DNA of 64,000 nt from Methylocystis sp. SC2 (lineage in GTDB: Bacteria > Pseudomonadota > Alphaproteobacteria > Rhizobiales > Beijerinckiaceae). Each line of letters opens with the position of its first letter. Within the stretch, counting starts at the first letter, position 1. The stretch lies in NCBI RefSeq assembly GCF_000304315.1, contig NC_018485.1, forward strand, positions 3,380,501 to 3,444,500. The letters are read 5' to 3'. The notes beneath the pieces are model-generated. The model saw only the letters and a program-made list of their open reading frames with translations, ran no database searches and had not been told where the DNA came from. This document shows, one piece after another, positions 1-64,000 of this stretch. Both the position numbers and the translations under genes were made by a program.

Positions 1-86
1 GCGGCGTGCGTGGCGAAAGCCGCTTCGGCGAGCGCGAGCGCGGCCGCAAGGATGGATAGGCGCCGGGAGGAGCTGGTGAGCGCCAT
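1..86 (-). CDS. lptD: LPS-assembly protein LptD, N-terminal fragment (cut by the window edge)
   Basis: A reading frame opens on the minus strand at an ATG whose A is the last base of the lptG stop codon (TGATG overlap) and runs off the window. The visible 28 residues begin MALTSSSRRL and continue into an Ala/Leu-rich hydrophobic stretch that looks like a Sec signal peptide. In Hyphomicrobiales the gene right after lptG is normally lptD, the outer-membrane beta-barrel that inserts LPS into the outer leaflet. Identity is inferred from position and signal peptide only; no LptD domain is visible. Another exported protein is possible. Confidence 0.55.
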   Translation of the reverse strand, partial: MALTSSSRRLSILAAALALAEAAFATHA

Positions 87-1171
87 CAGCCGTCCTCCGA
101 ATAGAGCAAAATCACCGTGCCCAACATGCTCCCGACAAGCGCAGGCGACCATGCGGCCACTACAGGGCTGATCATGCCTGCGCCGCCGAGATCCGAGAGG
201 ACTTTAGTAACGATGTAAAGCACGAAGCCTGCGGCCACGCCACCCGAAAGGGTTTTTGCGACCCCGCCAAATCGAAAGAATCTTAATGAAAAGGAAGCGG
301 CGACGAGAACCATCGCGACAAGCAGCAGCGGTCGCGCAAGAAGCGTCTGAAACTGCAGTCGATAGCCGGTCGCGTCGAGACCCGCTTCGGCCGTGCGCGC
401 CGTCATTTCCGGCAGCGACCAGAAGGGCGTGCCCTGTGGCGGCGTCGTCGCCGCCGCCACCTGCTCGGGCGTCAGGTCGGTGGCCAGCATGTACGAACCG
501 ACGTTGCGCGCCGGCTCTCCGGGCAGGCTGACCTGCGCGTTTTCGAGCACCCAGACTCCCGGCTCGAGTCGCGCGCGATGCGCTTCGACCCGCTCCAGAA
601 AGCCGCCGCGCGCCGCGTAAATGTTGACGCTGACCCCCGCGAGCTCCGAGCCGCCGTTCGAGGAGTTCATGGCGTGCATGATGGCGAGGCCGTCCACGCC
701 GTGCTGGCGCAGCCAGACGCCATGGTCGATGCGCAAACTGCCGGGCACGCCGAAAAGATCCCACTCCATTTGTTCTGAGCGCTGTTTCATCGAAGCCGAG
801 AGCGGGTTGTAGATCGCCACGGACACGACCCCGATGAGCAGGGCGGTGAGCGCCGGCGGCGCGATGAACTGCCAAACCGACATGCCGGCGGCGCGGGCGA
901 CGATCAATTCAAGCTTCCTGGTGAGGTCGACGAAGGTCGCCATCGATCCGAAGAGAACGGCGAAGGGCAAGATCATCTCGGCGGCCGCCGGCACCCGCAT
1001 CGCCGTCATCAGCGCGACGGTCGCGGCCCCGGCCTGCGGATTGTCGCTGGCGCGCCGCAGCATCTCGACGAAGACCACGACGAACATCAAGCAGAAGATC
1101 GTAAAGAAGATCGCCAGGATCGTGCGCATGAACCGCAGCGCGAAATAGCGCGTGATCGTCGCCCCGATCAT
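86..1171 (-). CDS. lptG: LPS export ABC transporter permease LptG
   Basis: LptG is one of the two inner-membrane permeases of the LptB2FG complex, which extracts LPS from the inner membrane and passes it to LptC/LptA. The 361-residue product has the family layout: a first membrane segment near residues 12-40, more membrane segments near 60-75 and 100-120, a periplasmic beta-jellyroll region of about 150 residues, and three C-terminal helices. The stretch around residues 60-90 with RKLELIVARAAG matches the conserved LptG coupling region. The stop overlaps the downstream start by one base, so translation is probably coupled. LptF, normally the gene just upstream, is not here: the upstream neighbour is divergent pepA. 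A TTAA-N7-TTAA box lies about 53 bases before the start codon. Confidence 0.9.
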   Translation of the reverse strand: MIGATITRYFALRFMRTILAIFFTIFCLMFVVVFVEMLRRASDNPQAGAATVALMTAMRVPAAAEMILPFAVLFGSMATFVDLTRKLELIVARAAGMSVWQFIAPPALTALLIGVVSVAIYNPLSASMKQRSEQMEWDLFGVPGSLRIDHGVWLRQHGVDGLAIMHAMNSSNGGSELAGVSVNIYAARGGFLERVEAHRARLEPGVWVLENAQVSLPGEPARNVGSYMLATDLTPEQVAAATTPPQGTPFWSLPEMTARTAEAGLDATGYRLQFQTLLARPLLLVAMVLVAASFSLRFFRFGGVAKTLSGGVAAGFVLYIVTKVLSDLGGAGMISPVVAAWSPALVGSMLGTVILLYSEDG

Positions 1172-1562
1172 GGCTGCGGCTTTCCTCCTTCGTGCTTTGG
1201 CGCGCCGCCCCGAACGCGGAACGTTAAGGCTCAGTTAACGATCGCTAGACGCTGGCGTCTTGGCGCGCAAGCGTGTCATGGCCCCGGCGAGCCGTTCCAA
1301 GACATTCAATTCGCGAGCGTTGCTTTTGCGCCACGCCGGATTTCTGCGGAACGATCGCGGCGATTCCGCGGCGGGACGGGAATCTGGAATGGTTCAAAAA
1401 ATGCACGGAGGCGCGATTGACCGCCGACGCCCGCCGGAAGATATTACGGGCCGCTCCCGTCAAATCGCGCGCCTGGCGCGCCGCCGGCGCTAACTTTCTC
1501 AAAAAACCGACGCATTTGCGCCGGAACGGCTTCCGCTTCGGCGGAGCAGGCAAGAGGCCCTG
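1172..1562. other. Divergent intergenic region lptG/pepA
   Basis: These 391 bases separate the divergent lptG and pepA starts. Short open frames on both strands have no ribosome-binding site and no recognisable product, so I call no gene. The region must hold both promoters. The only clear motif is the TTAA-N7-TTAA box listed separately. No remnant of lptF could be read in it. Confidence 0.5.
1224..1238 (-). promoter_or_regulatory. Candidate CtrA box upstream of lptG
   Basis: The sequence has two TTAA half-sites separated by exactly seven bases (GGCTCAG). This is the full consensus spacing of the binding site for CtrA, the cell-cycle response regulator of Alphaproteobacteria. It lies 53-67 bases upstream of the lptG start. 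It is a single match in a G+C-rich background where TTAA is rare, but no promoter elements were confirmed around it. Confidence 0.35.
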
Positions 1563-3119
1563 ATGCTCGTCAACGCCAAATATGAACTCCAGCCATTCGA
1601 CGCCGTTGAAGCGCTGCTGCGCCAGCCCGAGGACGCTGGGCATCCGCGCACGCTCGTCGTTTTCGTGGGCCGCGATCTCGCCATGGGCGAGCGCGCCGCC
1701 AGCGTGCTCAAGGATGCGGCCGCGCATCTTTCGCGCGCCGCCGCGGCGGCGAAATTCAAAGGCAAGTCGGGAACGTCGCTCGAGATTCTGGCGGCGCCCG
1801 GCGCGCCCGCCAGCCGAGTGATACTGATGGGCGTCGGCGTCGGGGACGAGTCCGGGGCGGAGGGCGGCGAAGCCGCCAAGCCCTTCGAGGACTTCTTGGC
1901 GCTTGGCGGACAAACCGCGGCGAAAGTGGGTCCGGGGGCGCGGGCGGTCGTGCTGTTCGACCTGCCGGAAGGGGTTTCCGCCGCTCACGACTCGGTCGGC
2001 CAATTCGCGCTCGGCGGCTGGATGCGGGCCTACAAATTCGACCATTACAAGACAAAGAAGAAGGACGAGGCCGAACGCGACGGACCGATGGAGGTCGTCG
2101 TCGCTTTGGCCGATCCGGACAGCCATCGCGCCGAGATGTCGGATGGCGGCCATTTGGCGGACGCCGTCATGCTCGCAAGGACGCTCGTCAATGAGCCGGC
2201 GAACGTCCTGACTCCGCCGGAATTCGCCCGCCGCGCGTCGGAGCTGATGAAGCTCGGCGTCGAGGTCGAGGTCCTCGACGAGAAGGCGATGGCCGAACTC
2301 GGGATGCGGGCGCTGCTCGGCGTCGCGCAGGGGTCGGAGGCGGGCGCCCGGCTCGTCGTGCTGCGCTGGAGCGGCGGCGCCCAGGGGGCGGCGCCGATCG
2401 CCTTCGTCGGCAAGGGCGTCGTTTTCGACTCGGGCGGCATTTCGATCAAGCCCGCCGCCTCGATGGAGGACATGAAGGGCGACATGGCCGGCGCCGCCGC
2501 CGTGACCGGCGCCATGTACGCGATCGCCGCGCGCAAGGCGAAGGCCAATGTCGTCGGCGTGCTCGGCCTCGTCGAGAACATGCCGGACGGCAAGGCGCAG
2601 CGGCCGGGCGACATCGTCAAGTCCATGTCGGGCCAGACGATCGAGATCGTGAACACCGACGCCGAAGGTCGGCTCGTCCTCGCCGACGCGCTGACATACG
2701 TCATCGAGAACCACAAGCCGGCCGCGGTGATCGATCTGGCGACGCTCACCGGCGCCATTCTCGTCGCCCTGGGACAGGAATATGGCGGGTTGTTCTCGAA
2801 CAATGACGAGCTTGCCGATCGCCTGACCAAAGCCGGGAGCCACATCGGCGAGAAGCTGTGGCGCATGCCGATGGGTCCGGCTTACGACAAGCTGATCGAC
2901 TCGAAGTTCGCCGATATGAAGAACACCGGCGGGCGCCACGCCGGCTCGATCACCGCCGCGCAATTCCTGCAGCGTTTCGTCGGCAAGACGCCCTGGGCGC
3001 ATCTCGACATCGCCGGCACCGGCATGGGCTCGCCGATGAGCGACACCAACCAGAGCTGGGGCGCGGGCTGGGGCGTCCGGCTCTTGGACCGGCTGGTGCG
3101 CGACTATTATGAGGGGTAA
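1563..3119 (+). CDS. pepA: Leucyl aminopeptidase (peptidase M17)
   Basis: A cytosolic di-zinc aminopeptidase that removes N-terminal residues, especially leucine, during peptide turnover; in some bacteria PepA also binds DNA. The 518-residue protein has the variable N-terminal macro-like domain (about 1-170) and the catalytic domain (about 180-518). Metal and catalytic residues are visible: K284 and D289 in [10 protein letters not shown], and D366, E368 and R370 in the signature NTDAEGRL (364-371). Length matches the family. The ATG at 1563 directly follows a purine-rich stretch. It is divergent from lptG. The usual downstream partner holC is present but separated by about 1.26 kb carrying two unrelated small genes. 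Confidence 0.95.
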
Positions 3120-3451
3120 TTGACGATCGCTCGGTCTGGGCGCGAGGCAAGAGGCTCTGTCAGTCAGCTCAGCCCAAACTCGGGAGCTCTTCTCTTGTTT
3201 GGCTCTCGATTCTCTGCTGCAGAGTAGAAGATTTGGCGGTGCCGTAAGATGACGCGTCTTCTTGTGAAGAGCGTCAAGAAACAGATGGAGGATAGATCAA
3301 ATAAATCTTGCCGCGTTGACGCCAGGAGTTGCTGCTAAAGCTTCAGCATGCGCATAAATACGTTATTCTGTCCGCTTTTTAATTGGAAATGTTGTTGCAC
3401 CGCCCGATCTGATGGTCAGTTCAGTTGGTCCTGGACTGAAAGGAACGCATC
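3120..3451. other. Intergenic region, AT-richer, with no supported gene
   Basis: These 332 bases after pepA are visibly richer in A+T than the neighbours. One 29-codon frame near 3249 was seen, but it has no ribosome-binding site and no recognisable product. The region probably carries the promoter of the DUF4383 gene, whose start is preceded by a good AAAGGAA ribosome-binding site. I could not assign a sigma-factor consensus. Confidence 0.4.
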
Positions 3452-3847
3452 ATGATCGAATCTCGATGGAACGCCGATTTCATCGCGACCATCCTCGGCG
3501 TCGTGTTCGTGGCGGTTGGCCTCTTGGGGTTCGTCCCCAATCCGATCGTCTATGACGGCGGCTACTTCCACGTGAACGCCGCCCATAACTTCGTGCATCT
3601 GATCACCGGAGCGCTCTTGCTGCTCAGCCCTTATTTCGGCGTCCCGGTCCTCATGATTCGCACGCTGGCCATCGTCTACACGGCGCTCGCCATCCTGGGC
3701 TTCATTGCGCCGAACGTCGCTGAACTCGGCGGGCTGATCGCGATGAACCACGCCGACCACTGGCTACATGCAGTGCTGGCGGTCGTCCTGCTCGCGATCG
3801 GCTTTATGAAGCCTATGGAACGATCTGTCACCACGGCCCATATGTAA
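3452..3847 (+). CDS. DUF4383-type four-helix membrane protein
   Basis: A 131-residue hydrophobic protein with four predicted membrane segments at about residues 10-28, 46-64, 69-87 and 103-121. A conserved-looking HNFVHLITGALLL stretch (about 46-58) and the HADHWLHAVLAV stretch (about 100-111) place paired histidines at the starts of two helices, as in DUF4383 proteins. The function of that family is unknown. An AAAGGAA ribosome-binding site precedes the ATG. The gene is followed by a hairpin that looks like a terminator, then by another small gene. Both sit between pepA and holC, which are usually adjacent, so this looks like a small insertion into a conserved pair. Confidence 0.75.
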   Translation: MIESRWNADFIATILGVVFVAVGLLGFVPNPIVYDGGYFHVNAAHNFVHLITGALLLLSPYFGVPVLMIRTLAIVYTALAILGFIAPNVAELGGLIAMNHADHWLHAVLAVVLLAIGFMKPMERSVTTAHM

Positions 3848-3854
3848 GAGCTGC

Positions 3855-3891
3855 AAAGCGTCGCGCCTCAGCCTTCGGGCTGGGGCGCTTT
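3855..3891 (+). terminator. Hairpin with UUCG loop after the DUF4383 gene
   Basis: An eight-base stem (3866-3873 with 3878-3885) closed by a TTCG tetraloop lies eight bases after the stop codon. Outer AAAGCG and CGCTTT arms (3855-3860 and 3886-3891) pair around a small bulge. The T-run is only three bases, so this may be an imperfect terminator or an mRNA-protecting 3' hairpin. Confidence 0.5.
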
Positions 3892-3905
3892 GGGCCGAGG
3901 CTGCG

Positions 3906-4217
3906 ATGACCGATATGGACACAGTAGGGCTTCGCGACGCCGTCCGCGACGCCCTCGACAAGAGCCCTCTGGCGGACGCCAAGTCGATCTCGGTCGAGAT
4001 CGTCGGGGGAGAAGTCGTGCTGAAGGGCTCCGTCGCCTCGGCGGCTGAATGGATGGAGGCGGAATACGCCGCGTCAACGGCCGCTTCGCCCCTCAAAGTC
4101 AAGAACGCCCTGACCATCAGCGTGGTCTGGGAGGCGCCCAAGGACGACGTCTATCAGGCCGGGCTCGAATCCTTTCCGGCAAGCGATCCGCCCTCCTGGA
4201 CGCCGGGCGAGACTTAA
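3906..4217 (+). CDS. Small BON-like protein with C-terminal FPASDPPSW motif
   Basis: A 103-residue soluble protein. Residues about 5-80 resemble a BON domain: an amphipathic helix (GLRDAVRDAL), then a beta strand with EIVGGEVVLKGSV (residues 31-43) and a second helix and strand. BON domains usually bind membranes or act in osmotic and envelope stress. The C terminus carries ESFPASDPPSW, a motif that recurs in many short uncharacterised alphaproteobacterial proteins. There is no signal peptide. The gene lies between the DUF4383 gene and holC. The BON assignment is by eye and could be wrong; the role is unknown. Confidence 0.65.
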   Translation: MTDMDTVGLRDAVRDALDKSPLADAKSISVEIVGGEVVLKGSVASAAEWMEAEYAASTAASPLKVKNALTISVVWEAPKDDVYQAGLESFPASDPPSWTPGET

Positions 4218-4380
4218 AACTCGCGCTCAGGCCTCGCTGATGGTTAGCAAAGGCCGCCCGTCCGCCAGCGATTGGGACTCCGCCCAAGGGGAAACGCCGG
4301 CCGCCCTGGACAAGGCTACCGGGCGTAGAACTTGCGCGAGGCGGAGAGTTCCGACATAGCGGGAGCGAAAGCTGCCCGAC

Positions 4381-4860
4381 ATGCCCGAGATCGCCTTCTA
4401 TCATCTCACGCGCGCCACGGTGGAGCAGACGTTGCCAATGCTCCTCGAACGTTCGCGCGCGCGCGGCTGGCGCGCCATCGTGCAGGCGATGAGCGAAGCG
4501 CGCCTCCAGCGGCTTGACGCCGATCTCTGGTCGTACCGTCCGGAAAGCTTTCTCCCGCACGGGACGAAAGCCGACGGCGCGGCGGAGGCGCAGCCGATCT
4601 ATCTCACCTGCGGTAACGACAATCCCAATGACGCCGATGTGCGGTTTTTCGTGGAGGGCGCCCGCATCGCCCCGGCGCTCGCCGGCTCCGGCGCGCCGCG
4701 CGAACGCGCCGCGCTGGTGTTCGACGGGCGCGACGACGCCGAACTTACCGACGCGCGCGCGCAATGGAAAGAACTGCGCGATCTGGGCTATAGCCTCGTC
4801 TATCACCAGCAGAGCGAGAGCGGCGGATGGGAAGAGAAGGCGCGCGAACCGAAAGCATAG
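4381..4860 (+). CDS. holC: DNA polymerase III subunit chi
   Basis: HolC links the clamp loader to single-stranded DNA-binding protein during replication. The 159-residue product starts MPEIAFYHLT, has the conserved CRATV-like helix region TVEQTLPMLLERSRARGW (residues 14-31) and the DLWSYRPESFLPHG motif (about 48-61), and ends with the Rossmann-like strand RAALVFDGRDD. Length is typical of alphaproteobacterial chi. The gene is usually the immediate neighbour of pepA; here two small genes intervene. The downstream methyltransferase begins close by or even overlapping its end. Confidence 0.9.
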   Translation: MPEIAFYHLTRATVEQTLPMLLERSRARGWRAIVQAMSEARLQRLDADLWSYRPESFLPHGTKADGAAEAQPIYLTCGNDNPNDADVRFFVEGARIAPALAGSGAPRERAALVFDGRDDAELTDARAQWKELRDLGYSLVYHQQSESGGWEEKAREPKA

Positions 4861-4901
4861 ATCTCGCCGCCTCCGGGCGGGATCGCCCAGATGCGAATGA
4901 G

Positions 4902-5669
4902 ATGATCGATTCCAAAGGCGTCGAGCGCGCTCCAAGCGCGGATTCCGCTTTTTTGCAGCGCGCTCTCGGTGAAGATTTCGCCGAGCGCCGCGCCAGGGCG
5001 CGCGAAAGGCTCGACGCCGTTGATCCGCATAAGCGTCCCGGCGGGATCGAGGCGGATCCCAAGCGCCGGGAATGGTTCGAGGCGGTCTACGCTCTCGCCG
5101 AGAACGATGCGGCGGCCGTGCCCTGGGCGCATCTTGAGCCGCGCCCGCTGCTTGAAGATTGGCTTGCGGCGCGCTCGCTCGTCGGCCTTCGCGCGCTCGA
5201 CGTCGGCTGCGGGTTGGGCGACAACGCCGAAGCGCTGGCGCGCGCCGGCGCGCATGTCGTCGCCTTCGATCTCGTGGAGCGCGCGGTTGAATGGGCGCGC
5301 CAGCGTTTTCCGCAGAGCAAGGTCGACTATCGCGTCGCCGATCTCTTCGCTGCGCCATCGGAATGGCGCGGCGCCTTCGATCTCGTGCATGAGCTTTACA
5401 CCTTGCAGGCGCTGCCCGAGGCGCTTCTGCCTGACGCCGCGCGGGCGCTCGCCGCCTTTGTCGCGCCGGGCGGAACGCTGCTCGTCATCTCGCGCGCGCG
5501 TGATGAAGGCGAAGACCTTGGCGGCCCGCCATGGCCGCTCGCGCGCAGGGACATCGAGGCGCTCGCCGTCGACGGTCTTCGGCTCGTTGCGCTGGAAGAT
5601 ATTCCGGCGAGCGGCGGCCTCGCGCGCCACTGGCGCGCCGAATTTCGTCGCGACGAGGCCGGCGGGTGA
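4902..5669 (+). CDS. Class I SAM-dependent methyltransferase
   Basis: A 255-residue protein with a Rossmann-fold methyltransferase core. Motif I is LDVGCGLGDN (residues 99-108), followed by an acidic motif II (AFDLVERA), a DLVHELYTLQAL post-II segment and a GGTLLVISRARDEGE post-III strand. The N-terminal 80 residues, with FLQRALGEDFAERR and a PWAHLEPRP stretch, are a lineage-specific extension. The substrate is not evident. Two starts are possible: ATG at 4902 (chosen) or ATG at 4827 inside holC; neither has a strong ribosome-binding site. The stop overlaps the GTG start of the transporter ATPase (GTGA), so the methyltransferase is probably co-translated with the importer and may act on what it imports. 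Confidence 0.8.
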   Translation: MIDSKGVERAPSADSAFLQRALGEDFAERRARARERLDAVDPHKRPGGIEADPKRREWFEAVYALAENDAAAVPWAHLEPRPLLEDWLAARSLVGLRALDVGCGLGDNAEALARAGAHVVAFDLVERAVEWARQRFPQSKVDYRVADLFAAPSEWRGAFDLVHELYTLQALPEALLPDAARALAAFVAPGGTLLVISRARDEGEDLGGPPWPLARRDIEALAVDGLRLVALEDIPASGGLARHWRAEFRRDEAGG

Positions 5670-6718
5670 GCGCGCCGCTGCTGTCGATTAAAAGCGTCAG
5701 CAAAAAATTCGGCGCCGTCGTTGCGCTCGAGAACGTGTCGCTCGAGGTGGGGGCCGGCGAATTCTTCGCGCTGCTCGGACCCTCGGGCTGCGGCAAAACC
5801 ACGCTCATGCGTTGCATCGCGGGTTTCGAGTCGCCGGACGCCGGAACGATCGCGTTGAACGGCGTCGATCTTTCGGGCGTGCCGCCCTATCGGCGACCGG
5901 TGAACATGATGTTTCAGTCCTATGCGTTGTTTCCGCATCTCAATGTCTTTGAGAACATCGCCTTCGGTCTGCGACGGCAAGGCGAGACGAGAGACGCCAT
6001 CGACGCGCGCGTCACTGAATTGCTGGCGATGACGCAGCTTTCGGCTTTTGGCCATCGGCGAATCGACGAAATGTCCGGCGGACAGAAGCAGCGCGTGGCG
6101 CTGGCGCGGGCGCTCGCGCCGCGTCCGAAAATGCTGCTGCTCGACGAGCCGCTGGCCGCGCTCGATCGCAAGCTGCGCGAAGAGACGCAGTTTCAGCTCA
6201 AGAAAATCCAACGGCTGACGCAGACGAGCTTCGTCATCGTCACGCATGACCAGGACGAAGCGCTGGCGCTCGCCGACCGCATTGCGGTGATGCGGGCGGG
6301 CAGGGTGGAGCAGGTCGCCGGGCCGATGGAGGTTTACGACCGCCCCGCGACGCGCTTCGTCGCCGGCTTCGTCGGCGAAACCAATTTCATCGAGGGACGG
6401 CTGGACCGCAATGGCGCCGCGGCGCTGGTCGCCGAGTTCGGACGAATCCCCTGCGAGCCTGGAGATTTTCCCGATGGCGCGCAGGCGACGCTCAGCGTTC
6501 GCCCCGAGCGCATTGGCGTTGCGCGCGACGGCGAGGGGATCGCGGGCTTCGTCGAGAACTTCGTGTTTCGCGGCGAAACGACGCTGCTGCGGGTGCGCGT
6601 CGCCAGGGACATCGTTCTGCGGGCGGCGGCGGGCCATGGCGAGCGCCACGCGATCGGCGACGCCGTGAGGCTCAGTTTTCCGCCTGGCGCGGGAACGCTT
6701 CTCGCGGAGGAGAGATAG
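5666..6718 (+). CDS. potG: Putrescine-type ABC importer, ATP-binding protein (PotG-like)
   Basis: The 350-residue ATPase energises the PotH/PotI membrane pair encoded downstream. It has a Walker A GPSGCGKT (38-45), the Q-loop in MMFQSYALFPH (about 83), the ABC signature MSGGQ (136-140), Walker B LLLDEP (157-162) and the switch His194 in VTHDQDEA. The C-terminal region after residue about 240 is a TOBE domain. The VPPYRRPVNMMFQSYALFPH region closely follows E. coli PotG. The GTG start at 5666 overlaps the preceding stop. The ligand could be putrescine, another polyamine or a related cation; no binding protein is encoded nearby to settle this. Confidence 0.85.
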   Translation: MSAPLLSIKSVSKKFGAVVALENVSLEVGAGEFFALLGPSGCGKTTLMRCIAGFESPDAGTIALNGVDLSGVPPYRRPVNMMFQSYALFPHLNVFENIAFGLRRQGETRDAIDARVTELLAMTQLSAFGHRRIDEMSGGQKQRVALARALAPRPKMLLLDEPLAALDRKLREETQFQLKKIQRLTQTSFVIVTHDQDEALALADRIAVMRAGRVEQVAGPMEVYDRPATRFVAGFVGETNFIEGRLDRNGAAALVAEFGRIPCEPGDFPDGAQATLSVRPERIGVARDGEGIAGFVENFVFRGETTLLRVRVARDIVLRAAAGHGERHAIGDAVRLSFPPGAGTLLAEER

Positions 6719-6757
6719 GGTGAGGTTAACAATGAGCGCGCGGCGCAATGCGGATTG

Positions 6758-6870
6758 CCTCATCCCGAGGAGGCCTCGGAGAGGCCGTCTCGAAGGACAA
6801 GGACATCCGCGACGCGACGCGACGCCCTCGTCCTTCGAGACGGGCCTTTCAGGCGCTCCTCAGGATGAGG
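6758..6870. repeat. RIME-like nested palindromic element between potG and potH
   Basis: A 113-bp imperfect palindrome. The outer arms are CCTCATCCCGAGGAG at 6758 and its near-perfect inverse GCTCCTCAGGATGAGG ending at 6870. The inner arms are GTCTCGAAGGAC (6787-6798) and GTCCTTCGAGAC (6830-6841). This nested layout and sequence style match the small non-autonomous intergenic elements common in Rhizobiales genomes (RIME-type repeats). It sits inside an operon, in the only wide gap between the transporter genes, and could form a strong hairpin in the mRNA. Confidence 0.75.
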
Positions 6871-6907
6871 GCGCCCCATGCGCCGCGCGCCGCGAGGACG
6901 CCGTGGC

Positions 6908-7822
6908 ATGAGCGCGCAGCGCCGACTCTCGTTGGGCGAGCGGCTCGTGATCGCGGCGCCTTATCTGTGGATCGGCGCCTTTTTCCTTGCGCCGATGTTG
7001 CTCATCGCCAAAATTTCCGTTTCGCAGTCGGTGCTGGCGCGCCCGCCCTATCGGCCGATTTTTGAGCCTTCCGACAGTTTGGCCGCCATCTGGGCCAAGG
7101 CGCAGACCTTTTCGTTCGACGCCTATCGCGCCCTGATGAGCGACACGCTTTATCTCGAATCCTATCTGTCCTCGCTCGCCATCGCCGCGGTCTCGACGCT
7201 GATCACGCTGATCATCGCCTATCCCTTCGCGCTCGCCATGGCGCGCGCGCCCGAGCGCCTGCGTCCCATGCTCATCGGCCTTGCCGCGGCCCCGTTCTGG
7301 ACGAGCTTTCTCATCCGCGTCTATGCCTGGATCGCGCTGCTGAAGGACGAGGGGTTGATCAACAACGCGCTGATGGCGCTCGGCCTCATTTCGGCGCCGC
7401 TGCAGATGTTCGCGACGACGGGCGCCGTCGTCGTCGGCATCGTCTACTCCTATCTGCCGTTCATGCTGCTGCCGCTCTATGCGGCGCTGGAGCGGCAGGA
7501 CCCCAGCCTTCGCGAGGCGGCGGCGGATCTCGGGGCGTCGCCGGCGCAAGTTTTCTTGCGCGTGACGCTGCCGCTGTCGCGTGAAGGCGTGGTTGCGGGC
7601 GCGCTTCTTGTCTTCATTCCGGCGGTCGGCGAATTCGTCATTCCCGATCTCCTCGGCGGGTCCGAGACGCTGATGATCGGGCGAACCTTGTGGAACGACT
7701 TCTTCTCCAATCACGACTGGCCGGCGGCCTCAGCCGCGGCGATCGCGCTCGTCGCCGTGTTGATGATTCCGCTGCTGCTGTGGGAGCGGGCGCGGCTCGC
7801 CGATGAGGACGACGTCCGATGA
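6908..7822 (+). CDS. potH: Putrescine-type ABC importer, permease (PotH-like)
   Basis: A 304-residue inner-membrane permease with about six membrane helices, the first at residues 18-38. The EAA motif for docking to the ATPase is EAAADLGASPAQVFLRVTLP (about 208-227). The segment FIPAVGEFVIPDLLGG followed by MIGRTLWNDFF closely follows E. coli PotH. The ATG at 6908 was chosen over an in-frame ATG at 6878, because 6878 abuts the palindromic repeat and 6908 has a GAGGA ribosome-binding site. The stop overlaps the potI start (ATGA). The 189-base gap to potG is filled by the repeat. Confidence 0.85.
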   Translation: MSAQRRLSLGERLVIAAPYLWIGAFFLAPMLLIAKISVSQSVLARPPYRPIFEPSDSLAAIWAKAQTFSFDAYRALMSDTLYLESYLSSLAIAAVSTLITLIIAYPFALAMARAPERLRPMLIGLAAAPFWTSFLIRVYAWIALLKDEGLINNALMALGLISAPLQMFATTGAVVVGIVYSYLPFMLLPLYAALERQDPSLREAAADLGASPAQVFLRVTLPLSREGVVAGALLVFIPAVGEFVIPDLLGGSETLMIGRTLWNDFFSNHDWPAASAAAIALVAVLMIPLLLWERARLADEDDVR

Positions 7823-8655
7823 GCGCGGCCGTCTCGTGGGCGCGTCGCGCGACCCTTTTTATCGGCTTTGTCTTCCTTTACGCCCCGATCGTCATTCTCG
7901 CGGCGATGAGCTTCAACGCGTCGCGTCTCGTTTCCGTCTGGGGCGGATTTTCGACGAAATGGTATGCGGCGCTCCTGGAGAATGAGCAGCTTCTACATTC
8001 AGCGAAGATCAGCCTCGCCGCCGCGCTGACCTCGGCCACCATCGCGACTCTGCTGGGACTTCTGGCCGCCATAGCGCTCGCGCGTTTCGGCCGCTTTCGC
8101 ACGCGCATGCTGTTTTTCGGGGCCGTTCATGCCCCGCTGGTTCTGCCGGAGGTCGTGCTCGGCCTCGCGCTCCTCACCTGTTTCGTCGCCTTGGGGGTCG
8201 GACGAGGCTTCATCACGCTGGTCATCGGTCATGTGACGTTGACGATGTGTTTCACGACGGTCGCGATTCTCGCGGCGCTGCGCGACAGCGATCCGGCGCT
8301 CGAAGAAGCGGCGATGGATCTCGGGGCGACGCCTTTTGGGGCCTTCGTCCGCGTGGCGTTGCCGCAGATCGCGCCGGCGATCGTCACCGCCTATCTCCTG
8401 GCGTTCACGCTTTCTCTCGACGACCTTGTCATCGCCAGTTTTGCGACGGGACCCGGCGCGACGACGCTGCCGATGCGCATCTACTCGCAAATACGGTTGG
8501 GCGTTTCGCCGCAGATCAACGCCATCTCGACGCTGCTTCTGGCGCTCGTCGCCATAGCGCTCGGACTCGCGGCGCTTGTTTCTTCCGGGCGCGCGCGGGG
8601 CGATGGCCAAGTGGTGACAAGCTCGGCGCGCGCGCCAGATAATCATGCGTCATGA
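7819..8655 (+). CDS. potI: Putrescine-type ABC importer, permease (PotI-like)
   Basis: The second permease of the importer, 278 residues with about six membrane helices. The EAA loop is EEAAMDLGATPFGAFVRVALP (about 156-176). The segment AFTLSLDDLVIASFATGPGATTLPM is the PotI/PotC signature. Both ends overlap neighbours by four bases (ATGA with potH and with the next gene), which suggests tight coupling. The periplasmic binding protein (PotF) usually encoded with this set is not present in the window. Confidence 0.85.
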   Translation: MSAAVSWARRATLFIGFVFLYAPIVILAAMSFNASRLVSVWGGFSTKWYAALLENEQLLHSAKISLAAALTSATIATLLGLLAAIALARFGRFRTRMLFFGAVHAPLVLPEVVLGLALLTCFVALGVGRGFITLVIGHVTLTMCFTTVAILAALRDSDPALEEAAMDLGATPFGAFVRVALPQIAPAIVTAYLLAFTLSLDDLVIASFATGPGATTLPMRIYSQIRLGVSPQINAISTLLLALVAIALGLAALVSSGRARGDGQVVTSSARAPDNHAS

Positions 8656-9200
8656 CTAACGATTGGTTCGCTTCTCTTCCGAATTTCATCACCATCGGTC
8701 GTCTCGTGCTGACGCCGGCGACGATCATCTTGATCGTCGAGCGGCAATGGATCGCCGCCTTCCTGCTGTTCGCCGTCGCCGGCCTGTCCGACGCCCTCGA
8801 CGGCTGGCTGGCCCGGACCTACCGCCTCCAATCCGAACTTGGCGCGATTCTCGATCCCATCGCGGACAAGGCGCTCATCGTTTCGATGTATGTGACGCTG
8901 GCGATCGTCGACGCGCTGCCGGCCTGGCTCGCCATCATGGTGGTGTTTCGCGACGTCATGATCACCGGGGCGGTGTCGCTGTCATGGCTCATGGGCCGGC
9001 CGATGAAGGTGCATCCACATTTTTCTTCCAAGGCGACCACCGCCGCGCAACTGGTGTTCGCCGGCGTCGTCCTGGCCGCTCAGGCATACGGCGTTCATAT
9101 TCCGCTGCTAAATGTGGCGCTCATCGCCCTCGTCGCCGCATTGACCGTCGCTTCCGCCTGCGTCTATCTGTGGCTTTGGGTCCAGCATATGAGGCTGTGA
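8652..9200 (+). CDS. CDP-alcohol phosphatidyltransferase family protein
   Basis: An integral membrane enzyme family that joins a CDP-activated lipid to an alcohol in phospholipid synthesis. The 182-residue protein carries the full catalytic signature D47-x2-D50-G51-x2-A54-R55-x8-G64-x3-D68-x3-D72 and about five or six membrane helices. By size and motif it resembles PgsA (phosphatidylglycerophosphate synthase) or a CLS-type cardiolipin synthase. Because Hyphomicrobiales usually carry pgsA elsewhere, I do not assign a symbol. The start overlaps the potI stop (ATGA), and the next gene starts two bases after its stop. Confidence 0.85.
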   Translation: MTNDWFASLPNFITIGRLVLTPATIILIVERQWIAAFLLFAVAGLSDALDGWLARTYRLQSELGAILDPIADKALIVSMYVTLAIVDALPAWLAIMVVFRDVMITGAVSLSWLMGRPMKVHPHFSSKATTAAQLVFAGVVLAAQAYGVHIPLLNVALIALVAALTVASACVYLWLWVQHMRL

Positions 9201-9201
9201 C

Positions 9202-10419
9202 ATGTCACAGAGAAAACCGACGCCCGGCTCCGGCGCTGCGCAGCCGGCGGTCATTCCGCCGCCTCTCGACGCTGGCGACGACGCCGAGATGCGGCAGCTG
9301 CAATGGGCGGGACTGAGCCTCGAACGGCAGCTCGGGCTCTGGGGCTTGACGCTTCTGGCGCTAGGCCTGTCGCTCTATTTCCTGAGCCCGGTGCTCGCGC
9401 CCTTCGTCGCCGGAACCGCGCTCGGCTATCTGCTCGACCCCGTGGCCGACCGGCTGCAGCGGCTGGGCCTGTCTAGACTGGGGGCCGCGGGTCTTCTGCT
9501 CGTCGTCTTTCTTCTGGTCGTCGGGACCGCGGCCGTTGTTCTGGTTCCGATTCTTTCGCATCAGCTTGCGGGCTTCCTCACCTCGCTGCCGGGCTATTTG
9601 CAGACGCTGCATGGCCTCCTGACGCAGTGGAGCGAGCGCGTCACCAGCGATTCCATCAATGGGTGGTTGCAGGAATTCGGGCTCGGCGGCGCCGCGGCGT
9701 CTTTCGATGCGCAAAAATATATAAACGACCTCACGAGCCAGGGCGCGACGCTGCTCGGCGATTTCGTGAAATCGCTGTTGTGGCGCGGTTATGCGCTCAT
9801 CAACGTGATCTCGCTCATCGTCATCACGCCGGTCGTCGCCTTCTATATGCTGGTCGATTGGGATCACATGGTCGCCATCATCGACGATCTGATTCCGCCG
9901 CGCCATCGCGACGACGTGCGCTCGCTCGCCCGCGACATCGACCGCGCGCTCGCCGGCTTCGTGCGCGGACAGTCGCTTGTCTGCCTGTTCCTTGGCGTCT
10001 GGTATGCGGGCGGGCTTTCGGCGATCGGGCTGAATTTCGGGTTCCTTATCGGCGTCATCGCGGGTTTTCTGAGTTTCATCCCCTACGTCGGCTCCGTCAC
10101 CGCCTTCGTTCTATCGATCATCGTCGCGATCGTTCAGGGCTGGCCGCACATCCATCTGCCGATCGAGGCGGTGGCGATCGTGACGACGGGACTGATCATG
10201 GACGGCTATGTGCTCTCGCCGCGGCTCGTCGGCGCCTCCGTCGGTCTGCATCCGGTCTGGATCATGTTCGCCTTGCTGGCCTTCGGCGCGCTTTTCGGAT
10301 TTACGGGCCTTATCGTCGCCGTGCCTGTCGCGGCGGCGCTCGGCGCCTTCATGCGCTTTCTTGCAAAACGCTACCGCGGGAGCGCGCTCTATCAGCACCC
10401 GATCCGCGACCGCGCATGA
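9202..10419 (+). CDS. AI-2E family (PerM-like) membrane permease
   Basis: A 405-residue protein of the AI-2E/PerM family (TqsA, PerM and Na+/H+ antiporter-like members). A cytosolic N terminus of about 50 residues is followed by paired membrane helices near residues 51-66 and 69-85, one near 100-120, an extracytoplasmic stretch to about 190, and the C-terminal helices. The C-terminal half contains the family-typical GFLSFIPYVGS (about 291-301) and the AVPVAAALGAF stretch near 375. The substrate is unknown. The family member directly before hdaA is a conserved arrangement in Rhizobiales. Its stop overlaps the hdaA start (ATGA). Confidence 0.85.
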   Translation: MSQRKPTPGSGAAQPAVIPPPLDAGDDAEMRQLQWAGLSLERQLGLWGLTLLALGLSLYFLSPVLAPFVAGTALGYLLDPVADRLQRLGLSRLGAAGLLLVVFLLVVGTAAVVLVPILSHQLAGFLTSLPGYLQTLHGLLTQWSERVTSDSINGWLQEFGLGGAAASFDAQKYINDLTSQGATLLGDFVKSLLWRGYALINVISLIVITPVVAFYMLVDWDHMVAIIDDLIPPRHRDDVRSLARDIDRALAGFVRGQSLVCLFLGVWYAGGLSAIGLNFGFLIGVIAGFLSFIPYVGSVTAFVLSIIVAIVQGWPHIHLPIEAVAIVTTGLIMDGYVLSPRLVGASVGLHPVWIMFALLAFGALFGFTGLIVAVPVAAALGAFMRFLAKRYRGSALYQHPIRDRA

Positions 10420-11111
10420 CAAAGGCCGGCGCGCCGGAAACATGCGAGCCGGGACGTCAGTTGCCGCTCGATCTGCCGACGACGCCGCGCTTCGGACGTG
10501 AAGAGTTTCTGCCCGCCGCATCGAACCGGGCGGCGCTCGACATGATCGAACGCTGGCCGAATTGGCCGGATCGGGTTCTCGCGCTGATCGGGCCCGCCGG
10601 CGCGGGAAAATCCCACCTCTGCGCCATTTGGGCGGCGCGCGCGGGCGCGCTTGTCGTTGCGCCCGGCGCCCTGCCGACCCTGGAGGCGCTGGTCGCCCAG
10701 GCGCCGCGCGCCATCGTCATCGACGACGTCGACCGCGTCGCGGACGAAACCACGCTGTTCCATCTTCTGAATTTTGTGAACGAAAGCGGCGCCTTCCTGC
10801 TGATGAGCGCGGCCCGCCCGCCGCAGGCGGGAGACACGCGGCTTCCCGACCTGTTGTCGCGTTTGCGCCGCGCGCCGGTCGTCGAAATCGGCGCGCCGGA
10901 CGACATGTTGATGCGCGCGGTTCTGGTGAAGCTCTTCGCTGACCGACAGCTCCTCGTCGAACCGCCGGCGCTGGCCTTCGCCGCGCTGAGGCTGGAGCGC
11001 TCTCTCGCCGCCGCCCGGGCCTTTGTCGCCGCCCTCGACCGCGAGGCTTTGGCGCAGGGACGGCCTGTCACACGGGCGCTCGCGGCCAAGGTTATTGAGA
11101 GGTTTACTTAA
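10416..11111 (+). CDS. hdaA: DnaA regulatory inactivator HdaA
   Basis: A DnaA-related AAA+ protein, 231 residues, that binds the loaded beta clamp and stimulates ATP hydrolysis by DnaA, so that initiation happens once per cycle. A clamp-binding motif QLPLDL is visible at residues 15-20. Walker A is GPAGAGKS (59-66) and Walker B is IVIDDVDR (about 100-107). DnaA's DNA-binding domain is absent, as expected for Hda proteins. The ATG at 10416 overlaps the previous stop. Position before ppk matches other Rhizobiales genomes. Confidence 0.9.
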   Translation: MTKAGAPETCEPGRQLPLDLPTTPRFGREEFLPAASNRAALDMIERWPNWPDRVLALIGPAGAGKSHLCAIWAARAGALVVAPGALPTLEALVAQAPRAIVIDDVDRVADETTLFHLLNFVNESGAFLLMSAARPPQAGDTRLPDLLSRLRRAPVVEIGAPDDMLMRAVLVKLFADRQLLVEPPALAFAALRLERSLAAARAFVAALDREALAQGRPVTRALAAKVIERFT

Positions 11112-11171
11112 GGATTCGGCCGAACGGCTTCGCCGCCGCGCAGGCCTGTGGCATGATGGCCGGGACGGGAA

Positions 11172-13412
11172 ATGAAAATGAAGCCGCATATTCAGGATAA
11201 ACTCGCCGCCCAGCGCACGGGGGCCGATATCGCCGTGATGGATTGCGCCGACGAGATTCTCGTGGAGGATCCCGCCAAGCTCGCCGCCTCTCCGCAGCGC
11301 TTCATCAATCGGGAACTGTCCTGGCTGGAATTCAATCGCCGGGTTCTGGAGGAGGCCTCCAACCGCAATCACCCGTTGCTTGAGCAACTGCGTTTCCTGT
11401 CGATCTCGGCCAATAATCTCGACGAATTCTTCATGGTGCGCGTCGCCGGCCTGCGCGGGCAGGTGCGCTCCGGCGTGACCGCGCGCTCCGAGGACGGACT
11501 GACGCCCGCCGAGCAGCTGACGAAGATCACCGAGCGCGTCACGCTATTGACGAGCGAGCAATTGCGGCGCTGGCGCGAACTTCGCGCCGAGATCGAGGGC
11601 GTCGGCATCGTCATCGTCGAGCCCGCGGACGTCTCCAAGGCCGACCGCGAGTGGCTCGAGGAATATTTCCTCAGCCGCGTCTTTCCGGTGCTGACGCCGC
11701 TCGCGGTCGATCCGGCGCATCCGTTTCCTTTCATCCCCAATCTCGGCTTCACATTGGCGCTCGAACTGGTGCGCCCCGGCGATCGCAAGACGCTGCAGGC
11801 GCTGGTCCGGCTGCCGCCGAAGATCGAGCGCTTCGTGCGCTTGCCGGCGACGGCGGGCGTCGCCGGCCGCGAGCGCTTCATGCTGCTCGAAACGCTGATC
11901 GCGATGAACGCGCAGCGGCTGTTTCCTGGCTATTTGCTGCGGGCGCAGGGCCTGTTCCGAGTCATCCGCGACAGCGATCTCGAAGTCGAGGAGGAAGCCG
12001 AAGATCTCGTGCTTCTTTTTGAGACCGCGTTGAAGCGGCGCCGGCGCGGTTCGGTCATCCGGCTCGAAGTGGCGGCGGACATGCCGGCGACCTTGCGCGC
12101 GCTCGTGGCGGAAGAGCTCGACGTCAACGAGCCCGAGACGTTCGAGATCGACGGGATGTTGGCCCTCAACGATCTTTCCGAACTCGTCGCGCTCGACCGG
12201 CCGGAGCTGAAATTCAAGCCCTACAACCCGCGCTTTCCGGAACGGGTGCGCGACAATGGCGGCGACTGTTTCCTGGCGATCAAGCAGAAGGACCTTGCGG
12301 TCCATCACCCATACGAATCCTTCGACGTCGTGGTGCAGTTCCTGCAGCAGGCGGCGCGCGATCCCAATGTCATCGCCATCAAGCAGACGCTCTATCGCAC
12401 CTCCAACAACAGTCCGATCGTGCGCGCGCTTGTGGAGGCGGCGGAGGCGGGCAAATCCGTCACCGCGCTCGTCGAACTGAAGGCGCGCTTCGACGAGGAA
12501 GCGAATATTCGCTGGGCGCGCGATCTCGAACGCGCCGGCGCGCAAGTCGTCTTCGGCTTCATCGAGCTCAAGACGCACGCCAAATTGTCGCTCGTCGTGC
12601 GCCGGGAAGGCGGCGGCCTCGTCACCTACTGCCATGTCGGAACCGGCAATTATCACCCCGTGACGGCGCGCATCTATACGGACATTTCGGTGTTCACCGC
12701 CGACCCGGTGATCGGAAGGGACATCTCGCGCATCTTCAATTACATCACCGGCTATGCCGAGCCGGCCGGGCTTGAGCGCATGTCGGTGTCGCCGATTTCG
12801 CTCAAGAAGAAGCTTCTCGAGCATATCGAGCAGGAAATCGCCTTCGTGAAGGCCGGCAAGCCTGGCGTCATCTGGGGCAAATGCAACGCGCTTGTCGATC
12901 CTGAAATCATCGACGCCTTTTATGCGGCGTCGCAAGCGGGCGTCTCGATCGAACTCATCGTGCGCGGCATCTGCTGTCTGCGGCCCGGCGTTCCCGGACT
13001 GTCCGATAACATTCGCGTGAAGTCGATCGTCGGCCGCTTTCTCGAACACGCGCGTGTGTACGCCTTCGGCGGCGGCTATGTGCTGCCGCATCCGCGCGCG
13101 CACGTCTATATTTCTTCCGCCGACCTGATGCAGCGCAATCTCGATCGAAGGGTCGAGGCGATGATGCCGATCGTCAATCCGACGGTGCATCAGCAGGTGC
13201 TCGATCAGATCATGCTCGCCAATCTCATCGACAATGAGCAGAGCTATCGCGTCCTGCCGGACGGCTCGTCGCTGCGCATTGTCCCGCCCGAAGGCGAGGA
13301 GCGTTTCAACGCGCATAAATATTTCATGACCAATCCCTCGCTTTCCGGTCGCGGAAAATCGCTCAAGGATTGGCGGCCGCGCTCGCTCTTAAAGCGCGGC
13401 CAAAATGCTTGA
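11172..13412 (+). CDS. ppk1: Polyphosphate kinase 1
   Basis: PPK1 reversibly builds inorganic polyphosphate from ATP at the membrane. The 746-residue product shows the N-domain signature [17 protein letters not shown] (about 46-62), the catalytic histidine H469 in HAKLSLVVR, the following CHVGTGNYH motif, and a second conserved histidine H644 in [11 protein letters not shown]. Length is typical. It overlaps ppx by eight bases. Together with ppx it sets polyphosphate levels and so phosphate storage and stress tolerance. Confidence 0.97.
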
Positions 13413-14931
13413 GGCGGCGGCGCGCGGCGCGACGCAGCGCTCCGACTGCGCGCCGAAGCCTGTCGCGATCGTCGACATCGGCTCGAATTCGGTGCGGCTC
13501 GTCGCCTATCAGGCGCTCTCGCGCGCGCTGACCCCGATCTTCAATGAAAAGGCCATGTGCGGTCTCGGCAAGGGCGTCGTCACGACAGGCCGGCTTCCCG
13601 ATGACGGCGTCGACAAGGCGATGAAGGCGCTGCGCCGCTATCGGGCGCTTTGCGAAACCATGGGCGTCGACGACATCCAGGTGATCGCCACCGCGGCGGT
13701 GCGCGGCGCCAAGAATGGCGATGTTTTTCTGAACGCGGCGCGCGACGCCATCCAGCGCGACATTTCGCTGCTTTCGGGCCGCCGCGAGGCGGAGCTTTCC
13801 GCGCTTGGCGTCATTTCGGCGATTCATGAGCCGGACGGCGTCGTGGGCGACCTCGGCGGCGGCTCGCTCGAACTGATCGACGTCCACAAGGAAGCGCTCG
13901 GCAAGGGGATCACCCTGCCGCTCGGCGGACTCGCGCTGATGGACGCCTCGCGGCGCTCGATGCGCGAAGCGACGCGCATCGCCCGCAAGGCGATCGCCGA
14001 CGCGAAGCCGCTCGATCATCTCAAGGGCCGAACCTTTTACGCGGTCGGCGGCACCTGGCGATCGCTCGCCAAACTCCACATGCGTCAGCGCAACTATGCG
14101 CTCGGCGTCATGCATCATTACCGCATTCAGACGAGCGAAGCCGCCGACTTCGCCGAACTTGTCGAACATATCGACAGCGAGGCGCTCGAGGACATCGACT
14201 TCGTTTCGGCGGCGCGCCGGCCGCTGCTCGCCTATGGCGCGATCGTGCTTGACGAGATCATCCGCCGCGCCAAGCCGCGCGAAATCGTGATTTCGGCCGC
14301 GGGCGTGCGCGAAGGCATGTTGTATGAGCGCCTGTCGCCGGCCGAGCGTCGCGTCGATCCCTTGCTCGCGGCGACGCGCGAATTGGAAGCGACATTCGCG
14401 CGCGCGCCGGGCTATGGCGACGATCTCATCGATTGGACGGACGCCTATATGGAAAAAAGCGGCATTGATGAAACCGACGAGGAACGCCGGCTGCGCCACG
14501 CCGCCTGCCTGCTCTCGGACATCGCTTGGCGCGCCCATCCGGAATATCGCGCGCAGCGCGCCATGAACATCGTCACGCAGGGGCCCTTCGTCGCCATTGA
14601 TCATCCCGGCCGCGCCTTCCTGTCGCTCGCCATCGTCTTCCGTCACGAAGGGCTCGACGGAGTGGAAGGCCTTGCGGATCTGCGCACCTTGTTGACGACG
14701 CGCCTTTTCGCGCGCGCGCGCATTCTCGGGGCGCTCATGCGGGTCGCCTATTTGTTGTCAGCGTCGATGCCGGGCGTGCTGCCGCGCACGCGCTTGCGGG
14801 TCTGCGATCACGCGGCGACGCTCTCCTTACCTGCCGCTTACGCCGATCTTGCGAGCGAGCGCGTGCTCAATCGTTTGAAGGCGCTCGGCAAGCTGATGGG
14901 CGCCGACGCGCTGATCGAAGTGGCGCCCTGA
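13405..14931 (+). CDS. ppx: Exopolyphosphatase (Ppx/GppA family)
   Basis: Ppx cleaves terminal phosphate from polyphosphate; members of the family can also hydrolyse pppGpp. The 508-residue protein has the actin-like ATPase fold, with phosphate-loop 1 [10 protein letters not shown] (24-33) and the second glycine-rich loop [10 protein letters not shown] (about 149-158), followed by an HD-like C-terminal domain (from about residue 320). The start overlaps the ppk1 end by eight bases, so the two opposing enzymes are translationally coupled. Confidence 0.92.
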
Positions 14932-14980
14932 TCCAAAAGCGGTTCACTCTGCAAACGGGCTTATTTGAAAGGAACTCGAT

Positions 14981-16027
14981 ATGGACAGGCAATTCGCAAG
15001 AGGGCTTCTGGCGGCCGCCGTTGCGATCGCATCGATGTGCGGGAGCGCCGACGCCTGCACGCGCGTGCTCTATGGGACCGCCGACAAGGACTATCTTGTG
15101 GGCCGGACGATGGACTGGGACGTCGATCCGCGAACAAGCTTGTGGTCGTTCCCGCGCGGCATGGCGCGCGACGGCGGCGTTGGTCCGGGGTCGATCAAAT
15201 GGACCTCGAAACATGGGTCGCTCATCGCCGATTTTTACAACGCGGCCACGGCTGAAGGCATGAATGACGCAGGGCTCGCGGTTAATCTTCTCTATCTTGC
15301 CGAAGCTGATTACGGAGACCCCAAAGCCTCCAAGAAGCCGCTGCTGTCCGTCGGCGGCTGGGCGCAATATGTCCTCGACAACTACGCGACCGTTGCGGAT
15401 GCGGTGAAGGCGCTGCAAAAGGAGCCCTTCGCGATCGTCGCGCCCGATCTTCCCGGCGGGGTCAAAGCGGCGAGCCATATGGCGCTGGCCGATCAGACTG
15501 GCGACAGCGCGATACTCGAATATCTCGGCGGCAAGCTCGTCATCCATCACAATCCCAAATACACGGTGATGACCAATTCCCCGCCGTTCGATCAGCAGCT
15601 TGCGCTCAACACCTATTGGGTCGAGATCGGCGGGTCGAATTTCCTGCCCGGCACGCATCGCGCGTCCGATCGCTTCGCCCGCGCCAGCTGGAATTTGAAC
15701 GCGACGCCGAAGGTCGACGACAGGCGCGTGGCGATCGCCAGCGTCTTTTCGATCATTCGAAACGTCTCGGTGCCGCTTGGGATATCCACGCCGCAGGAGC
15801 CGAACATCGCCTCGACGCGATGGCGTTCGGTCACCGACATCAATGATCGGCTCTATTATTTCGAGCCGACGCTGAACCCGTCGATTTTCTGGGTGGAGCT
15901 GACGAAACTAAAGCTCGAACCGGGCGCCAAGCCCGCGAAGCTCGACCTTACGGGCAGCCCGATTCTGGCGGGCGAAGTTTCGGACAAATTCGTTCCCGCC
16001 GAGCCGTTCAAATTCCTGTCGCATTGA
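14981..16027 (+). CDS. Secreted choloylglycine hydrolase / penicillin acylase-like Ntn hydrolase
   Basis: A 348-residue protein of the linear amide C-N hydrolase family. A Sec signal peptide (residues 1-25, ending SADA) would be cleaved to expose C26 in CTRVLYG as the N-terminal nucleophile, which is how this family activates. Other family marks are the RTMDWD segment (about 42-47), GMNDAGLAVNLLYL (about 90-103) and NSPPFDQQL (about 193-201). It should act in the periplasm or outside on amides such as acyl-homoserine lactones, penicillins or conjugated acids; the substrate cannot be told. An AAGGAAC ribosome-binding site precedes the ATG. It sits between ppx and rnd, which are usually closer together. 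Confidence 0.88.
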   Translation: MDRQFARGLLAAAVAIASMCGSADACTRVLYGTADKDYLVGRTMDWDVDPRTSLWSFPRGMARDGGVGPGSIKWTSKHGSLIADFYNAATAEGMNDAGLAVNLLYLAEADYGDPKASKKPLLSVGGWAQYVLDNYATVADAVKALQKEPFAIVAPDLPGGVKAASHMALADQTGDSAILEYLGGKLVIHHNPKYTVMTNSPPFDQQLALNTYWVEIGGSNFLPGTHRASDRFARASWNLNATPKVDDRRVAIASVFSIIRNVSVPLGISTPQEPNIASTRWRSVTDINDRLYYFEPTLNPSIFWVELTKLKLEPGAKPAKLDLTGSPILAGEVSDKFVPAEPFKFLSH

Positions 16028-16090
16028 CGCGCGGGCGTTGCGCGCCTCTCGAGCGACGCGGCGCGTCACAGGACGCGCCGCCTTCTGATG

Positions 16091-16477
16091 CTACTCTGCG
16101 GGAGCGCGCGCGACTCGATTGATCTTGTCCACGCGCATGCTCTGTGCGCCGGCGGCGCAATTGAAGCGCAGGGACGTGCCGACGGCTGAGTCGAAAAACG
16201 CCGCTTTTCCGTCCGTGACGGTGACGACGAGACGCGTCGCCTGGGTGGCGGGCGTCGGATCCTCGTCCAGCGCGGAATCGATGACCATCATGGTGAGACG
16301 GCAGCCGTTCTCGCCGCCGACGAAATAGCTCACGACATGTTTTGAGCCAGCGTCGAAGCTCGCCGCCATGAGCGGCTTCATCGTCAAGGAGGCGTCGGCG
16401 GCGGACAGGCCCGAGCTTGCTGCAAGGCACAGCGCTCCGCCGAACGCCGCCGCGACAATTCGATTTCCTGTAGTCAT
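16091..16477 (-). CDS. Hypothetical secreted protein
   Basis: A 128-residue protein I do not recognise. An N-terminal signal peptide (about residues 1-28, with ALCLAASSGLSAADA) precedes a mature domain of about 100 residues with only two cysteines, one in NGCRLTMMVIDS and one in LRFNCAAGAQSMRVDKI. The alternating polar and hydrophobic pattern suggests a small beta-rich domain with one disulfide. The ATG at 16477 has a GGAAGGA ribosome-binding site; the longer open frame upstream has none. It is convergent with the Ntn hydrolase gene. Confidence 0.7.
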   Translation of the reverse strand: MTTGNRIVAAAFGGALCLAASSGLSAADASLTMKPLMAASFDAGSKHVVSYFVGGENGCRLTMMVIDSALDEDPTPATQATRLVVTVTDGKAAFFDSAVGTSLRFNCAAGAQSMRVDKINRVARAPAE

Positions 16478-16682
16478 GTCATATCCTTCCGTTTCGGAGC
16501 AGGGCCGGCGTAACGCACAACCGTCGCAGCGAACTGCGCGCCTCGCTCGGATTGGAAGGTAGTTACTGCATTGCAGCAAGACAATGTCGCAAGGCGGTGA
16601 ATTATCCTTTTTACTGTCTATCTAATTGATATTAATTTGTTTTTCGTAGCGCACAAATATTCGTCAGCTCTCGTTTGCCTGC

Positions 16683-16712
16683 AAAAAGGCCGTGCAGCGC
16701 CATTGCGCTGCA
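16683..16712 (-). terminator. Rho-independent terminator of rnd
   Basis: On the minus strand, 16 bases after the rnd stop, a perfect eight-base stem (TGCAGCGC with GCGCTGCA) with a four-base loop is followed by CGGCC and five T residues. Confidence 0.65.
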
Positions 16713-16727
16713 GCACAAGCGTGGGGC

Positions 16728-17900
16728 TTATTCGGCGTTTGCGGGCTCGTCCGCCGCCTGCCAGTCAAAGGTGACGACCCGGCCGTTTTCCACCGAGAGC
16801 GCCAGGCGGCCCCGCTTCAATTCCAGCGCCTTCTCGCCGAAGATCGCGCGGCGCCAGCCCTTCAGCGCCTGAACGTCGGCATGATCGTCATGCGCAATGG
16901 ATTCGAGATCTTCGACCGTCGCGATCATCTTGGCGGCGACGCCCGTCTCCTCCGACACCTGACGCAGCAAGACCTTGAGCAGCTCGACCGTCGCGCCGTT
17001 TGAGTTGCGTCGGTCGCGTTCAATGCGCGGGACCGTGGCGGGATCGCGCGCGAGGCCGCGCTCCACAGCGGCGATGATATCGGCGCCCGCGCGGGAGCGC
17101 TCCATGCCCTTCGGAAAGGACCGCAAATTGCCGAGCGCTTCGACAGAGCGCGGCGCGGCTTGAGCAATCTCGATGAGCAAGTCGTCCTTCAGGACGCGCG
17201 AACGCGGCACGTCGCGCGTTTGCGCCTCGGACTCGCGCCAGGCGGCCAGCTCCATCAGAACGGCGAGATCGCGCGGCTTGCGCGCGCGATGGCGCAGCCG
17301 TTCCCAGGCGTTTTCGGGATGCTGCTCATAGGTCGCGGGCGAGGTGAGCGTCTGCATCTCGTCCACGAGCCATTCAAGGCGATTGGAACGTTCCAGCCGC
17401 GCCCGCAAAGCGGTGTAAATATCGCGAAGATGCGTGACGTCGGCGATGGCGTATTCGATCTGGGCGTTTGACAGCGGTCGGCGCGACCAGTCGGTGAATC
17501 GCGACGATTTGTCGAGACTGGCGCGCGTGATCGCCTTCACCAGTTCGAGATAGGACGCCTGTTCGCCGAATCCGCAGACCATGGCCGCGACCTGCGTATC
17601 AAAGATCGGCGCGGGTATGAGTCGGGCGAGGCGCCAGATGATCTCGAGATCCTGGCGCGCGGCGTGGAACACCTTGACGACGTCGGGATTGGCCATGAGG
17701 CCAAAAAACGGCGAAAGATCAAGGTCTTCGGCAAGGGCGTCGATCGCCACAGCCTCTTCCGGCGACGCCAGCTGGATCACGCAGACCTGCGGCCAGAAGG
17801 TGGTCTCGCGCAAAAATTCGGTGTCGACCGTGACGAAGGGATGCCGAGCGAAACGGTCGCAGACCGCGGTCAGTTCGGGATTGGTGGTAAGAAGACTCAT
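16728..17900 (-). CDS. rnd: Ribonuclease D
   Basis: A 3'-5' exoribonuclease that trims tRNA and other stable RNA precursors. The 390-residue protein has the DEDD exonuclease domain (about 1-190) with D26 and E28 in VDTEFL, a second acidic motif at [14 protein letters not shown] (about 75-88), and the DEDDy Tyr-Asp motif in the [11 protein letters not shown] region (about 148-158). Two HRDC-like helical domains fill 200-390, with the [25 protein letters not shown] region as the first. The start at 17900 is followed upstream by a perfect hairpin (17937-17958). Confidence 0.95.
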
Positions 17901-18234
17901 TGAACTGGTTCTAAACGTTTTTGGTCTCGGTCTGAAGTCCTAAGGAGCGACTTAGGACGTCTCAGCGGCTCCCCGCCCGCGCCGAGGCCGGCCGCAGCCA
18001 AAAATAACACGGGTTTTGCCGAGAATTCGCCCACAATCGCACGCCACGTCCGCGCTGGACCGATCCAAAAGCTGCAACATGGCTGGGATGCGGTTCAGGA
18101 GGATATGTGCGTGGACCGCTCAAGTCCTTATAGAAAGACGGTTGCGGCCTCAAAATTCCATCATTTCCAAGTTGCGGGCGAGGCCCGATGGGGTAGCATG
18201 CCGCCGCCACTCTGTCCGGGGAGCCACCCAATTC
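17901..18234. other. Divergent intergenic region rnd/TPR gene
   Basis: A 334-base spacer between divergent genes. It contains a perfect eight-base inverted repeat near rnd (listed separately). It also has an isolated strong AGGAGG (18097-18102) followed by start codons at 18105 (ATG) and 18111 (GTG) opening a frame of 43-45 codons that ends at 18242, just inside the next gene. I do not annotate this small frame as a gene. Confidence 0.4.
17937..17958. promoter_or_regulatory. Perfect inverted repeat upstream of rnd
   Basis: GTCCTAAG and CTTAGGAC are separated by six bases and lie 37-58 bases before the rnd start codon. It could be an operator for a dimeric regulator or a leader hairpin in the rnd mRNA. 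There is no T-run on either side. Confidence 0.35.
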
Positions 18235-19185
18235 ATGCATGAGCGTTTCACTCTCGCAGCGCGCGCGGCCGCGCGGGCGCGGTGTCCGGCGGCCGTCATC
18301 GCCGCTTCACTTCTCGTCGTCAGCGCGCCCGCCATGGCTGCGCATAAGGGCGGCGTCAGCCCCGCGTGGAATCAGTGCCGCGCGCCTGATCCCGACGCGC
18401 GCATCGCAGGCTGCGCGCAAGTTATTCGGGAGATCGACAAGGAGACCCCGCACAACAAGGTGGCGGCCTATGTCAATCGCGCCGGCGCCTATCAGGCGAA
18501 AGGCGACTACGCGCACGCGCTCGAGGACTTCGGCAAGGCGCTGGAGATCGACCCCAAATCATCGGTGATTCTGGCCGCGCGCGGCGCCGCGCATCATGCC
18601 AAGGGCGATCTCGACAGCGCGCTCGCCGACTATAATCAGGCGCTCGCCGCCGACAAAAAGAACGCCGCCGCGCTTCTGGCGCGCGCCTATGTGTGGCGCG
18701 CTAAAGGAGATGTCGAGAAGGCTCTCGCCGATCTCGGGGACGCCGCGAAAGCCGACCCAAAAGCGACGGCGCCGGACGTCGCGGCGGGGGCCCTCTATCA
18801 TGGGAAAGGCGATCATGACCGCGCTATCGCGGCATTTTCCGAGGCCGCGAAGCGCGATCCCAAACTGGCCGCGGCGCGCAACGGGCGCGGCGCCTGCCAC
18901 TACGCCAAGGGCGAATTCGACAAGGCGATCGCCGACTTCGACGCGGCGCTGAAAATCGACGCCGGCTACGTCGGCGCGCTCGTCAACCGCGCCAATGCCT
19001 GGCGGGCCAAGAAGGACTTCGCCCGCGCGAAGGCCGACTACGACGCGGCGCTGGCGACGAAGCCTGATCTTGCCGCCGCGAAGAAGGGATCGGAGGACAT
19101 GGCCAAGCTCATCGCCAAGAAGGGCTCAGGCGCGGCGACGCCGGCCGATTCCGCTCCTCTCGAAGCCGAACACGACCACAACTGA
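18235..19185 (+). CDS. Secreted tetratricopeptide-repeat protein
   Basis: A 316-residue protein with a long signal peptide (about 1-35, ending SAPAMAA) followed by about six TPR units of 34 residues, for example AAYVNRAGAYQAKGDYAHAL and the repeats at about 110, 144, 178, 212 and 246. A WNQCRAPDPDARIAGCAQVI segment (about 45-64) gives two cysteines that may pair just before the repeats. TPRs bind protein partners; the partner is unknown. The ATG at 18235 fits the signal peptide and has a GGGGAG about 11 bases upstream. It converges with bcp. Confidence 0.8.
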   Translation: MHERFTLAARAAARARCPAAVIAASLLVVSAPAMAAHKGGVSPAWNQCRAPDPDARIAGCAQVIREIDKETPHNKVAAYVNRAGAYQAKGDYAHALEDFGKALEIDPKSSVILAARGAAHHAKGDLDSALADYNQALAADKKNAAALLARAYVWRAKGDVEKALADLGDAAKADPKATAPDVAAGALYHGKGDHDRAIAAFSEAAKRDPKLAAARNGRGACHYAKGEFDKAIADFDAALKIDAGYVGALVNRANAWRAKKDFARAKADYDAALATKPDLAAAKKGSEDMAKLIAKKGSGAATPADSAPLEAEHDHN

Positions 19186-19207
19186 AGCCCGGGCGGCGGA
19201 AGGCGCG

Positions 19208-19741
19208 TCAAAGCGCCTTGGCCGCCGCCAGCACCTCCTCGGCGTGGCCCGGAACCTTCACCTTCCGCCAGATCTTGGCGATGCGGCCGTCGGGACCGAT
19301 GAGCACCGTCGTGCGCTCGACGCCCATATATTTGCGGCCATACATGCTTTTCTCGACCCAGACGCCATAGGCGCCGAGCGTGTCCTTTCCCTCATCCGAC
19401 GCGAGGGGCAGCGACAATTCATATTTGGCGCGGAACTTGTCGTGGTTCTTGACCGGGTCCGGCGACATGCCCACGACCACGGTCTTGGCCTTCGCGAAAC
19501 TCTCGCGTAAGGCGTTGAAGTCTATCGCTTCCTTCGTGCAGCCGGACGTGTCGTCCTTCGGGTAGAAGTAGAGCACGACTTTTTTGCCCTTCAGCCCGGC
19601 GAGCGAGATCTTTTCCCCGCCGGCCCCGGGGAGATCGAAGGCCGGCGCCAAGCCTCCCTCTTTTAAGGCCCCCTCTTTTAAGTCTCCCTCCTTTTTCCCG
19701 TCCTTGCGTGAGGCTTCCGCCTTGCCTGCGGTCGTGCTCAT
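19208..19741 (-). CDS. bcp: Thioredoxin-dependent peroxiredoxin (Bcp/PrxQ type)
   Basis: Reduces peroxides with a cysteine thiol. The 177-residue protein has the motif P61-x3-T65-x2-C68 (PKDDTSGC), the peroxidatic cysteine being C68. There is no other cysteine in the protein, so it lacks the resolving cysteine of E. coli Bcp and must be a 1-Cys form recycled by an external thiol. The first 30 residues are lysine-rich with short KEG repeats (EGDLKEGALKEGG), an unusual extension. The ATG at 19741 has a GGAAGG ribosome-binding site. It is divergent from the large AsmA-like gene. Confidence 0.88.
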   Translation of the reverse strand: MSTTAGKAEASRKDGKKEGDLKEGALKEGGLAPAFDLPGAGGEKISLAGLKGKKVVLYFYPKDDTSGCTKEAIDFNALRESFAKAKTVVVGMSPDPVKNHDKFRAKYELSLPLASDEGKDTLGAYGVWVEKSMYGRKYMGVERTTVLIGPDGRIAKIWRKVKVPGHAEEVLAAAKAL

Positions 19742-19822
19742 GGCGCCTTCCTTTCGTCGCATCTGCAGCTAAAATCAGCGCCTAGAATGCAGACCGCGCG
19801 CCAGCCGGCAAGACCGGCGTGA

Positions 19823-22800
19823 TTGCCTGCGTCGGCGCTGCTATCGAGCCGAGAGCGAGGCCAATTGACCGACAGGACGGGGCGCAAGCCTAGCGGCGGC
19901 GGAGTCGTCGTCGATAGCGCGCGGCGCGCGATTCAGCAGGCCTGTCGCGCAGCGTGGCGGCCGCCGCGTTTTTGGGCGCCGCGCCGCGGACTTCCCCGCC
20001 TGCTCATGCTCAGCGGACTCGCCGCGACGCTGCTGTGCGCGCTGACGCTCGGCGGTTTCTTCCTGCTGCTGTCGCAAGGCTCCATCACCTTCGCGTGGCT
20101 CGCCCCGCGCATCGTCGAATCGCTCGATGAACTCGCGGGCGGCCGATACGAATTCTCGCTGGGCGCCGCCGCGATCGGCAATGGCGATCACGGCCCGACG
20201 CTGTCCGTGGACAATTTCATTGTGAAGAAGGACGGTCGTCCCATCGTCGCGGCGCCGCGCGCGGAGTTGGCGCTCGACCTTCGCTCCCTGTTGATCGGCC
20301 GCATAAAGCTGCGCCGGCTCGAGGTTCTCGATCTGGACTTGCGCCTGTCGGTCAACCCGGACGGCGCCGTCGTGATTTCCGCCGGCGCGCAACCCGTTCC
20401 GACGGGGGCGCCGGCGATCGCGCCCGGCGCCCCGGCGAACGGCGCCGGCTCGAAACGCGTGACTCTGCTGCGCGACGCGGCGGGGGCCCTGCGCGGGCTC
20501 ATGGACTTCGCCACGAGCCCGAACAGTCCAATCGCCGCGCTCGATCGCCTCGGCGTGGCGCACGGCCGGCTCACCATCGATGACCGCACGATCGATCGCG
20601 CCATCCGCTATGAAGACGTGACGCTCAGCCTCGATAAGGGCGGCGCCGGCATGCGCTTCTCGGCGGCGGCCAATGGCCCCTCGGGGCGTTGGACGGCCGT
20701 CGCCGTCGCAAAGGGCGCGCCGGGGGGACGGCGCGATTTCCACGCGCAGTTTCGCAATTTTTCGATCGACGAGATTTCGCTTGCCGGCGGCTTCCGCACG
20801 ACCCGCTTCGACACTGACGCGCCGCTCTCCTTCGACCTGAAATTCGCGCTTGGTCCGGGCGACGAGGTGCTCGAAGCGTCGGGTCAAATGGAGATTGGCC
20901 GGGGCTATTTCCGCTTTGACGAGCCGGATCACGAGCCGGTGATGATCGAAAAAATCGCCGGCGTCGCGGTTTGGGACCGGGCCGCGCGCAAGGTCGCGAT
21001 CGCGCCGCTTGTGTTCAAGGCCGGCGGTTTCGACATGACCGTGGTCGGCGACGCGCGCCCGCCCGAGGGGGCGAGAACCATCGCCGATGCGGCGCGCCTG
21101 GACGGGCCGTGGACGATCGCGTTGCGCCTGAAAGCGCCGACCGTGGTCGCGCCCGAGCGCGCGGGAGAGAAAAATGTCCGCATTGACCACGGACTGCTCA
21201 ATGCGCGCCTGTTTCGCGACGAACGCCAGATCGCCTTCGACACATTCGCCTTTGACGGTCCCGATGCGCACGTCAACCTCAACGGCGCGGTGAGTTGGCG
21301 CGACGACATCCGCGTCATACTCAAGATGGGCATCGAGGAGACGCAGATACGCGCGCTCGCGCGCCTGTGGCCCACCCATGTCGCGCCGTCCGTGCGCACC
21401 TGGTTCGTCGATCATGTGCCGGTCGGCGTCTTGAAGCGCGCCCAATATGCCGCCGACTTCGACGGCGCGGCGCTGAACGCGATGCGCTACGAGCAGGCGC
21501 CGCCGGATCGCTCGCTGTTCGCCGAGGGCGACATCGTCGACGCGACAGTCTCCGACATCCTGCCGGGCATGGCGCCGCTTTCCGGCATCAGCGGACGACT
21601 GCGGATCACCGGCCAGACGGCGTCTTTCGACGCGACCTCAGGCGCCATGGAGACCGGGCCGGGTCGACGCCTCGCATTATCGTCCGGCCGCTTCCTGGTC
21701 GCCGACAGCGCGCTGCGCCCGACGCCCGCGATGGTCGAGGTGACGGTTGGCGGCGACGTCGAAGCCGTCTCCGACCTGCTCGCATTGCGGGCGATCGCCG
21801 AACACGCGTCTATCCCCGTGGAGGCGGGCGCGCTGAAGGGAACCATCGAGGGTCGGCTGCGCGTCGATTTCGAGACAGGGGCGACGGCGCGCGACGCGGC
21901 CACGACTTTCGCCATCGACGCGACGACGTCGAACCTTGTGATCGAGAAGCTGATCGGGCGGGAGAAGCTCGAGAGCGGCGCGCTGCATATCATCGCTGAC
22001 CGGGCCGGACTGCGCGTGAGCGGAACCGGCCGACTCTTTGGCGCGCCGGCGACCCTCGACGTGCGCCGCGGCTTTGGCGACAAGGGTCCGGCGCAGGCGC
22101 AGGTCGCATTCACTTTTGACGATGCGGCGCGCCAGCGCGCCGGCTACGCCGTCGCCGGCGTCAGCGGCCCGATTCTGGCGACGATACGCACGCCGATCCC
22201 GGTTGAGAACGTCGATACGCAGATCGAACTCGATCTCACCCGGACGAATTTCGACAATCCGCTCCCGGGCCTGGTGAAGCCGGCGGGAAAGCCGGGAAAG
22301 TCGTCGTTCACGCTGACGCGCCACGGCGAGGCGATGTCGCTTGAACAATTCGTGTTCGACGCGGGACCGACCCAAGCGCAGGGCGTCATCGAATTCGGCA
22401 GAGACGGCGCGTTCCGCGCGGCCCGTCTTGCGCAGGCGCGGCTCTCGCCCGGAGACGACATGCGCGCCGACGTGCTGCGTAGCGGCGAGATGGTGAAGAT
22501 CGTCGCGCGCGGCGCGAATTTCGACGCCCGTCCGATCATGCAGGGATTGATGCGCGCCGACCGCGGCAAGGGCAGCGTCGACGACCTCGATCTCGACTTC
22601 AAGTCGCCGATCGTCACCGGCTACGGCAAGCAAATTCTCACAAACGTCGAACTGAAATTGGAGCGTCGCGGCGGCAAGCCTCGCGGAGTGGCGCTTAAAG
22701 GCTTTTTCGGCCGCGAGCAGCTCACGGTCGGCATGGGGCGGGGTCAGGACAATCAGTCGCAACTCGAAATCGCGACGAATGACGGCGGCTCGCTGCTCTC

Positions 22801-23371
22801 CTTCTTCGACATCTATCGGAAGATGGACAGCGGCGCCCTGACCGCGACCGTACAGCTGAGTCAGAACCGCGCCGATGGCGCTTTGCGCATTCGCGACTTC
22901 TTCGTGCGCGGCGAACCGACCGTGCGCCAGCTGATGGCGCAAAGCGGAACGGCGCGCGCGGACGATCGCGGCAATTACCGCTTCGATCCCGACCTCGTTC
23001 GCGTCGGCAGATTGGAGAGCGACTTCAGCTGGTCGGGCGGACAGCTTACCGTGCGCGACGGCGTGCTGTCGGGTCCCGAGATCGGCCTCACCTTCGACGG
23101 CTACATCGACTTCCCGCGCGAGCGGCTGGACCTTGTGGGCTCATATGTGCCCGCCTATGCGTTGAACAATCTGTTGTCGAATATTCCGGTGGTCGGCGTC
23201 GTGCTCGCCGGCGGACAGCATGAGGGCGTCTTTGCGCTGAGCTATCGCCTCTATGGCGCGCTCTCATCGCCCTCGATCAACGTCAATCCGCTCTCGGCGA
23301 TCGCTCCCGGCTTGATGCGCAAGATCATGGGCGTCATCGACGGCACCGCGCGCATGCCGCAGGAGCGGTAG
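19823..23371 (+). CDS. AsmA-like / YhdP-type DUF3971 protein
   Basis: A very large (up to 1182 residues) envelope protein of the AsmA/YhdP/TamB class, proteins thought to form bridges that carry phospholipid to the outer membrane. A basic cytosolic N terminus is followed by one membrane helix (about 62-85, in LAATLLCALTLGGFFLLLS), then about 1,090 residues of repeating beta structure. The C-terminal part has the AsmA-like DLVGSYVPAYALNNLLSNIPVVG segment and the closing NVNPLSAIAPGLMRKI motif, typical of DUF3971 proteins. The start is uncertain: TTG at 19823 or 19865, or ATG at 20006 right before the helix. Context with bcp and tyrS is conserved in related genomes. Confidence 0.85.
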   Translation: MPASALLSSRERGQLTDRTGRKPSGGGVVVDSARRAIQQACRAAWRPPRFWAPRRGLPRLLMLSGLAATLLCALTLGGFFLLLSQGSITFAWLAPRIVESLDELAGGRYEFSLGAAAIGNGDHGPTLSVDNFIVKKDGRPIVAAPRAELALDLRSLLIGRIKLRRLEVLDLDLRLSVNPDGAVVISAGAQPVPTGAPAIAPGAPANGAGSKRVTLLRDAAGALRGLMDFATSPNSPIAALDRLGVAHGRLTIDDRTIDRAIRYEDVTLSLDKGGAGMRFSAAANGPSGRWTAVAVAKGAPGGRRDFHAQFRNFSIDEISLAGGFRTTRFDTDAPLSFDLKFALGPGDEVLEASGQMEIGRGYFRFDEPDHEPVMIEKIAGVAVWDRAARKVAIAPLVFKAGGFDMTVVGDARPPEGARTIADAARLDGPWTIALRLKAPTVVAPERAGEKNVRIDHGLLNARLFRDERQIAFDTFAFDGPDAHVNLNGAVSWRDDIRVILKMGIEETQIRALARLWPTHVAPSVRTWFVDHVPVGVLKRAQYAADFDGAALNAMRYEQAPPDRSLFAEGDIVDATVSDILPGMAPLSGISGRLRITGQTASFDATSGAMETGPGRRLALSSGRFLVADSALRPTPAMVEVTVGGDVEAVSDLLALRAIAEHASIPVEAGALKGTIEGRLRVDFETGATARDAATTFAIDATTSNLVIEKLIGREKLESGALHIIADRAGLRVSGTGRLFGAPATLDVRRGFGDKGPAQAQVAFTFDDAARQRAGYAVAGVSGPILATIRTPIPVENVDTQIELDLTRTNFDNPLPGLVKPAGKPGKSSFTLTRHGEAMSLEQFVFDAGPTQAQGVIEFGRDGAFRAARLAQARLSPGDDMRADVLRSGEMVKIVARGANFDARPIMQGLMRADRGKGSVDDLDLDFKSPIVTGYGKQILTNVELKLERRGGKPRGVALKGFFGREQLTVGMGRGQDNQSQLEIATNDGGSLLSFFDIYRKMDSGALTATVQLSQNRADGALRIRDFFVRGEPTVRQLMAQSGTARADDRGNYRFDPDLVRVGRLESDFSWSGGQLTVRDGVLSGPEIGLTFDGYIDFPRERLDLVGSYVPAYALNNLLSNIPVVGVVLAGGQHEGVFALSYRLYGALSSPSINVNPLSAIAPGLMRKIMGVIDGTARMPQER

Positions 23372-23485
23372 CGGGGAGATTATGATTTCGCTTCGGCGAA
23401 CGGGCGTGTAGGATTGTCGATAAATCAGCTTGCAATTATTCGGAACGCCATCAATATAACTGTCTTTCAGCAAGGTGTTACGGCA

Positions 23486-24685
23486 ATGACAGACATTACG
23501 AATACGGGGCGTGACTTAGATCGTCCCGAGAACATAACAGAGCTGCTCCAAAGACCCCTTTTCAATACCGCGAGTTGCAGTGGAATCGATCCTATGCTGG
23601 CTCTGCATTTGAGCATGATTGAAGTTCGGTTGAGGGCGGCAGTTCCAAATTTGGTGAATGATGCAAATTCTTTAAGCTTGGCAAAAATGATTGCCGAGGG
23701 CTTGAAAGATTTTTCACCCTCGGCTTCTGAGAAAATTCGCTATTCAACGCATGAGCTTTGGAACAAGGCTTACCAGCTCGAACGACTGATTGCGCTAATT
23801 CAGCCACAGGAGGCGCTCTTCACGGAATTGGCTCGACGCACCAGACAAGCCATTGATGAGGGATTGCCGAGCGCCAGCAAGCTGAAGGAATCCTTCGACC
23901 GAGGGAAGGCCGAACTTCTGGAGAAGGAAAACGGGGACGGCGGCAACGTCGGCGTCACATTTAAGCTAAAATCCGACTCCGGCTCGGTACAACGTGCCCG
24001 GATGCTGCTGCTGGACGCGTTAGAAGAGTTGCATTGGGCTTCGCAGCGAAAATTCTCCGCTCGGCCGCTTCAAATCGGCGCAATAAGACTTGCAACAATG
24101 TTTGTATTCGGGTCGGCGTTTCTATTCGTCGCCCCCTATTTGGCTCTTTATATCTTTTCTCTCTTCGGGAAACCCTTCGACCCAAGAGCGTGGGAGTGGT
24201 TGCCGCTGTTTACGGCGCTTTCGGCCGGATTGTTTGGCGCGTTTTTCTCCCGTCTCAGCGCGTTGCAATCGAATGCGAATACTTTGAGTTTGGACGCATT
24301 AGCAGAGGCGAAGCGCCCACTGTACATGCTTTTTCGGGGCATTGTCGGAATGAGCGGGGCGCTGTTCGTTTTCTTTTTTCTCCAGTCAGGTCTGATTCAG
24401 GGCAATCTCTTCCCGAAGTTCAAAGAGCTGGGATTTTCCGTCGTGGAATGGCCGTCGGAAGTTCAACCGAGTCCCGGGAACAAAAATGGCGCGCAGCTTT
24501 CGTCAACAACGCCGACCGCAAGCGTGACAGGCTTGCCTTGGCGAATTGTGCTGCCCAGTGAGTCTCTCGCCTTGCTCATCGTTTGGAGCTTCCTTGCGGG
24601 TTTCTCGGAACGATTGGTGCCGAATATATTGTCCTCGACCGACAAGACTTTAACTGATGCGACCCAACGAGGTTTATCAAAGTGA
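23486..24685 (+). CDS. Orphan four-TM membrane protein, AT-richer than its neighbours
   Basis: I do not recognise this 399-residue protein. Residues 1-200 are soluble and mostly helical, with a charged stretch near 138-150 (ESFDRGKAELLEKENGDGG). Then come four membrane segments at about 203-227, 238-260, 283-303 and 360-382. A periplasmic or cytosolic loop of about 55 residues, rich in Pro, Ser and Thr, lies between the last two. Codon use is clearly less G+C-biased than in adjacent genes, which suggests recent transfer. The ATG at 23486 was chosen for its AAGGTG ribosome-binding site; a TTG at 23414 is in frame. It is wedged between the AsmA-like gene and tyrS with no partner gene. Confidence 0.7.
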   Translation: MTDITNTGRDLDRPENITELLQRPLFNTASCSGIDPMLALHLSMIEVRLRAAVPNLVNDANSLSLAKMIAEGLKDFSPSASEKIRYSTHELWNKAYQLERLIALIQPQEALFTELARRTRQAIDEGLPSASKLKESFDRGKAELLEKENGDGGNVGVTFKLKSDSGSVQRARMLLLDALEELHWASQRKFSARPLQIGAIRLATMFVFGSAFLFVAPYLALYIFSLFGKPFDPRAWEWLPLFTALSAGLFGAFFSRLSALQSNANTLSLDALAEAKRPLYMLFRGIVGMSGALFVFFFLQSGLIQGNLFPKFKELGFSVVEWPSEVQPSPGNKNGAQLSSTTPTASVTGLPWRIVLPSESLALLIVWSFLAGFSERLVPNILSSTDKTLTDATQRGLSK

Positions 24686-24728
24686 TGGAGCTTAAATCGG
24701 TTTGGTGAAGCGATGGGACGCCGCTAGA

Positions 24729-25991
24729 TCAGTTCTTTTTTAGCAGCACGTGCTTCTTCTTGCCGAGCGAGAGTTTGACGACGCCCTCGCGCGCAAACTC
24801 AGCTTCGCCGATGATTCCGCGCTCATCGGTCACCGGCGCATCATTGACGCGCAGCCCGCCGGACTTGATCTGGCGTCGCGCTTCGCCGGTCGACGCGACG
24901 AGACCGGCCTTGACGAAGGCGGTCAGCACCCCGAGCCCGGCGGCGATTTCCTCGGCCGAAACGGCGACCTTGGGGAGCGACAGCGCGAGCGCGCCTTCTT
25001 CGAAGGTCGTGCGCGCCGTTTCCGCGGCCTGCTCCGCCGCCGCGCGGCCGTGAATAAGCGCCGTCGCTTCGGTCGCGAGAGTCTTCTTCGCCTCGTTGAT
25101 CTCGGCGCCCTGCAGCGCCGCGAGGCGGGCGATCTCTTCCATCGGCAGGAAGGTGAAGAGTTTTAGAAAGCGGGCGACGTCGGCGTCTTCCGTATTGCGC
25201 CAATACTGCCAGTAGTCATAGGGCGACAGCATGTCGGCGTTGAGCCAGATGGCGCCCGCCGCGGTCTTGCCCATCTTGGCGCCCGAGGACGTCGTCAGCA
25301 GCGGCGACGTGAGCGCATAGAGTTGCGGGCAGCCCATGCGCCGCCCGAGATCGAGGCCGGTGACGATATTGCCCCATTGGTCCGAGCCGCCCATCTGCAG
25401 CAGCGCGCCGTAGCGCCTGTTGATCTCGACGAAATCGTACGCCTGCAGGCACATGTAGTTGAACTCGATGAAGGAGAGTTCATGCTCGCGTTCGAGCCGC
25501 AGCTTCACCGAATCCATCGTCAGCATGCGGTTGACGGAGAAGTGGCGGCCGACGTCGCGCAGGAAGTCGATGTAGTTTAACCCCGCCAGCCAATCGGCGT
25601 TGTCGAGCATCAGCGCGTCGGCGGCGCCGTCGCCAAAGGTGAGGAACCGTTCGAAGACGGTCCGGATCGACGCCTTGTTGGCGTCGATCTGCTCGACGGT
25701 GAGCAGCTTGCGGCTCTCGTCCTTGCCCGAAGGATCGCCGACCCGCGTGGTGCCGCCGCCCATCAGCGGCAGGGGCTTGCCGCCCGTTCGCTGCAGCCAG
25801 GCCAGCATCATGATCGGCAGCAGCGAGCCGACGTGGAGAGAGGGCGCCGTGCAGTCGAAGCCGATATAGGCGGAAAGCGTCCCCGAGCGCGCCTTCTCGT
25901 CCAGCCCCTCGAAATCAGAGCATTGATGCACGAAGCCGCGCGCGATCAGCGCGCGCAGGAAATCCGACGAGGGAGAAAAATCAGCGGCCAT
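24729..25991 (-). CDS. tyrS: Tyrosyl-tRNA synthetase
   Basis: Charges tRNA-Tyr. The 420-residue class I synthetase has the HIGH-equivalent H53-V-G-S (53-56), the tyrosine-pocket segment GGSDQWGNI (201-209) and the KMSKS-equivalent KMGKT (239-243). The C-terminal 70 residues form an S4-like RNA-binding domain ([24 protein letters not shown] region). Length is normal. The gene is monocistronic here and converges with the orphan membrane protein. Confidence 0.96.
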
Positions 25992-26061
25992 GGCGGGGTG
26001 ATAGGCGCTGCGCGCCGACGGCGCAAGCGACCCGGGCTTGTGAGTTCCGGTTGAAATTCAG

Positions 26062-26086
26062 GCCTCCTTACAATAAGTAAGGAGGC
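26062..26086. promoter_or_regulatory. Perfect 10-bp inverted repeat before the AbrB/VapC pair
   Basis: GCCTCCTTAC and GTAAGGAGGC flank a five-base AATAA centre, 22-46 bases upstream of the antitoxin start. A good -10-like TACAAT (26069-26074) overlaps the repeat, as expected for a site where the antitoxin represses its own promoter. The right arm also contains a perfect Shine-Dalgarno sequence (AAGGAGG) and the left arm its complement. Confidence 0.55.
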
Positions 26087-26107
26087 AACGAGAAGGAACT
26101 GGCCTTA

Positions 26108-26347
26108 ATGTCGAAGGCGACCCTGACCAGCAAGGGTCAGATCACTCTGCCCGCCGAGGTGCGCCGAGCCTTGCGGGTGCATACTGGCGACAGTCTGGTT
26201 TTCGAACAGACAAGCGGCGACGCCTTTCTCGTTCGCGCCGCCTCCGGAGACATACGACGCCTCAAAGGCGTTGTTCCGTCGCCTTCGACGCCGGTCACGC
26301 TTGAGGCGATGGAAATGGCGATCCGAAGCCGCGCCCGCCAAAAGTGA
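26108..26347 (+). CDS. AbrB/MazE-type antitoxin
   Basis: A 79-residue swapped-hairpin AbrB-fold protein: MSKATLTSKGQITLPAEVRR is the classic DNA-binding N terminus, followed by a GDSLVFEQ strand. The C-terminal 35 residues would wrap the toxin. It binds its own promoter, probably at the inverted repeat just upstream, and neutralises the PIN toxin encoded next. The stop overlaps the toxin start (GTGA). Confidence 0.9.
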   Translation: MSKATLTSKGQITLPAEVRRALRVHTGDSLVFEQTSGDAFLVRAASGDIRRLKGVVPSPSTPVTLEAMEMAIRSRARQK

Positions 26348-26736
26348 TAGCGCTCGATACAATTGTGCTCGTGCGCTACCTCGCCCAGGACGACCGCGAG
26401 CAAGCCAAAGCCGCGACGCGATTTATCGAAGAGGCGTTGACGGCCGGCGATCCTGGTTTCATTTCGACGATCGTTCTTTGCGAGATCATCTGGGTGCTCG
26501 AAACCTGCTATAATTTGACGAGAGCGGACCTCGTTTCGATCATCAAAGCGCTGCTCGATACGCGGCAAATCGTCGTGGATGAGGCAGACGCCGTGCGCGC
26601 CGCCCTGAATCATTCCAGCGTCGATCTTGTCGACGCGATCATTCATGAGGTGGGCAGGTCGCGCCGGTGCCAGAGGACGGTGACGTTCGACCGCAAGTTC
26701 GCCCGTCTGGCCGGCGTCGAACTGCTTGGCAGGTGA
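26344..26736 (+). CDS. VapC-like PIN-domain toxin
   Basis: A 130-residue PIN ribonuclease. The acidic residues that bind Mg2+ are visible: D5 (MIALDTIVLV), E47 (TIVLCEIIW), D97 (VDLVDAII) and D116 (TVTFDRKFA). Such toxins cut tRNA or other RNA and stop growth until the antitoxin is restored. The GTG start overlaps the antitoxin stop, the usual arrangement for balanced synthesis. An AbrB-type antitoxin paired with a PIN toxin is a standard VapBC variant. Confidence 0.9.
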   Translation: MIALDTIVLVRYLAQDDREQAKAATRFIEEALTAGDPGFISTIVLCEIIWVLETCYNLTRADLVSIIKALLDTRQIVVDEADAVRAALNHSSVDLVDAIIHEVGRSRRCQRTVTFDRKFARLAGVELLGR

Positions 26737-26773
26737 GCGGTCCGCAGCTCTGATGACTGGCGCAACCTGCTCC

Positions 26774-26815
26774 CTCTCCCTTCGAAGTCGGCTGTCGCCG
26801 ACTTCGAAGGGAGAG
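26774..26815. repeat. Perfect 18-bp palindrome with a 6-base loop
   Basis: Arms CTCTCCCTTCGAAGTCGG and its exact complement flank CTGTCG, 37 bases after the toxin gene. It has no T-run and resembles intergenic REP-type palindromes. It could act as a 3' boundary for the toxin-antitoxin mRNA. Confidence 0.65.
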
Positions 26816-26930
26816 CGGCGGCGCCGCTTCTTGCGACCTTCGGGGCCGTTTCTTGCTCCACCGGAGCGCTTTTGGTAGAAGCCGCAGGCTTTCGCGCTCG
26901 CGCCGGCGCGCCGTCGAACGCAGGACACTC

Positions 26931-28466
26931 ATGCTTTTCTACGAGCCGCTGTTCCTGTTTCTGTTCGGCCCGGCGGTTTACCTCCTGTATCTCTTCTTTG
27001 GAGAAGTCCGCGCGCGGCGGGCCCTCATCCTGCTTGCGGCAAGCGTCGTCTTTTACGCCTGGAGCGAGCCGGTCTTCATCTTCCTCGTCTTCGCCTCGGT
27101 CGCGCTCGATCTTTATGTGGCGCGAAGGATCGCCGCTCTATCCATCAGCGATCCCGCCGTCATAGCCGACGCTTCGCGCGAGCGAAGCGATCGGGAATCC
27201 AGACTTGCCAGCGAGGCGGTGATTGCTCTGGATTCCCGGTCAGGCCTTCGGCCTGCCGGGAATGACACGCGCAAGCTCTGGCTCGCGCTTGGCGTCGTCG
27301 CCAATCTCGCGATCCTCGTCTACTACAAATATACGGGCTTTCTGGCGCTCAATCTCGACGCGCTCTTGAAGGCGCTGACGCTGCCGGGGATCAACATTCC
27401 CCAGATCGCGCTGCCGATCGGCGTCAGCTTCATCGTCTTCGAAAAAATCACCTATCTCGTCGACGTCTATCGCGGCGTCACGGCGCCGGCGCGCCGGCCG
27501 CTGCTCTATGGGCTTTACGTCTTCTTCTTCCCCAAGCTCCTCGCCGGGCCGATCATCAAATATCACGACATCGCGCGCCAGTTCGACGAAATGCCGCACG
27601 CCGACGTCGATGATTTCGTCATCGGCTTTTCGCGCTTCATGCTCGGCGTCGTGAAGAAGCTGCTCTTCGCCGATACGCTGGCGAGCGGCGCGGATCTGAT
27701 CTTCGCGCATGACGTCAGCGCGCTCGGCTTCGCCGAGGCCTGGGCGGGCGTGCTGTTCTTCACCTTCCAGATCTATTTCGATTTTTCCGGCTATTCCGAC
27801 ATGGCGATTGGGCTCGCGCGCATGTTCGGCTTCCGGCTTTTAGAAAATTTCAACATGCCCTATGTCGCGACGAGCATCACCGATTTCTGGCGGCGCTGGC
27901 ATATTTCTCTCACCAGCTGGATTCGCGAATATCTGTATTTTCCGCTCGGCGGCAATCGGCGCGGCGAAGCGCGCACCTATCTCAATCTGTGGATCTGCTT
28001 CTTCGCCTCGGGACTCTGGCACGGCGCGGCTTGGACCTATATCGCCTGGGGCGCCTATAATGGCGTGTTCCTCGTGCTCGACCGGCTGTTTCTGGTGAAA
28101 AGCCTTCAGCGGTTGCCGGACTGGTTCGCCAATATCGTCACGATGATCGTCGTCATCGTCGGCTGGACATTCTTTCGCGCGACCTCTCTCACGCAAGCGG
28201 GCGCGCTGCTGGCGCTGATGGCGAATCCGACGGCGCACGCCAGCGCGCCGCTCGCCATTCCGGAAGAATATGTCGTCGTGGCGCTGATCGCCGCGGCGAT
28301 CTGCGCCGCGCAGCGTCTGTCGCTTTATGTCAAGGATTTCAGTTGGGGAAGCGCGGCGCAGCGCTACGCCTTGGCGTCGAACAGTGCGCTTTCCATGCTC
28401 TTTCTTGCGGCTTTGGCGAAGGGACTGGCCGATCCCTTCAAGCCGTTCATCTACTTTCGCTTTTGA
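26931..28466 (+). CDS. MBOAT family membrane O-acyltransferase
   Basis: A 511-residue multi-pass acyltransferase of the AlgI/DltB type, which moves acetyl groups across the inner membrane for O-acetylation of a surface polysaccharide. About ten membrane helices are visible. Family marks are YFDFSGYSDMAIG (about 282-294), the DFWRRWHISL motif (about 320) and the catalytic histidine H364 in GLWHGAAW. Residues 77-112 are encoded by an inserted palindromic repeat (27159-27266) that lies between the second and third membrane segments. The frame stays open and continues directly into RKLWLALGVV. The ATG at 26931 has an AGGA ribosome-binding site. The downstream SGNH protein is its likely periplasmic partner. 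Confidence 0.9.
   Translation: MLFYEPLFLFLFGPAVYLLYLFFGEVRARRALILLAASVVFYAWSEPVFIFLVFASVALDLYVARRIAALSISDPAVIADASRERSDRESRLASEAVIALDSRSGLRPAGNDTRKLWLALGVVANLAILVYYKYTGFLALNLDALLKALTLPGINIPQIALPIGVSFIVFEKITYLVDVYRGVTAPARRPLLYGLYVFFFPKLLAGPIIKYHDIARQFDEMPHADVDDFVIGFSRFMLGVVKKLLFADTLASGADLIFAHDVSALGFAEAWAGVLFFTFQIYFDFSGYSDMAIGLARMFGFRLLENFNMPYVATSITDFWRRWHISLTSWIREYLYFPLGGNRRGEARTYLNLWICFFASGLWHGAAWTYIAWGAYNGVFLVLDRLFLVKSLQRLPDWFANIVTMIVVIVGWTFFRATSLTQAGALLALMANPTAHASAPLAIPEEYVVVALIAAAICAAQRLSLYVKDFSWGSAAQRYALASNSALSMLFLAALAKGLADPFKPFIYFRF
27159..27266. repeat. Palindromic repeat inserted in frame inside the MBOAT gene
   Basis: A 108-bp element, exactly 36 codons, closely matches the intergenic element at 30008-30110. 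Both run from GTCAT to GGGAATGAC. The right 40 or so bases are identical except for one base (GGCCTTCGGCC here, GGCCTGCGGCC there). The left half keeps an internal stem (CGCTTCGC with GCGAAGCG) that differs in sequence from the other copy but stays palindromic. The encoded peptide is hydrophilic and charged, unlike the membrane segments on both sides. Confidence 0.85.
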
Positions 28467-28490
28467 AAGCGCGAGGGCGATCGAGCCGAC

Positions 28491-29765
28491 ATGGACAAGC
28501 GCGTCGAAAACGATCAAGCGGAATTGGGAGCGGCGGCGCCGACCTCTTTCGCGCGCGCCTTTTTCAAGTCGCTCAGCTTCGCGCGCTTGCCGATCTTTGG
28601 CTGCGCGGGCTTCATCGCCTTTCTGTTCCTCGCCAATATGTGGAATTTCGCCGTCGAGCGCGATTGGCCGAAGCTGCGCATCCGCAGCGCCTGGCCGCTC
28701 GCCGGCGTCGCCAAGCCAAAGCCCGCGCCCTGGACGCTCGACGCTTTTCTTTCGGGAGAGACGCAAAAGGCGGTGTCGACAAATCTTGGGCGAATGTCGC
28801 CGGTTTTTCCGATTTCCGTACGCGCGAAAAATCAGCTGGTCTTTTCGCTGTTCGGCGGCTCGGCCGCGCCCGGCGTCATGATCGGCCGCAACGGCCAGCT
28901 CTATGAAGATATCTATATCGACGAATTTTGCGCGCGTGACGGCCGCTTCGATCCTGCCCGCGTCGCAGCATGGTCTTCGGCGTTGCGCGATATTCAGGAG
29001 ATGACGCAGGCGCGCGGAAAGAGCTTCGTCTATCTGATTTCGCCGTCCAAGGCGGCGCGCTATGCGGAAGACCTTCCGAAGTCCGCGCCATGCGCTTCGC
29101 GCGCGACATCGATGCCCGACAAGCTCGCGCCCTATCGCACGGCGCTCGATGAATCGCATGTGCGCTATGTGGACGGCCCGGCGCTCATCGACGCGGAAAA
29201 ATCCAGACAGGAGATCGCGCTGTTTCCGCGCGGCGGCTCGCATTGGAACAGCGTTGGCGGCGCGCTCGCCATGCGCGAGGTTACGCGCGCGGCGCCAACG
29301 TCTCCCGTCGGCGCGCTCGATTTTACCTCAGCGCCGGCGCCCGAAGCCCTCGGCACCGACCGCGACCTGCTGGACCTGTTGAATCTTCTGTGGCCCGACG
29401 CGTCTTATCCGACCGCGGCGATCGGCAGGGCAGGGGAGAAGGGCGATTGCGCGCGCGCGCCGCGGCTGCTCGCGCTTGGCGGCAGCTTTCTGCATCAGGT
29501 TCTGGCGGCGGCGACGCTCGCGCCCTGTCCGCCGCAAATCGACTATTGGTTCTATATGCGCACCGCGGACAATGGAATCGAACTCGGTCATTACCGGCGC
29601 CCGCCCGGCGACGCCTCGAATGGCGAGCGGCTGGCGGCGACATCGGAAGAACTCGACGAAAACCTCGCCGGCGCCGACTTCGTCCTGCTCGAAGAAAACG
29701 AAGCCGGCGTCGCCACGACGAAGCAGATCGGCCATCTCGCCGAGGCGCTGCGCCGTATGCGTTAG
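28491..29765 (+). CDS. AlgJ/AlgX-like SGNH-type acetyltransferase partner
   Basis: A 424-residue membrane-anchored periplasmic protein: one membrane helix at about 33-52, then a large soluble domain. It has AlgX/AlgJ-like features: SPSKAARYAED (about 184-194), the catalytic-type GGSHWNSVGG with H251, and a GSF motif in LALGGSFLHQ (about 327-336) that could supply the nucleophilic serine. In alginate and similar systems the MBOAT protein delivers acetyl groups across the membrane and the SGNH protein transfers them to the polymer. It starts 24 bases after the MBOAT stop. No polysaccharide synthase is encoded nearby, so the substrate is unknown. Confidence 0.8.
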   Translation: MDKRVENDQAELGAAAPTSFARAFFKSLSFARLPIFGCAGFIAFLFLANMWNFAVERDWPKLRIRSAWPLAGVAKPKPAPWTLDAFLSGETQKAVSTNLGRMSPVFPISVRAKNQLVFSLFGGSAAPGVMIGRNGQLYEDIYIDEFCARDGRFDPARVAAWSSALRDIQEMTQARGKSFVYLISPSKAARYAEDLPKSAPCASRATSMPDKLAPYRTALDESHVRYVDGPALIDAEKSRQEIALFPRGGSHWNSVGGALAMREVTRAAPTSPVGALDFTSAPAPEALGTDRDLLDLLNLLWPDASYPTAAIGRAGEKGDCARAPRLLALGGSFLHQVLAAATLAPCPPQIDYWFYMRTADNGIELGHYRRPPGDASNGERLAATSEELDENLAGADFVLLEENEAGVATTKQIGHLAEALRRMR

Positions 29766-29802
29766 GCGAGGCGCGGATATAGGTGACTCGATTGGGCGCG
29801 AG

Positions 29803-29960
29803 CCCCCTCTCCCCGTTCACGGGGAGAGGGCTGGGGTGAGGGGCCGGGGAAAGGAACAGGGACGCCGATCGCGGCTTTGAGCCCATAGGCGTTTCCAGCG
29901 CACGGCGAAAGGCCCCAAGCCCCTCACCCTAACCCTCTCCCCGCAAGCGGGGAGAGGGGC
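29803..29960. repeat. Inverted pair of REP-like palindromes
   Basis: Two copies of one element face each other. The first has the stem CCCTCTCCCCG / CGGGGAGAGGG (29805-29830) followed by GGGGTGAGGGG. The second has CCCCTCACCC followed by the stem CCCTCTCCCCGC / GCGGGGAGAGGG (29933-29958). This is the layout of bacterial BIMEs, mobilised elsewhere by REP-associated transposases; none is encoded in this window. Confidence 0.75.
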
Positions 29961-30007
29961 GCGCGCGTTCGAACGATTCATACGATGTCGATTTAAACGG
30001 CTCGGCT

Positions 30008-30110
30008 GTCATTCCCGACGCGCGAAGCGCGATCGGGAATCCAGAGCAGAACCAGCGTTCTTGGATCGGCTCTGGATTCCCGGTCAGGCCTGCGGCCTGC
30101 CGGGAATGAC
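30008..30110. repeat. Double-hairpin palindromic repeat (intergenic copy)
   Basis: Each half is itself a hairpin: TTCCCGA..TCGGGAA around CGCGCGAAGCGCG on the left, and TTCCCGG..CCGGGAA around TCAGGCC/GGCCTG on the right. The halves also pair with each other through CGGGAATCCAGAG and CTCTGGATTCCCG. This is the free copy of the element found inside the MBOAT gene. Confidence 0.85.
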
Positions 30111-30556
30111 AAGCTCCGACCGAAAGGATCACGCGGAATTCGCATCGCTTGTGTCGCCACGTCGCCAGGGATCGCGGCTCGCGCAACAGCGGAGATTGGT
30201 TTTTCGCGCAAAGCGCGCTCAACGCTTTTGAGATCGATTGCGTCATCGCATTTGTGCGAGTTCGTGCAAATGCCGGTCGTATGTCGGTTTGAATTTCGGC
30301 GTACGACCCATAACAGTCGCCCCGCCGAGCGGATGATGAATAGTTTGATTTGAGCCGACTCAGTCATTCCTAAGGGCACAATCTTGGATGAAATGCCGCT
30401 CAACTTATGCAACAAACTTTTGCACGCGCCAAGGCCCCGATTTTCAAGGCTTCGATGCTTAATGCAAAAGTCTTGATGTGGGCCATGTTCGGAAGCCTTG
30501 CTGTACCGTCGTGGCGGGCGTACCACTGAATGGCCGGACAGGGCGAGGGGTATACA

Positions 30557-31135
30557 ATGGAGAGCTTTCTCGCTTCCTTCTTCGAGAAGGTGCCGGAATC
30601 TTGCGGCCCGATTTACAACGAACGCTCCTTGCAGCTTGAGCTTGCCTGCCTTTTCCGAGCGCAGGGCGCGCAGGTCGAATTTGAAAGACCGTTTGTCATT
30701 GCACCGCTTGAAGGCTCCACTTGTCCCGTGAAATCGAACCTTGACCTTCTCATTAGAAACAACGGCCAAACGACCGCCATTGAACTGAAAGTTCCACTCA
30801 ACGGGCGTCATCCAGAGACGCTTTACGACTTTTGCAACGACATCGCCTTTGTTGAGGGCATCCTTCGCGCGGGTCACGCGGACACAGGCATTTGTGTCAT
30901 GCTCACGAGTGATCGTGTTTTTTGGTCAGATAGCGGACGCGGCAGCGCCATACACAATCTCTTTCGGCGCAAAGGATCGCTCCTGAATGGAGCCATCCAA
31001 AAGCCCACCGGGGCCGCGAACACCACAGTATTCGTGTGTGGCAAGTACTATCCCGCCGACCGTTGGGTAGCCGTGCGCGACACGCGATTGATGGGTGACG
31101 ATGCTAAGTATCTCGCCATCGAGATCAAACCTTAA
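30557..31135 (+). CDS. Orphan PD-(D/E)XK nuclease-like protein
   Basis: A 192-residue protein without a recognised family. It shows a plausible PD-(D/E)XK active site: E28 in a helix (LQLELA), D63 in SNLDLLIRNNG, and E76-x-K78 in the strand TAIELKVPL, with the expected spacing. That fold includes restriction enzymes and repair nucleases. The remaining sequence has a central TGICVMLTSDRVFW segment and no membrane helix. Base composition is lower in G+C than its neighbours. There is no methyltransferase, antitoxin or helicase beside it. The ATG at 30557 was chosen for its GAGGGG ribosome-binding site; ATG at 30530 is in frame upstream. Confidence 0.65.
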   Translation: MESFLASFFEKVPESCGPIYNERSLQLELACLFRAQGAQVEFERPFVIAPLEGSTCPVKSNLDLLIRNNGQTTAIELKVPLNGRHPETLYDFCNDIAFVEGILRAGHADTGICVMLTSDRVFWSDSGRGSAIHNLFRRKGSLLNGAIQKPTGAANTTVFVCGKYYPADRWVAVRDTRLMGDDAKYLAIEIKP

Positions 31136-31340
31136 GGTTAGGATAAGGACAAGGGAAAATCTATGCCTTGTACCTTGTAAGTCTGCGCGATTTCTCACGC
31201 CCCAGCGATCTCCGCGGTGCATATTTGCGCGAAGCGAACATCTGCCCGCCAGCCAAATGTTTCCGCGTTCCGCCCAAAGGCGAAATTCAAACTCGGACAT
31301 TCCCCAAATGCAGCGTGATCCATCACGCACTCATCGTTGC

Positions 31341-32195
31341 TCACGCCGCCTGCGACGGATCGTTCCAATAGCCCTCGGCGCGGGCGATCCTGGCGTATTC
31401 GGCATGCACCACCGCAGGGCCATACAGTCGCTCCAGTCGGCGGACGATGAAATGGCCGCGCGCGAGACTCTGGAAGTGCTCGGTGAAGGCGACATTGATC
31501 GCCGCGCCGCTGATCGCGCCGATCACCGGCACGGCCTGCGCCGCGGTCTTTTGCGAAACCACCATGCCGAAACGCGCCCCGATCGCACCGATCAGACGCG
31601 CCAAGGCAGGCGCCGCCTCGCTGGAGACCTGCCGGGCGGTCAGAAAGCGCGCCGCGTCGGACACGGATTTTGCGAGAAGCGCGCGCAGCGCGAGATAGCC
31701 GCCTTCCAGGACGTTTCCCTCGGCGGAGGGGCCGCCCAGCGCAAAAACTTCGAGGCAGGCGAGGGCGGCGCCCGGGTGGCGCAGGTCCTCTCCCTCCGCC
31801 TGCGCGATTTCCGCGATCGAGCGCAGCATGATCGTCGTCGACACCGGCAGTTCGATCGGCAGGCTCGCAAGCCCGACGGCGCCGCCGACGCCGCCGGTGA
31901 GCGCCGCGAGACGGCGGTGAATCCGCACCGTGTCCTTCCTTGGCTGCGCGTCGAGGCTCGCCAAGGCCATTTTCATCGCCCCGGCGAGCGCCTTTTGCGT
32001 CGCGGCGGCGACCGCCGCCTGCAGGCGCGGCGGCAGCGTCAGCGCGCCAAAACTGAGCTGTCGGCTCGCCAATCCCGCCAGCCGCGTCGCAAAGCTATGT
32101 CTTTCCAACGCCGCGACGGCGGCGCGCAGCGCTTCGACATCGGACTGCGACAGTCCCGCGTCGACGAGAACGGGAAGCGGATGAGAATTCGTCAC
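31341..32195 (-). CDS. EcsC family protein
   Basis: A 284-residue protein of the EcsC family, named from a Bacillus ABC-transporter locus but of unknown function. Marks visible are an Ala/Gly-rich segment LTGGVGGAVGLASLPIELPVSTTIMLRSIAEIA (about 99-131) that is close to a membrane helix, and a second GAISGAAINVAFTEHF glycine-rich stretch (about 230-245). It stands alone between the nuclease-like gene and the DUF992 gene. Confidence 0.8.
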   Translation of the reverse strand: MTNSHPLPVLVDAGLSQSDVEALRAAVAALERHSFATRLAGLASRQLSFGALTLPPRLQAAVAAATQKALAGAMKMALASLDAQPRKDTVRIHRRLAALTGGVGGAVGLASLPIELPVSTTIMLRSIAEIAQAEGEDLRHPGAALACLEVFALGGPSAEGNVLEGGYLALRALLAKSVSDAARFLTARQVSSEAAPALARLIGAIGARFGMVVSQKTAAQAVPVIGAISGAAINVAFTEHFQSLARGHFIVRRLERLYGPAVVHAEYARIARAEGYWNDPSQAA

Positions 32196-32489
32196 CGATG
32201 GGCCTGGGCTTAGTCGATTTCAGTTAAAATCGGTTACTTCCGCGGCCTTTGCAAGCGCTGCAAAAGCGTGGCCAAAAAAGCGCAGGTCCCGCGAGGCGCG
32301 TGCGGCCGCGCATGGAATGCTTCCAGCAAGATGTCTGTTCTGTGTCCGCCTGGAGCGGCGCTGTTGCAATTCGGCCCATGTTCTGTACTGCAGGGCGTGT
32401 TACTGCAAAGCATGCGTTCGCGGCTCCGCTTCAGGCGCGGCTGCCGCAGGACAGGCGCGGTTGTCGCGGATCAGCAAGAGGAGGACTGG

Positions 32490-33032
32490 ATGCTGAAGTT
32501 TGGAATGGGTCGCGTCGCGGCCGGCGCCTGCATGTTGGCGCTGTTGGCGCCGGCGAACGCATTTGCCGGCGATCGCGTCGGCACCCTGCAATGCCGGCTG
32601 CTGGGGAATGGCATCAGTGTTTTGGTCGAAAATCAGCAGATGGACTGCATCTATCGCGACGACGCGGAAGGCGCGATTCCGGCGCATTACGTGGGCGCTC
32701 TGACCAAGGTCGGCGCCAATGTGACGATCAATGGACCTGGCGAACTCGCGTGGGGCGTCGTCGCGGCGACGGACCACATTGGTCCCGGCGCTCTCGCCGG
32801 CGCCTACATGGGCCCCGAAGTCTCGGCCAAGATCGGGGTCGGCGGCGGCGGCGCGATCCTCGTCGGCGGGTCGGACAACACCTTCTCGCTCCAGCCTTTC
32901 CAAGTGGAAGCTGGCTCCGGCGTGGGCTGGACCGCGGGCGTGGAGCGCTTGACGCTCACCTATGTCCCGCCGCCGCCGCCGCCGCCCATGCCGCGCCGCC
33001 GACACCATCATCATCATCGCCACGGCCACTAA
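32490..33032 (+). CDS. DUF992 secreted protein with proline-run and histidine tail
   Basis: A 180-residue exported protein. The signal peptide is about 1-26 (ending NAFA). The mature domain begins GDRVGTLQCRLLGNG and resembles DUF992, a short alphaproteobacterial family of unknown function, with two cysteines (CRLL and DCIY), and glycine-rich strands up to about 155. It ends in seven prolines and then an arginine/histidine tail with six histidines in the last eleven residues. The tail could bind metal. The start at 32490 has a strong AGAGGAGG ribosome-binding site; the longer upstream frame is rejected. Its stop overlaps the convergent SDR gene by four bases. Confidence 0.78.
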   Translation: MLKFGMGRVAAGACMLALLAPANAFAGDRVGTLQCRLLGNGISVLVENQQMDCIYRDDAEGAIPAHYVGALTKVGANVTINGPGELAWGVVAATDHIGPGALAGAYMGPEVSAKIGVGGGGAILVGGSDNTFSLQPFQVEAGSGVGWTAGVERLTLTYVPPPPPPPMPRRRHHHHHRHGH

Positions 33033-33775
33033 ACCGGCGCGGCGAAACTCAGCAGCCTGTCGGTGGGGAAATCATAAAGCCTCGCGCTCTCGCGCCATGC
33101 CGGCGCCAGCGGCGCGAGGCATTTTTTTGCGAATTCCTCGGCCGTTTTGAGCGTCATCGGATCTTCGCCCGGCATCGCCTGCGCGCGCATGCGGGTGCGC
33201 AGCGGACCCGGATTGGCGAGCATGACCGTCACGCCGTCGCCGGCGCTCTCGGAGGCGTAGGTGCGGGCCATCGCCTCGAGCGCCGCCTTCGAGACCGCGT
33301 AAGGGCCCCAGAACGGCTTCATCGTCTCGCGATGCGCGGCCCCTGAGGTGATGAACAGGACGCGTCCGGCGCCTGACGCGCGCAGGAGCGGATCGAGGGA
33401 ACGGATCAGGCGCCAGTTCGCGGTGACGTTGACCGCGATGACGCGATTCCAATCCTTCGGATCGACATGGGCGAGCGGCGACAGAGGGCCAAGAACGCCT
33501 GCGTTGCCGACGAAGGCGTCGAGCTTGCCCCAGCGTTCGAACAGCGCCGCGCCGAGACGGTCAAGCGCGTCGAAATCGGCGAGATCGCAAGGAACGAGCG
33601 TCGCCTCGCCGCCGAGCGCGCGAATCTCGTCGTCGAGTTCTTCAAGCGCGCCCTGCGTGCGCGCGAGCGCCACGACATGCGCGCCCTCGCGGGCGAGCTC
33701 CAGCGCGAGGGCGCGTCCGATGCCGCGCGAGGCGCCGGTGACAAGAGCGATGCGGGGGGAAAGTGAAGGACTCAA
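33029..33775 (-). CDS. Short-chain dehydrogenase/reductase
   Basis: A 248-residue classical SDR. The cofactor motif TGASRGIG is at 13-20, NAG is at about 91-93 (VGNAGVLG), the catalytic serine is in FITSGAAH and the YxxxK pair in PYAVSKAAL. R17 after the glycine motif favours NADPH. The substrate cannot be told from sequence. The 3' end overlaps the DUF992 gene tail to tail. Confidence 0.9.
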   Translation of the reverse strand: MSPSLSPRIALVTGASRGIGRALALELAREGAHVVALARTQGALEELDDEIRALGGEATLVPCDLADFDALDRLGAALFERWGKLDAFVGNAGVLGPLSPLAHVDPKDWNRVIAVNVTANWRLIRSLDPLLRASGAGRVLFITSGAAHRETMKPFWGPYAVSKAALEAMARTYASESAGDGVTVMLANPGPLRTRMRAQAMPGEDPMTLKTAEEFAKKCLAPLAPAWRESARLYDFPTDRLLSFAAPV

Positions 33776-33778
33776 GAA

Positions 33779-34207
33779 TTATCCGCCAGTGAAGTCCCAG
33801 GGGTTGATGAGCTCGATTGGCAGGCCCGAAAAATGTCGCACATTGCGCGTCGCAATCGATGCGTTGCGAGAGAACGCGATCCCTGCGATTTGGGTGTCCC
33901 GGATTTCTATCGGACGACCAATCTTGAGGCGCTCCGCCGCAACCGAGGCGGTGGCCAAAGCCGCCTCAAGATCGAAGCTCGCGATGCGCTGCGCGAAGTC
34001 TTCATTCAGCATTGTGTAGATCGCTGCGATGAGCCGGTTCTTGCGTTCGCTGTCGCCCAGCCTTGCGACGCCTTGATACAGCTCCATCGCCGTAATGGAT
34101 GTCGTCCAGAGTTGTTCAGATCGCTGACGGTCGACCCGTGTTCGAACGCGCGGCGAGGGCTCCGAGCGCATCAATTCGGAAAGAACGTTTGTATCAACGA
34201 TGATCAA
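33779..34207 (-). CDS. FitB-like PIN-domain toxin
   Basis: A 142-residue PIN ribonuclease of the FitB/VapC type. Acidic residues D5 (MIIVDTNVLSELM), E42 (SITAMELYQGV), and the later aspartates in RDTQIAGIA fit the metal site, and TRNVRHFSGL near the end is the family's C-terminal signature. Its start overlaps the antitoxin stop by four bases. It lies just before the SDR gene on the same strand. Confidence 0.88.
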   Translation of the reverse strand: MIIVDTNVLSELMRSEPSPRVRTRVDRQRSEQLWTTSITAMELYQGVARLGDSERKNRLIAAIYTMLNEDFAQRIASFDLEAALATASVAAERLKIGRPIEIRDTQIAGIAFSRNASIATRNVRHFSGLPIELINPWDFTGG

Positions 34208-34464
34208 TCGAATTCAGCCGGTTTGATTTCTTCACCGGGCAGTTCAAAGGCTGCGGCTTCCCGTTCGCTGAGGCCAATTTCGTGAAACCGAGTTGTAATT
34301 CGCGTACCCAATCCGGAGGGAAGAGCGGGCGGCGGGAAGAGTCCAACGACGTCCTGAATAATCGCGCGCGCTTCTTCTTCGACGCTGCGGCCGTGTTCGG
34401 CGGCGCGAGCGCGCAAATGTTTGGATACAGTATCGTCGATATTGTTGATGATCAGTTGAGACAT
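34204..34464 (-). CDS. FitA-like ribbon-helix-helix antitoxin
   Basis: An 86-residue antitoxin: SQLIINNIDDTVSKHLRARA is the ribbon-helix-helix DNA-binding part, with the EHGRSVEEEARAII helix typical of FitA/Arc proteins. The C-terminal tail (ELPGEEIKPAEFD) would occupy the toxin active site. It is translated just ahead of the toxin with a four-base overlap. A plausible promoter lies directly upstream. Confidence 0.88.
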   Translation of the reverse strand: MSQLIINNIDDTVSKHLRARAAEHGRSVEEEARAIIQDVVGLFPPPALPSGLGTRITTRFHEIGLSEREAAAFELPGEEIKPAEFD

Positions 34465-34484
34465 GACGATGGCCTAACAGAAAA

Positions 34485-34514
34485 TGTATAGCCCTATTCC
34501 GAATTCGACGCCAA
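34485..34514 (-). promoter_or_regulatory. Candidate sigma-70 promoter of the FitAB pair
   Basis: On the minus strand a -35 TTGGCG and a -10 TATACA are separated by 18 bases, with the -10 about 20 bases before the antitoxin start. It is in the AT-richer strip upstream of the operon. Confidence 0.45.
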
Positions 34515-34638
34515 CTGAGTCGTCGGGTGGCGGGGTGATATTTGATTTTGGACTGAAAGGAGATTCGCTCGCAAATGCTGAGGCGCTCGCTAGCGAACCA
34601 GCATCAATCGCCATGCGAACATGGGCCAGCGCATCGGC

Positions 34639-36135
34639 TCAGCTCGCTTCGGCCAGCAGCGACAGTTGCGCGCGGTTTTCGCCGACGAGGTCGGTCAGCG
34701 ACGTGGGATAATCGCCGGTGAAGCAGTGGTCGGTGAACTGCGGCCGGATCGGATCGCGGCGCTCATAGCCCATGGCGCGATAGATGCCGTCGACCGACAG
34801 AAAGGCGAGCGAGTCGCAGCCGATATATTCGCGCATCTCCTCGAGCGTATGCGTCGCGGCGAGCAGCTTGTCCTTTTGCGGCGTGTCGATGCCGTAATAA
34901 TCCGGATTGGTGATCGGCGGCGACGAAATCAGGAAATGCACTTCCGTCGCGCCGGCGTCGCGCATCATCTGCACGATTTTCACCGAGGTCGTGCCGCGCA
35001 CGATCGAATCGTCGATGAGGATGACGCGCTTTCCGGCCACGACGCAGCGATTGGCGCTGTGCTTCATGCGCACGCCGAAATCGCGGGCGATCTGCGTCGG
35101 CTCGATGAAGGTGCGCCCGACATAGTGATTGCGGATGATGCCGAGTTCGAACGGCACGCCCGACTGCTGCGAATAGCCGAGCGCCGCCGGCACGCCGGAG
35201 TCCGGCACGGGCACCACCACGTCCGCCTCGATCAGGCGCTCGCGCGCGAGCTCGGCGCCCATCGCCTTGCGCACCTCATAGACCGGACGGCCATGGACGA
35301 TGGAATCGGGACGGGCGAAATAGATGTATTCGAAGATGCAGGGGCGCATCGGCTGCGGCGGGAACGGCCGCAAGCTTTGAATGCCGTCCTCGGAGATAAC
35401 GACGATCTCGCCGTTCATCACGTCGCGCACGAAGCGCGCGCCGATGATGTCGAGCGCGCAAGTTTCCGACGCGAGAATATATTTTCCGTTGAATTCGCCG
35501 ATGACGAGCGGCCGAATGCCGAGCGGATCGCGCGCGCCGATCAGCTTCTTGTTGGTGAGCGCGACGAGCGAATAAGCGCCTTCGATCGAGCGAAGCGCTT
35601 CGATGAAACGGTCGATGAGCAGCGGCCTGCGGCTGCGCGCGACGAGATGAAGGATGACCTCGGTGTCCGAAGTCGACTGGAAGATCGCGCCTTCGCGGAT
35701 CAGTTCGCGCCGCAGCGTCTGGGCGTTGGTGAGATTGCCGTTGTGGGCGACCGCGAAGCCGCCCGTGTTCAGTTCCGCGAACAGCGGCTGCACGTTGCGC
35801 AGCATCGTTTCGCCCGTCGTGGCGTAGCGGACATGGCCGATCGCGGCGGCGCCCGGCAGGCGTTCGATGGCGCTTTCCTGAGAGAAGTGGTCGCCGACGA
35901 GCCCCAAACGGCGCTCGCCATAAAAGCGGCCGCCGTCGAAAGTGACGATGCCGGCCGCCTCTTGGCCGCGGTGCTGCAGGGCGTGCAAGCCCAAGGCGGC
36001 GATCGCTGCGGCGTCCGGCAGATCGAAGACGCCGAACACGCCGCAATATTCGCGAAGCCTGTCGCCGTCGAGATCGTCTGTGGCGTCAATCTCGCGGGAT
36101 GAGGATCGTTGAAGATCCTCGGCGGCCTCCGTCAT
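34639..36135 (-). CDS. purF: Amidophosphoribosyltransferase
   Basis: Catalyses the first committed step of purine synthesis, making phosphoribosylamine from PRPP and glutamine. The 498-residue protein has a 30-residue propeptide before C31 (CGVFGVFD), the Ntn nucleophile of the glutaminase domain. The PRPP loop VILIDDSIVRGTTS lies in the C-terminal phosphoribosyltransferase domain (about 368-381). CGVFG, the LHALQHRGQEAAG segment, and cysteines in the C-terminal half fit the Fe-S/propeptide-bearing PurF type. It follows cvpA, the usual partner. Confidence 0.97.
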   Translation of the reverse strand: MTEAAEDLQRSSSREIDATDDLDGDRLREYCGVFGVFDLPDAAAIAALGLHALQHRGQEAAGIVTFDGGRFYGERRLGLVGDHFSQESAIERLPGAAAIGHVRYATTGETMLRNVQPLFAELNTGGFAVAHNGNLTNAQTLRRELIREGAIFQSTSDTEVILHLVARSRRPLLIDRFIEALRSIEGAYSLVALTNKKLIGARDPLGIRPLVIGEFNGKYILASETCALDIIGARFVRDVMNGEIVVISEDGIQSLRPFPPQPMRPCIFEYIYFARPDSIVHGRPVYEVRKAMGAELARERLIEADVVVPVPDSGVPAALGYSQQSGVPFELGIIRNHYVGRTFIEPTQIARDFGVRMKHSANRCVVAGKRVILIDDSIVRGTTSVKIVQMMRDAGATEVHFLISSPPITNPDYYGIDTPQKDKLLAATHTLEEMREYIGCDSLAFLSVDGIYRAMGYERRDPIRPQFTDHCFTGDYPTSLTDLVGENRAQLSLLAEAS

Positions 36136-36234
36136 GCTTTGTCCCCCGTGACGCGCCGCCGCTCAGCACTCCCAAGCGCCCTGGCGTCGCATTCCCGTCA
36201 TATGTGCCAGCGGCGGGGCCCAACCGCAAGACCA

Positions 36235-36882
36235 TCATTCAGGCTTGTCGCCCGATTGAGGCGCCGACTCGGCTGGCGCCTCAGCCGGAGTTTCCGAGCT
36301 TGCGTCGGTCGGCGCAGGCTGAATCTTGTCCGGCTCGACGTCGGCCGGCGGCTCCTCATTCGTCGGAGCGCCCTTCTTCGCCTTGATCTTGGCGACGAGG
36401 CTGTCGATGTCGTCGGGCAGCATTTCCCGCAATTTCTCGCCGCCAGCCGTCAGGAAGGGCTTAGCGCGCGCGTCCTTGATCCATTCGGGCTGATTCGTTT
36501 CGGGCACCAGCCAGCTGTAAAAAACAAAGGCGACGACGGCGAGCAGCGCGCCGCGCACGGCGCCGAACAGGAAGCCGAGCGTGCGATCGAGGGCGCCGAC
36601 CTTCGAATCGAGAATGACGTCCGAGAGCTTCACCGTGATCAGAGAAACAGCGATCAAAGCGACAAAAAACACCGAGGCCACGGCGGCCGCGAGAGCGATC
36701 TCGTCCTTGCTGACATATGGTTTGATGTAGGGCAGGGCGAGCGGATAAAAGAAATACGCCGCCGCCGCCGCCGCAACCCAGGACAGGATTGCCAGGACTT
36801 CGCGGGTGAAGCCGCGCAAAAGAGCGAGCATCCCCGAAACCAGAACGACGGTAATCACAGCCAAATCAAGATATGACGGCAT
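36235..36882 (-). CDS. cvpA: CvpA family membrane protein
   Basis: A 215-residue inner-membrane protein needed for colicin V production in E. coli and linked to purF by position. Four membrane helices are visible at about 5-22, 28-47, 64-84 and 101-124. The GALDRTLGFLFGAVRG motif (about 95-110) is the family signature. The last 70 residues are a hydrophilic Pro/Glu/Ala-rich tail, longer than in E. coli. Its function is thought to concern envelope integrity. Confidence 0.9.
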   Translation of the reverse strand: MPSYLDLAVITVVLVSGMLALLRGFTREVLAILSWVAAAAAAYFFYPLALPYIKPYVSKDEIALAAAVASVFFVALIAVSLITVKLSDVILDSKVGALDRTLGFLFGAVRGALLAVVAFVFYSWLVPETNQPEWIKDARAKPFLTAGGEKLREMLPDDIDSLVAKIKAKKGAPTNEEPPADVEPDKIQPAPTDASSETPAEAPAESAPQSGDKPE

Positions 36883-37099
36883 CGCTAGCCCCTTGCTTGT
36901 TCGCCCCGAGCTCTGAACGCTTCTGAACGGGCTGTTGGCCGCCTTGCGGGCGACATCCGTACGACCCTCTCCAGAACCTGTGTCGACTTTGCGCCGCCGC
37001 AGGCAGCCAAGCGTCGGTCCGGCAGGCGTTTCGCATTCGCACTGGCAGCCTTCTAACGCATCTTGGGGCCAGCCGGAAACACTAATGCGCGAGACCTCT

Positions 37100-38500
37100 T
37101 TAGCCGCGCGCGATCGTTCTTTCGCGCGTCGAAATTCGGGCGATGGCGGCGACGAGGCCGCCGACGTCCGCGCAGGGACGGATCGTCACGCCGGCGCCGC
37201 GCCCGTCATCGGAAATTTGCTGCGATTGCGGGACGACGGCGAGATGGAACCCGAGTTTTCCCGACTCGCGCAGGCGCATGCCGGCGTGAATGACGGGCCG
37301 CACGGCGCCGGAGAGCCCGATCTCGCCGAAAAAGCACATGTCGGGCGGCAGGACCGCGCCGGTGAGCGACGAGACGAGGGCGGCGGCCGCGGCGAGATCG
37401 GCGGCCGGCTCATGGGCCCGAAATCCGCCTGCGACGTTGAGATAGACGTCGTGCATGCCAAGCTTCAGCCCGCCATGCGCTTCGAGCACGGCCAGGATCA
37501 TGGAGAGCCGATTCTGGTCGAAACCGACGACGGCGCGTCGCGGCGTGCCGAGGGAGCTCGGCGCGACGAGCGCCTGGATTTCGATCAGCAGCGGACGCTG
37601 CCCCTCCATGCCGGCGACGACCGCGGCGCCCGGCGCGCCAGAGTCGCGGCCGGCGAGAAAAAGCGCCGAAGGATTGGCGACTTCAGCGAGGCCGAGGCTG
37701 GTCATCTCGAAGACGCCGATTTCGCCTGTCGCGCCAAATCGGTTCTTGGAGGCGCGCAGCATGCGGAAATGATGCGCGCCGTCGCCCTCGAAGGACAGGA
37801 CGGCGTCGACCATATGTTCGACCACGCGCGGCCCTGCGACCTGCCCGTCCTTTGTGACATGGCCGACGAGAACGATCGTCGAGCCTGTCGTCTTGGCGTG
37901 GCGCAGCAGCGCCTGGGCGCTTGCGCGCACCTGCGTCACCGTCCCAGGCGCCGACTCCGCCATGTTGGTGTGCATCGTCTGTATCGAATCGATCACGATC
38001 AACGCCGGGCGGGCGCCTGTCGCGCAGGTGGCGAGAATGTCCTCGACCTGGGTTGCGGCGGCGAGCTCCACCGGCGCATCGGCGAGATCGAGCCTGGTCG
38101 CGCGCAGGCGCACCTGGGCGACGGCCTCTTCGCCCGAGATATAGACGACGCGCGCGCCGCGGCGCGCCAGAGTCGCGCAGGCCTGAATGAGCAGGGTGGA
38201 TTTGCCGATGCCCGGCTCGCCGCCGAGCAGCAGCAGCGAGCCCGGCACGAAGCCGCCGCCGGTGACGCGGTCGAATTCGTCGATCCCCGTCGCAATTCTC
38301 GGCGCGGACCGGCCTTCGCCAGCGAGCCCCTCGAGTTCGAAGACGCGGCCGCGCGCGGCGCGGCGGGAAACGGCGGGCGCGCCGGCCTCCGACTCTTCGA
38401 CGAGGCTGTTCCACTCGCCGCAGGAGTCGCAACGACCTTGCCACCGCGACGCGACGGCGCCGCAGTTCTGACAGACATAGACCGCGCGGCTTTTGGCCAT
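37100..38500 (-). CDS. radA: DNA repair protein RadA
   Basis: RadA is a RecA-like helicase that drives branch migration in recombination. The 466-residue protein starts with a zinc finger (C10, C13, C24, C27), followed by a RecA core with Walker A GGEPGIGKST (93-102), the RadA-specific KNRFG motif in RASKNRFGATGE, and a Lon-like C-terminal domain (about 290-466). The ATG at 38500 was chosen because the zinc finger begins right after it; the longer open frame upstream is not coding. Confidence 0.95.
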   Translation of the reverse strand: MAKSRAVYVCQNCGAVASRWQGRCDSCGEWNSLVEESEAGAPAVSRRAARGRVFELEGLAGEGRSAPRIATGIDEFDRVTGGGFVPGSLLLLGGEPGIGKSTLLIQACATLARRGARVVYISGEEAVAQVRLRATRLDLADAPVELAAATQVEDILATCATGARPALIVIDSIQTMHTNMAESAPGTVTQVRASAQALLRHAKTTGSTIVLVGHVTKDGQVAGPRVVEHMVDAVLSFEGDGAHHFRMLRASKNRFGATGEIGVFEMTSLGLAEVANPSALFLAGRDSGAPGAAVVAGMEGQRPLLIEIQALVAPSSLGTPRRAVVGFDQNRLSMILAVLEAHGGLKLGMHDVYLNVAGGFRAHEPAADLAAAAALVSSLTGAVLPPDMCFFGEIGLSGAVRPVIHAGMRLRESGKLGFHLAVVPQSQQISDDGRGAGVTIRPCADVGGLVAAIARISTRERTIARG

Positions 38501-38564
38501 GCATGCTTGGCGCATGGCGCGCCGACGCTTGTCAAGCGGGTCGGCGCGCCCGAAGCCGCAAGCG

Positions 38565-38918
38565 TCACTCGTCGCCGTTGATTCTCGCGCGCATGATGTT
38601 GGACGGCTTGAAGGACACGACCAGCCGCGCCGAAATCTTGGCGCCTGCGCCCGTCTTCGGATTGCGTCCCAGCCGCTCTTTCTTGGAGCGCACAACAAAG
38701 GCGCCGAAGGAAGAGAGCTTGACATCTTCGCGCGCAATGATGCGCTCGAAGATCTCTTCCAGCACCATTTCGACGTATTTCGCGGACTCCGCCCGCGGCA
38801 CTCCGACTTTCCGATGGATTGCGTCTGCAAGGTCCGAACGGGTCACGGTGCCCCCGCTCGCCATGCGCTCTTCTGTCGCTTCGCCGTTTGGCTTAGCGGT
38901 TGCGTCCCCCTTGGCCAT
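38565..38918 (-). CDS. ihfA: Integration host factor subunit alpha
   Basis: A DNA-bending protein of the HU/IHF family. The 117-residue form has a 20-residue N-terminal extension, then TVTRSDLADAIHRKVGVP, the GFGAF-like SSFGAF (about 69-74) and the arm region GRNPKTGAGAKISARLVVSFKPS (about 83-105), with the proline that intercalates into DNA. An AAGGCAG ribosome-binding site supports the ATG at 38918. A second start at the internal MASGG is possible. It follows fabH, as in other Rhizobiales. Confidence 0.93.
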   Translation of the reverse strand: MAKGDATAKPNGEATEERMASGGTVTRSDLADAIHRKVGVPRAESAKYVEMVLEEIFERIIAREDVKLSSFGAFVVRSKKERLGRNPKTGAGAKISARLVVSFKPSNIMRARINGDE

Positions 38919-39165
38919 CTTCTGCCTTATAATTCATCAAAAACGACGGTCGTGGGCTGTTCGGAGCGCGCCGGGAGGGACGACGGGGCGCTATCAGGGG
39001 CGGCGCGTTATCGCTCCGAAACCCGCCCACAGCGGGTATTCGCCACCGGCTATCGTCAGAATTTTTCAGAATTGAATCCGGAAATCAAGCGCAGGTTGTA
39101 ACCGCGCGTGTAATATTTCCAGCCAATATTTGCTTACATTAAAATAGCTGTTGTATTACGCCAGC

Positions 39166-40155
39166 TTACCAGCGTATCAGCGCCGATCCCCAGGTAAAGC
39201 CGCCGCCGACGGCTTCAAGCATGACGAGATCGCCCGCTTTGATTCGTCCGTCCGCCGAGGCGACCGCCAAAGCCAGAGGCACCGACGCGGCGGAGGTGTT
39301 GCCATGCAAATGCACGGTGGCGATGATCTTTTCCGGCGCAATCCCGAGCTTCTGCGCCGACATGTCGATGATTCGGCGATTGGCCTGATGCGGCACGAAC
39401 CAATCGAGATCCTCGGGGGTCAGCCCGGTCGCGGCGAAAGCGTCCTTGACGACGTCGGTGACTTGGCCGACGGCGAAGCGGAACACTTCTTTCCCCTCCA
39501 TGCGCAGATGACCGACGGTTTGAGTCGCGGACGGGCCGCCGTCGACATGGAGTTTCGCGCGATGGCGTCCGTCAGAGCGCAAATGAGTGGTCAGCACGCC
39601 GCGTTCGTCGGCTCCTCCCTGCGACGGCTGCGCCTCGAGCACCATCGCGCCGGCGCCGTCGCCAAACAGCACGCAGGTGGTGCGGTCGGTCCAATCGATG
39701 ATCCGGGAGAACGTCTCGGCGCCGATCACAAGCGCGCGCTTGTGCGAGCCCGAACGCAGGAATTTCTCCGCCGTGGCGACGGCGAAAACGAATCCCGAGC
39801 AGACGGCCTGCAGATCAAACGCCACGCCGCGCGTAATGCCCAGCGCCGCTTGAATCTGCGTCGCGGTCGACGGGAAGGTCCAGTCCGGCGTCGATGTCGC
39901 GACGACGATCAGGTCGATGTCGTCGGCGGCGATTCCCGCATTGGCGAGCGCATCGCGCGCGGCCATTTCCCCGAGCATCGACGTCGTCTCGCCTTCCGCG
40001 GCGATATGGCGCTCCTTGATTCCAGTTCGCTGCACAATCCACGCGTCGCTCGTGTCGACGCGCTTGGCGAGCTCGTCATTGGTGAGGGTTTTTTGCGGGA
40101 GATAGGCGCCGACGCCGAGAACGACGGAACGCAGGTGAGGCATGCTTGTCGTCAC
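39166..40155 (-). CDS. fabH: 3-oxoacyl-ACP synthase III
   Basis: Starts fatty-acid synthesis by condensing acetyl-CoA with malonyl-ACP. The 329-residue thiolase-fold enzyme shows the Cys-His-Asn triad: C119 (LQAVCSGF), H256 (VPHQANRR) and N286 ([10 protein letters not shown]). The GTG at 40155 overlaps the plsX stop (GTGA); ATG at 40143 is an alternative. The 247-base gap to ihfA is AT-rich and should carry the ihfA promoter. Confidence 0.96.
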
Positions 40156-41228
40156 TGAGCGGCTTCCCGGCGAGGACTGGTCGAAGCGGCGCCGTCCTGG
40201 GCCTCGAGGCTGTGCGCCAGCGCGACTGTGTCGCGAATACGATTGAGCAGGTCGCTGCCGGCCACCTCATGGCCGATCTCGACGGCGCGCGCGAAGCCGA
40301 CCGAATCGGCGCCGCCGTGGCTCTTGATGACGATTCCCTGAAGTCCAAGAAACACGCCGCCGTTCGTCGCCCTCGTGTCCATCTTGGCGCGAAGCTGGCG
40401 GAAGGCCCCGAGCGCGAGAAGATAGCCGAGCCTGGCGAGCAGCGTGCCGCCCATCGCCTCTTTGACATAGGCGGTGATCTGCGCGGCGGTTCCTTCGGCG
40501 GTCTTGAGCGCGATATTGCCGGTAAAGCCTTCGGTGACGACAACGTCGACGGCGCCCTGTCCGATGCCGTCGCCCTCCACGAAGCCGCGGTAATCGAAAC
40601 CTGGCAGGGCGAGATCGCGCAGCATGGTCGAGGCGGCCTTCACCTCCTCAATGCCCTTGATCTCTTCCGTGCCGACATTGAGCAGGCCGACCGTCGGGCG
40701 CTCGAGCCCGAGAATGACGCGCGCCATCGCCGCGCCCATGATCGCGAGGTCGACGAGATGGCTGGCGTTGGCGCCCATCGAGGCGCCGACGTCGAGCACC
40801 ACCGACTGGCCCCTCAGCGTCGGCCACAGGCAGGCGAGGGCGGGCCGGTCGACCCGAGCCATCGTGTGCAGGCAGATTTTCGCCATGGCCATCAGCGCGC
40901 CGGTGTTGCCGGCCGAGACGGCGACGTCGGCGTCGCCTTTCTTGACCGCATCAATCGCGAGCCACATCGACGAGACCCGCCTTCCGTAGCGCAGCGCCTG
41001 GCTCGGCTTGTCGTCCATCCGGATCGACACCGAAGAGTGGCGCACGTCGGCGCAATCGGCGAGGCGCGGATGACGCTCAAGCTCGGCGCGGATCGCCGGC
41101 TCGTCGCCAATCAGCAGGAAGCGGCTGTTGGGACGCCGTTCGAGCGCGTTGGCCGCGCCCGCGATGGTCACCTTCGGGCCAAAATCGCCGCCCATCGCGT
41201 CGAGCGCGATCCGAACAGTTTGCGGCAT
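40152..41228 (-). CDS. plsX: Phosphate acyltransferase PlsX
   Basis: Makes acyl-phosphate from acyl-ACP, the first step of phospholipid assembly by the PlsX/PlsY route. The 358-residue protein begins with [13 protein letters not shown] and has the conserved [10 protein letters not shown] (about 106-115) and [13 protein letters not shown] (about 234-246) motifs. It overlaps fabH by four bases, forming the standard plsX-fabH unit. Confidence 0.95.
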
Positions 41229-41380
41229 TTAACTCGTTTCTCCCGACTGCGCGCCTGGATTCGCCGCCTTAACTCTTGGCCGGCCTTTGTGACGCGTCCG
41301 AGAAGCGCGTGCGCGCTCCCGCCCTTGCGGGCGACTTGCCATTTGCTGGCCATAGGCGCAAGTGCCTATTCTGTCTCGGC

Positions 41381-41935
41381 TCAAGCCTCGCGGCGCGGCT
41401 TGAGCCGTCCCAGGGCGGCGAAAGGGGAGACGGCCTGAGCTCCGTCGTCCGGCTGCGGTTCGACGAAATTTGCACCTGGCTTGCGAGGATAGGGATCAAG
41501 CGCCAGCGTAAAAAACTCCGAAACCACGGCGCCGAGATCGACGACGCCGCCGATCAACGGATCAGGCGGATCCTCGTCGAGCGTAATTTCAGTCACCGCT
41601 TCATCTCGCCCTCGGCCGCGCGGCGCCTCGTCTGGCGGCGGCGCAAAGCGCATCCGAATGGGTTCGACAAGCGCCGAATCGAACTCATCGAGCGTCGTGA
41701 CGCAGGTCTGCCGAATGCTCGCGCGCAGCGCGCCTTCGATCTCCAATCCGTCGCCGCGCCGCCGCGCGCGCAGCTCTGCTTGAAGCGAATGGACGGCGGG
41801 CAGCGCATTGTGCCGCGCCAGTGCGGCGCATTCGAGCGGCGTCGCCCGGATGTCGACGTCGAGACCTTCGGGGGGCACTTCAGAGAGGGCGAGACGGCGC
41901 GAAAGCGGCGGATGCGAGTCGAAAGTGTTGGTCAT
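41381..41935 (-). CDS. DUF177 (YceD-like) protein
   Basis: A 184-residue soluble protein of the DUF177 family, generally found just before plsX (and often rpmF). Family features are the LECAALARHNALPAVHSL region (about 34-51), the single cysteine in IRQTCVTTLDEF (about 78-89) and the acidic DLGAVVSEFFTLALDPYPRKPG (about 136-157). YceD is linked to rRNA metabolism in other bacteria. The ATG at 41935 has a GGAGA ribosome-binding site. It is divergent from bamE. Confidence 0.88.
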   Translation of the reverse strand: MTNTFDSHPPLSRRLALSEVPPEGLDVDIRATPLECAALARHNALPAVHSLQAELRARRRGDGLEIEGALRASIRQTCVTTLDEFDSALVEPIRMRFAPPPDEAPRGRGRDEAVTEITLDEDPPDPLIGGVVDLGAVVSEFFTLALDPYPRKPGANFVEPQPDDGAQAVSPFAALGRLKPRREA

Positions 41936-42131
41936 GGCGCTGTCTCCATGTCGCGCTGTCTCCATGTCGCGGGCGTTCCACAGAACCAGATATGTGCGTC
42001 GGCGCACGGACGCCAGCGCTGTGCAGCGCAAGAAGAGCGTCTTGCTTTCGCTGCGTTCGAAGATTACGGATTTGGCGAGGGACTATCGACCGGGCGCAGG
42101 CGCGCCGCGGCGGATGATTTCGGAGATATTC

Positions 42132-42578
42132 ATGGCGCAGGCTTTGCGCGTCGTTTCTCGTTTAGCGGCCGTGGCCGGCCTCGCTGCTTCGCTTTCCGCT
42201 TGTCTCGGGTATGAGGGCGTCGTCACCCGCGGCGCCGTGCTCGATTCGCGCAGCACCGGGCAGATCAAGCCTGGCATGCCGGCGCAGCAGGTGATGGCGA
42301 CCCTTGGCACCCCTTCCACGACGTCGACGGTCGGCGGCGACGCCTGGTATTACGTCAGCCAGCGTATTGAGCGCCAATTCGCCTTCATGCCGCAGAATAT
42401 TACCGATCAGCGCGTCTATGCGGTTTACTTCGACAAGTCGAAGAAGGTTCAGCGCGTGGCCGATTACGGCATGGAGGACGGCAAGCCGATCGACTTCATC
42501 AGCCGCACGACGCCGACCGCCGGCCCCGAATATCATCTGCTCCAGGGCATGCTCTCCAAGGTCTCGAATCTCTTTTAG
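42132..42578 (+). CDS. bamE: Outer membrane assembly lipoprotein BamE (SmpA/OmlA)
   Basis: BamE is an accessory lipoprotein of the BAM complex, which inserts beta-barrels into the outer membrane. The 148-residue protein has a lipoprotein signal ending LSAC with C24 as the lipidated cysteine. The mature domain has the GQIKPGMPAQQVMATLGTPS motif (about 43-62) and YYVSQRIERQ strand typical of SmpA/OmlA. The ATG at 42132 is preceded by GGAG; an upstream in-frame ATG at 42114 is less likely. Confidence 0.92.
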   Translation: MAQALRVVSRLAAVAGLAASLSACLGYEGVVTRGAVLDSRSTGQIKPGMPAQQVMATLGTPSTTSTVGGDAWYYVSQRIERQFAFMPQNITDQRVYAVYFDKSKKVQRVADYGMEDGKPIDFISRTTPTAGPEYHLLQGMLSKVSNLF

Positions 42579-42786
42579 AGACACCCGCTTCGTTTCGAGA
42601 CGCCGCCGCCGCGAGTCCGCGTTTCGACTGATGGCGTCATTGTGGCGACGGCGACGGGCCTGTCTGCGCAATCCATTGTAATGCATGAGTTTACGGCTGC
42701 CGCTCGTCTGTGGCGCGGCCGTAATTATGGCGCGAGCAAGGCTCCGGCCGCCGATCTTTCGCCCCGCCTCGCAGGTAACCTTCTGT

Positions 42787-42805
42787 TTACGCAAACTTTG
42801 CGTAA
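42787..42805. promoter_or_regulatory. Perfect 9-bp inverted repeat upstream of the transglycosylase gene
   Basis: TTACGCAAA and TTTGCGTAA flank a single C, ending 20 bases before the start codon chosen for the transglycosylase. The arms are AT-rich in a G+C-rich setting, the symmetry is exact, and the position suits an operator for a dimeric repressor. Confidence 0.5.
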
Positions 42806-42825
42806 TTGTGGAGAAACCGCGAAGC

Positions 42826-43902
42826 ATGACCGTCCCGCTGACGAACGCCCCGCCGCCTTCTAAAGACCAGAAGGTCGCGTCGCCTCGCTCCGGCCGGCAC
42901 TCCAAGGCGTCGCCCAGCGCGACCTTGCCGTGCTTACTGCTTGATCAATCCTGTTCGCCTTTGTTGCGCGCGCTTTGCGTCGCGACCCTGCTTTCCGTGC
43001 TGGCTGTCCTGGCGATGACCGCTGAGCGCGACGCGACTCGTCGTCCGGAGCGGGCCGCGCGCGCTTCACGCGTCCGCGTCGCCGCCTCTCCGCTGACCAC
43101 GCTGACGACGCTGACGCAATCCGCCGATGACGATACGGCGCTCGATTCGGACTTCTCTTTGGACCAGGCGGCGCTCACCTGGTCGCATCGGCTGGGGAGC
43201 GACGACGCCTTCGACGCGCCGGGCGTGATGCGGTTCGGGTCCGTCAAGGTGCATCAGTCAATCGTCGAGCGCGTCGTGAAGGCGGCGCAGACGACGGAAA
43301 TGGACCCGGCGCTGCTCATGGCCATCGCGGACAAGGAGTCGAATTTCTCCTCGACGGCGAAGGCGCGGACGTCGTCCGCCAGCGGGCTCTTCCAATTCGT
43401 CGAGAAGACCTGGCTTAAGGCGATGAAAACCTTCGGTTGGCGCCATGGGCATGGCGAGACGGCGGCGGTGATCGCGAGCGACGATTCGGCGCGCGTCAGC
43501 GGACAGAAGCGGGCGCAGATCCTGGGCCTGCGCAACGATCCCTATCTTTCCGCGGTTCTCGCCGCCGAAATGCTTAAAAAGGACAGCGCCAGGATCGCCG
43601 AGAAGCTCGGCCGTCCGCTGACCCGCGGCGAAACCTACCTGATCCACTTCCTGGGACCGGACGACGCCGAGCGCTTCATGAGGACCATGGACGAGGCGCC
43701 GCACACGTCGGCGGCGTCGCTGCTGCCGAGGCCGGCGCGCGCCAACAGGCCGATCTTTTACGAGCAGCAGGGCCGCCGGCTCAAAACTCGCTCGGTCCAG
43801 GAGGTGCACGAAGCCTTCGAGACGATGATGGACAAGCGCACCAGCCGCTATGAGGACGTCGCCGCGAAACTGCCCGGAGGGGCGACGGCTTACGCCGAGT
43901 GA
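42826..43902 (+). CDS. Lytic transglycosylase (SLT domain)
   Basis: A 358-residue muramidase-like protein. A basic N terminus precedes one membrane segment (about 50-63, in LCVATLLSVLAVLAMT), then a linker, and the SLT catalytic domain from about 145. The catalytic glutamate is E171 in AIADKESNFSS, followed by the ASGLFQFVEKTW motif (about 184-195). It cleaves peptidoglycan glycan strands in the periplasm. A longer open frame begins at 42685; I chose ATG at 42826 because the upstream part crosses the inverted repeat at 42787-42805 and has no membrane or domain feature. Confidence 0.85.
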   Translation: MTVPLTNAPPPSKDQKVASPRSGRHSKASPSATLPCLLLDQSCSPLLRALCVATLLSVLAVLAMTAERDATRRPERAARASRVRVAASPLTTLTTLTQSADDDTALDSDFSLDQAALTWSHRLGSDDAFDAPGVMRFGSVKVHQSIVERVVKAAQTTEMDPALLMAIADKESNFSSTAKARTSSASGLFQFVEKTWLKAMKTFGWRHGHGETAAVIASDDSARVSGQKRAQILGLRNDPYLSAVLAAEMLKKDSARIAEKLGRPLTRGETYLIHFLGPDDAERFMRTMDEAPHTSAASLLPRPARANRPIFYEQQGRRLKTRSVQEVHEAFETMMDKRTSRYEDVAAKLPGGATAYAE

Positions 43903-43940
43903 GCGGCGAATGGTGAGCTGAGCGCACTACTCACGACCCA

Positions 43941-44870
43941 CTATTCGCTCGCTTTCCCCATCATCAGGTCGAGATTTTGCACCGCTGCGCCGGCCGCGCC
44001 CTTGCCGAGATTATCGAGCCGGGCGACGAGCAGGGCGTGACGGCGCGGCTCATTGGCGATGACGAAGACCTCCAAATCGTCGGTTCCGTTCAGCGCCAGC
44101 GGGTCGAGCTTGCCGCTTGTCGGCGCAGCCGCGTGCCGGACATGTTTCGCCTCGGCGTAGTGACGCGCATAGGCGGCCTCGAAATCTGCGGCTTTGGGCT
44201 TGCCGGGCAAGGCGTCGAGCGCGAGCGGCGTCGAGACCAGCATGCCTTGCCTGAAATTGCCGACCGAGGGCACGAAAAGCGGCCGCGCGGAAAGCTTCGA
44301 ATAGGCCATGATCTCCGGCACATGTTTGTGCTCGAGTCCGAGCGCATAGAGTTCGAAGGGCGGCGCTTCGCCGCGCTGATAGGCTTCGATCATCTGCCGT
44401 CCGCCGCCCGAATAGCCCGAGATGGCGTTGATCGTCAGCGGCTGGTCCGACCGGATAAGCCCGGCGTCGACGAGCGGACGGATGAGCGCGATCGCGCCCG
44501 TGGCGTAGCAGCCGACGTTCGCGATCTTGCGGCCGCGGGCGATCGCCGCCGCCTGACCCTTGCAAAGCTCCGCGAAGCCGTAGACCCAACCCTCCGCCAC
44601 GCGATGGGCGGTGGAGGCGTCGAGCAACCGCGGGCCGCCCGCGCCGAGGGCGTCGCAGAGCGCGACGGTTTCTCTGGCCGCGTCGTCCGGCAGACACAAA
44701 ATCGCGATGTCGACGGAAGCGAGAATGTCGCGTTTCGCGGCGACGTCCTTGCGCGTCTCCTGTGGGAGCGCGTGGAGCGAAATGTCCGCGCGCCCGGAGA
44801 GCCGCTCGCGGATTTCGAGCCCCGTGGTGCCGGCGTCGCCGTCGATGAAGATCTTGGTTTTTGTCGTCAT
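43941..44870 (-). CDS. argC: N-acetyl-gamma-glutamyl-phosphate reductase, type 2
   Basis: Third enzyme of arginine synthesis; NADPH-dependent reduction of the acyl phosphate. The 309-residue protein has the short type-2 form with IFIDGDAGTTGLEI (7-20) and the catalytic C121 in ANVGCYATGA. The H and G residues of the GLEHKHVPEI segment (about 187-196) fit the active site. ATG at 44870 is chosen over 44879. It is convergent with the transglycosylase. Confidence 0.93.
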   Translation of the reverse strand: MTTKTKIFIDGDAGTTGLEIRERLSGRADISLHALPQETRKDVAAKRDILASVDIAILCLPDDAARETVALCDALGAGGPRLLDASTAHRVAEGWVYGFAELCKGQAAAIARGRKIANVGCYATGAIALIRPLVDAGLIRSDQPLTINAISGYSGGGRQMIEAYQRGEAPPFELYALGLEHKHVPEIMAYSKLSARPLFVPSVGNFRQGMLVSTPLALDALPGKPKAADFEAAYARHYAEAKHVRHAAAPTSGKLDPLALNGTDDLEVFVIANEPRRHALLVARLDNLGKGAAGAAVQNLDLMMGKASE

Positions 44871-45008
44871 GGCCCGCATCTAGTCGATTTGGCGAAGAAG
44901 AAAAAGGATTGTCGCGAAGAACCGTCACGCGTTTTTGACGCGCGCGGCGCGCCATCCTATAGCGCGGCGGGACTCACTCCCGGGGCGGCGCAGTCAAAAG
45001 TGGAGCCG

Positions 45009-45194
45009 ATGGTCGACAGTCCGTGCATAAAGATCTGCGAACTCGATCAGGACGGCGTGTGCGTCGGCTGCGGCCGCACGCGCGCCGAGATCGCCGGCTG
45101 GATGTCGATGTCGGATGCGCAAAAGGCCGAGGTCGTCGAACTGGCCGAGCGGCGCAGATCCGCACGTCGCAAACAAGCGCGCGCCAGCAAATAA
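45009..45194 (+). CDS. DUF1289 small cysteine protein
   Basis: A 61-residue protein of the DUF1289 family: SPCIKICELD and GVCVGCGRTRAEI place four cysteines (C6, C10, C18, C21), which look like a small metal site, followed by the conserved IAGWMSMSDAQKAEV helix. Function is unknown, though metal or Fe-S binding is likely. ATG at 45009 is inside a purine-rich stretch; GTG at 45000 is an alternative. Confidence 0.85.
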   Translation: MVDSPCIKICELDQDGVCVGCGRTRAEIAGWMSMSDAQKAEVVELAERRRSARRKQARASK

Positions 45195-45286
45195 TCCTTT
45201 GAAATGGATTGGCGCCAGCTTGATCGTCCCTACTTTGCATTTTGAGGGCGAAATCACTCGCGCCCGCTTCCAAAGGAGGAGCGGCC

Positions 45287-45472
45287 ATGGCGAAACAGGT
45301 CGCGGAAAGAGACGGCGCGTTGCGGGCATATGCGCTGCGGTTGGTGGATTCGGTCTACAACGCTTCGGTCTATTCGGTGATCGGCTACACCGCGCTCCTG
45401 GCCATGCTTGCGGTCATGGCTTTGGCGGTCTGCTTGAAAATCATTTACGTGCCTGAATTCCACCCCTGGTAG
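45287..45472 (+). CDS. Small single-pass membrane protein
   Basis: A 61-residue protein with a polar 28-residue N terminus and one membrane helix (about 30-52), ending YVPEFHPW. I recognise no family. The AAAGGAGG ribosome-binding site seven bases before the ATG is one of the best in the window, which strongly supports it as a real gene. It may be co-transcribed with the next gene, which starts ten bases later at a TTG. Confidence 0.7.
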   Translation: MAKQVAERDGALRAYALRLVDSVYNASVYSVIGYTALLAMLAVMALAVCLKIIYVPEFHPW

Positions 45473-45481
45473 CCGCGCTCA

Positions 45482-45940
45482 TTGCCCAAGCGCCTGCTCA
45501 TCGTCGCGCATGCGCCGTCGCGCAACACCGAGCGGCTGAGGGACGCGGTCGCCGCCGGCGCGCGGGCGCCCGAGGGCGTCGAGGTCGAGACGCTCTGCCC
45601 CTTCGCGGCGACGCCCGAGCATGTTCTCGCCGCGCAGGCGGTCATTCTCGGAACCACCGAAAATCTCGGTTACATGAGCGGCGCGCTCAAGGACTTCTTC
45701 GACCGTTGTTACTATCCCCTGTTGGAGCGCACCCAGGGCCTGCCTTACGCGCTCTATATTCGCGCCGGCCACGACGGAACAGGAACGCGGCGCGGCGTCG
45801 AGACGATCGCGACGGGCCTGCGCTGGCGGGCGGTCCGCGAGCCGCTCATCTGCCGCGGCGAATGGCGGGAGGACTTCGTCGACGCATGCCGCGAACTGGG
45901 GATGCTCGTCGCGGCGGGCCTCGACGTGGGGGCGATTTGA
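45482..45940 (+). CDS. Flavodoxin-fold NAD(P)H oxidoreductase-like protein
   Basis: A 152-residue protein resembling NADPH-dependent FMN reductases: strand LLIVAHAPSRNTERL (5-19) as the flavin phosphate loop, GTTENLGYMSGALKDFFDRCYY (about 57-78) as the conserved second loop, and an ALYIRAGHDGTG strand (about 90-101). The only in-frame start after the upstream stop is TTG at 45482, with no ribosome-binding site, so translation may be coupled to the small membrane protein upstream. Confidence 0.75.
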   Translation: MPKRLLIVAHAPSRNTERLRDAVAAGARAPEGVEVETLCPFAATPEHVLAAQAVILGTTENLGYMSGALKDFFDRCYYPLLERTQGLPYALYIRAGHDGTGTRRGVETIATGLRWRAVREPLICRGEWREDFVDACRELGMLVAAGLDVGAI

Positions 45941-46011
45941 GCCGATCAAGCCATCGTCTATAGCAGCCGTGCGGGCCGTAGGCCTGCGCGAACGATGGTC
46001 CGGCGGAGCGA

Positions 46012-47379
46012 ATGCAGCGAAGCGACGATTTTCTCGGCCATCCGCGCGGGCTCGGTTTTCTGTTCGCTTCCGAAATGTGGGAGCGGTTTTCCTATTACGG
46101 CATGCGGGCGCTTCTCGTCCTCTATATGGTCGACTACCTGCTGACGCCGGCGCGCATGGACGCGGCGCTCGGCCTAGACGCCTTGAAGCGCGGACTCGAG
46201 ACGCTTTTCGGTCCGCTCGGCCCGCAGCCTTTCGCCTCGCAAATCTATGGTCTTTACACAGGCCTCGTTTATCTCGCGCCGATTCTTGGCGGGGCGATCG
46301 CCGACCGCTGGTTCGGGCGCACGCGCACGATCGTGATCGGCGCGGCGTTGATGGCCGTCGGCCATTTCATGATGGCCTTCGATCGCCTGTTTCTGATCGC
46401 GCTGCTTTGCATCGCGCTGGGCTGCGGCGGCTTCAAGCCGAACATCTCCGTCCAGGTCGGGGAGCTTTATGCGCCGACGGACGCCCGTCGCGACCGCGCT
46501 TTTTCGATTTTCTACGTCGGCATCAATATCGGCGCGTTCTTCGCGCCGCTGGTTTGCGGAACAGTCGGGGAGACGATCGGCTGGCATTACGGCTTCGCCT
46601 GCGCGGGCGTCGGCATGGCGATCGGCCTCGCGACCTATGTGATCGGTCTTCCGAGCCTGCCGCCCGAGCCGATGCGCGGCCAATGGCGCGCGCCGACGGC
46701 GCAGGCGCGCGCGCAGTTTCGCCGCTCGTTCGCCATCCTGATGCTGCTCTTCGCGCCTTCCGCGCTGTTCTGGGCGGCCTTTGAGCAGCAGGGCAACACG
46801 ATCGCGCTCTGGGCGGCGCAGTCCACCGACCGCGGCGTCGATGTTTTCGGATGGCGCGCCGAAATTCCGGTGACGTGGTTTCAGGCCTTCAATCCGCTGA
46901 TGATCTTTCTCTTCACGCCGCCGCTCGTGTCCTTCTGGAGCCGGCTTTCCCGGGCCGGGCGCGAGCCTTCGACGATCGGCAAAATGTCGCTTGGCTGTCT
47001 CGGCGTCGCCGTGAGCTATGGCGTCATGGCGCTCGCCGCCTGGACGAGCGACGGCGACAAAGTGAGCTGGCTTTGGCTCCTCGCCTTTTTTTGCGTCATC
47101 ACCGTTTCAGAACTGCACTTTTCGCCGATCGCCCTGTCGCTCGTGTCGCATGTCGCGCCGGAAGGATCGCGCTCGGCGCTGATGGGCCTATGGTTCACAT
47201 CGATGTTTCTCGGCAATCTCCTGGCGGGATGGCTCGGCAGTTTGTGGTCGAGCGTCGCCAGCGTGCATTTCTTCCTGCTCATGGGCGCGCTCGGCGCCCT
47301 CGGCGCGCTGATCGTCGAGGCTGCGCGGCGACCGCTTGGGGGCCTCCTGTCTTCCCGCGTAAGGCATAGAGGCGACTGA
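46012..47379 (+). CDS. POT/PTR family proton-coupled oligopeptide transporter
   Basis: A 455-residue transporter of the major facilitator superfamily with about 12-14 membrane helices. The proton-coupling ExxER motif is in SEMWERFSYYGMRALLVLYM (about 20-39), and GGFKPNISVQVGELY and FSIFYVGINIGAF (about 163-175) are the two PTR2 signatures. It likely imports di- and tripeptides. The gene stands alone before alaS. Confidence 0.92.
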   Translation: MQRSDDFLGHPRGLGFLFASEMWERFSYYGMRALLVLYMVDYLLTPARMDAALGLDALKRGLETLFGPLGPQPFASQIYGLYTGLVYLAPILGGAIADRWFGRTRTIVIGAALMAVGHFMMAFDRLFLIALLCIALGCGGFKPNISVQVGELYAPTDARRDRAFSIFYVGINIGAFFAPLVCGTVGETIGWHYGFACAGVGMAIGLATYVIGLPSLPPEPMRGQWRAPTAQARAQFRRSFAILMLLFAPSALFWAAFEQQGNTIALWAAQSTDRGVDVFGWRAEIPVTWFQAFNPLMIFLFTPPLVSFWSRLSRAGREPSTIGKMSLGCLGVAVSYGVMALAAWTSDGDKVSWLWLLAFFCVITVSELHFSPIALSLVSHVAPEGSRSALMGLWFTSMFLGNLLAGWLGSLWSSVASVHFFLLMGALGALGALIVEAARRPLGGLLSSRVRHRGD

Positions 47380-47711
47380 GAGGAGCGGCGCGCGCTCTGT
47401 CGTCGGCTCGCCGCCGCCGCAACGGCAATGTTAGCCGGTCCGGCGCGGTTCAAGTTACACGAGATGAGGAAGTCTTCACCCGATCGCCTTGCCTCGCGGC
47501 CCCTCGCCATTGCCGTTTCCCCCCGAAACTGTCATATCGCGCATGATGAAGCGCGCGACGGCGCCGTCTGCCGCAGCCTTCGCCGCAACCTTGGACCGTC
47601 GCCTGTTTCGTTGAAACGAAAGGCCGCTCCAGGTTATTGTTTTAAACGCGTCTCCCGCATCGGCGCAGAAGCCGCTTCGGCGACGGAGACGCATTCGCGA
47701 GCCGTGACCGC
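47380..47711. other. Intergenic region upstream of alaS
   Basis: A 332-base spacer with no supported gene. It contains a seven-base inverted repeat, TTTCGTT-GA-AACGAAA (47606-47621), about 90 bases before the alaS start, which could be an operator or leader hairpin. An AT-rich patch (47634-47646) follows it and may be the alaS promoter. Confidence 0.4.
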
Positions 47712-50384
47712 ATGAGTGGCGTCAACCAGATCCGAACCGCCTTCCTCGACTATTTCGCGCATAATGGGCACGAGAAAGTCGCCTCCTCGTCGCTTGTGCC
47801 GCACAATGATCCGACGTTGATGTTCACCAACGCCGGCATGGTGCCCTTCAAGAACGTCTTCACCGGCGTCGAGAAACGCGCCTATGCGCGCGCCGCCTCG
47901 GCGCAAAAATGCGTGCGCGCCGGCGGCAAGCATAACGACCTCGACAATGTCGGCTACACCGCGCGCCATCACACCTTCTTTGAAATGCTGGGCAATTTCT
48001 CCTTCGGAGACTATTTCAAGGAAGGCGCGATCGAGCTCGCCTGGAACCTCATTACGCGCGAATTCGGGCTCAACGTCGATCGGCTGCTCGTCACGGTCTA
48101 TCACGATGACGACGAGGCCTATGATCTGTGGAAAAAGATCGCCGGCTTCGACGACAGCCGCATCATCCGCATCGCCAGCGCCGACAATTTCTGGAGCATG
48201 GGCGACACCGGCCCCTGCGGCCCCTGCTCGGAGATCTTCTACGACCAGGGCGAGGCGCTCAAAGGCGGTCCGCCCGGCAGCCCTGACGAGGACGGCGACA
48301 GGTTCCTGGAGTTCTGGAACCTCGTCTTCATGCAATATGAGCAGGTGGCGCCGGGCCAACGCGCGCCGCTGCCGCGTCCGTCGATCGACACCGGCATGGG
48401 CTTGGAGCGCATCGCCGCGCTGATGCAGGGCGTGACCTCCAATTACGACATCGATCTCTTCCGTGCGCTCACCGGCGCCGTCGCCGATTTCACCGGCGCG
48501 CCGGTCGACGGCCCGCAGGGCGCGAGCCATCGCGTCATCGCCGACCATCTGCGCGCCTCCTCCTTCCTCGTCGCCGACGGCGTCACGCCGTCGAACGAAG
48601 GCCGCGGCTATGTGCTGCGGCGAATCATGCGCCGCGCCATGCGCCATGCGCAGCTGCTCGGCGCGAAGGAGCCGCTGATGTGGCGGCTGGCGCCGACGCT
48701 CGTCGCCGAGATGGGCCTGGCCTATCCGGAGCTCGTGCGCGCGCAGTCGCTCATCGCCGACACGCTGCTCAGCGAAGAGACGCGCTTTCGCGCAACCTTG
48801 GCGCGCGGCCTCGCGATCCTTGACGAGGAGACGGCGGCGCTCGGCCAGGGCGACAAGCTGTCCGGCGAAACCGCGTTCAAGCTCTACGACACCTACGGCT
48901 TTCCGCTCGATCTCACCGAGGACGCCCTGCGTCCGCGCGGCATCGGCGTCGACAAGGAGGTCTTTAACGCCGCGATGGAGCGCCAGCGGGCGGACGCGCG
49001 CAAGGCCTGGGCCGGCTCCGGCGAAACCGCGACCGAAGCGCTTTGGTTCGCGCTGAAGGAACGTCTCGGCGCGACCGAATTCCTCGGCTACGAAACGGAA
49101 AGAAGCGAAGGCGTCGTCACCGCCATCATTCATGACGGGGGCGAGGCCTTTTCGCTGAAGGAAGGCGCGCGCGGGGCGCTGATCCTCAATCAGACCCCCT
49201 TCTATGGCGAGTCGGGCGGACAGGTCGGCGACGTCGGCGTGATGCGCGCCCGCGGCGTGCGCTTTCGCGTCGAAAACAGCATCAAGAAACTTGGCGACCT
49301 CATCGTTCACGAGGGCGTCGTCGAAGAGGGCGAGATCACGCCCGGCCTCGCGCTCGAACTCGACGTCGACCACGAGCGGCGCACGCAGGCGCGCGCCAAT
49401 CATTCGGCCACGCATATTCTGCATGAGGCGCTGCGGCAGGTGCTCGGCGAGCATGTGGCGCAGAAGGGATCGCTCGTCGCGCCGGATCGGCTGCGCTTCG
49501 ACTTCACCCATCCGAAACCGCTCACCGATGAGGAGCTGGCGCGCGTCGAGACGCTGGCCAATGAGATCGTTCAGGATAATGCGCCGGTCGAGACCCGCGT
49601 GATGGCCCAGGACGACGCCATCCGCTCCGGCGCGCGCGCGCTCTTTGGCGAGAAATACGGCGACGAAGTGCGCGTCGTCTCGATGGGCCCGGTGAATCCC
49701 GGCGCCGCCCACGCCTTTTCCGTCGAGCTGTGCGGCGGCACGCATGTTTCGCGCACCGGCGATATCGGGCTCATCGCCATCGTCGGCGAAGCCGCGGTTG
49801 CCTCCGGCGTGCGCCGCATCGAGGCGCGCACCGCCGAGGGCGCGCGCGGCCAGCTCGTGGCGCAATCGCGCGCGCTGCGCGACATGGCGGCGCTGATGCG
49901 CGCGCCGCTCGAGGACGCGCCGGCGCGGCTTGCCGCTCTGCTCGACGAGCGCAAGCGGCTGGAGCGCGAACTCGCCGACGCCAAGCGCAAACTGGCGATG
50001 GGCGGCGGCGCTGGCGACGGCGCCGCTGAGAAGCCGAGGGACATCGGCGGCGTCAAGCTGCTCGCGCGCGCGGTCGAAGGCATCGAGGCCAAGGATTTGA
50101 AGTCGATGGTCGACGACGCCAAGAAGGCGATCGGCTCGGGCGTCGTCGCCATCGCCAGCGCCTCGCCCGACGGCAAGGCCGGCATCGTCGTCGGCGTCAC
50201 CGACGATCTCACCGAAAAATACAGCGCCGTGGATTTCGTGCGAGTCGCGAGCGTCATGCTGGGCGGCAAAGGCGGCGGCGGAAGGCCCGATCTCGCGCAG
50301 GCGGGCGGCCCCAACGCCGCCGCCATCGATCAGGCGCTCGCCTCCGTCGAGGACGCGTTGCGCGGAAAAGCAGCCGCGCCATGA
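47712..50384 (+). CDS. alaS: Alanyl-tRNA synthetase
   Basis: Charges tRNA-Ala and edits mischarged Ser or Gly. The 890-residue protein has the class II core at the N terminus ([15 protein letters not shown] region, [20 protein letters not shown]), the editing domain with [12 protein letters not shown] (HxxxH) and the distal [13 protein letters not shown] (CxxxH), and the C-terminal DHHA1-like domain with [16 protein letters not shown] (about 858-873). The stop overlaps the start of the ion-channel gene (ATGA). Confidence 0.97.
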
Positions 50385-51625
50385 GCGAGCCGGACCGGCG
50401 GCGCGGTCTGGCTTTGTTGCGGCGGCGCGTCCACGTCGTCCTTGACGGCGGCAGCCACGATCGGTTCGCGCGCGTCGTCCATCGCGGGCTGATTGGGCTC
50501 GTCCTGCTGTCGGTCGTTTCGGTGATCTTCGAATCGGTGCCGGACTATAGCGACCGCTATGAGGACGTCTTCACCGTCATCGAATATGTCGCGGTCGCCG
50601 CCTTCACGCTCGAATATATTTTGCGCGTCTGGTGCGCGCCCGAACATACGCTCTACGCGCGCCGCTCGCCGACGGCGGCGCGGCTCTCCTTCATCGCCTC
50701 GGGCTGGGCGCTGATCGACCTCGCCGCGTTCCTGCCCTTCTATCTTTCGTTCTACTTCTCGGCGGATTTGCGCGTCTTCTTGATGCTGCGCCTGCTGCGA
50801 TTCTTCAAATTCGCGCGTTATTCCCCCGGCATCCGCACCTTGCTCGCGGTGATCGAGGCCGAGCGCAAGGCGCTGCTCGCCTGGCTGATCATTCTGTTTG
50901 GCGCGGTGCTGTTCTTTTCGACCGCGATGCATATCGCCGAGCACGAGGCGCAGCCCGAAAAATTCGGCACGATTCCCGACGCCATGTGGTGGGCGATCGA
51001 AACCGTGACGACCGTCGGCTATGGCGAAGTGATTCCACTCACGCTGGCGGGCAAGCTCATCGCCTCCTTCGCGATGGTGACGGGCTTTCTGCTGCTGGGC
51101 CTGCCGGTCGGCATTCTCGCCACCGCCTTCGCCGAAGAGATTCACCGGCGCGAATTCGTCGTCACCTGGACGATGGTCGCCAGCGTGCCGCTGTTTCGCG
51201 GCCTCGACGCGGCCGGAATCGCGGAGATCATGCGTTACCTTCGGGCGCAATCCATCCCCCGGGGCGCAATGATCGTGCGCAAGGGCGATCCCGCCCACTC
51301 GATGTATTTCATCGCCGAGGGCGAGGTTGAAGTCGAGCTGGCGCATGAAAACGTCACGCTCGGCGAAGGCCAGTTCTTCGGCGAGATCGCCGTGCTGCGC
51401 AAAACGTCGCGCACCGCCGACGTGCGGGCGACCGCGGCGACGAAGCTCCTCATTCTGGACGCCTATGATCTGCAGACGCTGACCAAGCGCAATCCGGAAA
51501 TCGGCGACGCGATACGCGAGGTCGCCCAGTCGCGATCGGGATTGGCGCCCGTCGAGCTGCACGGCGACATCACCGAGGCCGAACTCGAAGAACCGGCGGC
51601 GTCGGCGGAAGCGGACGAGGCGTAG
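50381..51625 (+). CDS. Cyclic-nucleotide-gated potassium channel
   Basis: A 414-residue six-TM channel. A voltage-sensor-like region (S1-S4) ends in the arginine-bearing [19 protein letters not shown] (about 137-155). The pore helix and filter are TTVGYGE (210-216), the K+ selectivity signature. A C-terminal cyclic-nucleotide-binding domain (about 265-380) has the phosphate-binding cassette [19 protein letters not shown]. It resembles MlotiK1 from Mesorhizobium. Its start overlaps the alaS stop, which is an unusual pairing. Confidence 0.93.
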
Positions 51626-51937
51626 ATCACGCTGCGTTGAGCGGTTCCGCATGGGAGCGCCGCGGATGCCCGCGACAAGCGCGCGGGCGGGGCGCGCAGA
51701 GGAAGCGCATGGCGACGAAGAGACACTCGCGTGGAAGCAGAGTCTCTAACCTCGTTGCGCAATCACTCAGCCGTCATGGCCGGGCTTGTCCCGGCCATCC
51801 ACGCCGAGAGGAAGCGCAAACGTTGAGAGATTCGCCGGACGGCGTCACGTGAATGCCCGCGACAAGCGCGGGCAGGGCGCCGAGAGAAACTGCGAGACTG
51901 CGCGGCGGGCGCCGCGTGAATGTCCGGCGCGGTCGGA
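51626..51937. other. Repeat-filled region between the channel gene and atpC
   Basis: This 312-base gap between convergent genes holds no gene. It consists largely of palindromic repeats: GCCCGCG-ACAAG-CGCGCGGGC (51668-51688), the ATGGCCGGG/CCCGGCCAT stem (51776-51798) and GCCCGCG-ACAAG-CGCGGGC (51855-51873). Confidence 0.6.
51776..51873. repeat. Two-part intergenic palindromic repeat downstream of atpC
   Basis: The first stem (ATGGCCGGG with CCCGGCCAT around CTTGT) and the second stem (GCCCGCG with CGCGGGC around ACAAG) are the two halves of a common alphaproteobacterial repeat. Related single halves occur at 52371-52403 and 54821-54852 inside the atp operon. Confidence 0.7.
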
Positions 51938-52339
51938 TCAGCCGCCGATCGCCGCGCGCAGCTCCTGCAATTGCGCCAGCTTGTCGGACGCGGCGAGACG
52001 CGCTTCGTCAGACTTGGCGTCGGCGATGTCTTCGCGCGCATTCCGAATGTCGGCGTCGACCTTGGCGACGTCGATTTCGGAAAGCGGAATCGCCTGTTCG
52101 GCGAGAATGGTGAAGCCGGACGCGTTGACGTCGGCGAATCCCCCGCGCACGAAAAGCTTCTCGACCTTGCCCTCGCCGCCGGCCACCGTCACGACTCCCG
52201 CCTTCAGCGTGGTCATCACCGGCGCATGGTCCTTGAGCACGGTGAACTGGCCGTCGGCGCCGGGCGCGACAACCGATTCGACCTCGCCGGAGAAGAGATG
52301 CTTCTCGGGAGAGACGAGTTCGAAGTGGAATGCAGCCAT
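51938..52339 (-). CDS. atpC: F1 ATP synthase epsilon subunit
   Basis: A 133-residue regulatory subunit of the rotor. The N-terminal beta sandwich has [16 protein letters not shown] (about 5-20) and [16 protein letters not shown] (about 30-45); the C-terminal helical part is about 90-133. ATG at 52339 is chosen; the open frame upstream crosses a palindromic repeat. Last gene of the atpHAGDC operon. Confidence 0.95.
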
Positions 52340-52370
52340 GATGTTCTCCGACGGCGCTTTGCGTTCCAGC

Positions 52371-52403
52371 CCGTCATGGCCGGACTTGACCCGGCCATCC
52401 ACG
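52371..52403. repeat. Palindromic repeat between atpD and atpC
   Basis: CCGTC followed by ATGGCCGG / CCGGCCAT stem around ACTTGAC, inside the ATP synthase transcription unit. Confidence 0.75.
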
Positions 52404-52456
52404 AAAACTGATCAGCGTCGTGGCCGAAGCATGTCCGGCCGAAACGCTTGCTAAAA

Positions 52457-53908
<1,452 letters not shown>

Positions 53909-54790
53909 TCAGAGCGCCTCGGCGCCCGAGATGATTTCGATGAGCTCCTTGGTGATCATCGCCTGACGCGACCTGTTGTAGATCGTCGTCTGCTTCTTGA
54001 TCATGTCGCCGGCGTTGCGCGTCGCATTGTCCATCGCGCTCATGCGGGCGCCCTGTTCGGAGGCGGCGTTCTCGAGCAGCGCGCGGAACACCTGCACGGA
54101 GATGTTGCGCGGCAGCAGCGTCGAGAGAATTTCGTCCTGTCCCGGCTCATACTCGTAGGACGCCTGCGGACCTTCGACCGGCGGCGCGTTTTCGTTCGAG
54201 GGAATTTGCGCCGGGATGAGCTGCTGCGCGGTCGGAATTTGAGCGATCACCGATTTGAAGCGCGAGAAGAACAGCGTCGCGACGTCGAAGCCGCCCTCTT
54301 CGAACATGCGGATGATCTTCTTGCCGATCTCATCGGCGGTGTCGAAGCCCATCTGCTTGACGCCGCGCAGCTCGATGACCTCGATGATGTGGCGCTCATA
54401 CTGGCGGCGGAGCTGCTCGAAACCCTTCTTGCCGACGCAGAGGATCTTGACGGTCTTGCCCTGATCCTGAAGCCGCGCGATGTGCTCGCGGGCGAGACGC
54501 ACGATGGAGGAATTGAAGGCGCCGCACAGGCCGCGCTCGGCGGTGGCGACGATCAGGAGATGCGTCTCGTCCTTGCCATTGCCGGCGAGTAGCGCAGGTC
54601 CGCCCGCCGTCACGCCGGAGGCGAGATTGGCGAGCACCGACTCCATCCGTTCGGCATAGGGACGCGCCGCCTCCGCCGCCGACTGGGCGCGGCGCAATTT
54701 CGCGGCGGCGACCATCTGCATGGCCTTGGTGATCTTCTGCGTCGCCTTGACGGAGGAGATGCGGTTTCGAAGATCCTTTAGCGAGGGCAT
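53909..54790 (-). CDS. atpG: F1 ATP synthase gamma subunit
   Basis: The central rotor shaft, 293 residues. The N-terminal coiled coil [28 protein letters not shown] (2-29) and the C-terminal [32 protein letters not shown] helix are diagnostic. A loop of about 20 residues with [12 protein letters not shown] (about 203) matches the short alphaproteobacterial insertion. ATG at 54790 is chosen because the coiled coil starts there. Confidence 0.97.
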
Positions 54791-54820
54791 ATCGTTTTGC
54801 CTGTCTCGTTTTTCCAACGC

Positions 54821-54852
54821 CCGTCATGGCCAGGCTTGTCCCGGCCATGACG
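54821..54852. repeat. Palindromic repeat between atpA and atpG
   Basis: CGTCATGGCC and GGCCATGACG form a perfect ten-base stem around an AGGCTTGTCCC core, between the stop of atpA and the start of atpG. Confidence 0.75.
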
Positions 54853-54861
54853 ACACGCTCG

Positions 54862-56390
<1,529 letters not shown>

Positions 56391-56391
<1 letters not shown>

Positions 56392-56954
56392 CAGCCGACC
56401 TCTTTCATGCGTGTGCGGATTGCGTTGAGCTTGGTGCGCACGGAGGCGTCGACCATGCGTGAACCGATTTTGACGACCAGACCGCCGATGATCGACGGAT
56501 CCGTCTTCACATTGAGATCGATGGTCTTGCCGCCGGTGACGCCGGCGAGCGTCTCGCGCAGCGCGGCTTCATGATCCGGCTTCAGCGGCGCCGCGATCGT
56601 CACGTCGGCGCGCACCAGGCCCTTCGCCTTGTCGTGCAGGCGGCGATAGGCGGCGATCATGTCGGAGATGATGAAGAGACGCCGCTTGGCGGCGACGAGA
56701 CGGATGAAATTGGCGGCGACGCCGGAGATCTGGCCCTTATTGAGAACGGGTTCGAGGGCTTCGAGCTGCTCCTTGGCGGAGAACACCGGGCTTTTGACCA
56801 TCCGCTTGAGATCGGCGCTGCCGTCCAGCAGAGTCTTGAATCGATCGAGCGCCGCGGCGACGTCATCGGCGGCGTGGTTTTCCGTCGCCAAATCATAGAG
56901 TGCGGAGGCGTAGCGACCCGCAACGCCCGATAAGGAATCTCCGTCTTGAGCCAC
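56391..56954 (-). CDS. atpH: F1 ATP synthase delta subunit
   Basis: The stator-linking subunit (OSCP), 187 residues. The N-terminal helical domain starts [14 protein letters not shown] (10-23), and the C-terminal signature is [25 protein letters not shown] (about 152-176). A GTG start is used. It is the first gene of the operon. The 250-base divergent gap to mtnP should carry its promoter. Confidence 0.94.
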
Positions 56955-57204
56955 TTGGTTCGCTCGTCAATCTACGCCGTTTGGAGACGCCGCTCGCAGT
57001 GCAATTCGCACGGTCGCGACGATTAAGCGGTTAGCCTCAAACGACGGATGCTGTAGGAAAAGGAACGAGGGCCGCTGCGCCCCAGCTCCAAGGCGAGCGT
57101 CCCCTAACACAGGCGTTTTGGGGGCGCAACCCTGTCACATTGCCGCGATTTTTGGCGCCGGTCCCCAACCGGCCAAGCAACAGCTGTCGAAGGAGACATG
57201 ATTC

Positions 57205-58080
57205 ATGACCAAAGCGGTCGTCGGAATAATCGGCGGGTCAGGCGTTTATGATCTACCGGGGCTCGCCAACATCCGCCGCCAGCGGGTCACGACGCCCTGG
57301 GGCGAGCCTTCCGACGAACTCGTCTATGGCGAGCTCGGCGCGACCCAGGCGGTCTTTTTGCCGCGGCACGGGCGCGGCCACCGGCTTTCGCCCTCGACCA
57401 TCAACTACCGCGCCAATATCGACGCGATGAAGCGCGCCGGCGTCACCGATCTGATCTCGGTCTCGGCCTGCGGCTCGTTCAGATCGGAGCTTTTTCCCGG
57501 TCTCTTCGTGCTGATCGATCAATTCGTCGATCGCACCTTCGCGCGCCAATCCTCGTTTTTTGGCGACGGCTGCGTCGCCCATGTGTCGATGGCGCATCCG
57601 ATCGCCCCGCTGCTCGCGGCGCGCATCGCCGCGGCGGCCAAGGCGGAAAACATCGACCATGTCGCGAGCGGAACCTATGTCTGCATGGAAGGCCCGCAGT
57701 TTTCGTCCTACGCCGAATCGCTCACCTACAAGGCCGCGGGCTATGACGTGATCGGCATGACGGCGATGCCGGAAGCCAAGCTCGCGCGCGAAGCCGAAAT
57801 CTCCTACGCCACCGTCGCCATGGTGACCGATTTCGATTGCTGGCACCCCGAGCACGACAATGTCGACATCGCCTCGGTGATCGCTGTGGTTCAGAAGAAT
57901 TCGGCGACCGTCGCGCGATTGCTGGCGCGCGTTCTGACCGATTTCCCGCGCGACCATGAGGCCTGCCCGATCGGCTCCGACCGCGCGCTCGACAGCGCCA
58001 TCGTCACCGCCCCCGACGCGCGCGACCCGGGACTGTTGAAGAAGCTCGATGCGGTGATGAAAAGGGTGAATGGGGGGTGA
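57205..58080 (+). CDS. mtnP: S-methyl-5'-thioadenosine phosphorylase
   Basis: Splits methylthioadenosine, a by-product of polyamine and homoserine-lactone synthesis, into adenine and methylthioribose-1-phosphate. The 291-residue protein has GIIGGSGVYDLPG (7-19), the phosphate-site LPRHGRGH (about 52-59), CMEGPQFSSYAES (about 160-172) and GMTAMPEAKLAREA (about 183-196). AAGGAGA precedes the ATG. Adenine and methionine salvage would follow. Confidence 0.94.
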   Translation: MTKAVVGIIGGSGVYDLPGLANIRRQRVTTPWGEPSDELVYGELGATQAVFLPRHGRGHRLSPSTINYRANIDAMKRAGVTDLISVSACGSFRSELFPGLFVLIDQFVDRTFARQSSFFGDGCVAHVSMAHPIAPLLAARIAAAAKAENIDHVASGTYVCMEGPQFSSYAESLTYKAAGYDVIGMTAMPEAKLAREAEISYATVAMVTDFDCWHPEHDNVDIASVIAVVQKNSATVARLLARVLTDFPRDHEACPIGSDRALDSAIVTAPDARDPGLLKKLDAVMKRVNGG

Positions 58081-58256
58081 GGGGCGAAATACGGACGGCC
58101 GCGAGGCTCCCCCAGGAACGCGCCCCGTTGGCCGTCCGGCGCGCTCGATCGAGCATGTCCGCATCAATAATGAGGATCGGCTGCCAGCGTCGAAACATTG
58201 CTTCTGGCGGCTTCACAAAGATCGCCAGCCTGTCCGGTCGGTTGTAGGCTGGAGCA

Positions 58257-59273
58257 ATGCCCTGCGCGCCCACCTCCTCAAACCCCTCGCTTCCCCCCTT
58301 CCGCGAGCGGGCGCCGTGGCTCGGCGGCGATCTCCAGACCCTGCGCAACATCATCGTCGGCGGACCGCCGGAGCTTCCCGGCGGCGAGCGGCTGCTGCTC
58401 GCCATGCCCGACGGCGACCTTCTGGCGGCGCGGCTGGATCGGCCGGCCGCGGAAACGAACGCGCCGCTCGTCGTTCTGACGCATGGGCTCGCCGGCTCCG
58501 AATCGAGCCGGCATGGAATCGCCACGGCGCGCTATCTCGTGAGCCAAGGCTGGCCGGTGCTGCGCCTCAATCTGCGTGGCGCCGCGCCCTCGCGCCCGAC
58601 CTCCGGCGGGCGCTACCACGCCGGCAAGACCGAGGATCTCGTCGCGGCGCTGCGCGGCCTGCCGGCGGAGCTCGTGCGTCGCGGCGTTGTGCTCATCGGC
58701 AATTCGCTCGGCGGCAATCTCGTGCTGAAATTCGTCGGCGAGGGCGGCCATGGGCTGCCGGTTCGCGCCGCCGTCGCCGTGTCGACGCCGATCGACCTCG
58801 CGGCGTCCTGCGCCCGCATGATGGCGCCGCGCAATTTCATCTATCATCGCTACATGCTCAATGAGATGAAACGCGAAGCGCTGGCGCCGGGCGCCGCGCT
58901 CACCGCCGCCGAGCGCGCCGCCATCGCCGGCGCCCGCACGCTGTACGAATTCGACGATCGCTTCGTCGCGCCGCATTTCGGCTATCGGGGCGCGCAGGAC
59001 TATTACGACTCCAACGCGGCGAAGAATTTCCTCGCCGGCGCGAGCCTGCCGACGTTGATCCTGCACGCGCTCGACGACCCTTGGGTGCCGGCGGAGAGTT
59101 ATGCGGCGATCGACTGGTCGAATCTGCCGGCGATCGAGACGGCGTTGACGCAGGGCGGGGGACACATGGGTTTCCATGGCGCGGGCAGCCTGACGCCCTG
59201 GCATGATCGCGTCACGGCGCAGTGGCTGGCGCAAAAGGGTCTCGGCCCGGAACGCATGTTCGAGACGAAGTGA
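58257..59273 (+). CDS. YheT-like alpha/beta hydrolase
   Basis: A 338-residue alpha/beta hydrolase close to E. coli YheT. PWLGGDLQTL (20-29) is the YheT-specific start. The nucleophile elbow is GNSLGG with S150, the acid is in LHALDDPWVP and the catalytic histidine in GGGHMGFHG. YheT-type enzymes act on esters of uncertain identity. It follows mtnP after a 176-base gap holding a long-loop inverted repeat (58092-58138). Confidence 0.87.
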   Translation: MPCAPTSSNPSLPPFRERAPWLGGDLQTLRNIIVGGPPELPGGERLLLAMPDGDLLAARLDRPAAETNAPLVVLTHGLAGSESSRHGIATARYLVSQGWPVLRLNLRGAAPSRPTSGGRYHAGKTEDLVAALRGLPAELVRRGVVLIGNSLGGNLVLKFVGEGGHGLPVRAAVAVSTPIDLAASCARMMAPRNFIYHRYMLNEMKREALAPGAALTAAERAAIAGARTLYEFDDRFVAPHFGYRGAQDYYDSNAAKNFLAGASLPTLILHALDDPWVPAESYAAIDWSNLPAIETALTQGGGHMGFHGAGSLTPWHDRVTAQWLAQKGLGPERMFETK

Positions 59274-59283
59274 GACCGCAGCG

Positions 59284-60042
59284 ATGAATGCAGGCCAGAC
59301 GATGGTGTTCGGCGACAATGCGGGCGACTATCGCGCCTTTCGCCCGCATTATCCCGACGCGCTGTTCGCGTGGCTCGCAAGCGTCGCGACGCAGAGTCGG
59401 CTCGCCTGGGATTGCGGCTCGGGGAGCGGGCAGGCGGCGCTCGGACTGTCGCGCCATTTCTCACGCGTGCTCGCGACGGATCCCGATCCCCGGCAGCTGG
59501 CGCTCGCGCCAAAGGAGCCCAATGTCGACTATCGCCTGGCGCGGGCGGAAGACGACATCGGCCTGCGCGCGGAGGTCGATCTCATCGCCTGCGCCTGTTC
59601 GATCCACTGGTTCGACCTGCCGAAATTTTACGTAAACGCGCGGCGCGCCCTGCGCCCCGAGGGGATCATCGCGGCATGGACCTACGACTGGCCGCGAACG
59701 CAGATCGAGCCGATCGACTCGATCCTGCGCAGGCTGAAGGAGGATATTCTCGGCCCGTTCTGGGCGGAGAATTCGGCGCTTTATTTCGATCGCTACGAGA
59801 CCCTGCCGTTTCCGTTCAAGGACATCGACCGCCCGCAGTTTCAGACGCCCATCGCGCGCTCGAAAAGCGATCTCGTGAGCTTTCTCAAGACCTGGTCCGC
59901 GGTCGAGAAATACAGACTGCAGTATGGCCGCGATCCGCTGGCGCTCGTCGACCGGGAGTTGGAGGAAGCCTGGCGCGCGCATCCGCCCGATCTGCCGCTG
60001 TGCGTCCCGCTCTACATGCGCTGCGGCGTCAACACGGCGTGA
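59284..60042 (+). CDS. Class I SAM-dependent methyltransferase (UbiE/YcgJ-like)
   Basis: A 252-residue methyltransferase with motif I WDCGSGSGQAALGLS (42-56), acidic DPDP (about 65-68) as motif II, and the CSIHWFDLPKFY segment (about 104-115) typical of the subfamily related to trans-aconitate methyltransferase. Substrate unknown. The ATG lies ten bases after the YheT stop, so the two are probably co-transcribed. Confidence 0.85.
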   Translation: MNAGQTMVFGDNAGDYRAFRPHYPDALFAWLASVATQSRLAWDCGSGSGQAALGLSRHFSRVLATDPDPRQLALAPKEPNVDYRLARAEDDIGLRAEVDLIACACSIHWFDLPKFYVNARRALRPEGIIAAWTYDWPRTQIEPIDSILRRLKEDILGPFWAENSALYFDRYETLPFPFKDIDRPQFQTPIARSKSDLVSFLKTWSAVEKYRLQYGRDPLALVDRELEEAWRAHPPDLPLCVPLYMRCGVNTA

Positions 60043-60193
60043 ACTTAAGAATTGGCGGGGAACGACGCCCGCCTATTCTATGTGTCGCCCGCAGTTTTCC
60101 CTAATTTTGCCCGTTTCTTGACGACGATGAAGAGTCGTCGCGTTGAGCCAATGCCGTATTTCCTAAGGGGATCATTCTGCAAAGGACAGCAAC

Positions 60194-60385
60194 ATGCTTG
60201 AGGCCGGGAAAATCTATAGAGTCACGACGCTGGTGAATTGCGAAGGCGCCTGGGACGAAGAGATCGATCTGTGGACAGTGACGGCGGTCGAAGGCACCTG
60301 CGCCAAGCTCTGCAATGAGAATCGCGAAAACAGGATCGTCGACACGGCGTCCTGGAATTTCGTCAAAGCCGAAGCGGTCGAATAG
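60194..60385 (+). CDS. Small conserved-looking hypothetical protein
   Basis: A 63-residue soluble protein, MLEAGKIYRVTTLVNCEGAW onward, with a beta-rich, KOW/SH3-like pattern (IYRVTTLV, IDLWTVTAVEG, RIVDTASWNFVKAEAVE). Two cysteines. No family is recognised. An AAAGGACAG ribosome-binding site and good codon use support it. The 151-base gap before it contains a six-base inverted repeat (60120-60139). Confidence 0.65.
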   Translation: MLEAGKIYRVTTLVNCEGAWDEEIDLWTVTAVEGTCAKLCNENRENRIVDTASWNFVKAEAVE

Positions 60386-60461
60386 ATTTCTGAGCGGCTG
60401 TCGGAGGACAGCGTCGTCCCCGCGACGAGGCGTCGCATGTCGCGCGGGCGCCGAAGCGCCG

Positions 60462-61415
60462 CTATTTGCACTTCATCAGCCGGGCGTCCTTCGTTAAGCC
60501 GGATTCGGTGCACAAGCCGAAGTGCCTGTCGGCGTCGTCGTTAGGACAGCCGCCGCCGGATTGTTTGTCGTAAGCGGCGAAATAATAACTGTCGAAGTTC
60601 TGCTCGCGCGTTTTCCACGTGCTGAAATAATCAATTTCCGACTCGATGTTCATGTCCTTCATGCCGGCGTTGTTGCCGCAACTCGGCCAGCCTTCCTCGG
60701 TGACGATAACCGGCTTCGTGGTTTTGCTCGCTAAGCCCGTAACAGTGGCCTGAATGTCGTTTGCGACGCTCCTGCCGTTGACCTTCTCGGGCGAGCCGCC
60801 CCAGAACGGATAGATATTCGCGCCGATGACGGGGACATTCTGCAACACTTTTTGAGGATCGCTGGCGACGAGGCGAATCCAATCCGGCGCGCGTTGCGCC
60901 GTCGTCACCACAACCTTGTTGTTGGTCTTACTCCTGAGCGTGTTCATGTCGGCCACGATTCGCTGCTGCATCGCCGGCTGCGGATTGCCTTGCCAATCGA
61001 ACATGTCTTCATTGCCGACGACGAATGCGATGACCGTTCCGGGGTAGCGGATATTAGCGTCAACGGCGGCGCTAATCTGCGACTGCGTCCAGTCGGGATG
61101 ATCGGGAAATTCGAAAACGCCGAGCATCAGGCGCATGTTTCTTGCCGACGCTAGCTCAGCGATGCTTACGCATTGCTGCCCGTTGATCGTGCAATAGGTC
61201 GAGTAGAATGTTTTGACCCGCGAAAAGCCCAGCGTCCTGATCTGGGTGAAATCGTCGCCAACGACCTTCTTCATCGTCGCGACGTCATTGGCCTTCTGCG
61301 CCGCCACGTAAGCGCCGCTGTGCGCAGGGTCGTAGTTGACGCCGTTCTCGGCGGCATAGGCATGGGACGACGCGAAAATAGACGCCACGAGGGCGCTGCG
61401 AATCCAAGTCTTCAT
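60462..61415 (-). CDS. Secreted GH17-like beta-1,3-glucanase
   Basis: A 317-residue exported protein with a signal peptide (about 1-22). The TIM-barrel hydrolase shows the GH17 pair: the acid/base E136 in VVGNEDMF and the nucleophile E240 in VIVTEEGWPSCG. The GVNYDPAH start of the mature protein and the IGANIYPFWGG segment fit the same family. Six or more cysteines (C75, C82, C246 and four near the end) point to disulfides. It should cut beta-1,3-glucans outside the cell. GGAGG supports the ATG at 61415. No glucan synthase is encoded nearby. Confidence 0.82.
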   Translation of the reverse strand: MKTWIRSALVASIFASSHAYAAENGVNYDPAHSGAYVAAQKANDVATMKKVVGDDFTQIRTLGFSRVKTFYSTYCTINGQQCVSIAELASARNMRLMLGVFEFPDHPDWTQSQISAAVDANIRYPGTVIAFVVGNEDMFDWQGNPQPAMQQRIVADMNTLRSKTNNKVVVTTAQRAPDWIRLVASDPQKVLQNVPVIGANIYPFWGGSPEKVNGRSVANDIQATVTGLASKTTKPVIVTEEGWPSCGNNAGMKDMNIESEIDYFSTWKTREQNFDSYYFAAYDKQSGGGCPNDDADRHFGLCTESGLTKDARLMKCK

Positions 61416-61626
61416 AAATTCCTCCAAGATCTCTCTTAAAAGACGAGCGAACTTAACTTCCTTTGAGGTTTTTAAAACTTAAGAGGCGTGACAATCCGAC
61501 TTTTCAACTAGAATTTTGTGGCGCGTGCGGTTTGATCTCGCCCGACGCGGCGCTGTGGCTCGGCGGCGTCAGTCGCGCTATGAAGGAGCGAGTCGGCGTC
61601 GACGCCGCGCGCATCGGGAGGCGGGG

Positions 61627-62055
61627 ATGTATAAGAAAATTCTGGTGGCGGTGGAGATCGGCGAGGACGAGGTCACTCAGCTCGCGCTCGACGCGGCGGT
61701 GGCGCTCGCAAAAGTGGAGCATGAGGCGGAGCTTCGGCTCGTCAATGTCCAGCCGCTCGTTCCGGTGGCCTTCATCGACTACATCCCGCCCAATTTCGAC
61801 GAGGAGATGCGCGAGGCGACCGAAAAGGACCTCGCAGTGTTGCGCAGCAAGGTCGCCTATCCGGCGGAGCGCGTCTCTTCGATCGTGCGCTTCGGCGCCG
61901 TCTACCCGGAAGTGCTCGCCGAGGCCGAGGAATGGGGCGCCGACCTTGTCGTGGTCGGTTCGCATCGCCCGACGATGGCCACCTATCTGCTCGGCTCCAA
62001 CGCCAAGACCATCGTGCGTCACGCCAAATGTTCGGTGCTCGTCGTGCGCAAATAG
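61627..62055 (+). CDS. Universal stress protein (UspA family)
   Basis: A 142-residue UspA-domain protein. MYKKILVAVE forms strand 1, and the C-terminal nucleotide loop is GSHRPTMATYLLGSNAKTI followed by VRHAKCSVLVVR. These loops suggest ATP binding. It acts in stress survival by an unclear mechanism. The ATG at 61627 follows a GGGAGG ribosome-binding site. Confidence 0.92.
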   Translation: MYKKILVAVEIGEDEVTQLALDAAVALAKVEHEAELRLVNVQPLVPVAFIDYIPPNFDEEMREATEKDLAVLRSKVAYPAERVSSIVRFGAVYPEVLAEAEEWGADLVVVGSHRPTMATYLLGSNAKTIVRHAKCSVLVVRK

Positions 62056-62096
62056 GCCGCGGTGACAGGCGCCGGGCGCGCGGCTAGACTTTGGAA

Positions 62097-62438
62097 ATGC
62101 TCCGATTCGCGGCAGTAGCGATTACAATTTGCCTCTTGCTCGGCGGCGGCGCCGCGGCGGCGAAAGCCCCTGTCGACGCCCAACTGCTGAAGCGCGGGCG
62201 GGCGATCGCGCAAGCAAATTGCGGCCGCTGCCATGCGGTCGGCGCGCGCGGCGTCAGCGCCAATGCCAAGTCGCCGCCGTTTCGCGTTCTCGCGCGAAAA
62301 TATCCGCTGCACAATCTCGAAGAGGCGCTCGCCGAGGGCATCGTCGTCGGCCATGAGGGCGTCGAGATGCCGCAGTTTCGGCTCAGCGCCGCGCAGATCG
62401 AAGCGCTGCTCGCCTATCTCGAATCCATCCAGAGATAG
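62097..62438 (+). CDS. Small periplasmic c-type cytochrome
   Basis: A 113-residue protein with a signal peptide (about 1-22) and a heme c motif C42-G-R-C45-H46, with a distal axial methionine M91 in EGVEMPQF, as in class I cytochromes c. It carries electrons in the periplasm; its partner is not evident. ATG at 62097 is preceded by a TTG in frame at 62091. Confidence 0.9.
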   Translation: MLRFAAVAITICLLLGGGAAAAKAPVDAQLLKRGRAIAQANCGRCHAVGARGVSANAKSPPFRVLARKYPLHNLEEALAEGIVVGHEGVEMPQFRLSAAQIEALLAYLESIQR

Positions 62439-62472
62439 CGCCTGCGCGACCGCCGGCGCGGAATGAATCACG

Positions 62473-63153
62473 ATGGTTGATCTTGCGATCGACAGGCTTT
62501 TTGCGGGGCGCCCGCGCGAGATCGCGCCGGGCCGCAGAAGCGCGATCCGCAAGGCGCCGCTTGCCGCGCCCTGGCGCATTGAAGCGGAGGGCCTCGTCGG
62601 CGATCGACAGGCGGACCGGCGCCATCATGGCGGCGTCGAGAAAGCGCTGCATCACTATCCCTGCGAGCACTACGACGCCTGGCGCGCCGATCTGCCGGAA
62701 CTCGCCGGCGAATTCGTCGCGCCTGCTTTCGGCGAGAACGTCTCGACGCGGGGGCTTGCGGAAGATGGGGTTTGCGTCGGCGACGTCTTCGCGCTCGGCG
62801 GCGCGCGCTTGCAGGTCAGCCAAGGCCGCCAGCCGTGCCTGACCCTCAATTTTCGTTTCGGTCGGCGCGACATGGCGCGGCGCACGCAGGAAAGCATGCG
62901 CTGCGGCTGGTACTATCGCGTTCTGGAGCCGGGCGAGGCGCGTCCAGGCGACTTGCTGCGGCTCATCGAGCGTCGGCGGCCGGCATGGACGCTCGCGCGG
63001 CTCTACGCCTTGCTTTACGGGCGCACGCTCGCCTTCGACGAACTTGCCGAGATGGCCGCGCTGCCGGAGCTTGCGCCGAATTGGCGCGACCTCGCGCGCC
63101 GGCGGATCGAAAGGGGCAAGGTGGAGGACTGGACGCGGCGGCTTGGCGGATAG
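62473..63153 (+). CDS. MOSC-domain protein (YiiM-like)
   Basis: A 226-residue MOSC protein with the 3-alpha C-terminal domain. The MOSC marks are GLVGDRQADRRHHGGVEKALHHYP (about 40-63), FGENVSTRGL (about 87-96) and the molybdenum-ligand type cysteine in GRQPCLTLNFRF (about 117-128). YiiM detoxifies N-hydroxylated bases with molybdenum cofactor. The gene follows the cytochrome by 34 bases. Confidence 0.87.
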   Translation: MVDLAIDRLFAGRPREIAPGRRSAIRKAPLAAPWRIEAEGLVGDRQADRRHHGGVEKALHHYPCEHYDAWRADLPELAGEFVAPAFGENVSTRGLAEDGVCVGDVFALGGARLQVSQGRQPCLTLNFRFGRRDMARRTQESMRCGWYYRVLEPGEARPGDLLRLIERRRPAWTLARLYALLYGRTLAFDELAEMAALPELAPNWRDLARRRIERGKVEDWTRRLGG

Positions 63154-63257
63154 GCGGCTCGGACATCTGCGACAAAGTCGTTTGCGCTCGGCGTCGCCCT
63201 ACGCAATGCTCGCCGTTGTCGGCCACTCATTGGCGAACCGCACATTGCAGGCGATCG

Positions 63258-63713
63258 ATGAAAGACATGGATATGGACGAACCCAAGGCGGTGCGCCGAA
63301 TGCTCGATCGGATCGATCCGATCGGCTACCTGCTCACCGAAGGCTTTCACCTTCTCGGATTGTTCGCCATCGGCGGCGCAACGGTCTGGGCGGCGGCGAA
63401 AGCCTTCCTCGAAATGGCGACGAAGGGCCACGCGACGATCGAGGACCTGTTGCTGCTATTCATCTATCTCGAGATCGGCTCGATGGTCGGCATCTATTTC
63501 CGCACCAACCACATGCCGGTGCGCTTCCTCCTCTATGTCGGCATCACCGCGCTCACCCGCCACATGATCGGCTATGTGCAGACGGAGTCGCTCCCGGACG
63601 TCGGCATACTGATCCTCGCGGGCGCGACGCTCATTCTCTCGCTCGCCGTCCTCACGATCCGCTACGCCTCGGCGCGGTTTCCCTCCAAGGCGTCAGACGG
63701 AATGGACGGCTGA
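63258..63713 (+). CDS. PsiE-family phosphate-starvation-inducible membrane protein
   Basis: A 151-residue protein with four membrane helices at about 25-45, 57-77, 89-104 and 114-132. The family's LEIGSMVGIYFRTNHMPVRFLLYVGITALTRHMIGY stretch (about 70-105) is clear in blocks such as IYFRTNHMPVRF. Function unknown; in E. coli psiE is controlled by phosphate. The start at 63258 is within a short purine-rich stretch. Confidence 0.85.
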   Translation: MKDMDMDEPKAVRRMLDRIDPIGYLLTEGFHLLGLFAIGGATVWAAAKAFLEMATKGHATIEDLLLLFIYLEIGSMVGIYFRTNHMPVRFLLYVGITALTRHMIGYVQTESLPDVGILILAGATLILSLAVLTIRYASARFPSKASDGMDG

Positions 63714-63733
63714 GCGCGCCGGTGAGGCGCGCT
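63713..63733. terminator. G+C-rich hairpin between convergent genes
   Basis: AGCGCGCC and GGCGCGCT pair around GGTGA right at the psiE stop. A second partial stem (CTCCCGC with GCGGGAG) follows. There is no T-run, so this may be a weak or Rho-assisted end. Confidence 0.3.
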
Positions 63734-63768
63734 CCCGCCGTCGCGGCGGAAGCGCGGGAGACGGCGCG

Positions 63769-63999
63769 TCACTTCATCCTGGAGAGCGCATCGGCGCAAT
63801 CCGGCGAGACTTCGGCCTTATGCGCCTGAAAACAGGCGAGGATGCGCCCGCCGCCGGGCATGACGCCGCTGCACAGCCTCGAATAATCGGCCTTGCATCT
63901 TACCTTCACGTCGTCGGGAATATCGTTTGCCGCCATGGCCTGCACAGGCGCGACGCTGGCGAAGAGGGCGATCAGCAACAGGCATAGGGAATGGCGCAT
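63769..63999 (-). CDS. Secreted cysteine-rich-repeat protein
   Basis: A 76-residue exported protein: signal peptide about 1-23 (ending QAMAA), then one cysteine-rich repeat like those of the Golgi-apparatus-protein-1 family, with CKADYSRLCSGVMPGGGRI and ACFQAHKAEVSPDCADAL (four cysteines that can form two disulfides). Many alphaproteobacteria encode such short proteins of unknown function. The whole gene lies just inside the window edge. Confidence 0.82.
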   Translation of the reverse strand: MRHSLCLLLIALFASVAPVQAMAANDIPDDVKVRCKADYSRLCSGVMPGGGRILACFQAHKAEVSPDCADALSRMK

Positions 64000-64000
64000 G

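What the first reader, a model, noticed from the sequence alone, without database searches (positions are those of the whole stretch)
27159..27266. Palindromic repeat exapted in frame inside an MBOAT acyltransferase gene
A 108-bp element (36 codons, no stop, no frameshift) sits inside the coding sequence between two membrane helices. Its near twin is a free intergenic repeat 2.8 kb away. The right halves match except for one base, and in the left half the inner stem has changed sequence while staying palindromic. The encoded residues 77-112 are hydrophilic and not expected in MBOAT proteins. Rickettsia palindromic elements are the known precedent for repeats that invade proteins; such an element in a G+C-rich alphaproteobacterium outside Rickettsiales would be notable.
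Basis: partly seen in the sequence, partly recalled or inferred. Interest (0 to 1): 0.8.

Follow-up and report, generated by a model that had tools for sequence, protein, structure and literature searches.

The report
Palindromic repeat inside acyltransferase gene
A short palindromic DNA repeat found about fifty times in this methane-eating bacterium has landed in frame inside a membrane enzyme gene, and inside two other conserved genes, adding a probably floppy loop to each protein; repeats inside proteins were already known from Rickettsia and some other bacteria, but here the same protein loops were hit by different repeat families in different species.

Summary
Confirmed: window 27159-27266 (108 bp, 36 codons, no stop) is one of 53 places in this chromosome (length identical to Methylocystis sp. 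SC2) matching an element of two inverted hairpins. Of 30 aligned MBOAT orthologues 6 carry it, all open; 19 have a short linker, 5 a longer unrelated one; 12 other-genus rows have 0-4 residues there. AlphaFold2 gives the insert low confidence, between two helices.

The element also sits in frame in rsmA/ksgA and cobB, in SC2 and two relatives (3 of 53, 3 of 33, 3 of 47 places examined). In other Methylocystis the same rsmA and cobB loops carry different palindromic inserts, also in frame.

"Exapted" is not shown: insert pN/pS is about 1 in rsmA and cobB, 0.34 in MBOAT. Yet insert synonymous sites are 2-5 times less diverged than in the rest of the genes, hairpin arms vary less than centres, and rsmA shows compensatory arm changes.

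The kind is known: CGTC-tagged repeats (including Rickettsia RPE-6 and Neisseria dRS3), and intragenic repeats outside Rickettsiales, were reported in 2013. Re-use of the same loops by different families is the freshest part; one Xanthomonas precedent exists.

The parts
26931..28466 (+). CDS of a membrane-bound O-acyltransferase (MBOAT), 511 aa
   Evidence: Pfam MBOAT PF03062 103.9 bits over residues 195-415; outside the insert pN/pS 0.15 among 6 orthologues
27159..27266 (+). Palindromic element in frame, residues 77-112 VIADASRERSDRESRLASEAVIALDSRSGLRPAGND
   Evidence: One of 53 places of the family in the chromosome; absent from 24 of 30 aligned orthologues; the one long stretch with pLDDT under 50 is 74-109
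27159..27202 (+). Left hairpin unit, preceded by c to give the tag CGTC; outer stem broken at two bases in SC2 (ATAGCC for ATTCCC in the other five orthologues that carry it)
27203..27226 (+). Centre, unlike the centres of the other 21 aligned copies of SC2 but recognisably the same in all six MBOAT orthologues that carry the element
27227..27266 (+). Right hairpin unit CTCTGGATTCCCGGTC-AGGCCTTCGGCCT-GCCGGGAATGAC
   Evidence: 40 bases 100% identical at G000:C1:3070593-3070632
30008..30110 (+).
   Evidence: R1 match 120.2 bits; fold z -7.3 on 30010-30112
28491..29765 (+). Neighbouring AlgX-like SGNH hydrolase gene, probably the functional partner of the MBOAT
   Evidence: Pfam ALGX PF16822 34.6 bits; the pairing is inference

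Best explanation
A non-coding mobile palindromic repeat of the CGTC-tagged REP type, organised as an inverted dimer of two hairpins and multiplied in one part of the genus Methylocystis, inserted into an MBOAT gene at a loop between two transmembrane helices. One of its frames has no stop and the net length gained was a multiple of three, so the insertion survived as an extra hydrophilic, probably disordered loop of about 36-38 residues. The same happened independently in rsmA (loop before the ANLPYN motif) and in cobB (linker between the nucleotide-binding and amidotransferase domains). These are rare survivors of many insertions, carried mostly as passengers. In rsmA and cobB of other species different palindromic inserts occupy the same loops, so tolerance of the protein loop decides where copies survive. 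SHOWN here: the repeat, its copy number, the in-frame position, empty orthologues, three host genes, site re-use, low model confidence of the insert. INFERRED: mobility, neutrality, disorder, translation of the insert, and how the repeat moves.
For: Copy family: 98 model matches in SC2 condensed to 52 places plus one, 53 in all; pattern 43 against control 0. Empty orthologues: insert in 6 of 30 MBOAT, 13 of 30 RsmA, 8 of 25 CobB plus a differently arranged one in G035; these alignments hold the best-scoring loci fetched, and all carriers are open in frame as far as their contigs reach (RsmA of G017 and CobB of G012 are fragments). Other inserts at the same loop: rsmA, a CGTCATTGCGAG-type element (39-87 matches in G036, G029, G002, G009, G030, 10 in SC2); cobB, a CCCTCCCC-type element in 6 of 25 (30-75 matches in those genomes) and an ACCTCCCC-type one in 2 of 25 (dispersal not tested). 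The insert follows repeat abundance: 16 of 20 genomes with at least 31 model matches carry it in at least one of the three genes, 0 of 17 with at most 5 (Fisher p 5.9e-7, phylogeny not corrected). Loop position: pLDDT under 50 at MBOAT 74-109 and lowest in RsmA at 116-151 (a poorer model with other low stretches). RsmA residues 110-153 fall where PDB chain 4jxj_A has 3 residues between aligned positions 114 and 118. CobB insert 244-280 lies between Pfam matches ending at 201 and starting at 292. In-frame loss of the left hairpin in RsmA of G005, G016 and G017 (DNA of the first two) fits a dispensable passenger.
Against: Gene trees with the insert removed show patchy presence: MBOAT 6 changes, at least 3 forced by well-supported branches, no clustering (500 of 500 shuffles as low); RsmA 4 and 2 (0 of 500); CobB 5 and 2 (103 of 500). 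So losses, exchange between species or repeated insertion must be added. Synonymous sites inside the insert are less diverged than in adjacent windows and rsmA shows compensatory arm changes, which a pure passenger does not predict. Four genomes rich in the repeat (G002, G026, G030, G036) carry it in none of the three genes as far as aligned. No target duplication could be defined, and no transposase was identified. No expression data. The RsmA model is weak (mean pLDDT 63.6).
Confidence: 0.85

Rival explanations
1. The hairpin itself, as DNA or RNA, is what is kept: intragenic copies serve a nucleic-acid role (mRNA stability, binding site), or their arms correct each other by template switching, so that the palindrome stays near-perfect whatever the peptide does.
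For: pS in the insert 0.116, 0.128, 0.048 against 0.260, 0.340, 0.259 in the rest of MBOAT, RsmA, CobB (6, 7 and 8 genomes); the 30 codons on either side have 0.17-0.44. Arms less diverged than centre in all three genes. In rsmA the left inner stem changed from GCCCGCGCAGCGGGC to GCTCGTGAAACGAGC; 3 of 15 pairs have changes on both sides, covariation score reached by 1 of 500 shuffles (8 rows, 5 distinct).
Against: In SC2 the MBOAT left stem is broken; rsmA copies of G005, G016, G017 have lost the left hairpin in frame. The inserts are short, so pS rests on few sites (52, 78 and 42 synonymous differences summed over pairs), and the rows are related, so the shuffle count is no probability. The number of pairs with changes on both sides was reached by 41 of 500 shuffles.
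Confidence: 0.25
2. True exaptation: the inserted peptide has acquired a selected function in MBOAT (for example contact with the AlgX-like partner).
For: MBOAT insert pN/pS 0.34 among 6 genomes; the insert is kept without stop in all six.
Against: pN/pS 1.15 and 1.06 in RsmA and CobB; low model confidence of the insert; absent from same-genus genomes whose proteins are 91-95% identical over the rest.
Confidence: 0.12
3. A broken or mis-called gene: the element interrupts a pseudogene, or the frame is not translated.
For: No expression data were available.
Against: Open frame in 6 of 6 orthologues that carry it, rest of the gene under purifying selection (pN/pS 0.15), Pfam match above cut-off, confident fold of the rest.
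Confidence: 0.03

Closest known systems
CGTC-tagged palindromic repeats, family CGTC-1 (PMC3733652; passages, sections 6 and 15 and the first part of 17 read)
   Same: CGTC/TGTC tag, 8-bp stem beginning AT, CCA tail, paired in inverted orientation, mostly in alphaproteobacteria, intragenic copies, no associated transposase
   Different: The loops here are long inner hairpins, not 4 bases (the paper notes other loops in Bradyrhizobium); Methylocystis is not named in the main text
Rickettsia palindromic elements (RPE; review PMC10969869, passages read; RPE-6 equals CGTC-1 and RPE-4 equals CGTC-4 by PMC3733652)
   Same: In-frame insertion into unrelated genes, encoding a recurrent peptide
   Different: G+C-rich host outside Rickettsiales; 3 hosts among 53 places, where the review says nearly half of the RPEs lie in ORFs
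Neisseria dRS3 (ATTCCCN8GGGAAT; pattern seen in PMC2911385, passages)
   Same: Same stem ends ATTCCC/GGGAAT
   Different: 8-base interior; in pathogenic Neisseria arranged in large intergenic arrays
REPINs and RAYT transposases (recalled; GTAG families in PMC3733652)
   Same: Two inverted hairpins about 100 bp long
   Different: No Y1_Tnp PF01797 match in the chromosome, no GTAG tag

Membership tests
CGTC-1 repeats | Unpaired CGTC (or TGTC/CCTC) tag at one end | tested here: met
   CGTC at 27158-27161, TGTC on the reverse strand at the right end; CGTC or TGTC before the stem in many other copies
CGTC-1 repeats | 8-bp stem starting with AT | tested here: met
   ATTCCCGA/TCGGGAAT and ATTCCCGG/CCGGGAAT in the family alignment; the SC2 MBOAT copy has two broken bases on the left. 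RNAalifold of the 22 copies prefers pairing between the two units instead
CGTC-1 repeats | 4-base loop | tested here: not met
   The interior is a further short stem-loop in both units; the source allows exceptions in Bradyrhizobium, so it is called CGTC-1-like, not filed as a strict member
CGTC-1 repeats | Tail CCA and inverted dimers | tested here: met
   GGGAATCCAGA ... TCTGGATTCCC
Rickettsia palindromic elements | In-frame copies inside unrelated protein genes | tested here: met
   MBOAT, rsmA, cobB
Rickettsia palindromic elements | Sequence homology with an RPE family | not tested
   No Rickettsia sequence was compared; the link rests on PMC3733652
REPIN with RAYT | Cognate Y1 transposase in the genome | tested here: not met
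   0 matches to PF01797 in the chromosome held; 5 of 14 control genomes ring; the held genome is one contig, so SC2 plasmids were not searched
MITE | Target-site duplication | tested here: inconclusive
   Linkers of empty orthologues are too diverged to define the junction

The most novel reading that the evidence does not exclude
Certain protein loops (the one before ANLPYN in RsmA, the domain linker in CobB) act as recurrent landing pads where unrelated palindromic repeat families insert in frame in parallel in related species, and once inside a gene the hairpins keep themselves palindromic through arm-to-arm templated correction or selection on the nucleic acid, so that a selfish DNA structure, not the peptide, governs how that part of the protein evolves.
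Probability: 0.3. Interest if true: 0.72.

Novelty: new member of a known kind. Interest (0 to 1): 0.52.

Why it matters
It extends protein-invading palindromes to a well-sampled methanotroph genus with empty and filled alleles side by side, so that the old question of whether such inserts are neutral, harmful or useful can be tested by allele exchange. The repeated use of the same loops by different repeat families is a natural insertion-tolerance screen of two conserved enzymes.

Tried and rejected
Rejected: the insert as an ancestral MBOAT feature (24 of 30 aligned orthologues and 12 of 12 chosen other-genus rows lack it). Mobilisation by a resident RAYT. An Rfam family: in window 26700-30400 no match reached its gathering score; the miRNA matches at 29817-29946 are a G+C-rich inverted pair. 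More intragenic hosts: of 53, 33 and 47 places (SC2, G023, G004), 7, 5 and 6 have a spanning ORF with third-position G+C above second-position G+C on both sides, and 3, 3 and 5 pass a cut of 0.15, which I set after seeing the values. The two extra ones in G004 have no Pfam match and look like shadow ORFs, so I dropped them. The place lists of G023 and G004 come from a capped listing. An earlier codon-usage score was noisy though it picked the same three. A first pairing string for rsmA was drawn wrongly and redone. A peptide regular expression for the element missed carriers and was not used. The 2002 RPE paper is not held. That I know of no report of Methylocystis inserts rests on the searches only. 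treat the one place taken with ends that I extended by hand.

Full report
WHERE IT IS. The window is bases 3380501-3444500 of a 3,773,444-base chromosome. The published chromosome of Methylocystis sp. SC2 has exactly that length (PMC3794950, passages), and the nearest named relatives are Methylocystis, so I take it as SC2; this is inference from length and kin. The MBOAT gene starts at ATG 26931 and encodes 511 residues.

THE OBSERVATION. The 108 bp at 27159-27266 read GTCAT...ATGAC, add residues 77-112 and contain no stop. They fold with z -5.5. Covariance model R1, built from 22 full-length copies of 102-112 bp, the MBOAT copy among them, finds 98 matches on both strands. Merged these are 52 places; one hit, extended by hand, makes 53. 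The scored candidates were capped, so this is a lower bound. The element is two hairpin units facing each other around a variable centre: TGTC-ATTCCCGA-(inner stem)-TCGGGAATCCAGAGC ... GCTCTGGATTCCCGGTC-(AGGCCTTCGGCCT)-GCCGGGAATGACA.

ORTHOLOGUES. One search covered 61 genomes; 45 had a match, some only to the repeat peptide; the 30 best loci were fetched. In these 30 6 carry the element (G000, G032, G023, G004, G029, G017). A seventh, G028, is a fragment that was not aligned but matches residues 1-291 at 92%. Nineteen have 470-480 residues and a short linker. Five (G022, G009, G021, G011, G025) have a longer linker that does not resemble the element. In a second alignment, 12 rows chosen from other genera have 0-4 residues in those columns. 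All six carriers share a recognisable centre sequence, which points to one insertion. But presence is patchy on the gene tree (6 changes, at least 3 forced; 500 of 500 shuffles as low), so later loss or exchange between species is needed.

TWO MORE HOST GENES. The search hit an ORF of 318-321 aa in several genomes; it is rsmA/ksgA (TIGR00755, 225.8 bits against a cut-off of 171; Pfam RrnaAD). In 30 aligned RsmA proteins (of 58 genomes with a match) 13 have the element in frame, some shortened; 4 have a different insert (PSLRAEGEAI...LLRSARNDG type) and G030 has a short remnant of it; 12 are empty. A scan of the 53 places in SC2 for ORFs with coding composition on both sides gave a third host, cobB (NCBIfam 505.9 bits). 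In 25 aligned CobB proteins (of 58 genomes with a match) 8 have the element, G035 a differently arranged one, 6 a CCCTCCCC-type insert, G036 a remnant of it, 2 an ACCTCCCC-type insert, 5 a short linker; G010 and G046 were not classified.

SITE RE-USE. The inserts whose DNA was printed are palindromic. The rsmA alternative (CGTCATTGCGAGC...GCTCGCAATGACG) has 39, 61, 79, 84 and 87 matches in G036, G029, G002, G009, G030 and 10 in SC2. One of the G009 matches lies inside its rsmA. The cobB alternative has 30-75 matches in six genomes and 47 in SC2. That the ACCTCCCC type is a dispersed repeat was not tested. In G026 and G029 further hairpins lie inside the cobB insert. The nearest precedent I saw is one sentence in PMC3733652: different repeats at about the same site of recB in two Xanthomonas species.

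ABUNDANCE AND RARITY. Among the 37 genomes also searched for the three genes, 16 of 20 rich ones and 0 of 17 poor ones carry the element in at least one gene (relatedness and incomplete assemblies are not corrected for). Only 3 of 53 (SC2), 3 of 33 (G023) and 3 of 47 (G004) places are judged inside genes, after dropping two shadow ORFs in G004; they are the same three genes each time. If 85-88% of the genome is coding (assumed), most random insertions would hit genes, so nearly all such insertions have been removed.

WHAT THE INSERT DOES TO THE PROTEIN. AlphaFold2 gives mean pLDDT 83.4 for MBOAT; the only long stretch under 50 is 74-109, between helices 47-72 and 111-148, although part of it is drawn as a helix 87-103. 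The RsmA model is poorer (mean 63.6) and has other stretches under 50 (21-29, 191-200, 227-243, 269-271), but its longest and lowest one is 116-151, between helix 106-114 and strand 154-160. In the PDB relative 4jxj_A the same place has 3 residues between aligned positions. The CobB insert lies between its two Pfam domains; no PDB relative of CobB was found by sequence. In all three SC2 genes the left unit is read in the same frame (VIPD/VIAD/VIPN ... DRES); three of six frames of the consensus are free of stops, so this agreement alone is weak.

SELECTION. pN/pS in the insert is 0.34 (MBOAT), 1.15 (RsmA) and 1.06 (CobB), against 0.15, 0.14 and 0.23 in the rest. So there is little sign that the peptide matters, least in RsmA and CobB. 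However, pS itself is low in the insert (0.116, 0.128, 0.048 against 0.260, 0.340, 0.259), and the 30 codons on either side have 0.17-0.44, which argues against simple recent transfer of a long tract. The closest approach is 0.171 just downstream of the MBOAT insert. Arms vary less than centres. In rsmA, 8 left units (5 distinct) keep 93% of pair cells, with 3 of 15 pairs changed on both sides; the covariation score was reached by 1 of 500 shuffles, the number of such pairs by 41. This may be template-switch correction between arms, conversion by other copies, or selection on the hairpin; I cannot tell them apart. Counter-evidence is that SC2's MBOAT left stem is broken and three rsmA copies have lost the left hairpin.

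WHAT IS KNOWN. PMC3733652 describes CGTC-tagged repeats, mostly in alphaproteobacteria, equates CGTC-1 with Neisseria dRS3 and Rickettsia RPE-6 and CGTC-4 with RPE-4, reports intragenic CGTC and GTAG copies in several species and finds no transposase linked to CGTC repeats. Our element meets tag, stem, tail and dimer and fails the 4-base loop. A 2024 review calls the Rickettsia in-frame fusions unusually frequent and thinks a similar process in other prokaryotes conceivable (PMC10969869, passages).

VERDICT. A real, well-supported in-frame insertion of a known kind of repeat, extended here to three genes and to parallel use of the same loops. Exaptation is unproven. The low synonymous divergence and compensatory arms inside coding sequence are the unexplained part.

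Noticed in passing
L009 (SC2 3333868-3336976); same flank beside the copies in L002, L007, L012, L021: At least five copies end exactly beside the same sequence (tggggtggacggccccgcctcaa...); in L009 the adjoining ORF matches IS110/IS116-family transposase domains, as if that IS targets the tip of the palindrome.
   Followed up: partly
flanks of copies in L004-L007, L011, L013-L015, L022: Many intergenic copies share further flanking sequence outside GTCAT...ATGAC (left cgaacggctcggct-type, right aggcccaagcgaacggatcagccgga-type, by eye), so the full unit may be larger than the part found in genes.
   Followed up: no
window 29800-29960: Inverted pair of a CCCTCTCCCCG repeat just upstream of the free element; it gives weak spurious miRNA matches in Rfam.
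   Followed up: partly
window 26770-26820: Another palindrome (cttcgaagtcggctgtcgccgacttcgaag) upstream of the MBOAT gene; similar hairpins sit inside the cobB inserts of G026 and G029.
   Followed up: no
MBOAT orthologues L046-L050: Five species have proteins 26-34 residues longer than the common 473, with a longer linker at the same place that does not resemble the element; origin unknown.
   Followed up: no
   Followed up: no
MBOAT gene tree: Sister MBOAT alleles G017 (filled) and G005 (empty) differ in the insert, which suggests exchange between species or clean loss.
   Followed up: partly
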